The notes beneath the pieces are model-generated. The model made no database searches. It saw only the letters and a program-made list of their open reading frames with translations, and was not told the origin of the DNA. This document shows positions 1 to 47,539 of a DNA stretch of 47,539 nucleotides, in pieces (within the stretch, counting starts at the first letter, position 1; every line of letters starts with the position of its first letter). The DNA comes from Flavobacteriia bacterium (GTDB lineage: Bacteria; Bacteroidota; Bacteroidia; Flavobacteriales_D; Crocinitomicaceae): positions 1 through 47,539 of the forward strand of contig JACOTM010000087.1 of the NCBI GenBank assembly GCA_016178305.1. The letters are read 5' to 3'. Both the position numbers and the translations under genes were made by a program.

Positions 1-61
1 ACTTCTTTATCTTTTCATTAATCTAAAACTTTTTTTCAACATCTCGCTCGTTAGCGGGGTG

Positions 62-91
62 CAAAGGTAATCAAACTTTTTATTCTCGCAA
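62..91 (-). promoter_or_regulatory. Leftward promoter 1 of a tandem set
   Basis: On the minus strand there is TTG (89-91), a 19-nt spacer and TACCTTTG (62-69), which fits the Bacteroidota -33/-7 consensus. It is followed at once by a hairpin with an 8-bp stem including G-T pairs (about 42-61). No protein gene lies downstream before the window edge. Together with two similar copies upstream, this looks like the promoter region of an rRNA or tRNA operon off the left edge. That identity is inferred. Confidence 0.6.
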
Positions 92-198
92 CACTTTTTT
101 AATTTATTTTTTAAAAAATTTTTTGATCGTTTTTATTACACTTTTATTTCAAAAACAAAACTAATTACTCAACTTAATCCCTGCTCGTTTGCGGGGTG

Positions 199-229
199 CA
201 AAAGTAATCATTTTTTTTTACTCTCCCAA
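199..229 (-). promoter_or_regulatory. Leftward promoter 2 of a tandem set
   Basis: Minus-strand TTG (227-229), a 20-nt spacer and TACTTTTG (199-206). The sequence just downstream, CACCCCGC, is the same as in promoter 1 and again opens into a hairpin (CCCTGC pairing with GCGGGG, about 179-196). The repeated box-plus-hairpin design supports a strong stable-RNA promoter array. Confidence 0.6.
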
Positions 230-317
230 CTTTTTTTTCGTTTATCTTGAAAAAAATCCTAAGTTTTGTTTTACTTTGTTATTTCAATTTTTGTTTGCTA
301 ACCGTTGTAAGCGGTGG

Positions 318-347
318 CAAAGATAGGTACTCTTTTTGAATTCGTAA
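318..347 (-). promoter_or_regulatory. Leftward promoter 3 of a tandem set
   Basis: Minus-strand TATCTTTG (318-325) with TTA instead of TTG at the -33 position (345-347) and a 19-nt spacer. A short hairpin (ACCG pairing with CGGT, about 301-315) follows directly. It is the most upstream and most divergent of the three copies. Confidence 0.5.
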
Positions 348-457
348 GCGTTTTAAACAATCTTTTTTTAATAAATTTAATACTTAACTATAATGCACTT
401 AAAACTTGGGGTTTATAAATTGTTTTTTTTTTAGAATCTTTCATTTTTATATCATAA

Positions 458-635
458 TAACCTGAGTTCGATTATTATTTTACCGTCAGATTTTAAAAAA
501 TTAAGATAGACAAGGCCTATTTTATTGGTTTAGCGGGCTAAATCAATAAATCGCAACGATGGATATTTTAATTCTTTAAAAAGCAAATTCTATCTTTTCA
601 CTTCTAAATGCAAAATTTTAATCGAACTCAGGTTA
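458..635. repeat. Palindromic repeat element, copy 1
   Basis: The element is bounded by a perfect 17-bp terminal inverted repeat (458-474 and 619-635, starting TAACCTGAGTTCG). Near its centre is a 14-bp palindrome, TTTAGCGGGCTAAA (529-542). The two arms are imperfect inverted copies of each other. If the ends are taken as AACC...GGTT, the flanks are AAT on both sides, a possible 3-bp target duplication, though weak in AT-rich DNA. There is no open frame for a transposase, so it is a non-autonomous, MITE-like or REP-like element. A related copy starts at 47399. Confidence 0.75.
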
Positions 636-796
636 ATAAATAAAATTCTTTCTTTAACCTTATTGTTTACTTGAGTTTTTAATCCTGAAAAAACGATTTG
701 AACACTTAAATTCACCGACAATTAAATTTTATTATAATTGCCACCCAGAAGATAATATATTTAATACACCTAATTAGTTTGGACTCTATAAAATGA
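636..796. other. Intergenic stretch with nothing recognised
   Basis: AT-rich sequence between the palindromic element and the terminator. I see no convincing open frame, tRNA or promoter here. The 361-457 stretch on the other side of the element is likewise featureless. Confidence 0.5.
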
Positions 797-830
797 AAAA
801 AGGCATAATCTTATTGAATTATGCCTTTTT
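796..830 (-). terminator. Rho-independent terminator, probably bidirectional
   Basis: A perfect 13-bp stem (797-809 with 818-830, core GGCATAAT) closes an 8-nt loop and is flanked by A/T runs on both sides. It lies about 19 bp after the stop codon of the small gene at 849-1043 and would end that transcript. Confidence 0.85.
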
Positions 831-848
831 CCCTGGAATATATTTAAA

Positions 849-1043
849 TTAGTCTTGTATCCACTTGTCATTTCTCATTTCACCTAAAACAGAAACTTCT
901 TTAGTTCTTGAATAATCTTCAACCGCCAAAAGCATTTGCTCTTTCGTGTCTCTTCTAACCAAAATACCATTACCACCTTGATTTTTCACCTCTATATAAA
1001 AACCATCACGCAATTTTGCTGGTTTTGTTGCCGGTCTACCCAT
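849..1043 (-). CDS. Small conserved hypothetical protein (64 aa)
   Basis: A short protein starting MGRPATKPAKLRDGFYIEV, rich in Lys and Arg. From memory it resembles a small protein of unknown function that is widespread in flavobacteria, but I cannot confirm this here. The gene stands alone: a -7 box TATCTTTA lies on the minus strand at 1066-1073, about 22 bp before the ATG, and a strong terminator follows the stop. No signal peptide or membrane segment is visible. The basic N-terminus would suit nucleic-acid or ribosome contact, but this is only a guess. The single-gene transcription unit argues that it is real. Confidence 0.75.
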   Translation of the reverse strand: MGRPATKPAKLRDGFYIEVKNQGGNGILVRRDTKEQMLLAVEDYSRTKEVSVLGEMRNDKWIQD

Positions 1044-1136
1044 CTTTATTTATATCAAATTTCTCTAAAGATAGGGCGAATTTTTTTATTTATTACTATT
1101 TTTTATGATTTTTTAAGAAAGTAAATGCATTCTTAT

Positions 1137-1739
1137 TTATATTCTTTCTAAAAAAGTCGCTTGTTTCGTAACATTCAATCTCAATAAATTCCAATTAATC
1201 AATCGAACAAGTATATATTCAAATGTCTTTCTAGGTAAGTTTACTTTTTTATAAATTTGATTCAAAGAAATTAAGGATGAATCCGCTATAATATCTAATA
1301 CTCGTTTTTCATCGAGACTCAATAATGGAACAATATTATTGTGCTTTTGAAACTTCCATACTTTTACTAAAATAGATGATGCTTTCAGGTTTTCATTTTC
1401 AACTCTTACATAAGGTGTATATTTGCTCAATTTGTTTTTCACTGTTATTCCTTTTGTTAAACTTTCAGAGATATCAAGTTCTACAACCAATCGAAAACCT
1501 TCCTCTTTGACATGTTCAACAATAATTATTTCTGGTTGAATCTGAGTCTTAATAGCTTTATTTAATTCTTTTAAAACAGAAGTAGGTTCAATACCTTTAA
1601 TTTTCCCTTTTCTTGATTTTCCTATTTGAATAATTCCTCCTGATGTGTTAGCAAAAGCAACAATCGTTTCTATTATTTCATCTACAAAATCTATGTTTTC
1701 AAAAAGAACAACTTCTTTCTCTTCTTTATTTACAATCAT
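1137..1739 (-). CDS. AlbA_2 (Schlafen-type) putative DNA-binding protein
   Basis: The N-terminal half, up to about residue 120, matches the AlbA_2 / divergent AAA-4 domain: IVAFANTSGGIIQIG followed by GKIKGIEP is the typical signature. The C-terminal 60-70 residues look like a winged helix (LDEKRVLDIIADSSLISLNQ). At 200 aa it is much shorter than the common 400-500 aa members, which carry an extra C-terminal ATPase-like module. This appears to be a compact form rather than a truncation, because both ends look intact. Many members are annotated as transcriptional regulators, but the role is unknown. It lies 10 bp downstream of aroE and is probably cotranscribed with it. Confidence 0.7.
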   Translation of the reverse strand: MIVNKEEKEVVLFENIDFVDEIIETIVAFANTSGGIIQIGKSRKGKIKGIEPTSVLKELNKAIKTQIQPEIIIVEHVKEEGFRLVVELDISESLTKGITVKNKLSKYTPYVRVENENLKASSILVKVWKFQKHNNIVPLLSLDEKRVLDIIADSSLISLNQIYKKVNLPRKTFEYILVRLINWNLLRLNVTKQATFLERI

Positions 1740-1749
1740 TTTTGACTGT

Positions 1750-2478
1750 TTAACTGTTCCAAATCTCCCAAGCTTTTAGCGCTTGATGCTTCAACATGGC
1801 TTCACCATTTAATACAGTAGCACCATTTTTTTTTGAGTTTCTTAAAAATTCAGTTTCACTTGGGTTGTAAATTAAATCTATTACCAAATGTTCTTTCGTT
1901 AAAAATTGAAAAGGGAAATCTAATACTACATTTATATCTGGGAAAGTTCCTACTGGTGTGCAATTAACAATTACTTTACACGCATTAAGCATCAAATCAT
2001 TGATATCTTCGTATGAATACTGTTTATTTCCTTGTGGTTTTCGACTAATTGAAATTACATCAACTCCTAAACTTTTAAAAATGTACGTCACTGCTTTTGA
2101 CGCCCCACCTGTTCCAAGAACCAAAGCTCTTTCATGCTTGTTTGTTAAAAATGGTTTTATCATTTGATGAAAGCCATAAGCATCTGTATTATGACCTATT
2201 TTTTGATTTCCTTTAAATTGAATTACATTTACAGCACCTATTGACTGAGCTTCATCTGAAATTTCATCTAAAAAATCAATAATCTGCACTTTATAGGGTA
2301 TCGTAACATTCAATCCCTCGATTTCGTTACTATTAAAAAGCGATTCAACCTCATTTACAGTTGCTAACTCATAGTTATTATATTCTCCATCAATTTTTTC
2401 TTTTGAAAAGAATTCTGTAAAAAAAGTTTTTGAAAAAGAATGACTTAATGTTTTACCTAACAACCCGAATTTACGCAT
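1750..2478 (-). CDS. aroE: Shikimate dehydrogenase
   Basis: Reduces 3-dehydroshikimate to shikimate with NADPH, the fourth step of chorismate synthesis, in the cytosol. The shikimate-binding serines lie in SHSFSK (S12, S14). The catalytic lysine is K63 in NVTIPYK, and the partner aspartate is D99 in GHNTDAYG. The NADP loop is LGTGGASKAV (about 121-130), and the C-terminal NGEAMLKHQA segment is typical. I chose the ATG at 2478 (242 aa) because MRKFGLLGKTLSHSFSK is the family's usual start. The open frame extends upstream only through a TTG at 2505 into the preceding gene. It overlaps the DedA gene by 8 bp. Confidence 0.93.
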   Translation of the reverse strand: MRKFGLLGKTLSHSFSKTFFTEFFSKEKIDGEYNNYELATVNEVESLFNSNEIEGLNVTIPYKVQIIDFLDEISDEAQSIGAVNVIQFKGNQKIGHNTDAYGFHQMIKPFLTNKHERALVLGTGGASKAVTYIFKSLGVDVISISRKPQGNKQYSYEDINDLMLNACKVIVNCTPVGTFPDINVVLDFPFQFLTKEHLVIDLIYNPSETEFLRNSKKNGATVLNGEAMLKHQALKAWEIWNS

Positions 2479-3127
2479 TTCTTTTTGCTGACTTAGATTT
2501 AACAAAACTTATTATCATTGGTAGAACAGAAATAAAAATAATTCCTAAACAAACTTTTTCAACGTTATCTTTAATCCAAGTAATATTTCCAAGAAAATAA
2601 CCTGCCAAGGTTAAGCTAAAAATCCACAAAAAACCACCAAAAACATCGAACAAGAAAAATTTTCGATAATTCATCTTTCCTATTCCAGCTGCAAAGGGCG
2701 TAAATGTTCTAACTAAAGGAACAAATCTAGCCATGATAATAGCTTTAGTTCCATTTTTCTCAAAAAAAAGTTCTGTTTTTTCTAAATATTCCTTTTTCAC
2801 TAAAGGACGCCCCTTAATTTTCCAATTAAAAACTCCTAATCCTAATTTTCTACCAATCCAATAATTAACATTATCTCCTAAAACAGCAGCTATAGTCAAC
2901 AATGACAACAATAAAACAATATTTAATTCTCCCGGTTCACCACTTAGACTTGGTGCGGCAAATAATCCGGCTGTAAACAATAACGAATCTCCTGGTAAAA
3001 TAGGCATTACAACCAACCCTGTTTCAATAAAGATTACTAAAAATAATACAAAATAAATTGCGCTTTGATATTCTTGTACAATCCAAGGAAAGTCCAAATG
3101 AATAATGTGTTGAAATAATTCTATCAT
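2471..3127 (-). CDS. DedA family membrane protein
   Basis: A polytopic inner-membrane protein of 218 aa, the usual length for DedA (SNARE-associated domain) proteins. Typical motifs are present: ETGLVVMPILPGDSLLFTAG near the N-terminus and the Arg-rich re-entrant region RFVPLVRTFTPFAAGIGKM in the second half. Some family members translocate undecaprenyl phosphate or other phospholipid-like carriers across the membrane and support envelope homeostasis under pH stress. Which lipid this one handles cannot be told. It overlaps aroE by 8 bp and is probably cotranscribed. Confidence 0.88.
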   Translation of the reverse strand: MIELFQHIIHLDFPWIVQEYQSAIYFVLFLVIFIETGLVVMPILPGDSLLFTAGLFAAPSLSGEPGELNIVLLLSLLTIAAVLGDNVNYWIGRKLGLGVFNWKIKGRPLVKKEYLEKTELFFEKNGTKAIIMARFVPLVRTFTPFAAGIGKMNYRKFFLFDVFGGFLWIFSLTLAGYFLGNITWIKDNVEKVCLGIIFISVLPMIISFVKSKSAKRNA

Positions 3128-3272
3128 CTGGTAAAAATAAGAAGAAGTCCGAAATTTTAATAAATCTAAAGTAATTAATTATCAAAACTAATTTGTTTAC
3201 TTTATTTTGATAAAAAAAACTATATTCAATCGAGAAATAATTTGTTTTATTTCAGTTAATTAAAAATCTCTA

Positions 3273-3590
3273 TCAATAAATTTCTAATTGATTATCAAAT
3301 TTTTCTATCCACTCAATGATTCCTCCGGAAAGAAAAAATAAATTTGTAAAACCGAATTCTTTTTCCAGATAATTCGTAGAAGCTTCTGCTCTTCTTCCTG
3401 TTTTACACATTATCACAACTCTACCTTCTCTTGGAATCTCAACTTGCCTTTGATTCAATTCGCCCATCGGAATATGTATTGAAATTATCGTGCAAATATT
3501 TCTTTCGTAAGATTCACGAATATCAATAACTGTAATCTCTTCACTACTCAATAGGGCTTCTTTTAACTGACTTGTTGTAATATATTGCAT
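3273..3590 (-). CDS. Single-domain rhodanese-like protein
   Basis: A 105-aa one-domain rhodanese resembling GlpE or PspE. The active-site loop is CKTGRRA with the catalytic Cys at residue 62, after the hallmark VIDIRESYER (residues 21-30). It should carry sulfane sulfur as a persulfide; the physiological acceptor is unknown. There is no signal peptide, so it is probably cytosolic. It has its own near-perfect promoter at 3608-3637 and is separated from the next gene (DedA) by 145 bp. Confidence 0.88.
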   Translation of the reverse strand: MQYITTSQLKEALLSSEEITVIDIRESYERNICTIISIHIPMGELNQRQVEIPREGRVVIMCKTGRRAEASTNYLEKEFGFTNLFFLSGGIIEWIEKFDNQLEIY

Positions 3591-3607
3591 GCTAAATTAC
3601 TTTTAGC

Positions 3608-3637
3608 CAAATTTACAAAAAGCATTTTATTTTTCAA
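3608..3637 (-). promoter_or_regulatory. Promoter of the rhodanese gene
   Basis: Minus-strand TTG (3635-3637), a 19-nt spacer and TAAATTTG (3608-3615), matching the Bacteroidota -33/-7 consensus. The predicted start of transcription is about 10-12 nt before the ATG. Confidence 0.65.
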
Positions 3638-3701
3638 TATCAGAATTAAGCGAACTCTTTAAATCCAAAACCTTTTTATTCTCCCAATCCTAGTTTAACA
3701 A

Positions 3702-3731
3702 TTGTGCTTTTCAGAATTAATTGTATCTTTA
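3702..3731 (+). promoter_or_regulatory. Promoter of the SpoIIE-phosphatase gene
   Basis: TTG (3702-3704), a 19-nt spacer and TATCTTTA (3724-3731), 16 nt before the TTG start codon. It lies back to back with the rhodanese promoter, forming a divergent control region. Confidence 0.55.
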
Positions 3732-3747
3732 GATAAAGATTACTAAC

Positions 3748-5835
3748 TTGAAAAAAATTACTAAATACATTCTTATATTATTCCTTTTTTGCTATTTAAC
3801 CAATAATAGTATTGCTCAACATATCATTCATTTAAGTCAAAAAACAAATCATGTTGCTATTGAACAAGGAAAATTATCTTTCTGGGAAGATCAATATCAT
3901 ACTAAAATTGCTTACAATAATTACGTTAATTTTAACCTCAATTTCAAAACGCTTCAAACCAAACAACCTAATTTTGGATTTACCCCAAATGATGTTTGGT
4001 TTCAATTTAAATTATCGAATTCATCTAAATTAAAAAATAATTTTCTACTTAAAATTAATAATCCAAACTTAGATAAAGTAGAATTGTATAAAGTTTTTAA
4101 AAATCGTCTGAAATTTATGTCAATTACTGGAGATTTGATTAATTTTCAACAAAGGCCTTATAAAAACAGAATTTTAACTTTACCAATTCAACTAAATCCG
4201 AAAGAAAAAGTAATTTACGTCTTAAAAATTAATAATGGAACTGAGCATTTTAATTTTAGTTTAGATTTAGTTACGGGAAAAAGATTTAACAAATTAGTTT
4301 ACATCCAACAATATTTTTTAGGTGCTTTTTTTGGAATTCTCCTCTTTACATTAATGTTTAATATTGTAGTAGGATTTTTCATTAAAGAGAAAACATCTTT
4401 GTATTATTGTCTCTATATTTCCGCTTTTATTGTTCTTCAGTTTTCTATATTAGGCTTTGCGAAAGAATATCTTTGGCCAAACAATTCTTATCTTTCAAAT
4501 CATATTAATCCAATTAGTGCTACAATTTCAATTATATTTTTACTAAAATTTTGCATGCATTATTTAAATACAAAAACATTTATACCTCGAATAAATATAA
4601 TTTTAAAATACACTCAATATCCTTTAATTATAAACTTATTGATTGCATTTCTTCCAACTTCTTTTTGTTACACTTCTTCGATTATAATCATTAACGCAAT
4701 AACTTTAATATTAAACATCTTTATTATTGGTGTTGCTTTATACGCTATTTACAGAAAATATCGTCCTGCAAAAATTTTCTTTTTAGCTTTCTTTGTCTTG
4801 TTTATATCTGTCTTTGCATTTATATTAAAAAATTTCGGTATAATTCCTTCGAATCCTTTTACAGATTATGGTTTACAATTTGGATCAATTGTTGAAGCAA
4901 TCCTATTAACCTTTGGTATAATCATTCGGTTTAAAAATGTATTAGAGCAAAATTATGAGCACATTCTTGAATTAAACTTATTAAAAGATGAAACAAATGC
5001 TCAATTAGAATTCAAAGTCAAAACAAGAACAGCAGAAATTGAATTTCAAAAAAAGGAGATTGAGGAAAAAAACAAAGAAATTATCAGTAGTATTTCTTAT
5101 GCAAAAAGAATCCAAGAAGCAATATTACCACACGAAGAATATATGAATTCGCTCCTTGAAAAATGGGCTTTGATTTATGAACCTAAAGATATTGTAGCAG
5201 GTGATTTTTACTGGATTAACGCTCAAATTTATCAAAATGAAAAGTGGATTTACTTTGCGGTAGCAGATTGTACAGGACATGGAGTTCCTGGAGCAATGAT
5301 GAGTGTGTTGTGTTACAATGCTTTGAACACAAATTTATTAAAATTAAATTCCCCAAACACTAGTGAATTATTAGAAAAAACAAGCCAGCAAATCAAAGAA
5401 AATCTTTCAAATTCGGCTTCAAATGTAATGGATGGAATGGATATTTCTGTCTGTTGTTACAATTCAACTTCAAAAATGCTTTATTGGTCTGGGGCTAATA
5501 ATCCTTTGTTGATTCTAAGAAATCACGAAATCATTGAAATAGCACCAACAAAAAAACCAATTGGAAACAGTTATTCGAATGAACCTTTTGCTCAACATGC
5601 TATTCAACTATTAAAACAAGATACATTAATCATATTTAGTGATGGAATTACAGATCAATTTGGTGGAGATTTCAATAAAAAATATAAAAAATCAAAGCTT
5701 AAAGAAACTTGTTTGAATTCATTTCATTTAAACATTTACGATAAAAAAGAATTTATTTTCCAATCATTCAACGATTGGAAAAATAAAGAAGAACAAATAG
5801 ATGATGTTTGCTTATTGCTTGTCGAAATTTGCTAA
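3748..5835 (+). CDS. 7TM-DISM membrane sensor with SpoIIE-type PP2C phosphatase
   Basis: A 695-aa protein. Residues 1-23 are a signal peptide. About 30-165 form an extracytoplasmic DISMED2-type sensor domain, and about 190-400 hold seven membrane helices. About 405-455 are a coiled coil (KKEIEEKNKEI), and the C-terminal 220 residues are a SpoIIE/PP2C serine phosphatase. Metal-binding acidic motifs are AGDFYW, ADCTGHGVPGAMMS, DGMDIS and FSDGITDQFGG, all apparently intact. Such proteins usually dephosphorylate anti-sigma antagonists or similar partners; none is encoded nearby. The start codon is TTG: the signal peptide begins right there and no ATG is available. Ligand and target are unknown. 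Confidence 0.88.
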   Translation: MKKITKYILILFLFCYLTNNSIAQHIIHLSQKTNHVAIEQGKLSFWEDQYHTKIAYNNYVNFNLNFKTLQTKQPNFGFTPNDVWFQFKLSNSSKLKNNFLLKINNPNLDKVELYKVFKNRLKFMSITGDLINFQQRPYKNRILTLPIQLNPKEKVIYVLKINNGTEHFNFSLDLVTGKRFNKLVYIQQYFLGAFFGILLFTLMFNIVVGFFIKEKTSLYYCLYISAFIVLQFSILGFAKEYLWPNNSYLSNHINPISATISIIFLLKFCMHYLNTKTFIPRINIILKYTQYPLIINLLIAFLPTSFCYTSSIIIINAITLILNIFIIGVALYAIYRKYRPAKIFFLAFFVLFISVFAFILKNFGIIPSNPFTDYGLQFGSIVEAILLTFGIIIRFKNVLEQNYEHILELNLLKDETNAQLEFKVKTRTAEIEFQKKEIEEKNKEIISSISYAKRIQEAILPHEEYMNSLLEKWALIYEPKDIVAGDFYWINAQIYQNEKWIYFAVADCTGHGVPGAMMSVLCYNALNTNLLKLNSPNTSELLEKTSQQIKENLSNSASNVMDGMDISVCCYNSTSKMLYWSGANNPLLILRNHEIIEIAPTKKPIGNSYSNEPFAQHAIQLLKQDTLIIFSDGITDQFGGDFNKKYKKSKLKETCLNSFHLNIYDKKEFIFQSFNDWKNKEEQIDDVCLLLVEIC

Positions 5836-5858
5836 TCGCCTTCGGTTTTATATTTTTG
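5828..5858 (+). promoter_or_regulatory. Promoter of rlmH, overlapping the preceding stop codon
   Basis: TTTG (5828-5831), a 19-nt spacer and TATTTTTG (5851-5858) match the consensus at every conserved base. The -7 box ends only 4 nt before the rlmH ATG, so the transcript may be leaderless or nearly so. Confidence 0.65.
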
Positions 5859-5862
5859 TTAA

Positions 5863-6336
5863 ATGAAGATTAAATTAGTTTGTATTGGGAAGACTGGAAA
5901 AGAATTTTTAATTTCTGGTGAAAATGAATATTTGAAGCGATTAAAACATTATGTACCTGTTGAACGTATTGAAATTCCAGATTTAAAAAACACTAAAAAA
6001 TTAACTATTGAGCAAATCAAAGAATTAGAAGGAAAAGAAATTTTATCCAAAGTAAGTATAGGAGAACAATTAATTTTATTAGATGAAAGAGGTAAAATTT
6101 TTTCTTCTGTTGAATTCTCTCAATTTCTTCAACAAAAATTCAATCAAGGTGGTCACGGATTAATATTTGTTATTGGAGGAGCTTATGGTTTCTCAGAAGA
6201 AGTCTATGCTTCAGCAACTTCTAAAATTTCACTCTCAAAAATGACTTTTTCACACCAAATGATTCGAATGATTTTCTTTGAACAAGTTTATCGCGCAATG
6301 ACGATTTTAAAAGGAGAGCCTTATCATCATGAATAG
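5863..6336 (+). CDS. rlmH: 23S rRNA (pseudouridine1915-N3)-methyltransferase
   Basis: A SPOUT-class methyltransferase that modifies pseudouridine 1915 in helix 69 of 23S rRNA within the assembled ribosome. Its length of 157 aa is typical. Family marks are LLDERGK, the SAM knot GGHGLIFVIGGAYGFSEEV, and the C-terminal MIFFEQVYRAMTILKGEPYH with the final His-His-Glu. It ends 39 bp from the convergent nadC gene. It appears to have its own promoter at 5828-5858. Confidence 0.95.
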   Translation: MKIKLVCIGKTGKEFLISGENEYLKRLKHYVPVERIEIPDLKNTKKLTIEQIKELEGKEILSKVSIGEQLILLDERGKIFSSVEFSQFLQQKFNQGGHGLIFVIGGAYGFSEEVYASATSKISLSKMTFSHQMIRMIFFEQVYRAMTILKGEPYHHE

Positions 6337-6375
6337 CAATCTGAATAAATTAAAAAATCCTTATTTAGTATCTTG

Positions 6376-7212
6376 TTATTCGAAATATGCTTTTAAACTA
6401 AGGTCTAAGCTTTTAAAACTATGAGTTAGCGCACCTACAGAAATAAAATCTACTCCCGTTTCTGCGTAGGACCGAATAGTTTCCAAAGTAATTCCCCCTG
6501 AAGCCTCTACTTCAAAGTTATCTGGAATGATAGGAAGGACTTTACGAATTTCATCGGGCGTAAAATTATCCAACATAATTCGATCCACCATTCCAATAGA
6601 CAATACTTCTTGCAATTCAGTTTCATTACGAACTTCTACTTCAATTTTCAATTTTTTATTTGTTTCTCGAAGATATTCGTTTGCGCGTTTAATTGCAGGA
6701 ATCACTCCTCCTGCGTAATCAATATGATTATCTTTCAACATAATCATGTCATACAAAGCAAAACGATGATTGTGACCTCCTCCTATGCGAACTGCCCACT
6801 TTTCCATATAACGAATTCCTGGTGTAGTTTTTCGAGTATCTAATAATTTCGTAGAGCAACCATCCAATAAAGAAACAATCTTGTTTGTTTGCGTCGCAAT
6901 TCCACTCATTCGTTGCATAAAATTTAAGACCAATCTTTCTGTTGCTAAAATAGAACGGGAACTTCCATGAACTTCAAAAACAATATCTCCAACTTTCACT
7001 TTTGTACCATCATTCAAAAAAACATTAACAACTAATGAAGAATCATATTTTTTGAAGATTTTTAATGCTAATTCTACACCAGCTAATATCCCGTCATCTT
7101 TTACAATCAATTTTGCATGACCTTTTGCGTTCTCAGGCACACAAGATAAAGAAGAATGATCTCCATCACCAATATCTTCTTTTAATGCATTTTCAATAAT
7201 ATTATCAATCAT
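6376..7212 (-). CDS. nadC: Nicotinate-nucleotide pyrophosphorylase (carboxylating)
   Basis: Converts quinolinate and PRPP to nicotinate mononucleotide, CO2 and pyrophosphate in de novo NAD synthesis. The 278-aa length is normal. Motifs in order: EDIGDGDHSS, ERLVLNFMQRMSGIAT, LLDTRKTTPGIR, the HNHRFALYDMIMLKDNH block, IEVEVRN, DRIMLDNF, EASGGI and the terminal ISVGALTHS phosphate loop. A TAATTTTG box (minus strand, 7217-7224) ends 4 nt before the ATG, with no clear -33 element. nadA and nadB are not in this window. Confidence 0.95.
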   Translation of the reverse strand: MIDNIIENALKEDIGDGDHSSLSCVPENAKGHAKLIVKDDGILAGVELALKIFKKYDSSLVVNVFLNDGTKVKVGDIVFEVHGSSRSILATERLVLNFMQRMSGIATQTNKIVSLLDGCSTKLLDTRKTTPGIRYMEKWAVRIGGGHNHRFALYDMIMLKDNHIDYAGGVIPAIKRANEYLRETNKKLKIEVEVRNETELQEVLSIGMVDRIMLDNFTPDEIRKVLPIIPDNFEVEASGGITLETIRSYAETGVDFISVGALTHSFKSLDLSLKAYFE

Positions 7213-7274
7213 GTTACAAAATTACAACAAATGAAGAAATAAATGATTATTGAACTTTAAAAACCAGAGTTAAA

Positions 7275-7658
7275 TTAGGACTTTTCAATTGTTAAACTTT
7301 CAATTTTAAAATCATTTCCTGATTTTTTAAATTGTATAGTCACTCTAAAACTTTCTGTTTTGCTAACATAAGTACCAATCGCAAAAGAACCATCAGCAGT
7401 TTCTTTTCCTTTGAACATAAATTTAAAAGAAGTAATGGGCTTTTTATTGAAAAAATCTTTCAAAACCAATGCTGCTTGTGATTGACTGTAAACCCCTTCA
7501 TTCCCTAACACATTTAACAAGATTTTATCTTTTCCATAAGATACGATTCCCGAAGCATTTGAATCAGAAAAAGCAGATTCTATTCCTGCATAAGGGATTT
7601 CTGTCATTAGATTCAATGAGAATAACATTGTTGTCAAAAAGGAATAAAAAAAGCTCAT
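7275..7658 (-). CDS. DUF4783 protein, probably exported
   Basis: A 127-aa protein whose first 20-25 residues are hydrophobic and look like a signal peptide (FFYSFLTTMLFSLNLMT). The rest resembles DUF4783, a small cystatin/NTF2-like domain of unknown function found in Bacteroidota, with the typical stretch SQAALVLKDFFNKKP and a C-terminal FKIESLTIEK strand. A candidate -7 box TATATTTG lies at 7685-7692 on the minus strand with TTTTG 21 nt further upstream. It lies 62 bp upstream of nadC and may be cotranscribed with it. Confidence 0.72.
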   Translation of the reverse strand: MSFFYSFLTTMLFSLNLMTEIPYAGIESAFSDSNASGIVSYGKDKILLNVLGNEGVYSQSQAALVLKDFFNKKPITSFKFMFKGKETADGSFAIGTYVSKTESFRVTIQFKKSGNDFKIESLTIEKS

Positions 7659-7753
7659 ATCTTTCTTAGTTTTCGAAACAAAAGCAAATATAATGCCTAA
7701 ATGTTAATTTTTGCAAAATATAATACAAATAATTGATTTCGTTCCTGTTAACA

Positions 7754-8338
7754 TTAACCATTATTTTTATCTTTTAGAAAAGAAATCATTTTCTGAAAGG
7801 CTCTTCCTCTATGACTAATTAAATTTTTTTCTTCAATTGTCATTTCTGCAAAAGTTTTATCAAATCCATCAGGCAAAAATATGGGGTCATATCCGAAACC
7901 TAAAACACCGCGTTTTTCTGTAATAATTTGTCCTTCAACAATCCCTTCAAAACAATTCAATTCTCCATTAATTGATAATGCGATAACTGTTTTAAATCTA
8001 GCTTTACGATTTGTCTGCGTACTCAATTTTGTTAATACCAAATCCATATTTTTCGTATCACTCCTTTCTAATCCCGCGTATCTTGCTGAATAAACTCCTG
8101 GCTCACCATTTAATGAGTCAATTTCTAATCCGGTATCGTCTGCAAAACAGTTCATTGCAAATTTATCAACTATAAATTTCACTTTTTGCATTGCATTTCC
8201 TTCGATTGTCGGCGAAGTTTCGGGGATTTCACTCTCAAAATTAATATCTTTCAAACTCAATATTTCTATCGATTCAGGTACTATTTTTTGAATTTCAATC
8301 GCTTTATTTTGATTTGTTGTAGCAAATATTATTTTCAT
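7754..8338 (-). CDS. rdgB: Non-canonical purine NTP pyrophosphatase (RdgB/HAM1)
   Basis: Hydrolyses dITP, XTP and related triphosphates to monophosphates, keeping them out of DNA and RNA. The 194-aa length and all motifs match: ATTNQNKAIEI at the N-terminus, FADDTGLEID with the metal-binding acidic pair, GEPGVYSARYAG, GFGYDPIFLP and ISHRGRAF near the C-terminus. It is the first gene left of the polysaccharide locus and reads in the same direction. The 67-bp gap to the glycosyltransferase at 8406 shows no terminator. Confidence 0.95.
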   Translation of the reverse strand: MKIIFATTNQNKAIEIQKIVPESIEILSLKDINFESEIPETSPTIEGNAMQKVKFIVDKFAMNCFADDTGLEIDSLNGEPGVYSARYAGLERSDTKNMDLVLTKLSTQTNRKARFKTVIALSINGELNCFEGIVEGQIITEKRGVLGFGYDPIFLPDGFDKTFAEMTIEEKNLISHRGRAFQKMISFLKDKNNG

Positions 8339-8405
8339 TTTTTTTATTTTTGAGGGAGTGAAAATAGAAAAATTGGATTTTATCCCTATTCATTATCTTC
8401 TAGCT

Positions 8406-9494
8406 TTACAAATCGCTAAAAAGATTTAAAAAATTACGTTTATTGGATTCGACTGAATAATTTTCAATTATTTTTTTTCTAGCATTTTCATGCATTTTTT
8501 TTGTTTCCTCGGGATTTTCTAATAAATAATAAAGGGCTTCATGCCATTGCTTTTCAGTTGAACATAAAAATCCATTTTTGCCATGGTCAATTATTTCATT
8601 ATTTACGCCAATAGGAGAAGCAATTGCAGGAATTCCTAACGCCATATATTGCAATGCTTTAAATCCGCATTTGCCTTTTGCCCATTGATCATCAGTTAAT
8701 GGCATTACTCCAATTGTAAATTGCATCAAATCTTCTATTTCTGTATCTTTTTCCCATTTTATAAATTTCAAATTTGGCATTTGAAATGTTGGCTCTTCAT
8801 TTGATATAACACAAAATTCAAAATCAAATTCAATCGTTAATTTTTCAATAATTGGAACCAAGAAATCTAAATATTTCGCAGTTGTATGTGTACCTGTCCA
8901 ACCAACTACTATTTTTTCTTGAAACTCAAAATGCTTATAAAATTTAGGATTATGATAATTTTCAGTATCTATCGTTGTTGGATTTATCTTAACATTTTCA
9001 TTGAATTGTCTTGCATATTCGGCTAAATATTGATTCCCAACACTTATTTTTGCTGCCATTTTCATAATTCCATTGACTTTGGAATAACATTTCAATTTCT
9101 GAAATTTCGTGTTTGCTTCACTATAATTCGGCAACCAAATAGCATCATCAAAATCGTAAATTATTTTTTTTCGAAATAATTTAGCCAATATCCATTCTAA
9201 GAAAGGTGGGCCAACCGGCGCTACTTCTCTATGTATAAAAACATAATCATATTTTATTGCTTTAAATACTTGATAAAATCGAACGATAAAGGCCTTTAAA
9301 ACACGACTTATTTTCGAAAAAGTATGACCTTCCCAATGTAATATTTCCCAAGTTTTTTCTGAATAAAATGAATTTAACGAATACTCAAAATCATTTTCAA
9401 TCAAAATATCTAAATATTGTTCAAATCGAAATCGCTGCGACGGTGATTTTCCATGAGGATATGGCATGAATATGATAATAGCCTTTTTCTTCAT
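8406..9494 (-). CDS. Glycosyltransferase, GT4-like
   Basis: A 362-aa GT-B fold enzyme of the polysaccharide locus. The donor-binding half is recognisable: IVVGWTGTHTTAKYLDFLVP, then KCGFKALQYMALGIPAIASP with the GT4-like conserved loop and PIGVNNEIIDHGKNGFL. The acceptor half is less conserved, and the sugar and linkage cannot be told. I start at the ATG at 9494; the open frame continues to a TTG at 9509 that would overlap the upstream gene. It follows the epimerase gene after 4 bp, so the two form a unit. Confidence 0.82.
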   Translation of the reverse strand: MKKKAIIIFMPYPHGKSPSQRFRFEQYLDILIENDFEYSLNSFYSEKTWEILHWEGHTFSKISRVLKAFIVRFYQVFKAIKYDYVFIHREVAPVGPPFLEWILAKLFRKKIIYDFDDAIWLPNYSEANTKFQKLKCYSKVNGIMKMAAKISVGNQYLAEYARQFNENVKINPTTIDTENYHNPKFYKHFEFQEKIVVGWTGTHTTAKYLDFLVPIIEKLTIEFDFEFCVISNEEPTFQMPNLKFIKWEKDTEIEDLMQFTIGVMPLTDDQWAKGKCGFKALQYMALGIPAIASPIGVNNEIIDHGKNGFLCSTEKQWHEALYYLLENPEETKKMHENARKKIIENYSVESNKRNFLNLFSDL

Positions 9495-9498
9495 TCCT

Positions 9499-10434
9499 TT
9501 AAGCCTCAACTAAACCACAATCAATAGCATTTAAAACCTCCATAATTCCAGCTTCTAAAGTTTTTAATTCTCGATTCAAAAGTGATTTCATCTTCGTAAT
9601 ATCTGGTTGTCTTCTTGTCATATCTCCATCTTCTAAAGGTGGTAAATAAACAATTTGAGAAGTCGAATTTGTCAATCTTATGATTATTTCTGCCAATTCT
9701 TTAATTGTAATTATTGAATCATTTCCTATATTGAAAATTTTATTTGCAAACGCTTCATTTTTCATAGCATTAACACAAGCTTCTGTATTATCATCGATAT
9801 AGCAAAACGTTCGTGTCTGCAATCCATCTCCATACAAAGTAATGTCTTGATTTTTTAATGCTGCACGAATAAATTTAGACATCACAAAATCAGTTGATTG
9901 TTTTGGCCCATAAGTGTTGAAAAAACGAAAAATGGTATAATCTAAACCAAATTCTTGTTGATAAGATTTAAAATAAGACTCTCCAACATTTTTGACAACA
10001 GCATACGGCAATCTCGAATTCAAAGGTGTTGTGTGCTCATTTTGAGGTAAATGAACAGGTTCCCCATAAACTTCAGACGATGATGAATAAAAAACTCTTT
10101 TCACTCCTGTATTCTTAGATAAATCTAAAATATTTTTAATTCCTTGAATATCGTCCAAAACCATTTTAGGATTTTCTAAAGTTCTTTTGACTCCTACAAC
10201 TGCTGCGTAATGGAATACATAATCAAATTGATAAGAACACATTATTGGAGATATATCGTGATAATTATTCACATCACATTTAATAAACTTACAATTCGGA
10301 TGATTTGGAATATTAGAAACTTTACCTGTTAAAAAATTATCTACTAATACCACAAAATTACTTGGATCTTTTAATAATAAATCTGCTGTTGAACTTGGCA
10401 CAAATCCAGCTCCGCCTGTAATCAATATTTTCAT
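9499..10434 (-). CDS. NAD-dependent sugar-nucleotide epimerase/dehydratase (extended SDR)
   Basis: An extended short-chain dehydrogenase of 311 aa that acts on a nucleotide sugar. The NAD loop is GGAGFVP, so the third glycine of GxxGxxG is replaced by Pro13. The catalytic pair is Tyr144 and Lys148 in YAVVK, with the serine region SSSSEVYGEP before it. FFNTYGP and TRTFCYIDD are typical substrate-domain motifs. It could be a UDP-glucose 4-epimerase, UDP-glucuronate decarboxylase or 4,6-dehydratase-like enzyme; I cannot choose. A minus-strand TATCTTTA at 10468-10475 may be part of its own promoter. Confidence 0.8.
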   Translation of the reverse strand: MKILITGGAGFVPSSTADLLLKDPSNFVVLVDNFLTGKVSNIPNHPNCKFIKCDVNNYHDISPIMCSYQFDYVFHYAAVVGVKRTLENPKMVLDDIQGIKNILDLSKNTGVKRVFYSSSSEVYGEPVHLPQNEHTTPLNSRLPYAVVKNVGESYFKSYQQEFGLDYTIFRFFNTYGPKQSTDFVMSKFIRAALKNQDITLYGDGLQTRTFCYIDDNTEACVNAMKNEAFANKIFNIGNDSIITIKELAEIIIRLTNSTSQIVYLPPLEDGDMTRRQPDITKMKSLLNRELKTLEAGIMEVLNAIDCGLVEA

Positions 10435-10467
10435 TTTAATGTCTTAAATTTTCAGTCACTATTCATG

Positions 10468-10475
10468 TAAAGATA
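10468..10475 (-). promoter_or_regulatory. Possible -7 box for the epimerase gene
   Basis: Minus-strand TATCTTTA, about 33 bp before the epimerase ATG, in a 218-bp gap within the locus. No TTG is found at the expected distance, so this is weak. Confidence 0.3.
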
Positions 10476-10527
10476 AGGTTTTTGAATCATATAAGATACA
10501 CAATGAAGATAAAATTTGAATGAAATC

Positions 10528-10544
10528 TGGGTTTATTAAACCCA
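10528..10544. other. Small perfect hairpin in a 218-bp gap
   Basis: TGGGTTT and AAACCCA form a 7-bp stem with a 3-nt loop. A clear U-run is missing, so it is a poor terminator. It lies 109 bp after the stop of the glycosyltransferase gene at 10653 and may stabilise a transcript end or attenuate read-through. Confidence 0.35.
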
Positions 10545-10652
10545 ATAAGCACCCTTAATAAAAGCAAGAGAAGTTCTAAGAACGTTTATTTAGATGTGCA
10601 AATTTCTAAATGTATCCAATAAAAAAATAACAAACCGATTTTTAGAGGCTAT

Positions 10653-11762
10653 TTATTCCTTATATATTTTCATTAATTGATTCACATAATTTTTAATGTC
10701 ATAATTTTGCGCATAGTTTTGTGCGTATCCACCAATTTCTTGTCGTTTAGATTCGTTTTCGAGTAATTCAATGATTTGGTTGGCGAGTATTTCAGGGTTT
10801 CTTTCTTGAAAAATGTAGCCATTTTTTCCATGTTCAATAATATCTCTATTACCTCCTGCATCTGTGCAAACGATTGGTAAACCTGCCGACATGGCTTCTA
10901 AGAGGACTAAACCAAAAGGTTCGTAAATGGCAGTGTGTAGGTATATTTTTGCATGTTTTAGAAAGTCTTCTGGGTGATCTACATTTCCATGTAAACTTAC
11001 ATTATCGCTCAATTTTAGGTCATCGATTTGATTTTGTAATTGTGCTCTATTTTTACCATCTCCTAAGATATCCAACGAAATTGAATAACCTTTTTGTTTT
11101 AATTCAGCAATTACATCAATGGCTAAGGATTGTCCTTTTTTATCCACTAAACTTCCAATATTGACTATTTTATTCTCTCTATGAGACATTCCAGAAATTT
11201 GAAAAACAGAAGTATTTATAGCGTTGTGTAACAAATCTGTTTGAAAATTAGAAGGAAGGTTTTTTTTGATGTAATTTTCTGTATCTTTTGATATTGCAAT
11301 AAAGCGAGTAAAACTATTTCTATATGCTTTTGTCACTATTTTACGCTCGTACCAATTCGTAATGGTTTGTTTTATTTTATTTTTACTCAATTTGATTTTT
11401 TGGAATTGAATCATATTGTCATGAAAATGCACAATATGTTTTGTGCTTTTTAATCTTATTTGACTCAACACCATCTCACTCTCAAAAAGATGAGAATGAA
11501 TTACATCTGGTTGAAATTGATTGATTAATGCTTGTAATTCTTTGATATTAATCTTGTTTTTTCCTTTTAAAGAAGGAACAACCGAACTTTTTATTACTTG
11601 ATGATCAATCGTTTTCGATAAAAAAGAATAGGCATTTGTTTCGTGAAATGTCACTAATTTCAACTGAACTCCTTCCCGTTTTGACAGTTCAATGCTAGTA
11701 TCCAAAACAATGCGTTCTGCACCTCCTTTTGCTAAACTGGGGATGATTTGTAGGATTTTCAT
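10653..11762 (-). CDS. Glycosyltransferase family 4
   Basis: A 369-aa GT-B enzyme. The N-terminus has SLAKGGAERIVLDTS, the glycine-rich acceptor-domain loop of GT4. The C-terminal donor domain has VNIGSLVDKKGQSLAIDV, LDILGDGKNR and the EX7E motif in EPFGLVLLEAMSAGLP, followed by CTDAGGNRDII. Its start overlaps the stop of the upstream methyltransferase by 4 bp. Donor and acceptor are unknown. Confidence 0.88.
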   Translation of the reverse strand: MKILQIIPSLAKGGAERIVLDTSIELSKREGVQLKLVTFHETNAYSFLSKTIDHQVIKSSVVPSLKGKNKINIKELQALINQFQPDVIHSHLFESEMVLSQIRLKSTKHIVHFHDNMIQFQKIKLSKNKIKQTITNWYERKIVTKAYRNSFTRFIAISKDTENYIKKNLPSNFQTDLLHNAINTSVFQISGMSHRENKIVNIGSLVDKKGQSLAIDVIAELKQKGYSISLDILGDGKNRAQLQNQIDDLKLSDNVSLHGNVDHPEDFLKHAKIYLHTAIYEPFGLVLLEAMSAGLPIVCTDAGGNRDIIEHGKNGYIFQERNPEILANQIIELLENESKRQEIGGYAQNYAQNYDIKNYVNQLMKIYKE

Positions 11763-12529
11763 TGGTTTTTTCTACAGATAAAAAAAACTGAACTTGCCCC
11801 TAATTTTGAATTTTTCGATTTAAACCATTGAGGATAATCTGGATAAGGATGTAAATATGGTTCTAAAATTTTCACAATTTCAAATTCTTTTGAAATAATT
11901 TTTTCCCAATTCGAAATCCTATAATGAAAAACATCATAATAAATTGATTGGGCACGAGGATAAGAATGTGACTTAATTCTAATTATTTTTATGAAGTTTT
12001 TTAGCAAATTTTTCAATTTAAAAAACCTAAAAAATTCATATATTTTTATATGAGTTGTAAATAATACCGTTGAAAACAAATTAATTAAAGCCATCGTTGC
12101 TGTAGGCATACCAATTATTAATATACCATCATCTTTCAATACGCGCTTCATTTCTCTTAATGATTGTTGTTCATCGGTTACATGTTCCAATACATGGGAA
12201 GAAAATACGATATCAAAATAATTATTATCTAAAGGTAAATTTTCAGCAAAACCTTTTATAATAATTTCATCTTTAATTAATGATTTTACATATCTCCCAA
12301 CTCCATGCGCACCAGGATCTGGATCAATTCCTATGCATTCACAATTCAAATCTTCATCTGCCATTTGCATAGCATAACCAGAACCACATCCTACATCTAA
12401 AAATTTAGAATTTTCAGGAATTTCTTTTTTCAGCCATTTCCATTCTTCATCACGAATAATTTGCTGATTTTTTTCAACTTGTTCCTTAGATGAAATAGAA
12501 AAATAAATAATTTTACCTAAAATACTCAT
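11759..12529 (-). CDS. Class I SAM-dependent methyltransferase
   Basis: A 256-aa protein with motif I FLDVGCGSGYAM (about residues 43-54), an acidic ribose-binding residue in CIGIDPDP, and FDIVFSSHVLEHV as the post-motif typical of the Methyltransf_11 group. In a polysaccharide locus it could O-methylate a sugar, but members of this group also act on other small molecules. It lies between two glycosyltransferase genes and overlaps the downstream one by 4 bp. Confidence 0.82.
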   Translation of the reverse strand: MSILGKIIYFSISSKEQVEKNQQIIRDEEWKWLKKEIPENSKFLDVGCGSGYAMQMADEDLNCECIGIDPDPGAHGVGRYVKSLIKDEIIIKGFAENLPLDNNYFDIVFSSHVLEHVTDEQQSLREMKRVLKDDGILIIGMPTATMALINLFSTVLFTTHIKIYEFFRFFKLKNLLKNFIKIIRIKSHSYPRAQSIYYDVFHYRISNWEKIISKEFEIVKILEPYLHPYPDYPQWFKSKNSKLGASSVFFICRKNQ

Positions 12530-12569
12530 ATACCAAATAAATTTAGCCTTAATTTAATCTCAATAATTA

Positions 12570-13628
12570 TCAATTCACTGCTGTGTTAATGAATTCATTT
12601 CTATATTTAACAGATAATTCATTTAATTTAAATACATATGAAATATATCTTTTTGTCTCAAGATTATTTAATGTATATAAAATTTTTTCTTTGATTCGAA
12701 TGGGTGAATCAGTTACTTCAACAACTAAATTATTTTTTAAAATTTCATCATGCTTAAAAATATTAGTATTAGATGAGACTAGGCAAGGTATCCCCAACAT
12801 TAAACTTTCTGTTGTAATTTGCCCCCAACTCTCGCTAAATGAACAATGAAGGTTTATACTCATATTTTTCAAAAATTCTAAAAATTCATTTTTAGACAAA
12901 TTTGTTCCTATATATATTATTCTATCATTATTAAAAACTTTTTTAATATTCAAATCTGTTACGTAAACTAATGAATCAACTATCATAAGAGCTGCTGCAA
13001 CTTGGTTGTAAATATTTTTATTAAACGAATTTAATCCAAAGACTCCTATTTTAACATCTCGCATAGTCTTCAATTGAAATGCATTATGCGCTATAATTGG
13101 AGTGTACGGAATTAATGCTTTTATGTTTCCTGAACTAAAACTTTCAAAAAAGGGTATTAAATCTTCTCTTACAACTCCTAAAAGATTAATTTTCTTTATT
13201 TCAAGCAAGTGTATTATTTTTTTTATTGAATTATTTTCAGAATTTTCCATCTCAGACAAAGTACCATGAAACCATACTCCTATATGAATATTTTTATTCT
13301 CAAACTGATTAATAAAAACCTCATACCAACATGGGAATCCACTCAAAACAATCATCCTAAAATCCATTTTAAGAATGAATAAACATAAAGATTTTATATC
13401 ATGATCTGAAATAACTTGATCTGAATAAAATTGAGGTAATTCCACGACATTATTTCCAAATAGATTAAGAGTTGCTATATTAACACCTTTCCAATTCATT
13501 CCTGTTGGCTGAGGGCACACAACAACATAATCACTAACCATTCGTATTTCTTTGATTTGTTTTTTTATACTCTCTAAATTATAAGAAGGTTTTTTTTTTC
13601 TGATAAATTTAATTGCTTTTTTTATCAT
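12570..13628 (-). CDS. Glycosyltransferase (GT-B, GT4-like), divergent
   Basis: A 352-aa protein. The C-terminal half carries a GT4-like donor site: VKIGVFGLNSFNKN, then the EX7E region in SFSESWGQITTESLMLGIP and CLVSSNTNIF. The N-terminal half is poorly conserved but includes NWKGVNIATLNLFG, a plausible acceptor-domain loop. It overlaps the upstream GT2 gene by 4 bp. Confidence 0.72.
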   Translation of the reverse strand: MIKKAIKFIRKKKPSYNLESIKKQIKEIRMVSDYVVVCPQPTGMNWKGVNIATLNLFGNNVVELPQFYSDQVISDHDIKSLCLFILKMDFRMIVLSGFPCWYEVFINQFENKNIHIGVWFHGTLSEMENSENNSIKKIIHLLEIKKINLLGVVREDLIPFFESFSSGNIKALIPYTPIIAHNAFQLKTMRDVKIGVFGLNSFNKNIYNQVAAALMIVDSLVYVTDLNIKKVFNNDRIIYIGTNLSKNEFLEFLKNMSINLHCSFSESWGQITTESLMLGIPCLVSSNTNIFKHDEILKNNLVVEVTDSPIRIKEKILYTLNNLETKRYISYVFKLNELSVKYRNEFINTAVN

Positions 13629-14656
13629 AATGCATCATTGTATGTATTTAATGATTTTTTTTTGTTGTTTTTTTTTGAATATGTTCTCAATATTTGACTA
13701 GAATATTTATTTAATAACATGAAATAAAAACTCCTCATTTTTTTATTATTTATATCTAAAATTGAATATTTATTTCGAATTTTAGAAAATATAAAAAAAA
13801 GTTCATCGAAAAATAAATTTATATAAAAAATAAAAACATAAATTATGAAATAGATTGATCCATAAGCTTTTAATATAAAAAGTAATTTTGAAACAAAAAT
13901 CTGTCTTAATCTTTTCTGTTCAAACTCATTACTCCCCCCATTTAAGTGAAAAACACCTGTCTCAGCAAAATAAAAATGTCTATATCCATTTTTAGAAAGT
14001 CTAAAATTTAATTCTTTATCTTCTGCGTACATAAAAAAATCTTCATCAAAACGAATATTTTGCTTTTTACAAATATTACTATCAATAATTGCAAATGGAA
14101 CTCCTAACCATGAGACTTCATGATTGATTTGTAATTTTTTGTATTGATCTACATCTTTTAATATCTTTTTTTTTAATAACCGCTTCCACACCAAAATAAC
14201 AATTGCATTTTCCTGAAGTACATCTATTAAACCTGAATAATAATAATTACAACTTGGTTGCAAAGAAAAATCTTTCCCTTCAATTCTACAACCTACAAAA
14301 CCTACATCATATTTTTCTTGTAATTTTTTATAATATTCCAAAGTGTTTTTAATAGAATTCTCATAAAGTTCCGTGTCTGAATTTAACAGTAAAAGGTATT
14401 CTCCTTTTGCTTTTTCAATTGCCCTATTATTAGCACAACCAAAACCAGAATTACATCCCATGTCTTCCCATGTTACGAATTGAAAAGAATTAGTAATTAA
14501 TTCTTTCGAATTATCTTCAGAATGATTATCAATAATTATTATTTCAAATGTAATATCTGAAGTATATTTATAAACAGATTCTACGCATTTATATAATAAC
14601 TCTGGAGTTTTATAATTAATAATTAAAATCGATATATCCAATTTTATATTATTCAT
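13625..14656 (-). CDS. Glycosyltransferase family 2
   Basis: A 343-aa inverting GT-A enzyme resembling rhamnosyltransferases. The N-terminus DISILIINYKTPELLYKCVES leads to IIIDNHSEDNS and then the metal-binding LLLNSDTEL (DxD-like, about residue 92). Later come NSGFGCANNRAIEKA and FFMYAEDKELNFRLSKNGY, the base-containing region of this subfamily. The C-terminal 70 residues include a hydrophobic segment and a very basic tail, suggesting membrane attachment. Confidence 0.85.
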   Translation of the reverse strand: MNNIKLDISILIINYKTPELLYKCVESVYKYTSDITFEIIIIDNHSEDNSKELITNSFQFVTWEDMGCNSGFGCANNRAIEKAKGEYLLLLNSDTELYENSIKNTLEYYKKLQEKYDVGFVGCRIEGKDFSLQPSCNYYYSGLIDVLQENAIVILVWKRLLKKKILKDVDQYKKLQINHEVSWLGVPFAIIDSNICKKQNIRFDEDFFMYAEDKELNFRLSKNGYRHFYFAETGVFHLNGGSNEFEQKRLRQIFVSKLLFILKAYGSIYFIIYVFIFYINLFFDELFFIFSKIRNKYSILDINNKKMRSFYFMLLNKYSSQILRTYSKKNNKKKSLNTYNDAL

Positions 14657-14660
14657 TTTT

Positions 14661-15695
14661 TTAATTCAAATTTCGTTTAAATCCATTCATTGAAAAATGA
14701 AAAATTCCATTATCAATTTCATTCATCCTAGAAATCAATGTATTATCTGTCAAACCCATACGAGGTATAAATATATTATTTTTTCTTTTTGAAGAAAACA
14801 CATTACCTGGATGATTTAAGAATAACAGTTTCATCTTATCGACTTCTTCGATATTTTGACAAATGTCATCATAAGCACCATAAGGAAAAGCAAAAAAATC
14901 AACTTCTATATTTAACCGTGATTTCAAAGTTTTAACATTTGTAACAATTTCATTACGAATTGTTTCTTCTGTTTGAAATCCTAGAGAAATATGATGTTCT
15001 GTATGCGCTGCAAAAGTAATCAACGGATGATCAACCAACTGCTCAAGTTGTTCCCAAGAACAGGGTAATTTTTCATTATAAAATGAATTTAAACCTAATA
15101 ATAATTTTAATGGCCCCGTTAAAAATTCATTAATTTCAATTTTTGACATTTTACGACAATAATCTCGAAGAATAGTAAAAGCATCATATTTTTCTTCTTT
15201 TGTACACCAACTTAACTCTATATTTTTGCCTCTCCACCGGAAATTAATTTCAGATTTTAATTCTATATATTTCTCTAGTAAATACCACCAATAAATCGCA
15301 TTTTTATTAGGGAAACAGGAAGTAATGAATATACAAATTGGAATATTATACTTTTCGAAAACTGGCAATCCGTAAATTATATTATCTAAATAACCATCAT
15401 CAATTGTAAAAACAATTCCTTTTTTCTCCAACTTCTTTTTACTAGTAATAGTATCATATAACTCATCAACAGACCAAAAATCTTTATTACTTTTTTTAAA
15501 ATAAAGAATCCACTCTTCAAGTCCTTCGGGAGTAATAGCCAAATCTTTATTAATTGAAAATTCATTTTTCAATTCCTCTGGTAAAATTCGATGCAACATA
15601 AAAACATTCGCTATTCCCCCATAAATTGGTTTTGATATAATCCCTTTTGATTTAACAAAAAAACCTAAAATGTATTTTTTAATTATTTTTTTCAC
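14661..15695 (-). CDS. Polysaccharide deacetylase family protein (NodB fold)
   Basis: A 344-aa carbohydrate-esterase-4-like protein. The first NodB motif is FTIDDG with Asp99 and Asp100, and the second is HTEHH with His231 and His235. FFAFPYGAYDD is the third motif. All metal ligands appear present, so it should be an active N-deacetylase, perhaps on an N-acetylated sugar of the polymer or its lipid-linked precursor. There is no clear signal peptide, so it may act in the cytosol. The start is GTG, overlapping the upstream stop as GTGA. Confidence 0.82.
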   Translation of the reverse strand: MKKIIKKYILGFFVKSKGIISKPIYGGIANVFMLHRILPEELKNEFSINKDLAITPEGLEEWILYFKKSNKDFWSVDELYDTITSKKKLEKKGIVFTIDDGYLDNIIYGLPVFEKYNIPICIFITSCFPNKNAIYWWYLLEKYIELKSEINFRWRGKNIELSWCTKEEKYDAFTILRDYCRKMSKIEINEFLTGPLKLLLGLNSFYNEKLPCSWEQLEQLVDHPLITFAAHTEHHISLGFQTEETIRNEIVTNVKTLKSRLNIEVDFFAFPYGAYDDICQNIEEVDKMKLLFLNHPGNVFSSKRKNNIFIPRMGLTDNTLISRMNEIDNGIFHFSMNGFKRNLN

Positions 15696-16498
15696 TTTGT
15701 ATAAAATAACTTTTTAAGCAATCTGTATGGTCTTAATACAATATTACCTAATAAAAAATCTGGAGATTCTTTCAACATTTTATGCTCATAATACAAATCC
15801 ATCAATACCTTTCTAACAAATTTAGAATGCTTTTTATAAACATAATCTTTAATTTCTTCTAAATTCAAATTAGCCTCAACAAAAGTTCTTGAATAATTAG
15901 TAACTCTATACTTAAACAATGGTTCATTTATGTAATAAAATTTCACTCCATTTGAAATTAAATTTATCCATAATTCCCAATCTTCTAATCCTTTTTTACT
16001 TAAAAAAACATCAAATCCTCCAAATTTTTCAAAACATTTTTTTCTTATTAACACACAATTATCAATAGAATTAAATAATAAAATAGTTTTTACATTAATT
16101 TCGCCTGAAATCCCTATACCTTTTTTATCTCCAAAGTATTCGTAATCTGAATATACAACATCAATTTTTTCTTGTTCTTTGAAAATTTTTACAGCCTTAC
16201 TGATATATTTTTCAGTTACACAATTATCAGAATCTAAAAAAAATAAAATCTCTCCGCTACTTTTTGAAACACCTAGTTTTTTTGCAACAGATGGTCCAGC
16301 ATTATCTTGTCGAAAAATGTTTACCTGAAAATTCTGTAATTGTCCTTTTTGCAATAAGACTTCTGAACCATCGTCAATAATTATTATTTCAATATTTTTG
16401 TAATTTTGATTTTCCAAAGAATTTAATGCTTCTTTTAAAAAATCAATATTATTATAATATGGTATTATCACACTTACAAGCATTAATCCATTGTTCAT
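15692..16498 (-). CDS. Glycosyltransferase family 2
   Basis: A 268-aa GT-A enzyme. LVSVIIPYYNNIDFLKEALNS and IIIIDDGSE mark the nucleotide-binding start, ILFFLDSDNCV the DxD-type metal site (about residues 91-95), and FGGFDVFLSKKGLEDWELW the catalytic ED region. Either of two in-frame ATGs (16498 or 16483) could be the start. The sugar is unknown. It overlaps the deacetylase gene by 4 bp, so the two products may act one after the other. Confidence 0.86.
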   Translation of the reverse strand: MNNGLMLVSVIIPYYNNIDFLKEALNSLENQNYKNIEIIIIDDGSEVLLQKGQLQNFQVNIFRQDNAGPSVAKKLGVSKSSGEILFFLDSDNCVTEKYISKAVKIFKEQEKIDVVYSDYEYFGDKKGIGISGEINVKTILLFNSIDNCVLIRKKCFEKFGGFDVFLSKKGLEDWELWINLISNGVKFYYINEPLFKYRVTNYSRTFVEANLNLEEIKDYVYKKHSKFVRKVLMDLYYEHKMLKESPDFLLGNIVLRPYRLLKKLFYTK

Positions 16499-16503
16499 TA
16501 TAT

Positions 16504-17988
16504 TTAATATTGTAAATTTTTATAAACTAAAACTTCTGGTACATCTTTTGAACTTATTTCCTTAACTATCTGAAATTTTTGACTTTTTTCAATTTTCATT
16601 TTAACTCTTTGATGTATCCATTTGGTATTATCACTAAATATAGTATCTTTCTTTTTTAATGACTTATAAAATATAACAAATTGATTTTTTAAACAACTTT
16701 TAAATATCAAGTTTGATTTTTCAGTTAAATTCTTACCTTTTGAGGCAAACTTCCAAACAGCATCATTTGTAAAAAAACTATTTTCACCTTTTTCAACAAT
16801 TTGCTTGTTGCTTCTAATAAAATATTCTAAATTCAAATTGTATATATGTTTTTCATTTAGACAACTATAAACTGAAATTATTTTATCTGATTTTATTTTA
16901 AAAAAATAGTCTGCAATTTCAACCTCATTCATTTTATTCCCTCTACTAATAGCATCTCCATTTTTATAGGGATTTAATTTTAATGAAAAACTATAAATTG
17001 TTGAAATGGATAATAAAATTAAAAATGATAAAAATATTTTTCTTGAGATTAATACATTTTCAGCAACAAAAAGTAAAAAAAAACCAAATAAAATATAAGT
17101 CGTATTATATAAATGGAACGTATTATTAGTTTTTAATATAAAAATCAACAAAAATGGTATGAAACTATATGATTGTAAAGCTCCAAATATTGTTCCTCCA
17201 TAACCATAATCCTGAACTATATAGTAGTTGATAAACCTATTAAAATTATAAATTACAAACGGTATTGATGGTAAAATTCCCAATATAAAAAAAGAAATTG
17301 GTTTCAAAAATTTTCTATAGTCGTATTTATTTTTATTTACTAATAAATAAACTAGATACGGTGAAATTGTAAAAAATCCGAAAACACAAAATAAATATCG
17401 ACTCATAATAGAAATAGAAAATAATACTCCTCCCAAAAACAACCATCTTAAATGATCATTTTTATTCCAATTATAGATACAAATTAAAGATGACAATAGT
17501 AAAAAAGAAGGAGCAGTATCTAACCAAAAAACTCCTATGCCATACTTTGAATCAATAAAAATTGGTGATGTTATAAAAATTACAAAAAGAATTACTGCAA
17601 CTTTTCTTTCTGAATATTTAAATAAAGTATAAGAAAATAATAAAGAAAAACAAAGGAACATCGGAAACCCAGTAAACAAATGAGAATGTAAACTTTTTAA
17701 TGACCAAGGAGCAAATATTAAAGTAAAAATAGTTCTAAAAGAATAAAAATAATTTTCTTTAAATTCGTTTATTGACATATAAAATCTACTACCAAACGAA
17801 TGATATTTCAACTCTTCGTCCAAATAGATTGAATTTAAATGTATCATTTTATTATAAAAGATAGAAGAATCAAAAAAAAAAGAATTTTTTTCTATATAAT
17901 TATTAAATGAAAAAATAGCAAGTATTTGAATAATAGATGAACAAAGAATTACTATTGAAAATAATATGCATATACTTTTTTTAGTCAT
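16504..17988 (-). CDS. Polytopic membrane protein, GT-C glycosyltransferase-like
   Basis: A 494-aa protein with about ten hydrophobic segments and a soluble C-terminal part of about 140 residues. The first helix is followed by an extracytoplasmic loop with acidic residues (FFFDSSIFYNKM), as in GT-C enzymes that take sugar from a polyprenyl phosphate. Overall sequence is divergent, so the family call rests on topology and context. It lies 8 bp downstream of the GtrB-like gene, which would make exactly the donor a GT-C enzyme needs. An alternative is a polymerase or flippase-type membrane protein. Confidence 0.6.
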   Translation of the reverse strand: MTKKSICILFSIVILCSSIIQILAIFSFNNYIEKNSFFFDSSIFYNKMIHLNSIYLDEELKYHSFGSRFYMSINEFKENYFYSFRTIFTLIFAPWSLKSLHSHLFTGFPMFLCFSLLFSYTLFKYSERKVAVILFVIFITSPIFIDSKYGIGVFWLDTAPSFLLLSSLICIYNWNKNDHLRWLFLGGVLFSISIMSRYLFCVFGFFTISPYLVYLLVNKNKYDYRKFLKPISFFILGILPSIPFVIYNFNRFINYYIVQDYGYGGTIFGALQSYSFIPFLLIFILKTNNTFHLYNTTYILFGFFLLFVAENVLISRKIFLSFLILLSISTIYSFSLKLNPYKNGDAISRGNKMNEVEIADYFFKIKSDKIISVYSCLNEKHIYNLNLEYFIRSNKQIVEKGENSFFTNDAVWKFASKGKNLTEKSNLIFKSCLKNQFVIFYKSLKKKDTIFSDNTKWIHQRVKMKIEKSQKFQIVKEISSKDVPEVLVYKNLQY

Positions 17989-17996
17989 TTTATAAT

Positions 17997-18962
17997 TTAT
18001 TTATTTTTTAATTCTTCTTCAATAAAAAAAGAAGGTCTTTTTTTGGTTTCTTTATAAATTTTGCCAACATATTCAGCAATAATTCCAATTGCTAATAATT
18101 GAAAACCTGATAAAAAGTAAAGAGGTAATACAATTGAAGTCCATCCTTTTAATACATCAGAAGTCAAAAATGAATATAATGCATAAATATTTAAACAAAC
18201 TGTAATTAAAAACAATATTAATCCCAAAACACTAATCATTCTCAATGGTTTAGTTGAAAATGAAGTTATTCCATCAATAGCAAATGAAATCATTTTTCTT
18301 AATGGATACTTTGTTTCACCAGCAAGCCTTTCCTTTCTATTGTAGTAAACATTTTCTGATTTTAATCCAATCAAAGGAATCATTCCTCTTAAAAAGAGAT
18401 TCGATTCTTTAAAGGATAATAAATTATTAATAGCATTTTTACTCATCAATCTATAATCGGCATGATTTTCAATAATATTCACACCTAACTTAATCATTAA
18501 TTTGTAAAACACTTTTGCAGTATTTCTCTTAAACCATGAATCCGTATCTCTTTTATCTCTGACACCATAAACAATTTCTATGCCTTTTAAATACAACGAA
18601 ATCATTTCTGGAATCACTTCAATATCATCCTGTAAATCAGCATCTATAGTTATAACAGCATCACATTTATTAACATTTTGTGTAATTCCTGCTAATAAAG
18701 CAGATTGGTGTCCATAATTTCTTGACAATTTAATTCCTCTTACATATTTACTTTCTTTTGTAAACAAATCTATATAAAACCATGTATTGTCTTTGCTCCC
18801 ATCATCAACCAAACATAAAAAACTTTGATCTGAAATCAAATGTTCTTCAATTAATCTTGTAATTAATTTTAACATTTCTTGAACTGAATAATTAATTATT
18901 GCTTCCTCATTGTAACAAGGTAATAATAAACAAATTATTGGTTCTTTCAACTTTGAATTCAT
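17997..18962 (-). CDS. Polyprenyl-phosphate glycosyltransferase, GtrB/CsbB-like
   Basis: A 321-aa GT2 enzyme of the dolichol-phosphate-mannose-synthase type. LLPCYNEEAI and LVDDGSKDNTW mark the nucleotide site, ITIDADLQDD is the metal-binding motif, and LSRNYGHQSALLAGI, NHADYRLMSKNA and RKERLAGETKYPLRKM are family hallmarks. Two C-terminal membrane helices (about 240-263 and 275-300) are present. Such enzymes move glucose or another sugar from the nucleotide to undecaprenyl phosphate, which a partner membrane transferase then uses on the periplasmic side. The GT-C-like protein encoded just downstream is the likely partner. Confidence 0.9.
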   Translation of the reverse strand: MNSKLKEPIICLLLPCYNEEAIINYSVQEMLKLITRLIEEHLISDQSFLCLVDDGSKDNTWFYIDLFTKESKYVRGIKLSRNYGHQSALLAGITQNVNKCDAVITIDADLQDDIEVIPEMISLYLKGIEIVYGVRDKRDTDSWFKRNTAKVFYKLMIKLGVNIIENHADYRLMSKNAINNLLSFKESNLFLRGMIPLIGLKSENVYYNRKERLAGETKYPLRKMISFAIDGITSFSTKPLRMISVLGLILFLITVCLNIYALYSFLTSDVLKGWTSIVLPLYFLSGFQLLAIGIIAEYVGKIYKETKKRPSFFIEEELKNK

Positions 18963-18983
18963 ACTATTTATTAATATAATAAT

Positions 18984-19922
18984 TTAAAATAAAAAAATTT
19001 CAGAAAACAACACATCATAGTCTTTCAATTTAATTTTCGTAGAAAAAAACAACTGTCTAGAATGATAAAATTCTGTTATCTTACCTTTATATTTTAAGTT
19101 CTGTAACGATACATTTTCGATTCTTAAATCAAAAGTTTTTACACTAAAATTATCAAAGAAACAATACGAAAACGCTTCAAAATTTTCACATAAAAAAACA
19201 TAATCGCTAACAAAATGAATCTCATAAATTTCCATTGCTTTATTTAAGAAACTTAACCCTGTCAATTTTCTTAATCCAAAATCTAAATAATTTAATGTAC
19301 GACTCAATTGAATTTTACGTTTTTGAACTATCATTCGTTTCATTATAATTAAAATCGATTTTTCATCATTTTTAAAATAAATAAAATCACAATTTAATCC
19401 TTTATGCGTATCAAAAATTACCTTATTATTACCTTCAACTTGTTTTTCAATTTTTTTCAAATCTATTTCAAATACAAATGAATCGTCTTTTAGTAATGAA
19501 TTGTTTTTCCAAAACAATTTCCTGTTGTCATTCAATTGAATAAATCCATTTCTTTTATACATATTGTATAAAGATGGAATTGGTGTTATTGCTGTCAAAG
19601 TATAATCACCTAAAGTCTGTACATATTGAATGATTTTATCTGTCAATTTTTGACCTCTGTAATTCGGATCAATCATTAAACTTGTTAGATTAGAAAATAT
19701 TATGGATGTTAAATTAATTTCCCTAACACTAAAAATCAAGCCTAAAAAAGCAATAATAACATCTTGATCAGTAACCATCACTCCATAATAATTAACTGGC
19801 GATTTCCAATGTTGCTGAAATAATATCCTTTTTCCTTCTGCTACCTCAGAATTAATTTCATGTTTTCGAAAAAAATCTATAATTCTATTTTCATCTTCGG
19901 CAAAAACTTTACTAAATTCCAT
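18984..19922 (-). CDS. GNAT-fold N-acyltransferase
   Basis: A 312-aa protein whose first 150 residues form a GNAT domain: LTSLMIDPNYRGQKLTDKII resembles motif A for acyl-CoA binding, and YNMYKRNGFIQL is the usual motif B end. The second half, about residues 155-312, is not recognised and may bind the acceptor. Given the FdtA/FdtB genes in the locus, a nucleotide-linked amino sugar is a reasonable acceptor. It lies 4 bp downstream of the MaoC-like gene, which could supply the acyl donor. Substrate is inferred, not shown. Confidence 0.72.
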   Translation of the reverse strand: MEFSKVFAEDENRIIDFFRKHEINSEVAEGKRILFQQHWKSPVNYYGVMVTDQDVIIAFLGLIFSVREINLTSIIFSNLTSLMIDPNYRGQKLTDKIIQYVQTLGDYTLTAITPIPSLYNMYKRNGFIQLNDNRKLFWKNNSLLKDDSFVFEIDLKKIEKQVEGNNKVIFDTHKGLNCDFIYFKNDEKSILIIMKRMIVQKRKIQLSRTLNYLDFGLRKLTGLSFLNKAMEIYEIHFVSDYVFLCENFEAFSYCFFDNFSVKTFDLRIENVSLQNLKYKGKITEFYHSRQLFFSTKIKLKDYDVLFSEIFLF

Positions 19923-19926
19923 GTCA

Positions 19927-20328
19927 TCACATTTTTTTCAATCGAGCAACACCACTTAAAACGATTTCATTTGATTCATTATAACAAATTGTTTCAATTA
20001 GCAAATGTGCTTTATCTGTTATTTCAATAATCGTTAAGTTTGCTACAATACTATCTCCAATATAAACTGGATTCAAATATTTCACTTCGTGAGATAAATA
20101 AATTGTCCCTGGGCCAGGTAATTCATTAGCAAAAATAGTTGTCACAAAAGTCAACACTAACGGTCCATGAACAATTGGTTTTCTGAAAATAGTTTTTGAA
20201 GCAAACTCTTGACTAAAATGAATAGGATTAAAATCTCCTGTCAATTCAGCATATCTTCTTACATCTTCTTCTGTAAAACATTTACTTTTATTAAAACTAT
20301 CTCCTATTTTAAAAGATGTTATCTCCAT
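19927..20328 (-). CDS. MaoC-like (R)-specific enoyl-CoA hydratase
   Basis: A single hot-dog domain of 133 aa. The hydratase signature is GDFNPIHF with Asp32 and His37, almost the same positions as the catalytic pair of PhaJ enzymes, followed by PIVHGPLVLT. It should add water to a crotonyl-CoA-like substrate to give an (R)-3-hydroxyacyl-CoA. I start at the ATG at 20328; the frame runs on to a TTG at 20355, but the family begins near MEITSFKIGDSF. Its position between a glycosyltransferase and a GNAT gene in a polysaccharide locus suggests it makes a 3-hydroxyacyl donor for sugar acylation. Confidence 0.8.
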   Translation of the reverse strand: MEITSFKIGDSFNKSKCFTEEDVRRYAELTGDFNPIHFSQEFASKTIFRKPIVHGPLVLTFVTTIFANELPGPGTIYLSHEVKYLNPVYIGDSIVANLTIIEITDKAHLLIETICYNESNEIVLSGVARLKKM

Positions 20329-20407
20329 TTTCAGTGTCTTTTCTATACTTTCCAAACCAAAGTTATTTATTTAATTTAACAACCTTTATTTTTTTCTTTT
20401 TTTTTTA

Positions 20408-21622
20408 TTAAATTCTAAAAATTTTTCTATATTCCATCACAAAATTATCTTGCGAAAAATTATTACTTGCATATTCAAAATTTATTTTTGAAATCTCACA
20501 AAATAGCTTTTCTAATATTATCTGCTTAATTCTAAAAATACATTCTTCCAATATTTCATTGTCTTCTAAAGTCGCTTCTATTAAAAATCCATTTATGTTA
20601 CTTTTTACATCAAAACTAATCCCTCCAACATTTGAAGATAAAATTAAGCATCCATTAGCCATTGCCTCCATAATTGTTAAAGGCATACCTTCTCTTGTTG
20701 AAAGAAGAATAAAAATATGCGCTTTTTCATATTCAGAATATAATTTATTTACATCTTGAATTGCACCTAAAAATCGAATATATTTACGATGCTCAACTCT
20801 CACTCCTAGTTCTAAATCGGCACCTATCATAGTCATTTCTCCTAAATTACACTCTTTTATTCTAGCTCCCAATTCCCCAACTAAAGCAACTCTTTTTTCA
20901 GGACTATTACGAGAAACAAAAAGAAAATTAAATTGCTCCCCTTCTTTTTTGGAATGATAAGCAGTTGGGACTTTTACCCAATTTTTTATCAGTTGTACAT
21001 TACAAAAAAATTCTTGTTTAATATTAAATTTCAAATAAAATTCTTTTAAATCCTCGAATGTCTTTTGATTAATCACTATTCGTTTATTTAAACGATAAAT
21101 TGAATTTATACTCCAATATTCTGCACCTTCTTCACCAAAATGTACAAAAGCATGGAGTAAATCAATACATCTTATATATTCATTAAACAAATGAATATGT
21201 TCATAAAAATATAAACTATGACACGAGAAAACAATTGCGTCTTTATGTGAATTTATTTTTTCAAATATTAATTTGGTGATTTTTTTTTTATACTTCCCTG
21301 ATTTTTTTATATATGGATAAATTTCAAAAATTTCGCTTACATTATTAAAATCATCTAAAAAATGTGTATCTGCTGAAGGTAATGTAAAAAAGACAACTGG
21401 AGTTTTAGTTTCAATACTTCTAACAATTTCCAAATGCACTTTTTCTGCTCCACCAGTATGGTAAAAAGGGAAAAAAAAGAATATACTTTTTTCTGTTTTT
21501 ATTGACTTTATCCCTAACTTCATCTTTTTAAATGACTTATATTCAAAAATTGAATCATATATCATTACAAAAATGTAATATAATCGAAATAACTTCAATG
21601 TTTTTTTAATTGTTGCTTTCAA
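20408..21622 (-). CDS. Glycosyltransferase family 4
   Basis: A 404-aa GT-B enzyme. FPFYHTGGAEKVHLEIVRS is the acceptor-domain glycine loop. FLFVSRNSPEKRVALV and the EX7E motif in REGMPLTIMEAMANGCLI, then SSNVGGISFDV, mark the donor domain. The first 45 residues form a basic, partly hydrophobic helix before the domain starts. The frame begins with TTG; an ATG at 21565 is an alternative start. A promoter-like pair lies upstream at 21681-21710, so this gene may begin a separate transcription unit inside the locus. Confidence 0.84.
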   Translation of the reverse strand: MKATIKKTLKLFRLYYIFVMIYDSIFEYKSFKKMKLGIKSIKTEKSIFFFFPFYHTGGAEKVHLEIVRSIETKTPVVFFTLPSADTHFLDDFNNVSEIFEIYPYIKKSGKYKKKITKLIFEKINSHKDAIVFSCHSLYFYEHIHLFNEYIRCIDLLHAFVHFGEEGAEYWSINSIYRLNKRIVINQKTFEDLKEFYLKFNIKQEFFCNVQLIKNWVKVPTAYHSKKEGEQFNFLFVSRNSPEKRVALVGELGARIKECNLGEMTMIGADLELGVRVEHRKYIRFLGAIQDVNKLYSEYEKAHIFILLSTREGMPLTIMEAMANGCLILSSNVGGISFDVKSNINGFLIEATLEDNEILEECIFRIKQIILEKLFCEISKINFEYASNNFSQDNFVMEYRKIFRI

Positions 21623-21680
21623 AAATGATCTAATTTTACTACAATTTATATATTTTAAATTCTTTTCTTTTAAAGTTCTT

Positions 21681-21710
21681 TAAATTTATTTGAATAAATC
21701 ATTATTTCAA
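21681..21710 (-). promoter_or_regulatory. Possible internal promoter of the polysaccharide locus
   Basis: Minus-strand TTG (21708-21710), a 19-nt spacer and TAAATTTA (21681-21688) lie in a 182-bp gap, one of the two largest gaps between genes of the locus. The -7 box is self-complementary and lacks the final G, so the match is only moderate in such AT-rich DNA. Confidence 0.4.
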
Positions 21711-21804
21711 CAATAATAAATAAAAGTCTAAAAAATAAAAAAGAAACATTTGAAAATGATGTAATTTATCCCTCTAAAATTTTCATACTGCTTCCATATA
21801 AGAA

Positions 21805-23007
21805 TTATTTAATTTCTGAAATTATTCTTTTATATATTTCCATATATTGATTTGAGGCATTCGTTATTTCAAATTTTTTAAACGCATTCAAAGCATTCAT
21901 ACCATCTTCAAGACACCTTAATTCATTTTCATAATAGTATTTTATTGCCTTGTAAAATTCATTAACTGAGGGTAAATTATTTTCATCTTTCTTTGAAATC
22001 ATTATTCCAGATTTCCCTTTTTCACATTTCAACATTTCTGGAATTTCGCCAATGTTTGTTGTGATAACAGGAATTCCACAAGATAAATATTCAATTATCG
22101 TACTTGGACAACTCTCTCCTGGAAAATAGCTGGGTAATATGCCTACATTGAAAGTTTTAACTGCATTTATTGGGTTCAAAATTGAATTTTGAAAAACAAT
22201 ATAATCTAGCTCCTTGTATTTATTTTTTAAACCATTGTAATAATCATTAACCGGTCCATATAAATGAAGTTCGATTTTGGATGACGGAAACTCCTTTTTC
22301 AATAATATCATTGCACTAATAGCAACTTCCATCCCTTTTGAAGGTATTGATCGACATACTTGGCCAACTATAAAAACTTCTTTTGATTTTTTTACACTAA
22401 ATTGATTAGATGGCAAACCATTATAAATTAAAGCTGAATTTGAAAGTAATCTAATATTTAATTTATCAAATATCGATAAATTTTTTTTTGATACATAAGT
22501 AATTCCTGCAGCATTATTAATTATTTCTCTAGCAAGATTCAATCCTTCAATATCATTAATATCATTATAACAACCTTGCATTGTTACAACTATCGGTAAT
22601 TCTACTATTGACTTTAAATAATTTGTTACAAACAAATCAGATGAAAATAAATGACTATTTATTAAATCAATTTGATAAATTTCTTGCAAATATCTTTTAA
22701 AATGCTTTTTTTTCTTTTTTTCAAGTTGTTTTTCATAAAATGTATGTTTAAACAACCTTTTACAAACGCCATTTAATCGATGTAAAATCCACTTTTTCAA
22801 TTTCAAATCTTCAACTAAATTTGGAATTAAAATAACCTTTGTTTCTCTAAGAAAATATTTAGCAAATTCAGTATCATTTTTTTCAGGAGAAAGTATATAC
22901 AAAAATGCCTTTACCTTTTTATTTTCATCAAATTGCTTTAACAATCTTAATAAAAATGTTTCTGCCCCTCCAATTTCTAAAGAATTTATAACAAACAACA
23001 CTTTCAT
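21805..23007 (-). CDS. Glycosyltransferase family 4
   Basis: A 400-aa GT-B enzyme. FVINSLEIGGAETFLLRLLK is the classic acceptor-domain loop. FIVGQVCRSIPSKGMEVAIS starts the donor domain, and GESCPSTIIEYLSCGIPVIT with TNIGEIPEML is the donor-binding EX7E region. The start ATG follows the CgeB-like gene by 12 bp. Substrates unknown. Confidence 0.88.
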   Translation of the reverse strand: MKVLFVINSLEIGGAETFLLRLLKQFDENKKVKAFLYILSPEKNDTEFAKYFLRETKVILIPNLVEDLKLKKWILHRLNGVCKRLFKHTFYEKQLEKKKKKHFKRYLQEIYQIDLINSHLFSSDLFVTNYLKSIVELPIVVTMQGCYNDINDIEGLNLAREIINNAAGITYVSKKNLSIFDKLNIRLLSNSALIYNGLPSNQFSVKKSKEVFIVGQVCRSIPSKGMEVAISAMILLKKEFPSSKIELHLYGPVNDYYNGLKNKYKELDYIVFQNSILNPINAVKTFNVGILPSYFPGESCPSTIIEYLSCGIPVITTNIGEIPEMLKCEKGKSGIMISKKDENNLPSVNEFYKAIKYYYENELRCLEDGMNALNAFKKFEITNASNQYMEIYKRIISEIK

Positions 23008-23019
23008 ATCTGTTGAAAT

Positions 23020-24132
23020 TTATTCATTTTGAGGTATATTTTGTGTTACTATCATATTTTTTAATCTAAACTTTAATCTATTTATAGTCTTATTTCTTCT
23101 ATGTTTTTTTAAAAAATATTCTGGGGTTTTATTGACTTTTTTCAGTAATATACCATTTGTTATCTCATCAACATATCTCTCTACTAAACCAAAAACTGCA
23201 TTCTCATTGTAATCTTTTAATGCTCTTCTCCATCCAGCTACGGCAATCATTTTACGTTCTTCATCATGCTCTAAATAATATCGCGTTTTGTCGATTGCTT
23301 CTTTCACATCTTCAAACCCGACAACTTCTTTGTCTAATTCAAACAATTGTCCTAAATGACTTTTGTTATCACAAATCTGCATCACCCCATTTGCAGGTAA
23401 AGTATAAGTTCTATAATTTATTGGACCTGTTGAATTATGAAAATTTGGGCCTATTTTCGTTTTCAAATACAATGGAATTTTATATTTTTCTTCTAAAAAT
23501 CCCTTAGGCCAACCAGCCCCATAATATTCTCCATTTGGAAAAAAAGAAGCATATTGATTTAATCTTTTAATACGTTCTGGATAATACTTCTTTTCACATA
23601 ACATTGCCAAATCAATATTTCTTTCTTCACTTAATATTCTATCTTCAGTTAGCGTAGAATCAAATTCATGTTGCATGAAACCTATAGGCCAAAATTTCAC
23701 ATTTTTTACTCCCCAACTCTTATATGTTTCTATTTCTGCTACATTCCCTATCATAGATAAATCATACGCAGCAGCAACAGGCCGAGATAATCTATGAGAA
23801 CTTTCAGGATCATCAAAACATCCATACACATTAAACGTAGTTAATTGAGAAACAAATTCAGGATGAATATTAATTCCATTCCAATTTAAAAACACATCGA
23901 AATCTTCCAATTTCCTAGCAAGCTTTGCATAATGATTTAGTAATTCTTTATCTCCTAATTGCCACATTTTATCTAATCTTTCCCACCATATTGGATGATT
24001 AGGAGGACTTACTGTCAAAGGATAAGCTTCAACTTGATGACCATAAGATTGTAATCTTTTTACCCATGATTCAACTGTCATTCTCACATCATTGGGATAG
24101 GGGTAATAACTATATCCTAATAATATTTTCAT
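23020..24132 (-). CDS. CgeB-like glycosyltransferase
   Basis: A 370-aa protein. The C-terminal third resembles the Glyco_trans_1_2/CgeB-type donor domain: TLPANGVMQICDNKSHLGQL, LDKEVVGFEDVKEAID and RYYLEHDEERKMIAVAGWRR. The N-terminus [16 protein letters not shown] looks like a nucleotide-sugar Rossmann start, and a central block has NVYGCFDDPESSHRLSRPVA. By eye it has a less extreme AT bias than its neighbours. It shares one base with the fdtB-like stop codon (TAATG). Donor unknown. Confidence 0.72.
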   Translation of the reverse strand: MKILLGYSYYPYPNDVRMTVESWVKRLQSYGHQVEAYPLTVSPPNHPIWWERLDKMWQLGDKELLNHYAKLARKLEDFDVFLNWNGINIHPEFVSQLTTFNVYGCFDDPESSHRLSRPVAAAYDLSMIGNVAEIETYKSWGVKNVKFWPIGFMQHEFDSTLTEDRILSEERNIDLAMLCEKKYYPERIKRLNQYASFFPNGEYYGAGWPKGFLEEKYKIPLYLKTKIGPNFHNSTGPINYRTYTLPANGVMQICDNKSHLGQLFELDKEVVGFEDVKEAIDKTRYYLEHDEERKMIAVAGWRRALKDYNENAVFGLVERYVDEITNGILLKKVNKTPEYFLKKHRRNKTINRLKFRLKNMIVTQNIPQNE

Positions 24133-25238
24133 TATTTAAATTTATTTATTACATCAATAACACGAAAAATATCACTTTTATTATGATAATAGGAGATTGG
24201 TAAACTCAAGGTAGTTTTATGAATGATTTCTGATATTTCACATTCTTGATTTTTCAAAATTTCTTTATAAGCAACCTGTTTGTTAGGTGAAACAGGATAA
24301 TGGATTTCTGTTTTAATATTATTATTTTGAAGAAATAATTTTAACTCATCTCTATTATCTGTCCTTAATGTAAATATGTGAAAAACATCTTCAAAATTCT
24401 GAACAACATATGGAAGAATAAAACGAGAATCAATGTTTTCAAAATAATAATTAGCTAACACTTTCTTGTGTAAGTTTATTTGATCCAAATATTTTAATTT
24501 TATAGATAAAAATCCTGCTTGAATTTCATCAAGTCTTGAGTTATATCCAATGTATTTATTAAAATATTTTTTTAAAGATCCATAATTTCTTAAATATTTT
24601 AATTTTTCATATAATTTCTCATCATTTGTTGTGATTGCACCAGCATCCCCTAAGGCTCCTAAATTTTTTGTCGGATAAAAACTAAATGCGCCAAGATCTC
24701 CCCATGAACCAGCCTTAATACCGTTTAAACTAGCCCCATGTGCTTGAGCACAATCTTCAATGATTTTCAAATTATATTTTTGAGCAATTAAACAGATCTT
24801 ATCCATTTCGCAGATTTTCCCATATAAATGAACAGGAAGTATCGCTTTTGTTTTAGATGTTATTTTTGATTCAATCTTCAATGGGTCTATATTATAGGTA
24901 ACAATATCAGGTTCTACTAATACAGGTATATGTCCAGCATTAACAATGGCTAATATTGTTGCTATATATGTGTTAGAAGGTACTATTATTTCAGATTTTA
25001 GAGGGAAATCAAATACTACTATTGACAACATTAATGCATCTAAACCAGAAGCAACACCTAAACAATACTTTACATCACAATATTTTGCAAATTCTATTTC
25101 AAAATTCGAAACATTTTCACCTAAAATATACCAACCTGATTGCAATGTCTCATTAAATAATTGCTTATATGCATCTTCAAAAGGTGCGTTTAACAATTTT
25201 AAATTTTCGTATTCAATTATATCACTCATACTTTTCAT
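24132..25238 (-). CDS. fdtB: dTDP-3-oxo-sugar 3-aminotransferase, FdtB/QdtB-like
   Basis: A 368-aa PLP-dependent aminotransferase of the DegT/DnrJ/EryC1 family. [13 protein letters not shown] binds the cofactor phosphate, [10 protein letters not shown] holds the ring-stacking region, and the Schiff-base lysine is Lys191 in [16 protein letters not shown]. Next to an FdtA/QdtA-type ketoisomerase, it should aminate C3 of dTDP-3-keto-6-deoxyhexose to give dTDP-Fuc3N (FdtB) or dTDP-Qui3N (QdtB). Sequence reading cannot separate these two. It overlaps the ketoisomerase gene by 17 bp; a second ATG at 25229 is also possible. Confidence 0.85.
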
Positions 25239-25587
25239 AAATATAATCTTCTTGAATATAATTTTCCGATGCTAAAACCATAAGAATAGCATCCTTTGAA
25301 AATTCACACATTTCATGCCAATCTTCAGGTTGAATTATTAAACACTTAGTAGGTGAGTCTAATAAATATTCTCTCACTTCAAAACCATTATTGTTTACAA
25401 TTTTACAACTACCCTTGATACAAAATGCTGCCTGTACAGTTTTTTGATGCCTATGCCCTCCCCTTACAGAATCATCAACATTGTAGATGTAAAATATCCT
25501 TTTTATACTAAAAGGGATTTCATTTTCAATAACAGTTAATGACCCTCTTATATCTGTAAAAGTTTTTAATTCTATTAATTCAGCCAT
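25222..25587 (-). CDS. fdtA: dTDP-4-oxo-6-deoxyhexose 3,4-ketoisomerase, FdtA/QdtA-like cupin
   Basis: A 121-aa single cupin of the WxcM/FdtA group. [15 protein letters not shown] is the usual start, and the active-site histidines are His45 and His47 in [11 protein letters not shown], with Tyr35 nearby. It moves the keto group from C4 to C3 of dTDP-4-keto-6-deoxyglucose. The product is then aminated by the next gene. No dTDP-glucose 4,6-dehydratase is present here. Whether it makes the galacto (FdtA) or gluco (QdtA) epimer cannot be told. Confidence 0.87.
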
Positions 25588-26632
25588 TAATTCTATAATA
25601 ATTGTTACGCCTAAATGAATTAAATAAATTCTTAAATCTTTTTATTGAATTAAAAATATCCCGCTCTTTAAGAATGTTATACAATTCTTTTCTGTAAAGG
25701 TAAAATTTATCTCGATTAGTCATCGGTAATTTATCACTTTTCCTTTTTTTTACAACACTTGAATAACGATTATCAAACTTTTTTAAAAAATTTTCTTTCG
25801 TTAGTATTTTCGAAATATAAGTAAAATACAAAATTTGTTTCACTTTCTTTGATAAGAAGTCCCTTGATAAAAAAACAATATTATTGTCATAAAATCTAAC
25901 TCCATGATAATGATAAAAAACAGGTATAAACCGTTTAGAGGATCGTTTCTCTTTCGCAATTAACTTACCTTTTATATATCTAAAGTCATATTGATCTACA
26001 TTCCAAGTTGCAATTCCCCCTCCTAGATTTTGAAGTATATGAACTTGAGGAAACAAATCTGGCCATTGATCTAAATATTTTTGATCCCCAAATTTCCCAT
26101 CTTCAAATCGATCATAACACCATTCAATGCATTTATTTCTCCACCATAAACACACATTTTTACCTTCTTCATTATTTTTAAATGTAACATACTGAACATT
26201 AAATATGCCTGCTTCTAAAATAATTCGTTCTGGTCTTGTATATCTATGCTCTGTTATTAATACACTTTTATTTCCTAGTTCAGTGTACAATATTTTAGGA
26301 TCTGATAAAAATAATAAATCAGCATCTAAATACGTACAATGGTTAACATCATAATTATTTAATACATACCAAACAATTGATGGTGTACAAGTCCAACAAT
26401 ATTCAGCTATTGATCTTTCATTTTTTATTTTCAATAATTCTTCATCTTCAAATTCTGATAATGAAATAACTGATACATGTTCAAGTTTGAGTTTAACTAG
26501 AATATCAACACAATAATCATCAAAAGCAAAGATATAAAGATGAAATTCGCTACAATGTCTTAATAATGAATCATACATTACTAATCCAATGGATAAATAA
26601 TTTCGATCGAACAAAGTACAATAGTTAAGCAT
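25580..26632 (-). CDS. Glycosyltransferase, GT-A fold (GT8-like)
   Basis: A 350-aa protein. LNYCTLFDRNYLSIGLVMYDSLL at residues 2-24 is the typical start of this group, and the metal-binding DxD is in YLDADLLFL. LEAGIFNVQYVTFKN and FGDQKYLDQWPDLFP follow, with NLGGGIATWNV as the late conserved block. I chose the ATG at 26632, one base after the upstream stop codon; the frame extends to 26683, but that part overlaps the methyltransferase and is not conserved in kind. Donor unknown. Confidence 0.78.
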   Translation of the reverse strand: MLNYCTLFDRNYLSIGLVMYDSLLRHCSEFHLYIFAFDDYCVDILVKLKLEHVSVISLSEFEDEELLKIKNERSIAEYCWTCTPSIVWYVLNNYDVNHCTYLDADLLFLSDPKILYTELGNKSVLITEHRYTRPERIILEAGIFNVQYVTFKNNEEGKNVCLWWRNKCIEWCYDRFEDGKFGDQKYLDQWPDLFPQVHILQNLGGGIATWNVDQYDFRYIKGKLIAKEKRSSKRFIPVFYHYHGVRFYDNNIVFLSRDFLSKKVKQILYFTYISKILTKENFLKKFDNRYSSVVKKRKSDKLPMTNRDKFYLYRKELYNILKERDIFNSIKRFKNLFNSFRRNNYYRING

Positions 26633-26633
26633 A

Positions 26634-27425
26634 TTATTTTTTCTTAAATATAAATCCTTTCCAATAAAGTTTCTTTCCATCATTTGTCATCTCACTCCCA
26701 TCACAATAACTTTGGAAATCAGCCACTAATACATAGCTTGAATTAAATAAATTTAAAAATTTCTCTTCTACAAAAAATCTACACGGATAAGATGCTTCAT
26801 AAATTTCTGGAGGTACTCTTTGTAATGTTATTCTCTCTTTCTCTCCAGAAATAAATGCATTTCGATCAATCACAATATACTTGAAATCATATTTAAGAAA
26901 AAGAGCGATTAACTCTTCATAATTCTCAATATACTGTAAAACACTGCTTAAAAGCAATAAATTTGGTTTTTGCTGTTTCAAACAGCTTTCTAAATCTTTA
27001 TAAAATTTCAATTGTTGATCTTCAAAATTTTTTTTCCCTACTACAAAGTAATGATTTTGTTCAACAATACCCCAATTGACCTCATCATTAATAAAATCTT
27101 TACATTGAAAATATGTACTTCCTAGTGAACCTCCAAAATCAAGAACTGACAACTCTTTTAATTCAGTTTGACATTTTAATAATCCTGAAATTAAAGGCCA
27201 TGAATATTCTTTTTTTTCAAATAAAAATCCATCTCTTTCATATATTGCTTCACCCTTTTTCACTTTTAGAAGTGATTGTTTTGTAATTTCAATAATATTT
27301 AATGAGTCATAGCCATCGCATTGTTTTTGGACCTCTTCCCAACTTGAATAATCTCCAGACCAGCCATATTTTACTTCTTTTAAGACTAGAATTTTTTTAA
27401 TAACTTCAAAAAATTTATTTTTCAA
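26634..27425 (-). CDS. Putative methyltransferase, LIC12133/TIGR04325-like
   Basis: A 263-aa protein. The start KYGWSGDYSSWEEVQKQCDG and the SAM-site motif LSVLDFGGSLGSTYFQCKD are characteristic of this surface-polysaccharide-associated methyltransferase family, as is NLLLLSSVLQYIENYEEL. The translation start is TTG at 27425, inside the end of wecB; no usable ATG exists. Acceptor is unknown; a sugar hydroxyl of the polymer is likely from context. Confidence 0.78.
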   Translation of the reverse strand: MKNKFFEVIKKILVLKEVKYGWSGDYSSWEEVQKQCDGYDSLNIIEITKQSLLKVKKGEAIYERDGFLFEKKEYSWPLISGLLKCQTELKELSVLDFGGSLGSTYFQCKDFINDEVNWGIVEQNHYFVVGKKNFEDQQLKFYKDLESCLKQQKPNLLLLSSVLQYIENYEELIALFLKYDFKYIVIDRNAFISGEKERITLQRVPPEIYEASYPCRFFVEEKFLNLFNSSYVLVADFQSYCDGSEMTNDGKKLYWKGFIFKKK

Positions 27426-28506
27426 TTTTAGTATATATTATTTTATATAAAATTTCTGCTATTCTAACTCCTGTATTACCATCCCATAAATTAGGGATTT
27501 TAGCTTTATTTTTTATTTCATCTAACTTAAGTGATAATAACTTTGAAACTAAAATTGTGATATCACTACCTGCTAATATATTAGTACCTTCTTTAATCGT
27601 AATTGGCCTTTCTGTATTTTCTCTTAAAGTAAAACAAGGGACTTTTAAAAATGTTGACTCCTCTTGAACTCCACCTGAATCAGTAATAATACATTTCGCA
27701 TTCATTTGTATTTTGATAAAGTTAAAATAATCCAATGGTTCTAATAAAATAAAATTCCCTAAATCTAAATTCAATTTGTTGAGTATATTATTTGTCCTAG
27801 GATGTATAGGGAAAATTATTTTTATAGTATTAGATAATTCTATTAATTCTATCATGATTTTCATGAGATTTTCTATATTATCAACATTTGATGGACGATG
27901 AAGAGTAACTAATATATATTCATTTGGTAATTCGAAATTTGGTGTTATGTTTTTTATTTTTGGCAAAAATTTAACAAGTGTGTCAATCATTACATTTCCA
28001 ACAAAATGAATTTTTTTCTCACTCTTCCCTTCCTTTATTAAATTTTCATTTGCGTCAATTGATGGTGTAAAAAAATATGTACTCAAAGAGTCGGTAATAA
28101 TCCTATTTATTTCCTCCGGCATTGACAAATCATTTGATCTTAACCCAGCTTCAATATGAGCAATTTTAATACCTAATTTAGAAGCTGTTAATGATGCATA
28201 TGCTGTTGAATTAACATCTCCGTAAACACAAAGTAAATCAATTTCAATTTCGCTAAATATAGATTCTAATTTTAATATCCCATTTCCAATTTGATTCAAT
28301 ACGCTACCTTTATTTATTTCTAAATTATAGTGAGGTTTTGGTAATTCCAATTGTTTAAAGAAAATATCAGACATATTTTCACTATAATGCTGCCCTGTAT
28401 GAATTATTACTTGCTCAATATTCGAAAACTTAGACAAAGCATTGTATACTGGTGCTAATTTCATAAAATTAGGTCTAGCTCCTACAATATGTACAATTTT
28501 TTTCAT
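27415..28506 (-). CDS. wecB: UDP-N-acetylglucosamine 2-epimerase (non-hydrolysing)
   Basis: Interconverts UDP-GlcNAc and UDP-ManNAc. The protein has 363 aa from the ATG at 28506; a TTG 27 bp further upstream would overlap the preceding gene and is less likely. Motifs are VGARPNFMKLAPV, GDVNSTAYASLTASK, HIEAGLRS, MPEEINRIITDSLS and DSGGVQEES, all as in the family. Since no UDP-ManNAc dehydrogenase is seen, ManNAc itself or a derivative made elsewhere may enter the polymer. Confidence 0.92.
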   Translation of the reverse strand: MKKIVHIVGARPNFMKLAPVYNALSKFSNIEQVIIHTGQHYSENMSDIFFKQLELPKPHYNLEINKGSVLNQIGNGILKLESIFSEIEIDLLCVYGDVNSTAYASLTASKLGIKIAHIEAGLRSNDLSMPEEINRIITDSLSTYFFTPSIDANENLIKEGKSEKKIHFVGNVMIDTLVKFLPKIKNITPNFELPNEYILVTLHRPSNVDNIENLMKIMIELIELSNTIKIIFPIHPRTNNILNKLNLDLGNFILLEPLDYFNFIKIQMNAKCIITDSGGVQEESTFLKVPCFTLRENTERPITIKEGTNILAGSDITILVSKLLSLKLDEIKNKAKIPNLWDGNTGVRIAEILYKIIYTKIEK

Positions 28507-28513
28507 CAAAATA

Positions 28514-29674
28514 TTATTTACTAAAGTCGACAATCTTATCCTTTGCTAATTTTTCCCAAGAATAATTTTCTATTATTTTTTTTGAACTAATGTTTCCCAA
28601 TTTAATTCTATCAAATTGACTTTTTAAAGCCGAAATTTTTTGAGATAAATCTATAAAATCATTTTCTCTATATGAAAACCCACAATTTTCAATTCTAAAT
28701 TTATCATCAACCTTATCACTAATTATAAGAGGTAATCCACAAGCCATCGCATCCAATTGACTTGTTGATTCTTGACACGGCCAAACCCCAATGTCAGAAA
28801 CATTATATAATTTCAATAATAATTCAGATTCTACAAAAGGATGAATAAAACAATTTTTCATACTTCTAATTTCATTTACTATTTCATTATCACCGTTTCC
28901 AACAAATAAAGCTTTAATATTTTCAATACCTTGATTTGTTAAATAATTAATCGCTTTAGCGAGAAGAACGGTACCTTTATCTTTTGTAAATCTTCCTGTA
29001 TATATACAAATAATATCATCATCCTTAAATCCAAGTGAAGCTTTATAATTTTTATCCTTATTTTCAAATTTGTAAAATTTTGATATATCAACAGCTAAAG
29101 ATGATAGTTTACATTTTTTTTTGGGAATCCCATAATATTTTGTAATAACCTGATAAACATCTTTTGCAATTGGATAAAAAACATCAACTTCTTTTGATAA
29201 TTTTACACTATTCTTTTTGATTTTGAATTGATTTTTCAGACCAACAAACCCTTTAGGTTTTTGAAAAACTGATAAATGCATTCTACTCTCACAAAATATT
29301 TTATATTTAAATTTTTTCTTTAATTCTATTACGTTGAGGTAATCTCGGGTCATGATTTCAAAACAATAAACAATATCCGGTTTTATTTCGTTAAATTTCT
29401 GTTCTAAATCCGCAACATGTAATCCGCCTTCAATTGAAAAATTGTTTCTATGTAATGTATAGAATTCTTTCTTAAATACACCTGTTTCTGTAATGTGCGG
29501 ACCTAAATGTTTTCTATAAACCTCATTATACAATTCAAGATAAGTACCATAAACTTGTAAATTTGATGTAACTAAATGGACCTCATAGCCTAATTTACCT
29601 ATATTTTCTGGTAAGTAATTTTCAGCATAACCCATTTTTTCTGAAAACCATTCGCTAATTATCGCTATTTTCAT
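28514..29674 (-). CDS. Glycosyltransferase family 4
   Basis: A 386-aa GT-B enzyme. The N-terminus MKIAIISEWFSEKMGYAENY is the acceptor-domain start. The donor domain has ICIYTGRFTKDKGTVLLAKA, IKALFVGNGDN and the late region ESTSQLDAMACGLPLIISD. The canonical EX7E is modified here, with S/Q-rich residues before the second acidic position. It overlaps the FkbM gene by 4 bp. Confidence 0.84.
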   Translation of the reverse strand: MKIAIISEWFSEKMGYAENYLPENIGKLGYEVHLVTSNLQVYGTYLELYNEVYRKHLGPHITETGVFKKEFYTLHRNNFSIEGGLHVADLEQKFNEIKPDIVYCFEIMTRDYLNVIELKKKFKYKIFCESRMHLSVFQKPKGFVGLKNQFKIKKNSVKLSKEVDVFYPIAKDVYQVITKYYGIPKKKCKLSSLAVDISKFYKFENKDKNYKASLGFKDDDIICIYTGRFTKDKGTVLLAKAINYLTNQGIENIKALFVGNGDNEIVNEIRSMKNCFIHPFVESELLLKLYNVSDIGVWPCQESTSQLDAMACGLPLIISDKVDDKFRIENCGFSYRENDFIDLSQKISALKSQFDRIKLGNISSKKIIENYSWEKLAKDKIVDFSK

Positions 29675-30549
29675 AATATTAAATTAGCTATTTTTAATTT
29701 TTCAACTGTTTTCTCATTACATAATAAAAAATTATGATGATCATTATCCCATAAACCATCAACTACTTTTGAAATATTCTCTTCATCAATCGCAATATAC
29801 TTATAAGAAAAAGCATCAAAAATATTTTGAATTATTTTAGCGTTTTCATTACCTATTATTTCGATAATAATATTGGGTTTATATTTTTCAATATAAGCTG
29901 TCATCGATAATAATACTTCAATTTCATGTCCTTCAACATCTATTTTTATCAAATCAATTGAATTTAAATTATTTCTTTTAAATAAATTTTCAAAAGTATC
30001 TATTGGAACTTCAACTTCAACTACTTCTGATTTGCCTTTTATTTCTGGATGTAAATCATATCTATTATCATTTATACTTGTCATATAATTTAACTTATCT
30101 TTTAGCATAAACATTTTTGCTATACCAACTTTATCTGATAATGCAATTTTTTCAGTAATAATCTTAACTTTATTTTTTTTAACATTATTAATTAACACTG
30201 AATGATTTATATCAATTGGCTCAACAGCTATAACTTGAGCTTTTTTATTATTTTTTATAGCTATTATCGAATAAATTCCAGTATTTGCACCAATATCAAT
30301 AATATTTGATGATTCTTTAGATAAGTATGCCCAAATTTTCAATGATTCTTTTTCCCAATTTCCATATAATCCTGAATTGAATATCTCCTTTTCCATAAAA
30401 CTATCTTCTCTTAAGTAAAAATAAATTTTATTATTTGAATATAAATCAAAAACTTCTATAAACATCGGTAGTTTAACTTTATATTTTTTGGGAAATAAAA
30501 AGTGTAAAATTTTTTTTGGTATAATATTGATTATTATTTTTTTTATCAT
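29671..30549 (-). CDS. FkbM family methyltransferase
   Basis: A 292-aa SAM-dependent O-methyltransferase. Motif I is IDIGANTGIYSIIAIKN, followed by VIAVEPIDINHSVLINNV and the family-typical DLIKIDVEGHEIEVLLSM. FkbM proteins methylate sugar or macrolide hydroxyls. It is the second of two methyltransferase-like genes directly downstream of wzt, overlapping its neighbours by 4 bp on each side, so a role in modifying or capping the exported glycan is plausible. Confidence 0.86.
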   Translation of the reverse strand: MIKKIIINIIPKKILHFLFPKKYKVKLPMFIEVFDLYSNNKIYFYLREDSFMEKEIFNSGLYGNWEKESLKIWAYLSKESSNIIDIGANTGIYSIIAIKNNKKAQVIAVEPIDINHSVLINNVKKNKVKIITEKIALSDKVGIAKMFMLKDKLNYMTSINDNRYDLHPEIKGKSEVVEVEVPIDTFENLFKRNNLNSIDLIKIDVEGHEIEVLLSMTAYIEKYKPNIIIEIIGNENAKIIQNIFDAFSYKYIAIDEENISKVVDGLWDNDHHNFLLCNEKTVEKLKIANLIL

Positions 30550-31265
30550 TTTATTTTTTTATAAATATTAGTTTTAGTAAACTGGGGAGTGCAAATTAAT
30601 GCTGAAAATTTATTAAATACTAGTTTAAACTTTTTTAAATATTTTTCACTTTCATAATAGTAATAATCTCTTTCTGAATTATCAACTACTAATAATCCGC
30701 CAACTTTTACTTTGTCAACTGAATGCTTAATACATGAAGGACGTGATCTTCCGTCAATTAATACAATATCAAAAAAACCATTCTCATAATCATCTATTTT
30801 TGAAACATATTTTTTAAAGTTTTTATCTGAAAAATTTAAATCATCTGAAAAATAATCATCAGGATTACTAATACTATTTGATTTATTTGAATCATTTAAT
30901 TCTGGCTCAATATTAAATCCTTTCCAATTGAATATACTTTTCTTATTAATTATTTCAAAAACTCGATTATACCAAACAATATCATGTTCTACACTGATCA
31001 CCTCATTAGCATATTTTAAAAAAAACAAGCTCGATCCACCTGAACCATATTCAAAAATTTTAGTGTTTTTCTTATTTTCAAGATAATTTACAAGATAATT
31101 TTTTGAATCAATCGTAATCCAAGGCAATTCTAGTTCCAATGGTGTCTTTGAATTTTCTAGCTGATATATCCATTCAGAATAAATTCGCTTATTTGAATTC
31201 TGCCTAAAATATTCATTAATCCCATTATTTTTAATTAACTGATTAATATACTCTTTATATTTCAT
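30546..31265 (-). CDS. Class I methyltransferase-like protein
   Basis: A 239-aa protein with a Rossmann-type SAM motif, KIFEYGSGGSSLFFLKYA, then VISVEHDIVWYNRV and FFDIVLIDGRSRPSCIKHSV, which fit small-molecule or sugar methyltransferases. The rest is unremarkable. It follows wzt with an 11-bp overlap. Substrate unknown. Confidence 0.7.
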   Translation of the reverse strand: MKYKEYINQLIKNNGINEYFRQNSNKRIYSEWIYQLENSKTPLELELPWITIDSKNYLVNYLENKKNTKIFEYGSGGSSLFFLKYANEVISVEHDIVWYNRVFEIINKKSIFNWKGFNIEPELNDSNKSNSISNPDDYFSDDLNFSDKNFKKYVSKIDDYENGFFDIVLIDGRSRPSCIKHSVDKVKVGGLLVVDNSERDYYYYESEKYLKKFKLVFNKFSALICTPQFTKTNIYKKIK

Positions 31266-32547
31266 TCGTCTTTAATTTTATATTAAATGGTAAATAAACT
31301 TTCCCTGCTGTTTTATCAATAGATTTACCAGTTTTATAATAGTCCCCATTCTGAACCTCAAATCCAACCCCTAACTGAATCCAATCACTAATTTCTAAAT
31401 TCACTTTGCAAATTATTGCTAAAGAGTAAAATCCTTCAACTAAAGATAAATTAGGCACAATAAAATCAACATATTCTATATTATTAATATTTTCAAAATT
31501 TACTCCTATTAAATCATTATCTAAGTGAATAATTCTATTCTCATAATTATCATTAATTCCAATTCCAAAAAATACTGACTTAAATGTTTCTTTAGAGCAT
31601 TTATTTAATATAAACCTAAAAGTGACATCTTGACCGGAAACAATAAATAATAACTTTTCATTTGAATTTGTATCTATTAAAAAAAAATCCGTAAATACCA
31701 ATTCTTTTGTACCAGACCTTTTAATTATTTCGCTTAACTTTGTCTGGGTTTCAATTTTATGAGATTCAGTGTAATGACTTACAACTTCTTTAATATCACC
31801 CGAAAAAATTAGTTTACCATTTTCTAATAGAATTCCTTTATTACATAATTGTTGAATAGCAGCTATATTATGACTCACAAATAATATAGTTCTACCATTT
31901 TCATTACTTATTTCTTTTAATTTACCTAAACACTTTTTTTGAAAATCAGCATCACCAACAGCAAGAACTTCATCTACTATTAATATGTCACTTTCTAAAT
32001 GAGCTGCTACAGCAAATGCTAATCTCACATACATACCTGATGAATATCTTTTAACAGGTGTATCAATATATTTTTCAATTCCTGCAAATTCTACTATTTC
32101 ATTTAATTTTTCATTTATTTCATTTTTTTTCATTCCTAAAATAGCACCATTTAGGAATATATTTTCTTTACCAGTTAATTCAGGATGAAAACCAGTTCCA
32201 ACCTCTAATAATGAAGCAATTCTTCCATTTGCTTTAATCGAACCTAAAGTTGGGGCTGTAACTCTTGATAAAATTTTCAATAAAGTACTCTTTCCTGCTC
32301 CATTTAATCCAATTACACCTAATACATCACCTTTATTAAGTTCAAAGGAAATATCTCTTAAAGACCAAACATAATTACAGTCAGAGATTTTACTTTTATC
32401 ATTTTCTTCACCAATATTTAAAAATGGATTATCTTTTTTTAATATTTTATACCATATTTTTTTAACATCTTCTATAAATGATTTTCGTGAAACTTCTCCT
32501 AATCTATATTGTTTTGATATTTTTTCTACTTTTAATACAACAGTCAT
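31255..32547 (-). CDS. wzt: Polysaccharide ABC exporter ATPase with Wzt-type C-terminal domain
   Basis: A 430-aa protein. The ATPase spans about 1-260: Walker A GLNGAGKST at 80-88, signature YSSGM at 168-172, Walker B DILIVDEV at 187-194. Residues 270-430 form an extra domain with beta-strand character, as in Wzt proteins whose C-terminus recognises the finished, end-modified glycan before export. With the permease gene 23 bp upstream it forms the Wzm/Wzt exporter. A teichoic-acid TagH role is excluded by the Bacteroidota context. Confidence 0.9.
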   Translation of the reverse strand: MTVVLKVEKISKQYRLGEVSRKSFIEDVKKIWYKILKKDNPFLNIGEENDKSKISDCNYVWSLRDISFELNKGDVLGVIGLNGAGKSTLLKILSRVTAPTLGSIKANGRIASLLEVGTGFHPELTGKENIFLNGAILGMKKNEINEKLNEIVEFAGIEKYIDTPVKRYSSGMYVRLAFAVAAHLESDILIVDEVLAVGDADFQKKCLGKLKEISNENGRTILFVSHNIAAIQQLCNKGILLENGKLIFSGDIKEVVSHYTESHKIETQTKLSEIIKRSGTKELVFTDFFLIDTNSNEKLLFIVSGQDVTFRFILNKCSKETFKSVFFGIGINDNYENRIIHLDNDLIGVNFENINNIEYVDFIVPNLSLVEGFYSLAIICKVNLEISDWIQLGVGFEVQNGDYYKTGKSIDKTAGKVYLPFNIKLKTNEI

Positions 32548-32570
32548 TTTTTATTCTCTTAAAATTAATA

Positions 32571-33422
32571 TTATACCGTATCCATAAATGTTTTTTCAGT
32601 TTTATTAAAAAAAAAAAAAAAAAAAAATAGGATAATCACCATAAATATAAAACTGTAGAGTAAAGAAATGTACGAAAAACTTCCTGAACCTGTAAATCCA
32701 AAACGAAAAGTTTCAATAATTGGTGCTATTGGGTTAATTTCTAGTAACCATCTAAATTTATTTGGTATTGAATCCATAGGATAAATAACAGGAGTCGCAT
32801 ACATTAACAATGTGATACCAAAAGAAATAAAATAAGTTAAATCTCTATATTTGGTTGTCAAAGCTGAAATTAATATCCCTATTCCTAATGCTATCCCTCC
32901 CATCAATAAAATTAATAGCGGTAATGATAATATTAAAGAATTTGGTTTAATTAAACCATTCAAATAATAATAACTCCAAAACAATAAAAACAACAGTAAT
33001 TGAATAAAAAACTTAATTAAATTAGATATAATTAATGATATAGGAACAACTAGTCGAGGGAAATATACTTTACCAAAAATACTTGCATTAGTAAGAAAAG
33101 TTGAAGAAGTTCCATTAAAACATGCTGAAAAATAATTCCACAATATTGTACCTCCTAAATAAAACAATGGTGCAGGAATATTATCTGTTGAAATATTTGC
33201 TATTTCACTAAAAACTAAAACATAAGTAAAAACTGTGAAAAGTGGACCTAAAAAAAACCATAATGGGCCTAAAACTGTTTGTTTATTCATAGATACAATA
33301 TCCCTTCGAACAAATATCATCACTAAATCTTTATATTCCCAAATTTCATATAAATTAATATCTATCAATTGAGTCTTAGGTCTAATTATTGTTGACCATT
33401 TTTTTTCATTTTCGTTTTTCAT
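32571..33422 (-). CDS. wzm: Polysaccharide ABC exporter permease
   Basis: A 283-aa ABC2-type membrane protein with six hydrophobic segments. Family marks include LVMIFVRRDIVSMNKQTVLG at the N-terminus and the C-terminal KTEKTFMDTV. It exports a lipid-linked glycan across the inner membrane with Wzt. Near the 3' end, 21 consecutive T on the coding strand (32607-32627) encode seven Phe in a row. One inserted T would give a TAA stop directly after the Phe run; one lost T would replace the conserved tail. The present length keeps the frame open. Confidence 0.9.
   Translation of the reverse strand: MKNENEKKWSTIIRPKTQLIDINLYEIWEYKDLVMIFVRRDIVSMNKQTVLGPLWFFLGPLFTVFTYVLVFSEIANISTDNIPAPLFYLGGTILWNYFSACFNGTSSTFLTNASIFGKVYFPRLVVPISLIISNLIKFFIQLLLFLLFWSYYYLNGLIKPNSLILSLPLLILLMGGIALGIGILISALTTKYRDLTYFISFGITLLMYATPVIYPMDSIPNKFRWLLEINPIAPIIETFRFGFTGSGSFSYISLLYSFIFMVIILFFFFFFFNKTEKTFMDTV
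32607..32627. repeat. Homopolymer of 21 A (T on the coding strand) inside wzm
   Basis: An uninterrupted run of 21 identical bases within the coding sequence, the longest noted in the window. Runs this long are prone to slipped-strand mispairing and also to sequencing error. Confidence 0.9.
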
Positions 33423-34768
33423 TTATTAATAATATTTTCTTTTGTAATTGTTTGATTTTTATTAATATTAATTGTTAAAATCAAAATTAAAAAAGGAATA
33501 GTAGGTGCTTTAAATCTAACTAAAACCCCTAAAAGTCCTGATGTTACACCTGACATATACGACATTAATATCATAAAGAAAAAAGAAAAAACCAAAAATT
33601 CATGCTTTCTTATAATATTAATTTTATGTATAAGATGATTTTTAAGAAATAATACTGTTAAAAATAAAAAAAATAAATCTTCGATCCCATTTGCTATCAT
33701 TGTCATATTCAAAGCTTCCCATATATAAGGTCTATATAAACCTGCTATTACCGCTGATGGAAAAACAGCTAACATACCTTGAGCACTGTAATCCGTTATT
33801 CCGATATCATATCTTGTTCCTTGATATAATTCATTTGTTGCAAAATCTTTATTTATGATTGCAGCCTCCTCTAATTTTTCAGAATTTGTTAATGAACTTC
33901 CTTGGAATACAAAAAATAAGATCCCAATCAGAAAAGAACTACCCCTTACTAAATAAAACTTGAATCGTTTTTTTTTGTATTTCTTCACTAATCGAACCGA
34001 ATAGCTTAATATCATAGGCACTAATATGGTAGTTACCATGAAAGATCGTATTTGAAACAGCAGGAACATAAAAAAAAACAAGTAAATCCAATTTTTCCAT
34101 GTATTTGTCTTTTCTAACGAAAGAATATGAAAAGCATGGTAAATGATAAAAATAGTTGAAAATAAAACAATGGTATCTTTATTTATCCCACTACACCAAA
34201 AACTGACCGATGGAATTAATATAGTTGCAATTGCTATATTTTTATTCGTATGCAAATTGTAACTGTGCAGCAATTCAAATAGTTTCCATGAAGCAAGGGA
34301 AGAAATATACGCTAATATAATTGTTGTCACTAAATAACTTTTAAATGATATAAACGTAAATAAACTTAATACTTTTGAAATAAACCAACTCTCCGACTCC
34401 CTATAAATCCACCCTGGAGGAATACCTGTTTGAGTATCAAAATGTTTGTACATCAAAGTCAAATCAGGATCATTAAATAACTCTTCAAAATATAAATTAG
34501 GATTTTTCCAAAATAAATGATTCATTTTTATGGCACCATCCCAATAAGCTAAAGTATCTCCTCCTTTTACTACAGTAATGTAATAAATCGCATATACCAA
34601 ACCTAAAATGATTTTCATCCAAATATTAATCGTATAATATTCAGCATAATCTAACTCTCTATGCTTTTTCTTTTGAATATTAACTATTAACATAAAAATA
34701 ACTAAAGCCAATATTGCCCATGATATGTCAATTATCGAGAAATAATCAAGTTCAAATAAATCTGGCAT
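33419..34768 (-). CDS. Polytopic membrane protein of the polysaccharide locus (Wzy-like?)
   Basis: A 449-aa integral membrane protein with about ten hydrophobic segments and a longer loop near residues 75-130 (GGDTLAYWDGAIKMNHLFW). SVSFWCSGINKDTIVLFS and the late VLVRFKAPTIPFLILIL are the only motif-like stretches. Topology and position at the head of the locus recall Wzy or EpsG-type polymerases, but I do not recognise a definite family. It overlaps wzm by 4 bp. With an ABC exporter present a Wzy would be unexpected, so a ligase or other role is possible. Confidence 0.55.
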   Translation of the reverse strand: MPDLFELDYFSIIDISWAILALVIFMLIVNIQKKKHRELDYAEYYTINIWMKIILGLVYAIYYITVVKGGDTLAYWDGAIKMNHLFWKNPNLYFEELFNDPDLTLMYKHFDTQTGIPPGWIYRESESWFISKVLSLFTFISFKSYLVTTIILAYISSLASWKLFELLHSYNLHTNKNIAIATILIPSVSFWCSGINKDTIVLFSTIFIIYHAFHILSLEKTNTWKNWIYLFFFMFLLFQIRSFMVTTILVPMILSYSVRLVKKYKKKRFKFYLVRGSSFLIGILFFVFQGSSLTNSEKLEEAAIINKDFATNELYQGTRYDIGITDYSAQGMLAVFPSAVIAGLYRPYIWEALNMTMIANGIEDLFFLFLTVLFLKNHLIHKINIIRKHEFLVFSFFFMILMSYMSGVTSGLLGVLVRFKAPTIPFLILILTININKNQTITKENIINK

Positions 34769-34795
34769 TTCGTTTTTTTCACTTTGTTAGAAATG

Positions 34796-34825
34796 TAAAG
34801 ATAATGAACATTACACAATTATCAA
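34796..34825 (-). promoter_or_regulatory. Promoter of the polysaccharide locus
   Basis: Minus-strand TTG (34823-34825), a 19-nt spacer and TATCTTTA (34796-34803), 27 bp before the first gene of the locus. Genes downstream are mostly overlapping or closely spaced for about 13 kb. Confidence 0.6.
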
Positions 34826-34892
34826 TAGCCTGTAAGGAAATTGACATATTTGTTTAAATTATTTTAAAAATAAATTAAATATTCTTTGACTT

Positions 34893-36788
34893 TTATCTTG
34901 TTTCCAAAATGCATTGAACCACATTCGGATCTAACAAAGTAGAAATATCTCCAAAATTATCTTTTTCTCCTTCTGCTATTTTACGCAAAATTCTTCTCAT
35001 AATTTTTCCTGAACGTGTTTTAGGCAATCCTTTAACAACTTGAATAATATCTGGTTTTGCAATTTTCCCTATATGATCTGCTATAGAATCAATAATGGAA
35101 GATTTTATAAGGTTTTCATCTGTTTCTTTTGTGTTTACTACTACAAACACATAAATTCCCTGACCTTTAATATCGTGAGGAAAGCCAACAACCGCTGATT
35201 CAATTGCATACTCATTTTTATTAATCGCATCTTCTATTTCAGCTGTACCAAAACGATGTCCTGATACATTAATAACATCATCCACTCTTCCAATTATTCG
35301 ATACATCCCATGTTCATCTCTTTTGGCTCCATCCCCTGTAAAATAATATCCTTTGTAATTTGAAAAATAAGTTTGTTGACATCTTTCATGGTCACCATAA
35401 GTTGTTCGAATCATAGATGGCCAAGGAAATTTAACACATAAATATCCTTCCGCATTGGCTTCCTGAATTTTATTGCCTTCAGTATCTAATAATTCCAATT
35501 GAATCCCTGGAATTGGGTAACCAGCAAATGTTGCTTTCATTGGCGATAAACCTCCCAAACCCGAAAGCATAATTCCTCCAGTTTCTGTTTGCCACCACGT
35601 ATCAATTATTGGACAATTATTTTTTCCTACATGTTTATAATACCAATTCCAAGCCTCTTCATTAATCGGCTCTCCAACCGACCCTATTATTTTCAATGAT
35701 GATAAATCATGTTTTTCCACAAAAGAAAGGTCGAAACTCATTAAAGATCGAATTGCTGTTGGGGCAGTATAAAATTGATTGACTTTATATTTTTCAATAA
35801 TCTCCCAAAATCTACCTGCATCAGGAAACGTTGGAATGCCTTCAAATAAAACAGAAGTAGCTCCACACAACAAAGAACCATAAACGATATATGAATGCCC
35901 TGTAATCCAACCAATATCAGCAGTACACCAAAAAACATCTTTACTGTCATATTGAAAAGCATTTTGAAAAGTATAAGCTGTATAAACCATATATCCTCCA
36001 CATGTATGCACAACTCCTTTTGGTTTTCCCGTTGACCCTGAAGTATATAAAATGAATAACATGTCTTCTGCATCCATGATTGCTGCATCGCATTTTTTTT
36101 CTTTTCCAGCTATTAGATCATGATAAAAAATATCACGCCCATTTTTCATTTTAGGATTTGAATGAATACAATCTAAAACGATAACATTTTCAACTGTTGA
36201 ACACGAAACTAACGCTTCATCAACCATTGATTTTAAATCTACTTTTTTATCTCCCCTGTTTAATCCGTCCGCTGTTAAAACAACTTTCACTGCCGCATCA
36301 TTAATTCTATCTGCCAAGGCATTCGCTGAAAAACCAGCAAAAACTACTGAATGGACTGCTCCAATCCTTGCACAAGCTAACATTGCAACAACTGATTCAA
36401 TAACCATTGGCATGTAAATACATACACGATCTCCTTTTTGTACATTTAATGATTTTAAACCATTTGCCAATTCACATACTTGATAGTAAAGCTCTAAATA
36501 GGTAATTGATTTATGTTGATCTTTTTTTTTTTTTTTCTCCCAATAATAAGCTACTTTATCTGGGTTTTTAACAATATTCTCCTCTAAAATCGTTTCTGTA
36601 ATATTCAATTTCCCTCCTTTAAACCAATCAACTTGAAAATCTTGAAAATCCCAATTTAAGATTGTATCCCATTTCTTTTTCCATCTAAAATTGAATGCTA
36701 TTTCTCCCCAAAACGCTTCTGGTTGTGTAATGCTTTTAGTATATTTTTCTTGGTATTCTTCAAAAGAATTAATTTGAATAGCTTTCAT
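34893..36788 (-). CDS. acs: Acetyl-CoA synthetase
   Basis: Activates acetate with ATP and CoA to acetyl-CoA. The 631-aa length is close to the usual 640-650. Motifs: YTSGSTGKPKGVVHT (AMP binding), DTWWQTETGG, YFTGDGAKRDEHGMYRIIGR and the C-terminal PKTRSGKIMRR with Lys595, the site acetylated in known enzymes. An odd point is a run of 15 A on the coding strand (36522-36536) giving five lysines in WEKKKKKDQHKS, where homologues usually have a short acidic turn. The frame is open across it. It is separate from the polysaccharide locus. Confidence 0.93.
   Translation of the reverse strand: MKAIQINSFEEYQEKYTKSITQPEAFWGEIAFNFRWKKKWDTILNWDFQDFQVDWFKGGKLNITETILEENIVKNPDKVAYYWEKKKKKDQHKSITYLELYYQVCELANGLKSLNVQKGDRVCIYMPMVIESVVAMLACARIGAVHSVVFAGFSANALADRINDAAVKVVLTADGLNRGDKKVDLKSMVDEALVSCSTVENVIVLDCIHSNPKMKNGRDIFYHDLIAGKEKKCDAAIMDAEDMLFILYTSGSTGKPKGVVHTCGGYMVYTAYTFQNAFQYDSKDVFWCTADIGWITGHSYIVYGSLLCGATSVLFEGIPTFPDAGRFWEIIEKYKVNQFYTAPTAIRSLMSFDLSFVEKHDLSSLKIIGSVGEPINEEAWNWYYKHVGKNNCPIIDTWWQTETGGIMLSGLGGLSPMKATFAGYPIPGIQLELLDTEGNKIQEANAEGYLCVKFPWPSMIRTTYGDHERCQQTYFSNYKGYYFTGDGAKRDEHGMYRIIGRVDDVINVSGHRFGTAEIEDAINKNEYAIESAVVGFPHDIKGQGIYVFVVVNTKETDENLIKSSIIDSIADHIGKIAKPDIIQVVKGLPKTRSGKIMRRILRKIAEGEKDNFGDISTLLDPNVVQCILETR
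36522..36536. repeat. Homopolymer of 15 T (A on the coding strand) inside acs
   Basis: An uninterrupted 15-base run within the acs coding sequence near codon 85-90, coding for Lys5. It is long enough to slip. Confidence 0.9.
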
Positions 36789-36891
36789 AAATCAATGAAA
36801 TAAAATTTAATATTTCTAACAGTTGTAAATATATATTTTTTCAGAATATTTCTTGATTTGAAATTGTAAATTAGTTATTCACACTATAAAT

Positions 36892-37650
36892 CTACATTCG
36901 TTTAATACAATTTAAAGTATGTGTTTTAGATTTCGTTTCTGAATGAAAAATTCCTTCCTCTTTAAAATCATCAATTCTAACATGACCACTTGCATGTATA
37001 ATCTTCCCTAAACCATTTAAAATTCCTACATGGGTTACTTTTCCTGTTTTATTATGAAAAAAAGCAACATCTCCTTCTTGTATTTCATCGAAAGAAACTT
37101 CTAACCCATGTTCGACTTGCTGCGAAGCATCTCTTGGCAAGTTAATGTCATAAAATCTAAATACCTGTTGTGTCAAACCAGAGCAATCGATTCCAAAAGG
37201 TGATTTCCCTCCCCACAAATAAGGAGTGTTTAAATATTCCAACGCAGTTTCAAAAATAGATACTGGTATTTTTTCAGAATTTACATCTATGAATTTATAT
37301 TTATCTTGACCTATATTAAAATCAAATTGCTTTAAAGCTGGAATATAAGATCCTTTTACAATTCGTTGATTCCCCCAAGGAGTTATAATATTATCAACTA
37401 ATTTGTATTGTCTGCTCAATCCCTCCAGCCATCTTTTCACTTCTTTTTCAGATAAAAAATGAACATGTTTACTATCCATCCAACCTTCATAATTGTCAAA
37501 ATATGTTTTGATTTTAAACCAAGGCTCTTGCATTTGCTCAACATGAACTATTTCCCCGAAAAGTAATTGAGTAACGATTTCTGCTTGATCGTTATTTGAA
37601 GAACGAACAGGTGAAATACTAACAAAACAATAAGCGATTTTAGTACTCAT
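36892..37650 (-). CDS. NlpC/P60 peptidase with SH3-like N-terminus
   Basis: A 252-aa cell-wall endopeptidase of the C40 family. Residues 1-65 look like a bacterial SH3 domain (GEIVHVEQMQEPWFKIKTY), and a linker with a second SH3-like part follows. The catalytic domain is at about 133-250 with Cys156 in GIDCSGLT, His207 in VTHVGIL and His219 in IIHASG. It probably cuts gamma-D-Glu-diamino acid bonds in peptidoglycan peptides. There is no obvious signal peptide, so it may act on recycled muropeptides in the cytosol, or be exported by another route. It lies 29 bp after the DinB-like gene. Confidence 0.87.
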   Translation of the reverse strand: MSTKIAYCFVSISPVRSSNNDQAEIVTQLLFGEIVHVEQMQEPWFKIKTYFDNYEGWMDSKHVHFLSEKEVKRWLEGLSRQYKLVDNIITPWGNQRIVKGSYIPALKQFDFNIGQDKYKFIDVNSEKIPVSIFETALEYLNTPYLWGGKSPFGIDCSGLTQQVFRFYDINLPRDASQQVEHGLEVSFDEIQEGDVAFFHNKTGKVTHVGILNGLGKIIHASGHVRIDDFKEEGIFHSETKSKTHTLNCIKRM

Positions 37651-37679
37651 AAATTATTAAAAATTGAAAAGTAAAATGG

Positions 37680-38261
37680 TTATTTTTTTGAAGGAAATTG
37701 TTTTTGAGCTAATACATTAACAATCTGTTGAAAATGTCTTTCATTGTGATAAGCAACAAACAATAAGGCATCTCCTAACCTCAATCGAATAATTTTAGAA
37801 ATTGAAATTGGAATTTTCACTCTTCTCAAACTTACGGCTTCTGCTTTCTCTATTATTGCTAAAAAAGTTTCAAAATCGCGCTGAATTTGTTCAACTTCGT
37901 TCCCCTTTATCAAACCAGCTTCAAACGAAGGATTGTAAGAACGCATTGATTTAAATTTTCGCTTTACATTTTTTGCATTTCCTAGCTTCATTGACTTCCA
38001 AGCTGAACGCCCTAAGGGAGAAGAAATAAACACCTCTAGTGGTTTCCGAAATTTTGTTTTTTCAATTTTTTCAATAAATGCAGCATTATAAAATTTTGAA
38101 TATTCATTCAAATGAGCTAGAACTTCTTGAATACTCCATGAATTTTCATTTGGTTTCCACGTTAATTGCTCTTTACTTAAATAAATCAATTTCTTTTTAA
38201 CTAAGTCTAAATCAGCTAATGTTATTTTTTTTATTTCTTCTAAAAGTTCTTTCGTGTACAT
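37680..38261 (-). CDS. DinB-like metal-binding four-helix protein
   Basis: A 193-aa protein of the DinB/YfiT superfamily. The likely metal ligands are His50 (in VLAHLNEYSKFY) and His172 and His176 (in YHNERHFQQ). NENSWSIQEVLAHL is the usual N-terminal signature. Members act in thiol transfer or stress responses, but most, like this one, have no assigned reaction. It has a consensus promoter just upstream (38278-38308), divergent from fumarase. Confidence 0.83.
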   Translation of the reverse strand: MYTKELLEEIKKITLADLDLVKKKLIYLSKEQLTWKPNENSWSIQEVLAHLNEYSKFYNAAFIEKIEKTKFRKPLEVFISSPLGRSAWKSMKLGNAKNVKRKFKSMRSYNPSFEAGLIKGNEVEQIQRDFETFLAIIEKAEAVSLRRVKIPISISKIIRLRLGDALLFVAYHNERHFQQIVNVLAQKQFPSKK

Positions 38262-38277
38262 AATGCTTAATGTTATT

Positions 38278-38308
38278 CAAATTTACGAGGATTATTTGAA
38301 TATGCAAA
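38278..38308 (-). promoter_or_regulatory. Promoter of the DinB-like gene
   Basis: Minus-strand TTTG (38305-38308), a 19-nt spacer (38286-38304) and TAAATTTG (38278-38285): a full match to the Bacteroidota consensus. Predicted leader is about 10 nt. Confidence 0.7.
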
Positions 38309-38460
38309 TCTAAATTGAAACTCTCCCCCTCAACAATCCTCAATAAATTTAAGTTGTCTTCTTATCGATTTCAGAAATATTTAAAAAATTAAATTGAAAC
38401 TCATTTTAAGAAATCATAAAAAATACACTAAAAATAATGAATCTTATTCATTAAAAACCT

Positions 38461-38468
38461 TAAATTTG
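38461..38468 (+). promoter_or_regulatory. -7 box of the fumarase gene
   Basis: TAAATTTG, 33 bp before the fumarase ATG at 38502. No clear TTG lies at the -33 position. It supports the downstream ATG over a start at 38394. Confidence 0.4.
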
Positions 38469-38501
38469 CTTCGTTTCAAAACAATTAGAAACCGTACAAT
38501 T

Positions 38502-40106
38502 ATGGCAGATTTTTTATACCAAGAACCTTATCCTATTTTAAGGGATGAAACAGAATACCGAAAAATATCCTCGGATTACGTTACAGTTGAACAATTAGGC
38601 GATAGAGAAATTCTTTCAATCGATCCAAAAGGCTTAGAATTACTTGCACAAGAAGCTTTAAGCGATGTTTCTTTTTATTTAAGAACCTCACATTTAGAAA
38701 AATTAAATGCAATACTAAGTGATCCAGAAGCAACAGACAATGATAGATTTGTCGCTTATAATTTATTACAAAATGCAGTTGTAGCAGCAGAAGGTCAACT
38801 TCCTTCCTGTCAAGACACTGGAACAGCAATTGTAATGGCGAAAAAAGGCGAAAATGTTTATACAGGTGTTGATGATGCTGAGTATTTGTCGAAAGGAATA
38901 TTCAATACTTACCAAGAAAGAAATTTGAGATATTCTCAAGTTGTTCCGTTAACTATGTTTGATGAAAAAAATTCTGGATCAAATTTACCGGCTCAAATTG
39001 ATATTTATTCCAAAAAAGGCAGTTCTTATGAATTTTTATTTTTAGCTAAAGGTGGTGGTTCAGCCAACAAAACGTTTTTATACCAAAAAACAAAATCCTT
39101 ATTAAATGATAGCTCTTTAGAGGAGTTTGTTCGTGAAAAAATAAAAGATTTGGGAACTTCTGCATGTCCTCCTTATCATTTAGCATTTGCCATTGGAGGG
39201 ACTTCTGCTGAAGCTAATTTAGCAACCGTAAAAAAAGCATCTGCGGGTTATTTTGATGAATTACCAACTGAAGGAAACATGGGAGGTCAAGCTTTCCGTG
39301 ATCTTGAATGGGAAAAACGAATTCAATTAATTTGCCAAGAAAGCACAATTGGCGCTCAATTTGGTGGGAAATATTTTACACATGATGTACGTGTCATTCG
39401 ATTACCAAGACATGCTGCTTCTTGTCCTGTTGGCTTAGGGGTTTCTTGTTCAGCCGATAGAAATATTAAAGCAAAAATCACAAAAGAAGGTTTATTTTTA
39501 GAACAATTAGAGAAAAATCCTCGAAGATTATTACCTGAAACCTCACCACACTTAGAACCACCAGTTGAAATCAATCTAGACCGTCCAATGTCAGAAGTTT
39601 TAGCTGAATTAACAAAATATCCAATTAAAACACGATTAAAATTAAATGGTACATTAATCGTTGCTAGAGATATGGCTCATGCCAAAATCAAGGAATTAAT
39701 TGATGCTGGTCAACCAATGCCAGAATATTTTAAAAATCACCCTGTTTATTACGCAGGCCCAGCCAAAACTCCCGAAGGAATGCCATCAGGAAGCTTTGGA
39801 CCAACAACTGCCGGAAGAATGGATTCTTATGTTGAACAATTTCAAAGCATGGGTGGCTCAATGATAATGTTAGCAAAAGGAAATCGTTCGAAAGATGTAA
39901 CAAATGCCTGTAAAAAACATGGTGGATTTTATTTAGGTTCAGTAGGTGGTCCTGCTGCAATTTTAGCAAAAGAAAATATTACTTCTGTTGAAGTTGTCGA
40001 TTTTGAAGAAATGGGCATGGAAGCAGTCCGAAAAATTACTATAAAAAACTTTCCAGCATTTATTATTACGGATGATAAAGGAAATGACTTTTTTGAAAAT
40101 TTATAA
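38502..40106 (+). CDS. fumA: Fumarate hydratase, class I (iron-sulfur)
   Basis: Interconverts fumarate and malate in the TCA cycle using a 4Fe-4S cluster. From ATG 38502 the protein has 534 aa, as is usual for two-domain class I enzymes. Cluster-related cysteines appear in [20 protein letters not shown] and [14 protein letters not shown]. The C-terminal domain has [20 protein letters not shown] and the late [12 protein letters not shown]. The frame is open back to 38394, but that extension is basic and unlike the family, and the -7 box at 38461 lies inside it. A strong terminator follows. Confidence 0.93.
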
Positions 40107-40133
40107 AACAATAAAAAACTAATTAACTTCATT

Positions 40134-40181
40134 GAAATCAATTCGTTTTACGACAAAAAAGAACGGATTGATTTCATTTTT
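40134..40181 (+). terminator. Rho-independent terminator after fumarase
   Basis: A 14-15 bp stem with one G-T pair (GAAATCAATTCGTT with the strand at 40161-40175), a 12-nt loop and a following T-run (to 40181). It separates fumarase from the lpxK unit. Confidence 0.85.
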
Positions 40182-40268
40182 CTATACCCCAAATTCTATC
40201 AATGCAGAATATCAAATTATTATATACACTTTCTCAATTTCATTAGAACAAATTCTGAAAAGTTTTAT

Positions 40269-40276
40269 TATTTTTG
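40269..40276 (+). promoter_or_regulatory. -7 box of lpxK
   Basis: TATTTTTG ending 4 nt before the lpxK ATG, the same spacing as in rlmH and nadC. No good -33 TTG is found. Confidence 0.4.
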
Positions 40277-40280
40277 ATAT

Positions 40281-41312
40281 ATGCATCGTTTGAGAATTCT
40301 TTTGTTACCTCTTTCTTGGGTTTATGGTTTTATAACCTTTATACGAAATTGTTGTTTTGATTTTGGAATTCTCCCTCAATTCATCATTCCTAAAAAATCT
40401 ATTTGTGTTGGTAATCTTGCCGTTGGAGGAACGGGGAAAACGCCTCATATCATTTATTTAACTCAATTATTAAATCCAGGTCGCTCTATTACAATATTAA
40501 GTCGTGGATATGGTCGGAAAACAAATGGATTTCTTCTCGCTAATGAATCATCAACCACTACTGAAATCGGAGATGAACCATTGCTTTACTACAAACGATT
40601 TACACCTTCTACTAATATTACTGTTTGCGAAAATCGAAAAGAAGGGGTTCAACAAATTCAAAAATTATTTCCTTCCAATGAAATAATCTTGCTGGATGAT
40701 GCTTTTCAACACCGCGCAGTAAAGGCTGGTAAAAACTTATTAATTACCGACTACAAATCATTATACACTGATGATTTCGTGATGCCTGCTGGTAATTTAA
40801 GAGAATGGAAAATAGGTCGAAAAAGAGCTGATATTGTAATCGTGTCCAAATGCCCGGAAGAATTAACCGACAAACAAAAAGAAAAAATCATACAGAAATT
40901 AAAATTCAATGCTCAAAAAATATATTTCTCTAAAATAAAATACAGCCATCTCATTTCATTTGGAATAGAAGTACAGACTCCCATTGAAAATGTATTTATT
41001 GTAGCTGGAATTTCAAATCCAAAACCACTGATTAACTTTTTATCTGAAAAATATACGGTTGAAAGTATTCAATTTTCGGATCATCATGAATTTACCGAAC
41101 AAGAAATTGAAATTATTCATCAAAAATTTGATACTTTTGCTACTCAAAACAAAGCTATCATCACAACCGAAAAGGATTTTGTTCGTTTGGTAAGTAGCTC
41201 GTTAATGAAATCTATTTCTAAATACCCTTGGTTTTACCAATCAATTGAAATAGAAATAGATAATAAAGAAGCGTTTAATAAATATATAACAAATTATGTT
41301 GACACAATTTAA
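40281..41312 (+). CDS. lpxK: Tetraacyldisaccharide 4'-kinase
   Basis: Phosphorylates the 4' position of the lipid A disaccharide precursor at the inner membrane. The 343-aa protein begins with a hydrophobic membrane-contact helix (LRILLLPLSWVYGFITFI), then the P-loop GGTGKTP at 49-55, ILSRGYGRK and LLDDAFQHRAVK, all family hallmarks. The 3' end overlaps the next gene by 17 bp. It is evidence for an LPS-type outer membrane. Confidence 0.93.
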   Translation: MHRLRILLLPLSWVYGFITFIRNCCFDFGILPQFIIPKKSICVGNLAVGGTGKTPHIIYLTQLLNPGRSITILSRGYGRKTNGFLLANESSTTTEIGDEPLLYYKRFTPSTNITVCENRKEGVQQIQKLFPSNEIILLDDAFQHRAVKAGKNLLITDYKSLYTDDFVMPAGNLREWKIGRKRADIVIVSKCPEELTDKQKEKIIQKLKFNAQKIYFSKIKYSHLISFGIEVQTPIENVFIVAGISNPKPLINFLSEKYTVESIQFSDHHEFTEQEIEIIHQKFDTFATQNKAIITTEKDFVRLVSSSLMKSISKYPWFYQSIEIEIDNKEAFNKYITNYVDTI

Positions 41313-42108
41313 AGAATCTGTAAATTACATTCAATCTCAAACTTCAATTCAACCAACAATCGGTATCATTTTAGGTACTGGATTAGGTGGCTTAGTGAAA
41401 GAAATCAATGTAATCGACGAGATTTCTTATAGTGATATTCCTAATTTTCCTGTATCAACTGTTGAAAGTCACTCAGGAAAATTAATATTCGGTGAACTTG
41501 GAGGTAAAAAAGTAGTAGCTATGCAAGGCCGTTTTCATTTCTACGAAGGCTACGACATGAAGCAAGTTACTTTTCCTGTAAGAGTGATGAAATTATTAGG
41601 AATCGAACGTTTGTTTGTTTCAAATGCCTCTGGCGGAGTAAATCCTGACTTTGAAGTTGGTGAAATTATGATTCAAAACGATCATATCAATTTGTTTCCT
41701 GCTCATCCATTAATCGGAAAAAACTTTGATGAATTAGGTCCTCGCTTTCCTGATATGAGTGAACCTTATGATTCGGATATGATCCAATTAGCATTAACGA
41801 TAGCAAAAGAAAACAACATAAAAGTTTCAGTTGGAACTTATTGTGGATTGACTGGACCTACTTTGGAAACACCTGCGGAATATGGTTATGTCAGAGCTAT
41901 TGGTGCTGATGCGGTTGGAATGTCAACTGTACCTGAAATTATTGTTGCCCGTCACATGGAAATTCCTTGTTTTGCAATATCAATTATTACAGATTTGGGA
42001 GTTCCTGGTAAAATTCACAAAGTAAGCTTACAAGATGTCATTGATGTAGCAAGCCGTCAAGAACCTAAAATGACAACGATTATGAGTCAATTAATTGCCC
42101 GTTTATAA
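41296..42108 (+). CDS. punA: Purine nucleoside phosphorylase (PNP/MTAP type)
   Basis: Splits purine nucleosides with phosphate into base and ribose-1-phosphate. The 270-aa length fits the trimeric class. Motifs: IGIILGTGLGGL, VESHSGKLIFGEL, MQGRFHFYEGYDM, VSNASGGVN, CGLTGPTLETPAEY and GADAVGMSTVPE. Its start lies inside lpxK, so the two are translated from one message. Confidence 0.92.
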   Translation: MLTQFKESVNYIQSQTSIQPTIGIILGTGLGGLVKEINVIDEISYSDIPNFPVSTVESHSGKLIFGELGGKKVVAMQGRFHFYEGYDMKQVTFPVRVMKLLGIERLFVSNASGGVNPDFEVGEIMIQNDHINLFPAHPLIGKNFDELGPRFPDMSEPYDSDMIQLALTIAKENNIKVSVGTYCGLTGPTLETPAEYGYVRAIGADAVGMSTVPEIIVARHMEIPCFAISIITDLGVPGKIHKVSLQDVIDVASRQEPKMTTIMSQLIARL

Positions 42109-42139
42109 TAAATGAAATTGCATAAAAAGCAACATAAAA

Positions 42140-43630
42140 ATGAATCCAGAAATTAGAGATAAATACGAAGTCGTTATTGGTTTAGAGGTACATGCACAAA
42201 TGCTTACCAAAACAAAAGCATATTCAAACGACATCAATGAATTTGGTGCTGTTCCAAATACAAATGTTAGCATCGTTTCATTAGGTCATCCAGGGACTTT
42301 GCCTAAAATGAATAAAAAGACAATCGAATATGCAATCAAATTAGGGGTAGCATGCGGTTGTGAAATTGCAAGAGATCAATACTTTGCTCGTAAAAATTAT
42401 TTCTACCCCGATCTACCAAAAGGTTATCAAATAACTCAAGACAAAACACCAATTTGTACTGGCGGAGCGGTTATTATAAAAACCGAAGATGGCCAAGAAA
42501 AATCAATTGGTATTACACGAATACACATGGAAGAAGATGCTGGAAAAAGTATCCATGATGTTGACGTATTTGACACTTTGGTTGACTTAAACCGAGCTGG
42601 AGTTCCATTAGTAGAAATCGTTTCTGAACCAGATATTCGTAGTTCGCAAGAAGCATACAATTACGTTTCAGAAATCCGAAAATTAGTTCGTTACTTAGAT
42701 ATTTGCGATGGTAATATGGAAGAAGGTTCTTTACGATGTGATGCCAATGTTTCAGTAAATTTAAAAGGAGCTAAAGAATTTGGAACAAAAGTAGAGGTAA
42801 AAAACATGAACTCTATTCGAAATGTTCAACGTGCGATTGAATTCGAAATTATTCGTCAAATTGAAGCAATTGAAAAAGGAGAAATATTAACACAAGAAAC
42901 ACGTTCTTTTGATGCTTTAAAAGGAATAACTATTTCGATGCGAACTAAAGAAGCTGCAAATGATTACCGTTATTTTCCTGAACCAGATTTACAACCGTTG
43001 TTTGTTGACCAAAAACAAATTGATGCTATAAAGTCTGAAATGCCAGCTTTACCGAGAGATTTGTTTTTAAAATATACTCAGAAATTAGGTTTATCTGAAT
43101 ACGATGCTACAATTTTGACAGACTCAAAATCAATTGCATTGTTTTATGAAAAATTAATTTCATTTACTAAAAATTACAAAGGTGCTGCCAATTGGTTAAT
43201 GGGAGATATCAAATCTTATTTAAATCAAAATGGTATTGAAATTGAAAATTTCCCAATTACACCTGATAAAATAGCAGATTTAATCGCATTATTGGATGCT
43301 AATAAAGTTTCTTCAACAGTTGCATCTCAAAAGATTTTCCCTGAATTGATTCATCATCCAGAAAAAAATCCGTTGCAAATTGCAGAAGAATTAAATGTAC
43401 TTCAAGATTCAAATGAAGATTCAATCAAAGGTTATATTTTAGAAGTAATTGAAAAAAATCCTTCTGAAGCTGAACGTTATAGAAATGGAGAAAAACAATT
43501 AGTCGGTTTCTTCATGGGACAATTAATGAAAATTTCACAAGGAAAGGCTGATCCGAAAGCCTCGAATGAGTTGATGAGAGAAATGTTGTCTTCGACAAGC
43601 TCAGACAACTCCACAAGCTCATACAACTAG
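42140..43630 (+). CDS. gatB: Asp-tRNA(Asn)/Glu-tRNA(Gln) amidotransferase subunit B
   Basis: Subunit B of the GatCAB complex, which turns Glu-tRNA(Gln) or Asp-tRNA(Asn) into the amide form. The 496-aa protein has VIGLEVHAQMLTKTKAYS, GCEIARDQYFARKNYFYPDL, CDGNMEEGSLRCDANVS and the C-terminal YqeY-like tRNA-binding domain ending near SNELMREML. The last 12-13 residues are a Ser/Thr/Asn-rich tail encoded by an 18-bp repeat and look like an acquired extension. gatA and gatC are not here. Confidence 0.95.
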   Translation: MNPEIRDKYEVVIGLEVHAQMLTKTKAYSNDINEFGAVPNTNVSIVSLGHPGTLPKMNKKTIEYAIKLGVACGCEIARDQYFARKNYFYPDLPKGYQITQDKTPICTGGAVIIKTEDGQEKSIGITRIHMEEDAGKSIHDVDVFDTLVDLNRAGVPLVEIVSEPDIRSSQEAYNYVSEIRKLVRYLDICDGNMEEGSLRCDANVSVNLKGAKEFGTKVEVKNMNSIRNVQRAIEFEIIRQIEAIEKGEILTQETRSFDALKGITISMRTKEAANDYRYFPEPDLQPLFVDQKQIDAIKSEMPALPRDLFLKYTQKLGLSEYDATILTDSKSIALFYEKLISFTKNYKGAANWLMGDIKSYLNQNGIEIENFPITPDKIADLIALLDANKVSSTVASQKIFPELIHHPEKNPLQIAEELNVLQDSNEDSIKGYILEVIEKNPSEAERYRNGEKQLVGFFMGQLMKISQGKADPKASNELMREMLSSTSSDNSTSSYN

Positions 43631-43648
43631 ACAAACTCAGATACTCGA
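43595..43648. repeat. Three degenerate 18-bp tandem units at the gatB 3' end
   Basis: ACAAGCTCAGACAACTCC (43595), ACAAGCTCATACAACTAG (43613) and ACAAACTCAGATACTCGA (43631) follow each other with an exact 18-bp period. The first unit is preceded by TTCG, giving TTCGACAAGCTCAG, a word that resembles dispersed repeats seen in many bacterial genomes. The gatB stop codon falls at the end of the second unit. Confidence 0.8.
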
Positions 43649-43690
43649 CATAGAAAATTAACTATGTTATTATTTGATAAAAAAATGAAC

Positions 43691-44869
43691 ATGAAAAACA
43701 TAATTTATTTATCGCTCTTATTCATTGGAATTTTATATTCTTGTGGAAATTCTAATGGACCAATTGAAGATGACCCTGATACAGATTTAGTTGAAAATTT
43801 CAAAATACATGGGAAGATTGAAGGGGCTTCAAATTCGAAAATTTACTTAGAAGCTCTAAGCAATGAAGGAACTATTCCAGTTGCTGATTGTCAAACTGAT
43901 TCAGAAGGAACATTTGAGATGCTCGGAAATGTTCCTGGAATGGGTATTTATCAATTAAGACTCGGTGAAGGAGAAGATAAGATTATTCCTGTAACCTTGT
44001 TACCAAAAGATAATCTTGAATTACAGACAACTTATTCTGATTATCAAACTACGCCTAAATTTACGGGGACAGAATGGGGAAAAACGCTTTCAACATACAT
44101 GGAAATGTTTAACACTTTCGCTGCTGAACAACAAAAATTAGCAACTTTACAAGGACAGGTTTCAGAAGAAGAGTTAATGAAAAAATTCTATGCTTTAAAA
44201 AAACCTTTGGATGATTTTTGTTTACAAAGCATGTCTAAAAAACCTGATAACCCTGCCAATATTATTCTATCATCTTCATTAACACCTTCCATGGGATTTA
44301 AAGATTGGAATCCTGAAAATTTGGTTGTTTTAAAAAAAGTTGCAGCTGCTTTTACAAAAAGATATAAAGATTCTCCAATTGCGGCAACAATTTCCAATCA
44401 AATGTTTCAATTAGAATCAGCATATAATGAATTTTTAGAATTTAATTCTGGAAATAAATTAGCCCCCGAAATTGCCCTTAAAAATCCTGACGGTAAGGAA
44501 ATTCGTTTATCCAGTCTGAAAGGAAAAGTAGTATTAATAGATTTTTGGGCTTCTTGGTGTGCCCCTTGCAGGAAAGAAATGCCAAATGTTGTAAAACTTT
44601 ATAATCAATATAAAAGCAAAGGATTTACAATCTATTCTGTTTCTTTGGATAAAGACATAAAAGCTTGGAAAGAAGCAATTACAAAAGACGGAATGAGCTG
44701 GCCAAACCATGTAAGTGATTTAATGGGATGGGAATCTCAAATGCCAAAACTTTATGGTTTCCAAGGAATTCCATATACAGTATTAATAGATAAAGAAGGA
44801 AAAATTATGGGTACTGGACTGAGAGGCGAAAGTTTGGAACAAAAATTGAATGAAATTTTCAAAAATTAA
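43691..44869 (+). CDS. TlpA-like thiol-disulfide oxidoreductase lipoprotein (DUF4369)
   Basis: From the ATG at 43691 it is 392 aa. A lipoprotein signal ends in LYSC, so the protein should be lipid-anchored in the envelope. About residues 40-140 resemble DUF4369, a middle helical part follows, and the C-terminal 130 residues are a thioredoxin domain with WASWCAPCRKEMP as active site and the cis-proline loop FQGIPYTVLID. It probably reduces periplasmic disulfides or assists cytochrome maturation. ATGs at 43664 and 43685 are possible but precede the signal. A paralogue follows after 5 bp. Confidence 0.85.
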   Translation: MKNIIYLSLLFIGILYSCGNSNGPIEDDPDTDLVENFKIHGKIEGASNSKIYLEALSNEGTIPVADCQTDSEGTFEMLGNVPGMGIYQLRLGEGEDKIIPVTLLPKDNLELQTTYSDYQTTPKFTGTEWGKTLSTYMEMFNTFAAEQQKLATLQGQVSEEELMKKFYALKKPLDDFCLQSMSKKPDNPANIILSSSLTPSMGFKDWNPENLVVLKKVAAAFTKRYKDSPIAATISNQMFQLESAYNEFLEFNSGNKLAPEIALKNPDGKEIRLSSLKGKVVLIDFWASWCAPCRKEMPNVVKLYNQYKSKGFTIYSVSLDKDIKAWKEAITKDGMSWPNHVSDLMGWESQMPKLYGFQGIPYTVLIDKEGKIMGTGLRGESLEQKLNEIFKN

Positions 44870-44874
44870 AAACT

Positions 44875-45996
44875 ATGAAATTATTTAATGTACTCATCAT
44901 TTGCTTATTAACATATAGCGTATATAGTCAAAATCCTATCAAAGTTAAAATCAGTGGTCAAATATTCAATACAACTGTAGATTCAGTTCATATTTCACAA
45001 TACTTTGGTTCACATTATATTGATTATTTAAGAGCTCCTTTAAAAAAGGATGGAAAAAATAATTTCACTTTTGAAATTTCTGGAAATTTACCAAATCCTG
45101 ATTATTATGTCATTCGTTTTGGTTTCAACCATTTAAATATTATTTTAAGAAATGATTCTGATATAAAAATATATTGTGACGGAAAAAACATTAATGCTTT
45201 TTCAAATATTGTTGGCTCTGATGAAAGTAAAACTTTAAATGAATTTATTGCAACATTAACCAATTGGAATATAAAAAAAGACTCTGCTCAAATTAATATC
45301 AAACAACATCCAGAGCAAAAAGAAGCGATTGAACAGTCATTACAACGAGAATATTATAACTTTCAAAGTGCCCGACAACAATTGATTGCCAAAAATCCAA
45401 ATTCTCCCGCCCTTATTCCAACTTTACAAACTTTTGATTTAGAAAAAGAATATACGATTTATGAAACAGTAGTAAATCAATTGGTTAAAGGTTTTGGAGA
45501 TTCTCCAACAATCAAAGAAATTTATGCTAATTATCTTAAAATAAAAGCCCAAAAAGATGCCGCTAATATGTTCGCAACAGGAAAAGATGCTAAAGATGTA
45601 AAAGGGCTAAAACCAAATGGAAAAGAATTAAAATTATCTGATTTAAAAGGTCAAGTTGTATTATTAGATTTTTGGGCTTCATGGTGTGGTCCTTGTAGAA
45701 AAGAAAATCCAAATGTTGTCAATTTATATAACACCTATAAAAAAGACGGATTTACGGTATTAAGTGTTTCTCTAGATACCGATAAATTAAAATGGGAAGA
45801 AGCGATTCAACATGATGGCTTAGTTTGGCCGAACCATATCAGTGATTTAAAAGGATGGCAAAGTGAAATTTCAAAATCTTATCAAGTCACTGGAATTCCG
45901 TTTACAGTATTAATTGATAAAGATGGGAAAATTATTAAAACAAATTTAAGAGGTCCAGCTTTAGAAGAAGAATTAAAAAGAATATTTGGTCATTAA
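44875..45996 (+). CDS. TlpA-like thiol-disulfide oxidoreductase, secreted paralogue
   Basis: A 373-aa paralogue of the preceding protein. It has a standard signal peptide (MKLFNVLIICLLTYSVYS, then QNP) without a lipobox Cys, so it is probably soluble in the periplasm. The DUF4369-like N-terminal part is at about 22-120 and the thioredoxin domain carries WASWCGPCRKENPN and the cis-proline loop VTGIPFTVLID. The WP(N)HISDLKGW block is shared closely with the upstream copy, which indicates tandem duplication. Confidence 0.85.
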   Translation: MKLFNVLIICLLTYSVYSQNPIKVKISGQIFNTTVDSVHISQYFGSHYIDYLRAPLKKDGKNNFTFEISGNLPNPDYYVIRFGFNHLNIILRNDSDIKIYCDGKNINAFSNIVGSDESKTLNEFIATLTNWNIKKDSAQINIKQHPEQKEAIEQSLQREYYNFQSARQQLIAKNPNSPALIPTLQTFDLEKEYTIYETVVNQLVKGFGDSPTIKEIYANYLKIKAQKDAANMFATGKDAKDVKGLKPNGKELKLSDLKGQVVLLDFWASWCGPCRKENPNVVNLYNTYKKDGFTVLSVSLDTDKLKWEEAIQHDGLVWPNHISDLKGWQSEISKSYQVTGIPFTVLIDKDGKIIKTNLRGPALEEELKRIFGH

Positions 45997-46779
45997 ATGC
46001 CTGAAAAAATAGCTAAAAATATTTATTTTGCCTCTGATTTTCATTTAGGCGCTCCTTCTTACGAAAAAAGTTTAATTCGAGAGAAACAACTTGTAGCGTG
46101 GTTAACATACATTGAACCAAGTGCGAAAGAAATTTATTTGGTTGGAGATATTTTTGATTTTTGGTTTGAATACAAACATGCTATCCCTAAAGGATTTGTC
46201 AGATTGCAAGGTAAAATCGCTCAATTAACAGATTCAGGAATTCCGGTTCATGTTTTTACTGGTAACCACGATATGTGGATTTTTGACTATTTACCAAAAG
46301 AACTTGGAATCATTCTTCATAAAGAGCCTCTAAAAATAAACATTGGAAATAAAAAAATATACATTGGTCACGGTGACGGTTTAGGCCCTGGTGACCATAC
46401 TTATAAATTTTTAAAACGTTTTTTTGCTAGTAAATTTTGTCAATGGGCATTTGCTCGTTTACATCCTAATTTTGGCATTTGGCTGGCTAATAAATCCTCC
46501 AAAAAAAGTCGAGCTGCTGGTGCAAAACAAGATGAAAAATTTTTAGGAGAAGAAAACGAATGGTTAGCTATATATTCAAAAGAAATTTTGAGAAAAGAGC
46601 ATTTTGATTATTTCATTTTTGGACATCGCCATTTACCCTTGAAAATTGAAATTGGAACAAATTCAACTTATTACAATCTAGGAGAATGGTTAAATTTTAA
46701 CACCTACTTAGTTCTTAATGATGGAAATGTATCCATGAAGAGCTGGAAGAATAATATAGAAAACGATTTTACAATATAA
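45997..46779 (+). CDS. lpxH: UDP-2,3-diacylglucosamine diphosphatase
   Basis: Hydrolyses UDP-2,3-diacylglucosamine to lipid X and UMP in lipid A synthesis, at the inner membrane. The calcineurin-like metal motifs are all visible: SDFHLG, GDIFDFWFEYK, GNHDMW, IGHGDGLGP and FGHRHLP. The 260-aa length is usual for Bacteroidota. The ATG follows the TlpA stop codon directly with no gap, indicating translational coupling. Confidence 0.9.
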   Translation: MPEKIAKNIYFASDFHLGAPSYEKSLIREKQLVAWLTYIEPSAKEIYLVGDIFDFWFEYKHAIPKGFVRLQGKIAQLTDSGIPVHVFTGNHDMWIFDYLPKELGIILHKEPLKINIGNKKIYIGHGDGLGPGDHTYKFLKRFFASKFCQWAFARLHPNFGIWLANKSSKKSRAAGAKQDEKFLGEENEWLAIYSKEILRKEHFDYFIFGHRHLPLKIEIGTNSTYYNLGEWLNFNTYLVLNDGNVSMKSWKNNIENDFTI

Positions 46780-46802
46780 ATCTTTTTTATTATTAAAATC
46801 AT

Positions 46803-46832
46803 TTTGTAAAAACGCAAAAAATTTTATCTTTG
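46803..46832 (+). promoter_or_regulatory. Promoter of the cold-shock gene
   Basis: TTTG (46803-46806), an 18-nt spacer and TATCTTTG (46825-46832), matching the consensus fully. The ATG is 21 nt after the -7 box, so the leader is short, unlike the long leader of E. coli cspA. Confidence 0.7.
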
Positions 46833-46853
46833 TTTTATTAATTATTATTTTAT

Positions 46854-47045
46854 ATGAAAACAGGAACTGTAAAATTTTTCAATGAAACTAAAGGTTTTGG
46901 TTTTATTAAAGAAGCTGATACAAATCAAGAGTATTTTGTACACGTATCGGGTTTAGTTGATAAAATCAATGAAAATGATCAAGTTACATTTGAATTGAAA
47001 GAAGGTAAAAAAGGATTGAATGCTGTAAATGTGAAATTAGCTTAA
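46854..47045 (+). CDS. Cold-shock domain protein
   Basis: A 63-aa OB-fold RNA/ssDNA-binding protein. GTVKFFNETKGFGFIKE includes RNP1 (KGFGFI) and EYFVHVSGL holds RNP2. It probably acts as an RNA chaperone. It is a single-gene unit with its own promoter and terminator. Confidence 0.94.
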   Translation: MKTGTVKFFNETKGFGFIKEADTNQEYFVHVSGLVDKINENDQVTFELKEGKKGLNAVNVKLA

Positions 47046-47078
47046 GCTATTAAATATATATACATTAATTTTTTGAAG

Positions 47079-47107
47079 AAGCTTCACCGATTGAGTGAGG
47101 CTTTTTT
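47079..47107 (+). terminator. Rho-independent terminator of the cold-shock gene
   Basis: A 9-bp stem with one G-T pair (AAGCTTCAC with GTGAGGCTT), a 7-nt loop and a T-run ending at 47107. Confidence 0.88.
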
Positions 47108-47187
47108 CGTGAAAAACGGAAGTTAATTTTAAGCACCTTTTCTTTGGTCAAATAAACATAGAAGTTACCCCATTATAAAAAATCATT

Positions 47188-47385
47188 TCATTTAATTTTA
47201 ATTTTGGCAATTCTTAAATAGAGATTTTTATCTATTTTTTTTTGAATAAACTTCTTTTGATTCATGTCATGATAATATAATTGAAAGTAAATTGCATCAT
47301 TAACCCCATGTATTTTACGCTTTAAAGTATCATTATCAAATAAAACAACTTCATTTTTACCAATATATAAATTTTTAAACAGCAT
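47188..47385 (-). CDS. Doubtful small hypothetical protein
   Basis: An open frame of 65 codons from an ATG at 47385, rich in Lys, Ile and Tyr, with no family I recognise and no signal peptide or helix pattern. The same frame runs on to a TTG at 47490, but that part lies within the palindromic repeat (its IELRL residues come from the repeat end), so I do not count it as gene. No good -7 box is seen. It may be a real small gene next to the repeat, a gene remnant, or chance. Confidence 0.25.
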   Translation of the reverse strand: MLFKNLYIGKNEVVLFDNDTLKRKIHGVNDAIYFQLYYHDMNQKKFIQKKIDKNLYLRIAKIKIK

Positions 47386-47398
47386 CTTTGATTCTATT

Positions 47399-47539
47399 AA
47401 CCTCAGTTCGATTAATATTTTGCAATCAGATCGCCTATAAATAGGAAGTAAATCACTTTTTATAGGTGAAATGTACAAAATGCTTTTCAATTAAATTCGA
47501 AAAGCCTTCGTTGTGTCTTCTTGATTTAGCCCGCTAAAC
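47399..47539. repeat. Palindromic repeat element, copy 2 (cut by the window edge)
   Basis: Begins with AACCTCAGTTCGATTA (one mismatch to the 458-635 copy's terminus) and reaches the central palindrome GATTTAGCCCGCTAAAC at 47523-47539, an exact 17-bp inverted match to 528-544. The arm is 141 bp against 107 bp in copy 1. The extra length is close to that of a 33-bp hairpin block (CCTATAAA ... TTTATAGG, about 47432-47464) that copy 1 lacks. The second arm should lie beyond the right edge. Confidence 0.75.

Follow-up and report, generated by a model that had tools for sequence, protein, structure and literature searches.

A MaoC-type hydratase gene beside a tandem-GNAT gene in a Flavobacteriia polysaccharide locus: a probable acyl-supply and acyl-transfer pair

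Judging from sequence, two adjoining genes of a Flavobacteriia bacterium, one for a MaoC-type hydratase and one for a GNAT-type acyltransferase, probably serve to make an acyl group and to transfer it to an amino sugar of a surface polysaccharide. Acyl transfer is well supported for the GNAT family concerned and plausible for the window, that is, the whole stretch of 47,539 nucleotides that was analyzed. Acyl-supply genes recurrently stand beside members of this family, which supports a pair of acyl supply and acyl transfer. The minus-strand order in the window is MaoC, GNAT, a PgfS/ArnC-type GT2, a membrane protein, a GT2 and a CE4 deacetylase, all tightly packed, and FdtA- and FdtB-type genes lie upstream of the MaoC-GNAT pair:

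25222..25587, minus strand: FdtA/QdtA-type sugar 3,4-ketoisomerase (PF05523, E 7.4e-35; PDB 2pa7, E 1.2e-28)
24132..25238, minus strand: FdtB/QdtB-type DegT aminotransferase (PF01041, E 2.7e-99); alternative source of a free amine
19927..20328, minus strand: MaoC / (R)-hydratase-like protein, 133 aa, ATG at 20328; proposed acyl-supply enzyme
18984..19922, minus strand: tandem-GNAT acyltransferase, 312 aa, member of the family alignment A3; proposed N-acyltransferase
17997..18962, minus strand: GT2 of PgfS/ArnC type (NCBIfam PgfS, E 1.4e-66; ArnC-type PRK10714, E 3.7e-41; both under cut-offs)
16504..17988, minus strand: membrane protein by reading of the sequence, weakly PMT-like (PMT_2, E 0.019, under cut-off)
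15692..16498, minus strand: family-2 glycosyltransferase by reading of the sequence, between the PMT-like and CE4 genes
14661..15695, minus strand: CE4 polysaccharide deacetylase (PF01522, E 5.5e-16); candidate maker of a free amine

The GNAT gene begins 4 bp after the MaoC gene (gap 19923-19926), as stated in the initial annotation, and the PgfS/ArnC-type GT2 starts 21 bp past the GNAT gene. The CE4 gene, fourth downstream of the GNAT gene with three genes in between, also gave PgaB/IcaB-like NCBIfam matches far under cut-offs; the initial annotation mentioned neither this gene (15695..14661) nor the tandem architecture of the GNAT protein. An NCBIfam search at E 1 returned no match for the membrane protein, which is possibly the partner of the PgfS/ArnC-type GT2, a role that we infer.

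The FdtA/FdtB-type genes reported before are present and well matched. The best PDB match of the FdtA-type protein, 2pa7, is a dTDP-6-deoxy-3,4-keto-hexulose isomerase that we take to be FdtA, and both of the two histidines that differ between PDB variants are kept in the window protein. The DegT protein matches 5u1z (E 4.7e-121) and QdtB 3frk (E 6.5e-107), and the RmlB gene that the dTDP route requires lies on a different contig of the same genome. A Hexapep search of this genome gave 24 matches, none of them on the window's contig (C93), in agreement with the earlier remark that the locus has no hexapeptide FdtC/QdtC-type gene. The RmlB contig (L129:3079-8197) carries, next to RmlB, what looks by eye like a WbpA/B/D/E-like set for a UDP-linked 3-amino sugar acid, a second 3-amino-sugar route with its own hexapeptide gene. 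Among the window ORFs of at least 60 aa, none was labelled SDR, FkbH, ACP or KAS (phmmer, 1e-5); the one further acyl label belongs to an AMP-binding protein at 34893..36788, about 15 kb away. FkbH had no match elsewhere in the genome in a search run without a genome known to match.

The MaoC-type protein

The MaoC protein matches Pfam MaoC_dehydratas (PF01575, E 3.2e-22) and, in the PDB, 3ir3 (3-hydroxyacyl-thioester dehydratase 2, E 2.6e-23) and 1iq6 ((R)-specific enoyl-CoA hydratase, E 5.8e-21). An upstream TTG at 20355 is an alternative start and would give 142 aa. By residue count, the motif YAELTGDFNPIHF holds Asp32 and His37, so the catalytic pair named in the initial annotation is indeed kept, and the same D and H are identical in 27/27 comparison rows. 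The protein has a MaoC domain with the Asp/His pair, as is characteristic of PhaJ-type (R)-specific enoyl-CoA hydratases.

MaoC relatives were detected in 31 of 395 genomes of the class at E 1e-23 and in 10 of 12 genomes of the genus at E 1e-12, the own genome being counted in both samples. In several genus relatives, a PhaJ-like gene stands next to apparent PHA genes. The window MaoC falls outside the clade of these PHA loci (starred in the MaoC tree, 97/99), on a long branch that may be misplaced, and the PhaC of the genus had no match in the own genome in a search without positive control. Neither part of a PHA setting (PhaC in the genome, a place in the PHA clade) was thus found, by a PhaC search lacking that control and for a long-branched MaoC. 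We considered the MaoC gene as a PHA gene and thought it unlikely on these two grounds. At E 0.001, the genome gave one further MaoC match, within a protein that looks like a PaaZ-type aldehyde dehydrogenase fusion.

The nearest sequence (47% identity, genome G642) comes from an apparent glycan locus, L081, where the MaoC gene stands beside an AAC(3)-like acyltransferase gene. The window MaoC joins it in the tree with a support of 83/58 and on long branches, so that we put little weight on this grouping. In L081:9545-11004, MaoC is followed by the AAC(3)-like Antibiotic_NAT gene (PF02522, E 3e-24), and the locus reads as one for a CDP-dideoxyhexose glycan; here MaoC adjoins an acyltransferase of another fold. 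A GNAT-family gene was found in 0 of the 24 stretches around other MaoC genes (13 from the class set and 11 from the genus set); a MaoC gene by itself is therefore no sign of the pair.

The tandem-GNAT protein and its gene neighbours

The earlier GNAT label stands by the predicted model, which makes the protein a tandem GNAT, and its family is a rare one; in Pfam, GNAT matches lie only under the cut-offs (Acetyltransf_7, E 1.7e-4, 22.3 of 27 bits), and Pfam and NCBIfam barely detect the protein. The AlphaFold model (mean pLDDT 76.6, pTM 0.63) comprises two GNAT domains, the second half being of lower confidence. This tandem arrangement is that of HfsK-like N-acyltransferases, and a GNAT fold is predicted instead of the left-handed beta-helix (hexapeptide) fold of FdtC/QdtC. 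Structure matches reach Z 11.4-12.6, most of them over 243-275 residues and covering both halves; they include N-myristoyltransferases, Eis, the C. acetobutylicum glucosamine N-acetyltransferase 5kf1 and other tandem GNATs. No FemAB-type Pfam model matched any of 11 members of the family at E 0.1. GNAT proteins usually carry the CoA loop pattern R/Q-x-x-G-x-G/A. By eye, this loop is eroded in the family, the last place being G or A in 1 of 11 members of A3, which may hint at ACP donors but is given no weight here.

Relatives of the GNAT protein were found in 2/199 genomes of the order, 3/395 of the phylum, 3/395 of the class, 2/240 of the family and 1/296 of the order of G422; the samples are not disjoint, the own genome is one of the matches in each of the first four, and the last match is G422 itself. 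The only other match among the 240 family genomes is G133, with locus L031. A scan of genome contigs gave 12 loci out of 69 pattern matches, from Bacteroidota, Chlorobi, Syntrophales, Magnetococcales, Nitrospinota, Eisenbacteria, Legionella, a cyanobacterium and an unplaced bacterium. On plasmids, the A3 profile found full-length members in Paludibaculum (1e-63), S. meliloti (1.8e-58), Rhizobium (7.1e-55 and 8e-54) and Sulfitobacter (2.5e-32), and a single-sequence search found one in Aureimonas (4e-52); none of these was used in the profile. Among viral contigs, 50 stretches fitted the pattern of the GNAT alignment and 0 encode a relative.

In the Bacteroidota loci L030, L049 and L035, a MaoC-reductase fusion is followed by FkbH, ACP, GNAT and CE4, in this order (the FkbH of L030 is above its cut-off; the ACP of L035 is visible by frame translation only). 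These fusions lie upstream of GNAT in three loci, while a separate MaoC gene directly beside GNAT occurs in the window alone of 20 loci. A CE4 homologue directly follows GNAT in L031, L030, L035 and L049. L031, from the window's own family, shows the end of GNAT, then CE4 and GT2, with the CE4-GT2 order as in the window. On three Sulfitobacter plasmids a CE4-GNAT pair is followed by a gene on the opposite strand.

Other loci have other partners. L038 has ACP and FkbH (its ACP label is weak: phmmer 1e-7, without a Pfam match), L039 has FkbH before GNAT, and in Paludibaculum a divergent FkbH stands beside GNAT with CE4 nearby. L040, S. meliloti pSymB and Aureimonas carry the AMP-ligase and the decarboxylase that NCBIfam names after the exosortase A system (TIGR03098 and TIGR03099, over the curated cut-offs in S. 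meliloti and under them in L040); for Aureimonas (L136), the names of ligase, decarboxylase and ACP come from the record's annotation. On S. meliloti pSymB, GNAT is followed by the TIGR03098 ligase, the TIGR03099 decarboxylase, an annotated phosphopantetheine-binding protein and CE4, and the stretch from GNAT to ACP was matched in 27 plasmid records, among which pSymB of strain 1021, itself part of the collection searched, was not found. Such ligase-decarboxylase sets show that different members of the family handle different acyl groups, so that relatives do not reveal which one applies in a given locus. An ACP label is present in L041, an AMP-ligase in L047, and a reductase and a ligase in Rhizobium pT136b. 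Neither an acyl-supply nor a CE4 partner was seen in L036, L042, L043 and L045, where the contig ends directly past GNAT in three and one gene later in L042. The weak or partial plasmid relatives L140, L142, L143 and L141 (the last by annotation) have no adjoining acyl-supply gene.

Some of these loci, and others, showed features in their own right. In L137:10926-16612 (S. meliloti pSymB), the tandem GNAT, exosortase-A-type ligase and decarboxylase, ACP and CE4 are grouped closely. L138:8905-16152 (Rhizobium sp. T136 pT136b) has the tandem GNAT, then an SDR, an adenylate-forming enzyme and an annotated FADH2-dependent halogenase, and looks like a small natural-product cluster. A MaoC-reductase fusion, an FkbH-like protein and an ACP occur together in an apparent nonulosonic (pseudaminic-type) acid locus (L091:3521-14088), which suggests a custom acyl group on that sugar. 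KAS III, methyltransferase, MaoC-reductase and FkbH-like genes stand in a row in L018:1-4446 and L090:6943-13588, L090 having ACP and AMP-ligase as well; no tandem-GNAT label was found in these two stretches.

The placing of neighbours was assessed in 20 loci by rotating the gene labels around each locus 5000 times, with GNAT fixed and operons kept together. A gene for making or carrying acyl groups lay within two genes of GNAT in 13 of the 20, a count reached in 0 of 5000 rotations (mean 3.95). This count has its limits: part of the acyl-supply queries came from the very neighbours then labelled, contig ends truncate a number of the loci, not all ACP labels are strong, and the cassette of L030, L049 and L035 may have been inherited once, which would make these three non-independent. 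CE4 lay within one gene in 5/20 (mean 1.37; reached 37 times in 5000) and within four genes in 9/20 (mean 5.44; 116/5000). Glycosyltransferases within three genes were not enriched (3/20; mean 4.81; 4746/5000). Left out of the set were L044 (no GNAT ORF found), L029 and L048 (same contigs as L039 and L035), L132, L133 and L134 (near-copies of L131 and L137), L140, L142 and L143 (partial, weak profile matches), L141 (no profile match) and the Aureimonas locus L136 (GNAT ORF uncalled). The plasmid stretches examined came from a minority of the S. meliloti and Rhizobium records and from all but one of the Sulfitobacter records.

These results bear on two points of the initial annotation. Its reading of MaoC and GNAT as acyl supply and acyl transfer gains support from the 13 loci and from the upstream MaoC-reductase fusions. 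As to the survey of MaoC-GNAT neighbours that it had called for, a separate MaoC directly beside GNAT is found in the window alone among the 20 loci, and none of the 24 other MaoC loci has a GNAT-family gene.

Proposed reading and alternatives

Our preferred reading is that MaoC makes a non-acetyl acyl group which GNAT puts on a sugar amine freed by CE4; as a whole we hold it tentatively, at somewhat less than an even chance. By hydrating a trans-2-enoyl thioester, the MaoC protein would supply an acyl thioester other than acetyl; a short (R)-3-hydroxyacyl group is the likeliest, with 3-hydroxybutyryl as one candidate. Since the window has no SDR, FkbH, ACP or KAS label, the enoyl thioester would need to come from general metabolism, and since no ACP was found there, the carrier would be CoA or a general ACP. 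The tandem-GNAT protein would then transfer the acyl group to the amino group of a surface-polysaccharide sugar. This amine would most likely be freed by the CE4 enzyme of the same gene run, an acetyl being exchanged for a custom acyl group. As a guess, the downstream GT2 and membrane protein could attach the completed sugar as a side branch via a lipid carrier. The acyl group, its carrier, its acceptor and the order of events are all what we infer.

In favour of this reading we counted the rotation results for acyl-supply genes and CE4, with glycosyltransferases not enriched, the gene order of L030, L049 and L035, L031, the Sulfitobacter pairs, the S. meliloti set and the tandem-GNAT model, together with the position of MaoC outside the PHA-locus clade and the lack of a genus-PhaC match. 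Against it we counted the three genes between CE4 and GNAT, the separate MaoC beside GNAT being unique to the window, the absence of GNAT-family genes from the 24 other MaoC loci, the loci with neither partner, the plasmid relatives without an adjoining acyl-supply gene, the possibly shared cassette, the acyl-supply queries drawn from the labelled neighbours, the weak ACP labels, the missing SDR, FkbH, ACP and KAS labels, the varying acyl group of the family and the long branch of the window MaoC in its tree.

The locus offers two amines, one exposed by CE4 and one made by FdtB. Evidence from the family favours the former, while the local FdtAB genes without FdtC allow the latter, so that FdtB's amine is a possible acceptor in the window. 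The corresponding alternative, in which GNAT N-acylates the 3-amine of dTDP-Fuc3N or dTDP-Qui3N from FdtA/FdtB (the job of FdhC/QdhC) with (R)-3-hydroxybutyryl-CoA from MaoC, is rather unlikely in our view. It would use the well-matched FdtA and FdtB and the RmlB encoded elsewhere, would fill the place of the hexapeptide protein missing from the contig, and would give a product type known in Hafnia and E. coli O103, according to the excerpt of PMC4869667. Against this, FdtA was labelled in 1/20 GNAT-family stretches, the window alone, versus 11/20 for CE4, the window included. Moreover, the DegT gene of L030 and L049 is followed by a PglD/NeuD-like protein (by a PglD_N match in L030, by reading of the sequence in L049), so GNAT need not serve the DegT product there. 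The earlier proposal that GNAT replaces FdtC is, as it was stated, not supported by these data.

GNAT could also be an ordinary N-acetyltransferase using acetyl-CoA, with MaoC incidental or the leftover of a larger acyl-synthesis cassette. We regard this as unlikely: the family adjoins acyl-supply genes in the rotation test and MaoC keeps its catalytic residues, even though SDR, FkbH and ACP labels, present in the relatives, are missing from the window, a MaoC directly beside GNAT occurs here alone, and tandem GNATs among the structure matches, such as Eis and the glucosamine enzyme of C. acetobutylicum, bear the title of acetyltransferase. It is more doubtful still, and to us improbable, that MaoC belongs to lipid or storage metabolism, in a PhaJ role, and stands in this gene run by chance. 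The match to 1iq6 and the PhaJ-like gene in the apparent PHA locus of several genus relatives would suit such a role; the PhaC search without positive control, the other MaoC match lying in the apparent PaaZ-type fusion and the long-branched position outside the PHA clade speak against it.

GNAT relatives in other phyla often stand beside other acyl-making genes and sugar deacetylases, so that the pair in the window looks like one version of a modular sugar-decorating system. A wider reading, which we put forward as possible rather than probable, is that the tandem-GNAT family is, over several phyla, a general glycan N-acyltransferase, often coupled to CE4, in which acetyls are swapped for made-to-order acyl groups from interchangeable modules: FkbH-ACP, MaoC-reductase-FkbH-ACP, ligase-decarboxylase-ACP, reductase-ligase or MaoC alone. 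What most deserves further work is this wider pattern, in which a single tandem-GNAT family goes with exchangeable acyl modules and a deacetylase. GNAT loci beside presumed acyl-making genes yield testable predictions of the donor, including in the tractable symbiont S. meliloti. In Flavobacterium psychrophilum, R-group genes affect LPS antigenicity, according to the excerpt of PMC6519341, and knowledge of the acyl modules would therefore help to predict surface structures from genomes.

Comparison with known systems

In Nod factor synthesis, NodB and NodA carry out a deacetylation and then an N-acylation with a special acyl group. Their product is a lipo-chitooligosaccharide signal, in contrast to the surface polysaccharide of the window. 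The butirosin side-chain genes comprise a ligase, an ACP, a PLP decarboxylase and an acyltransferase. The ligase-decarboxylase-ACP set by GNAT in S. meliloti and Aureimonas recalls such carrier-bound acyl assembly for an amino sugar, a set absent beside the window GNAT.

That 3-hydroxyacyl groups occur on bacterial amino sugars, as the initial annotation noted, is borne out by FdtAB with FdhC and QdtAB with QdhC, which the excerpt of PMC4869667 assigns to (R)-3-hydroxybutanoyl Fuc3N/Qui3N; this gene set and pathway also appear in PMC3726653. These systems share with the window the FdtA/FdtB-type genes in a polysaccharide locus, and their product is a 3-hydroxybutanoyl group on a 3-amino sugar. 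The window has a MaoC gene, whereas the excerpts of PMC4869667 and PMC3726653 mention none. The view that the pairing is little described holds in that, among the matches listed, no open-licence paper brings MaoC and glycan acylation together in its title or the start of its abstract, although a product of this kind is already assigned to FdhC/QdhC (excerpt of PMC4869667); no paper on anthrose was among the matches listed. Modules of A. baumannii include 3-hydroxybutanoyl forms of Pse, Leg and QuiNAc4N (excerpt of PMC9676051). F. psychrophilum, of a Bacteroidota genus, likewise equips an amino sugar of its O-polysaccharide with a custom hydroxyacyl group: wfpC-G are linked to a 3,5-dihydroxyhexanoyl group on Qui2NAc4N, and the excerpt of PMC6519341 gives, as the authors' prediction, a local ACP system with an O-PS-specific ACP, two 3-ketoacyl-ACP synthases, a reductase and a PglD-type transferase. 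The window differs, with no ACP, KAS or reductase label and no hexapeptide match on its contig.

The closest published logic is that of the Caulobacter holdfast, where, in the excerpt of PMC5362036, the deacetylase HfsH, reported as cytosolic, and the tandem-GNAT protein HfsK act on one surface polysaccharide. Its authors suggest that HfsK might acylate amines exposed by HfsH and call the exact role of HfsK unclear (PMC5362036). In the window, a CE4 gene lies in the gene run of the tandem-GNAT gene, and its product may act on the same glycan. By that excerpt's description, HfsK is FemX-like and binds c-di-GMP, and it may in this differ from the GNAT family, of which 11 members gave no FemAB-type match; nor does the excerpt name an acyl-supply gene, whereas one often adjoins the GNAT family. 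By analogy, deacetylation followed by reacylation in the manner of HfsH/HfsK would fit the GNAT family better than the replacement of FdtC.
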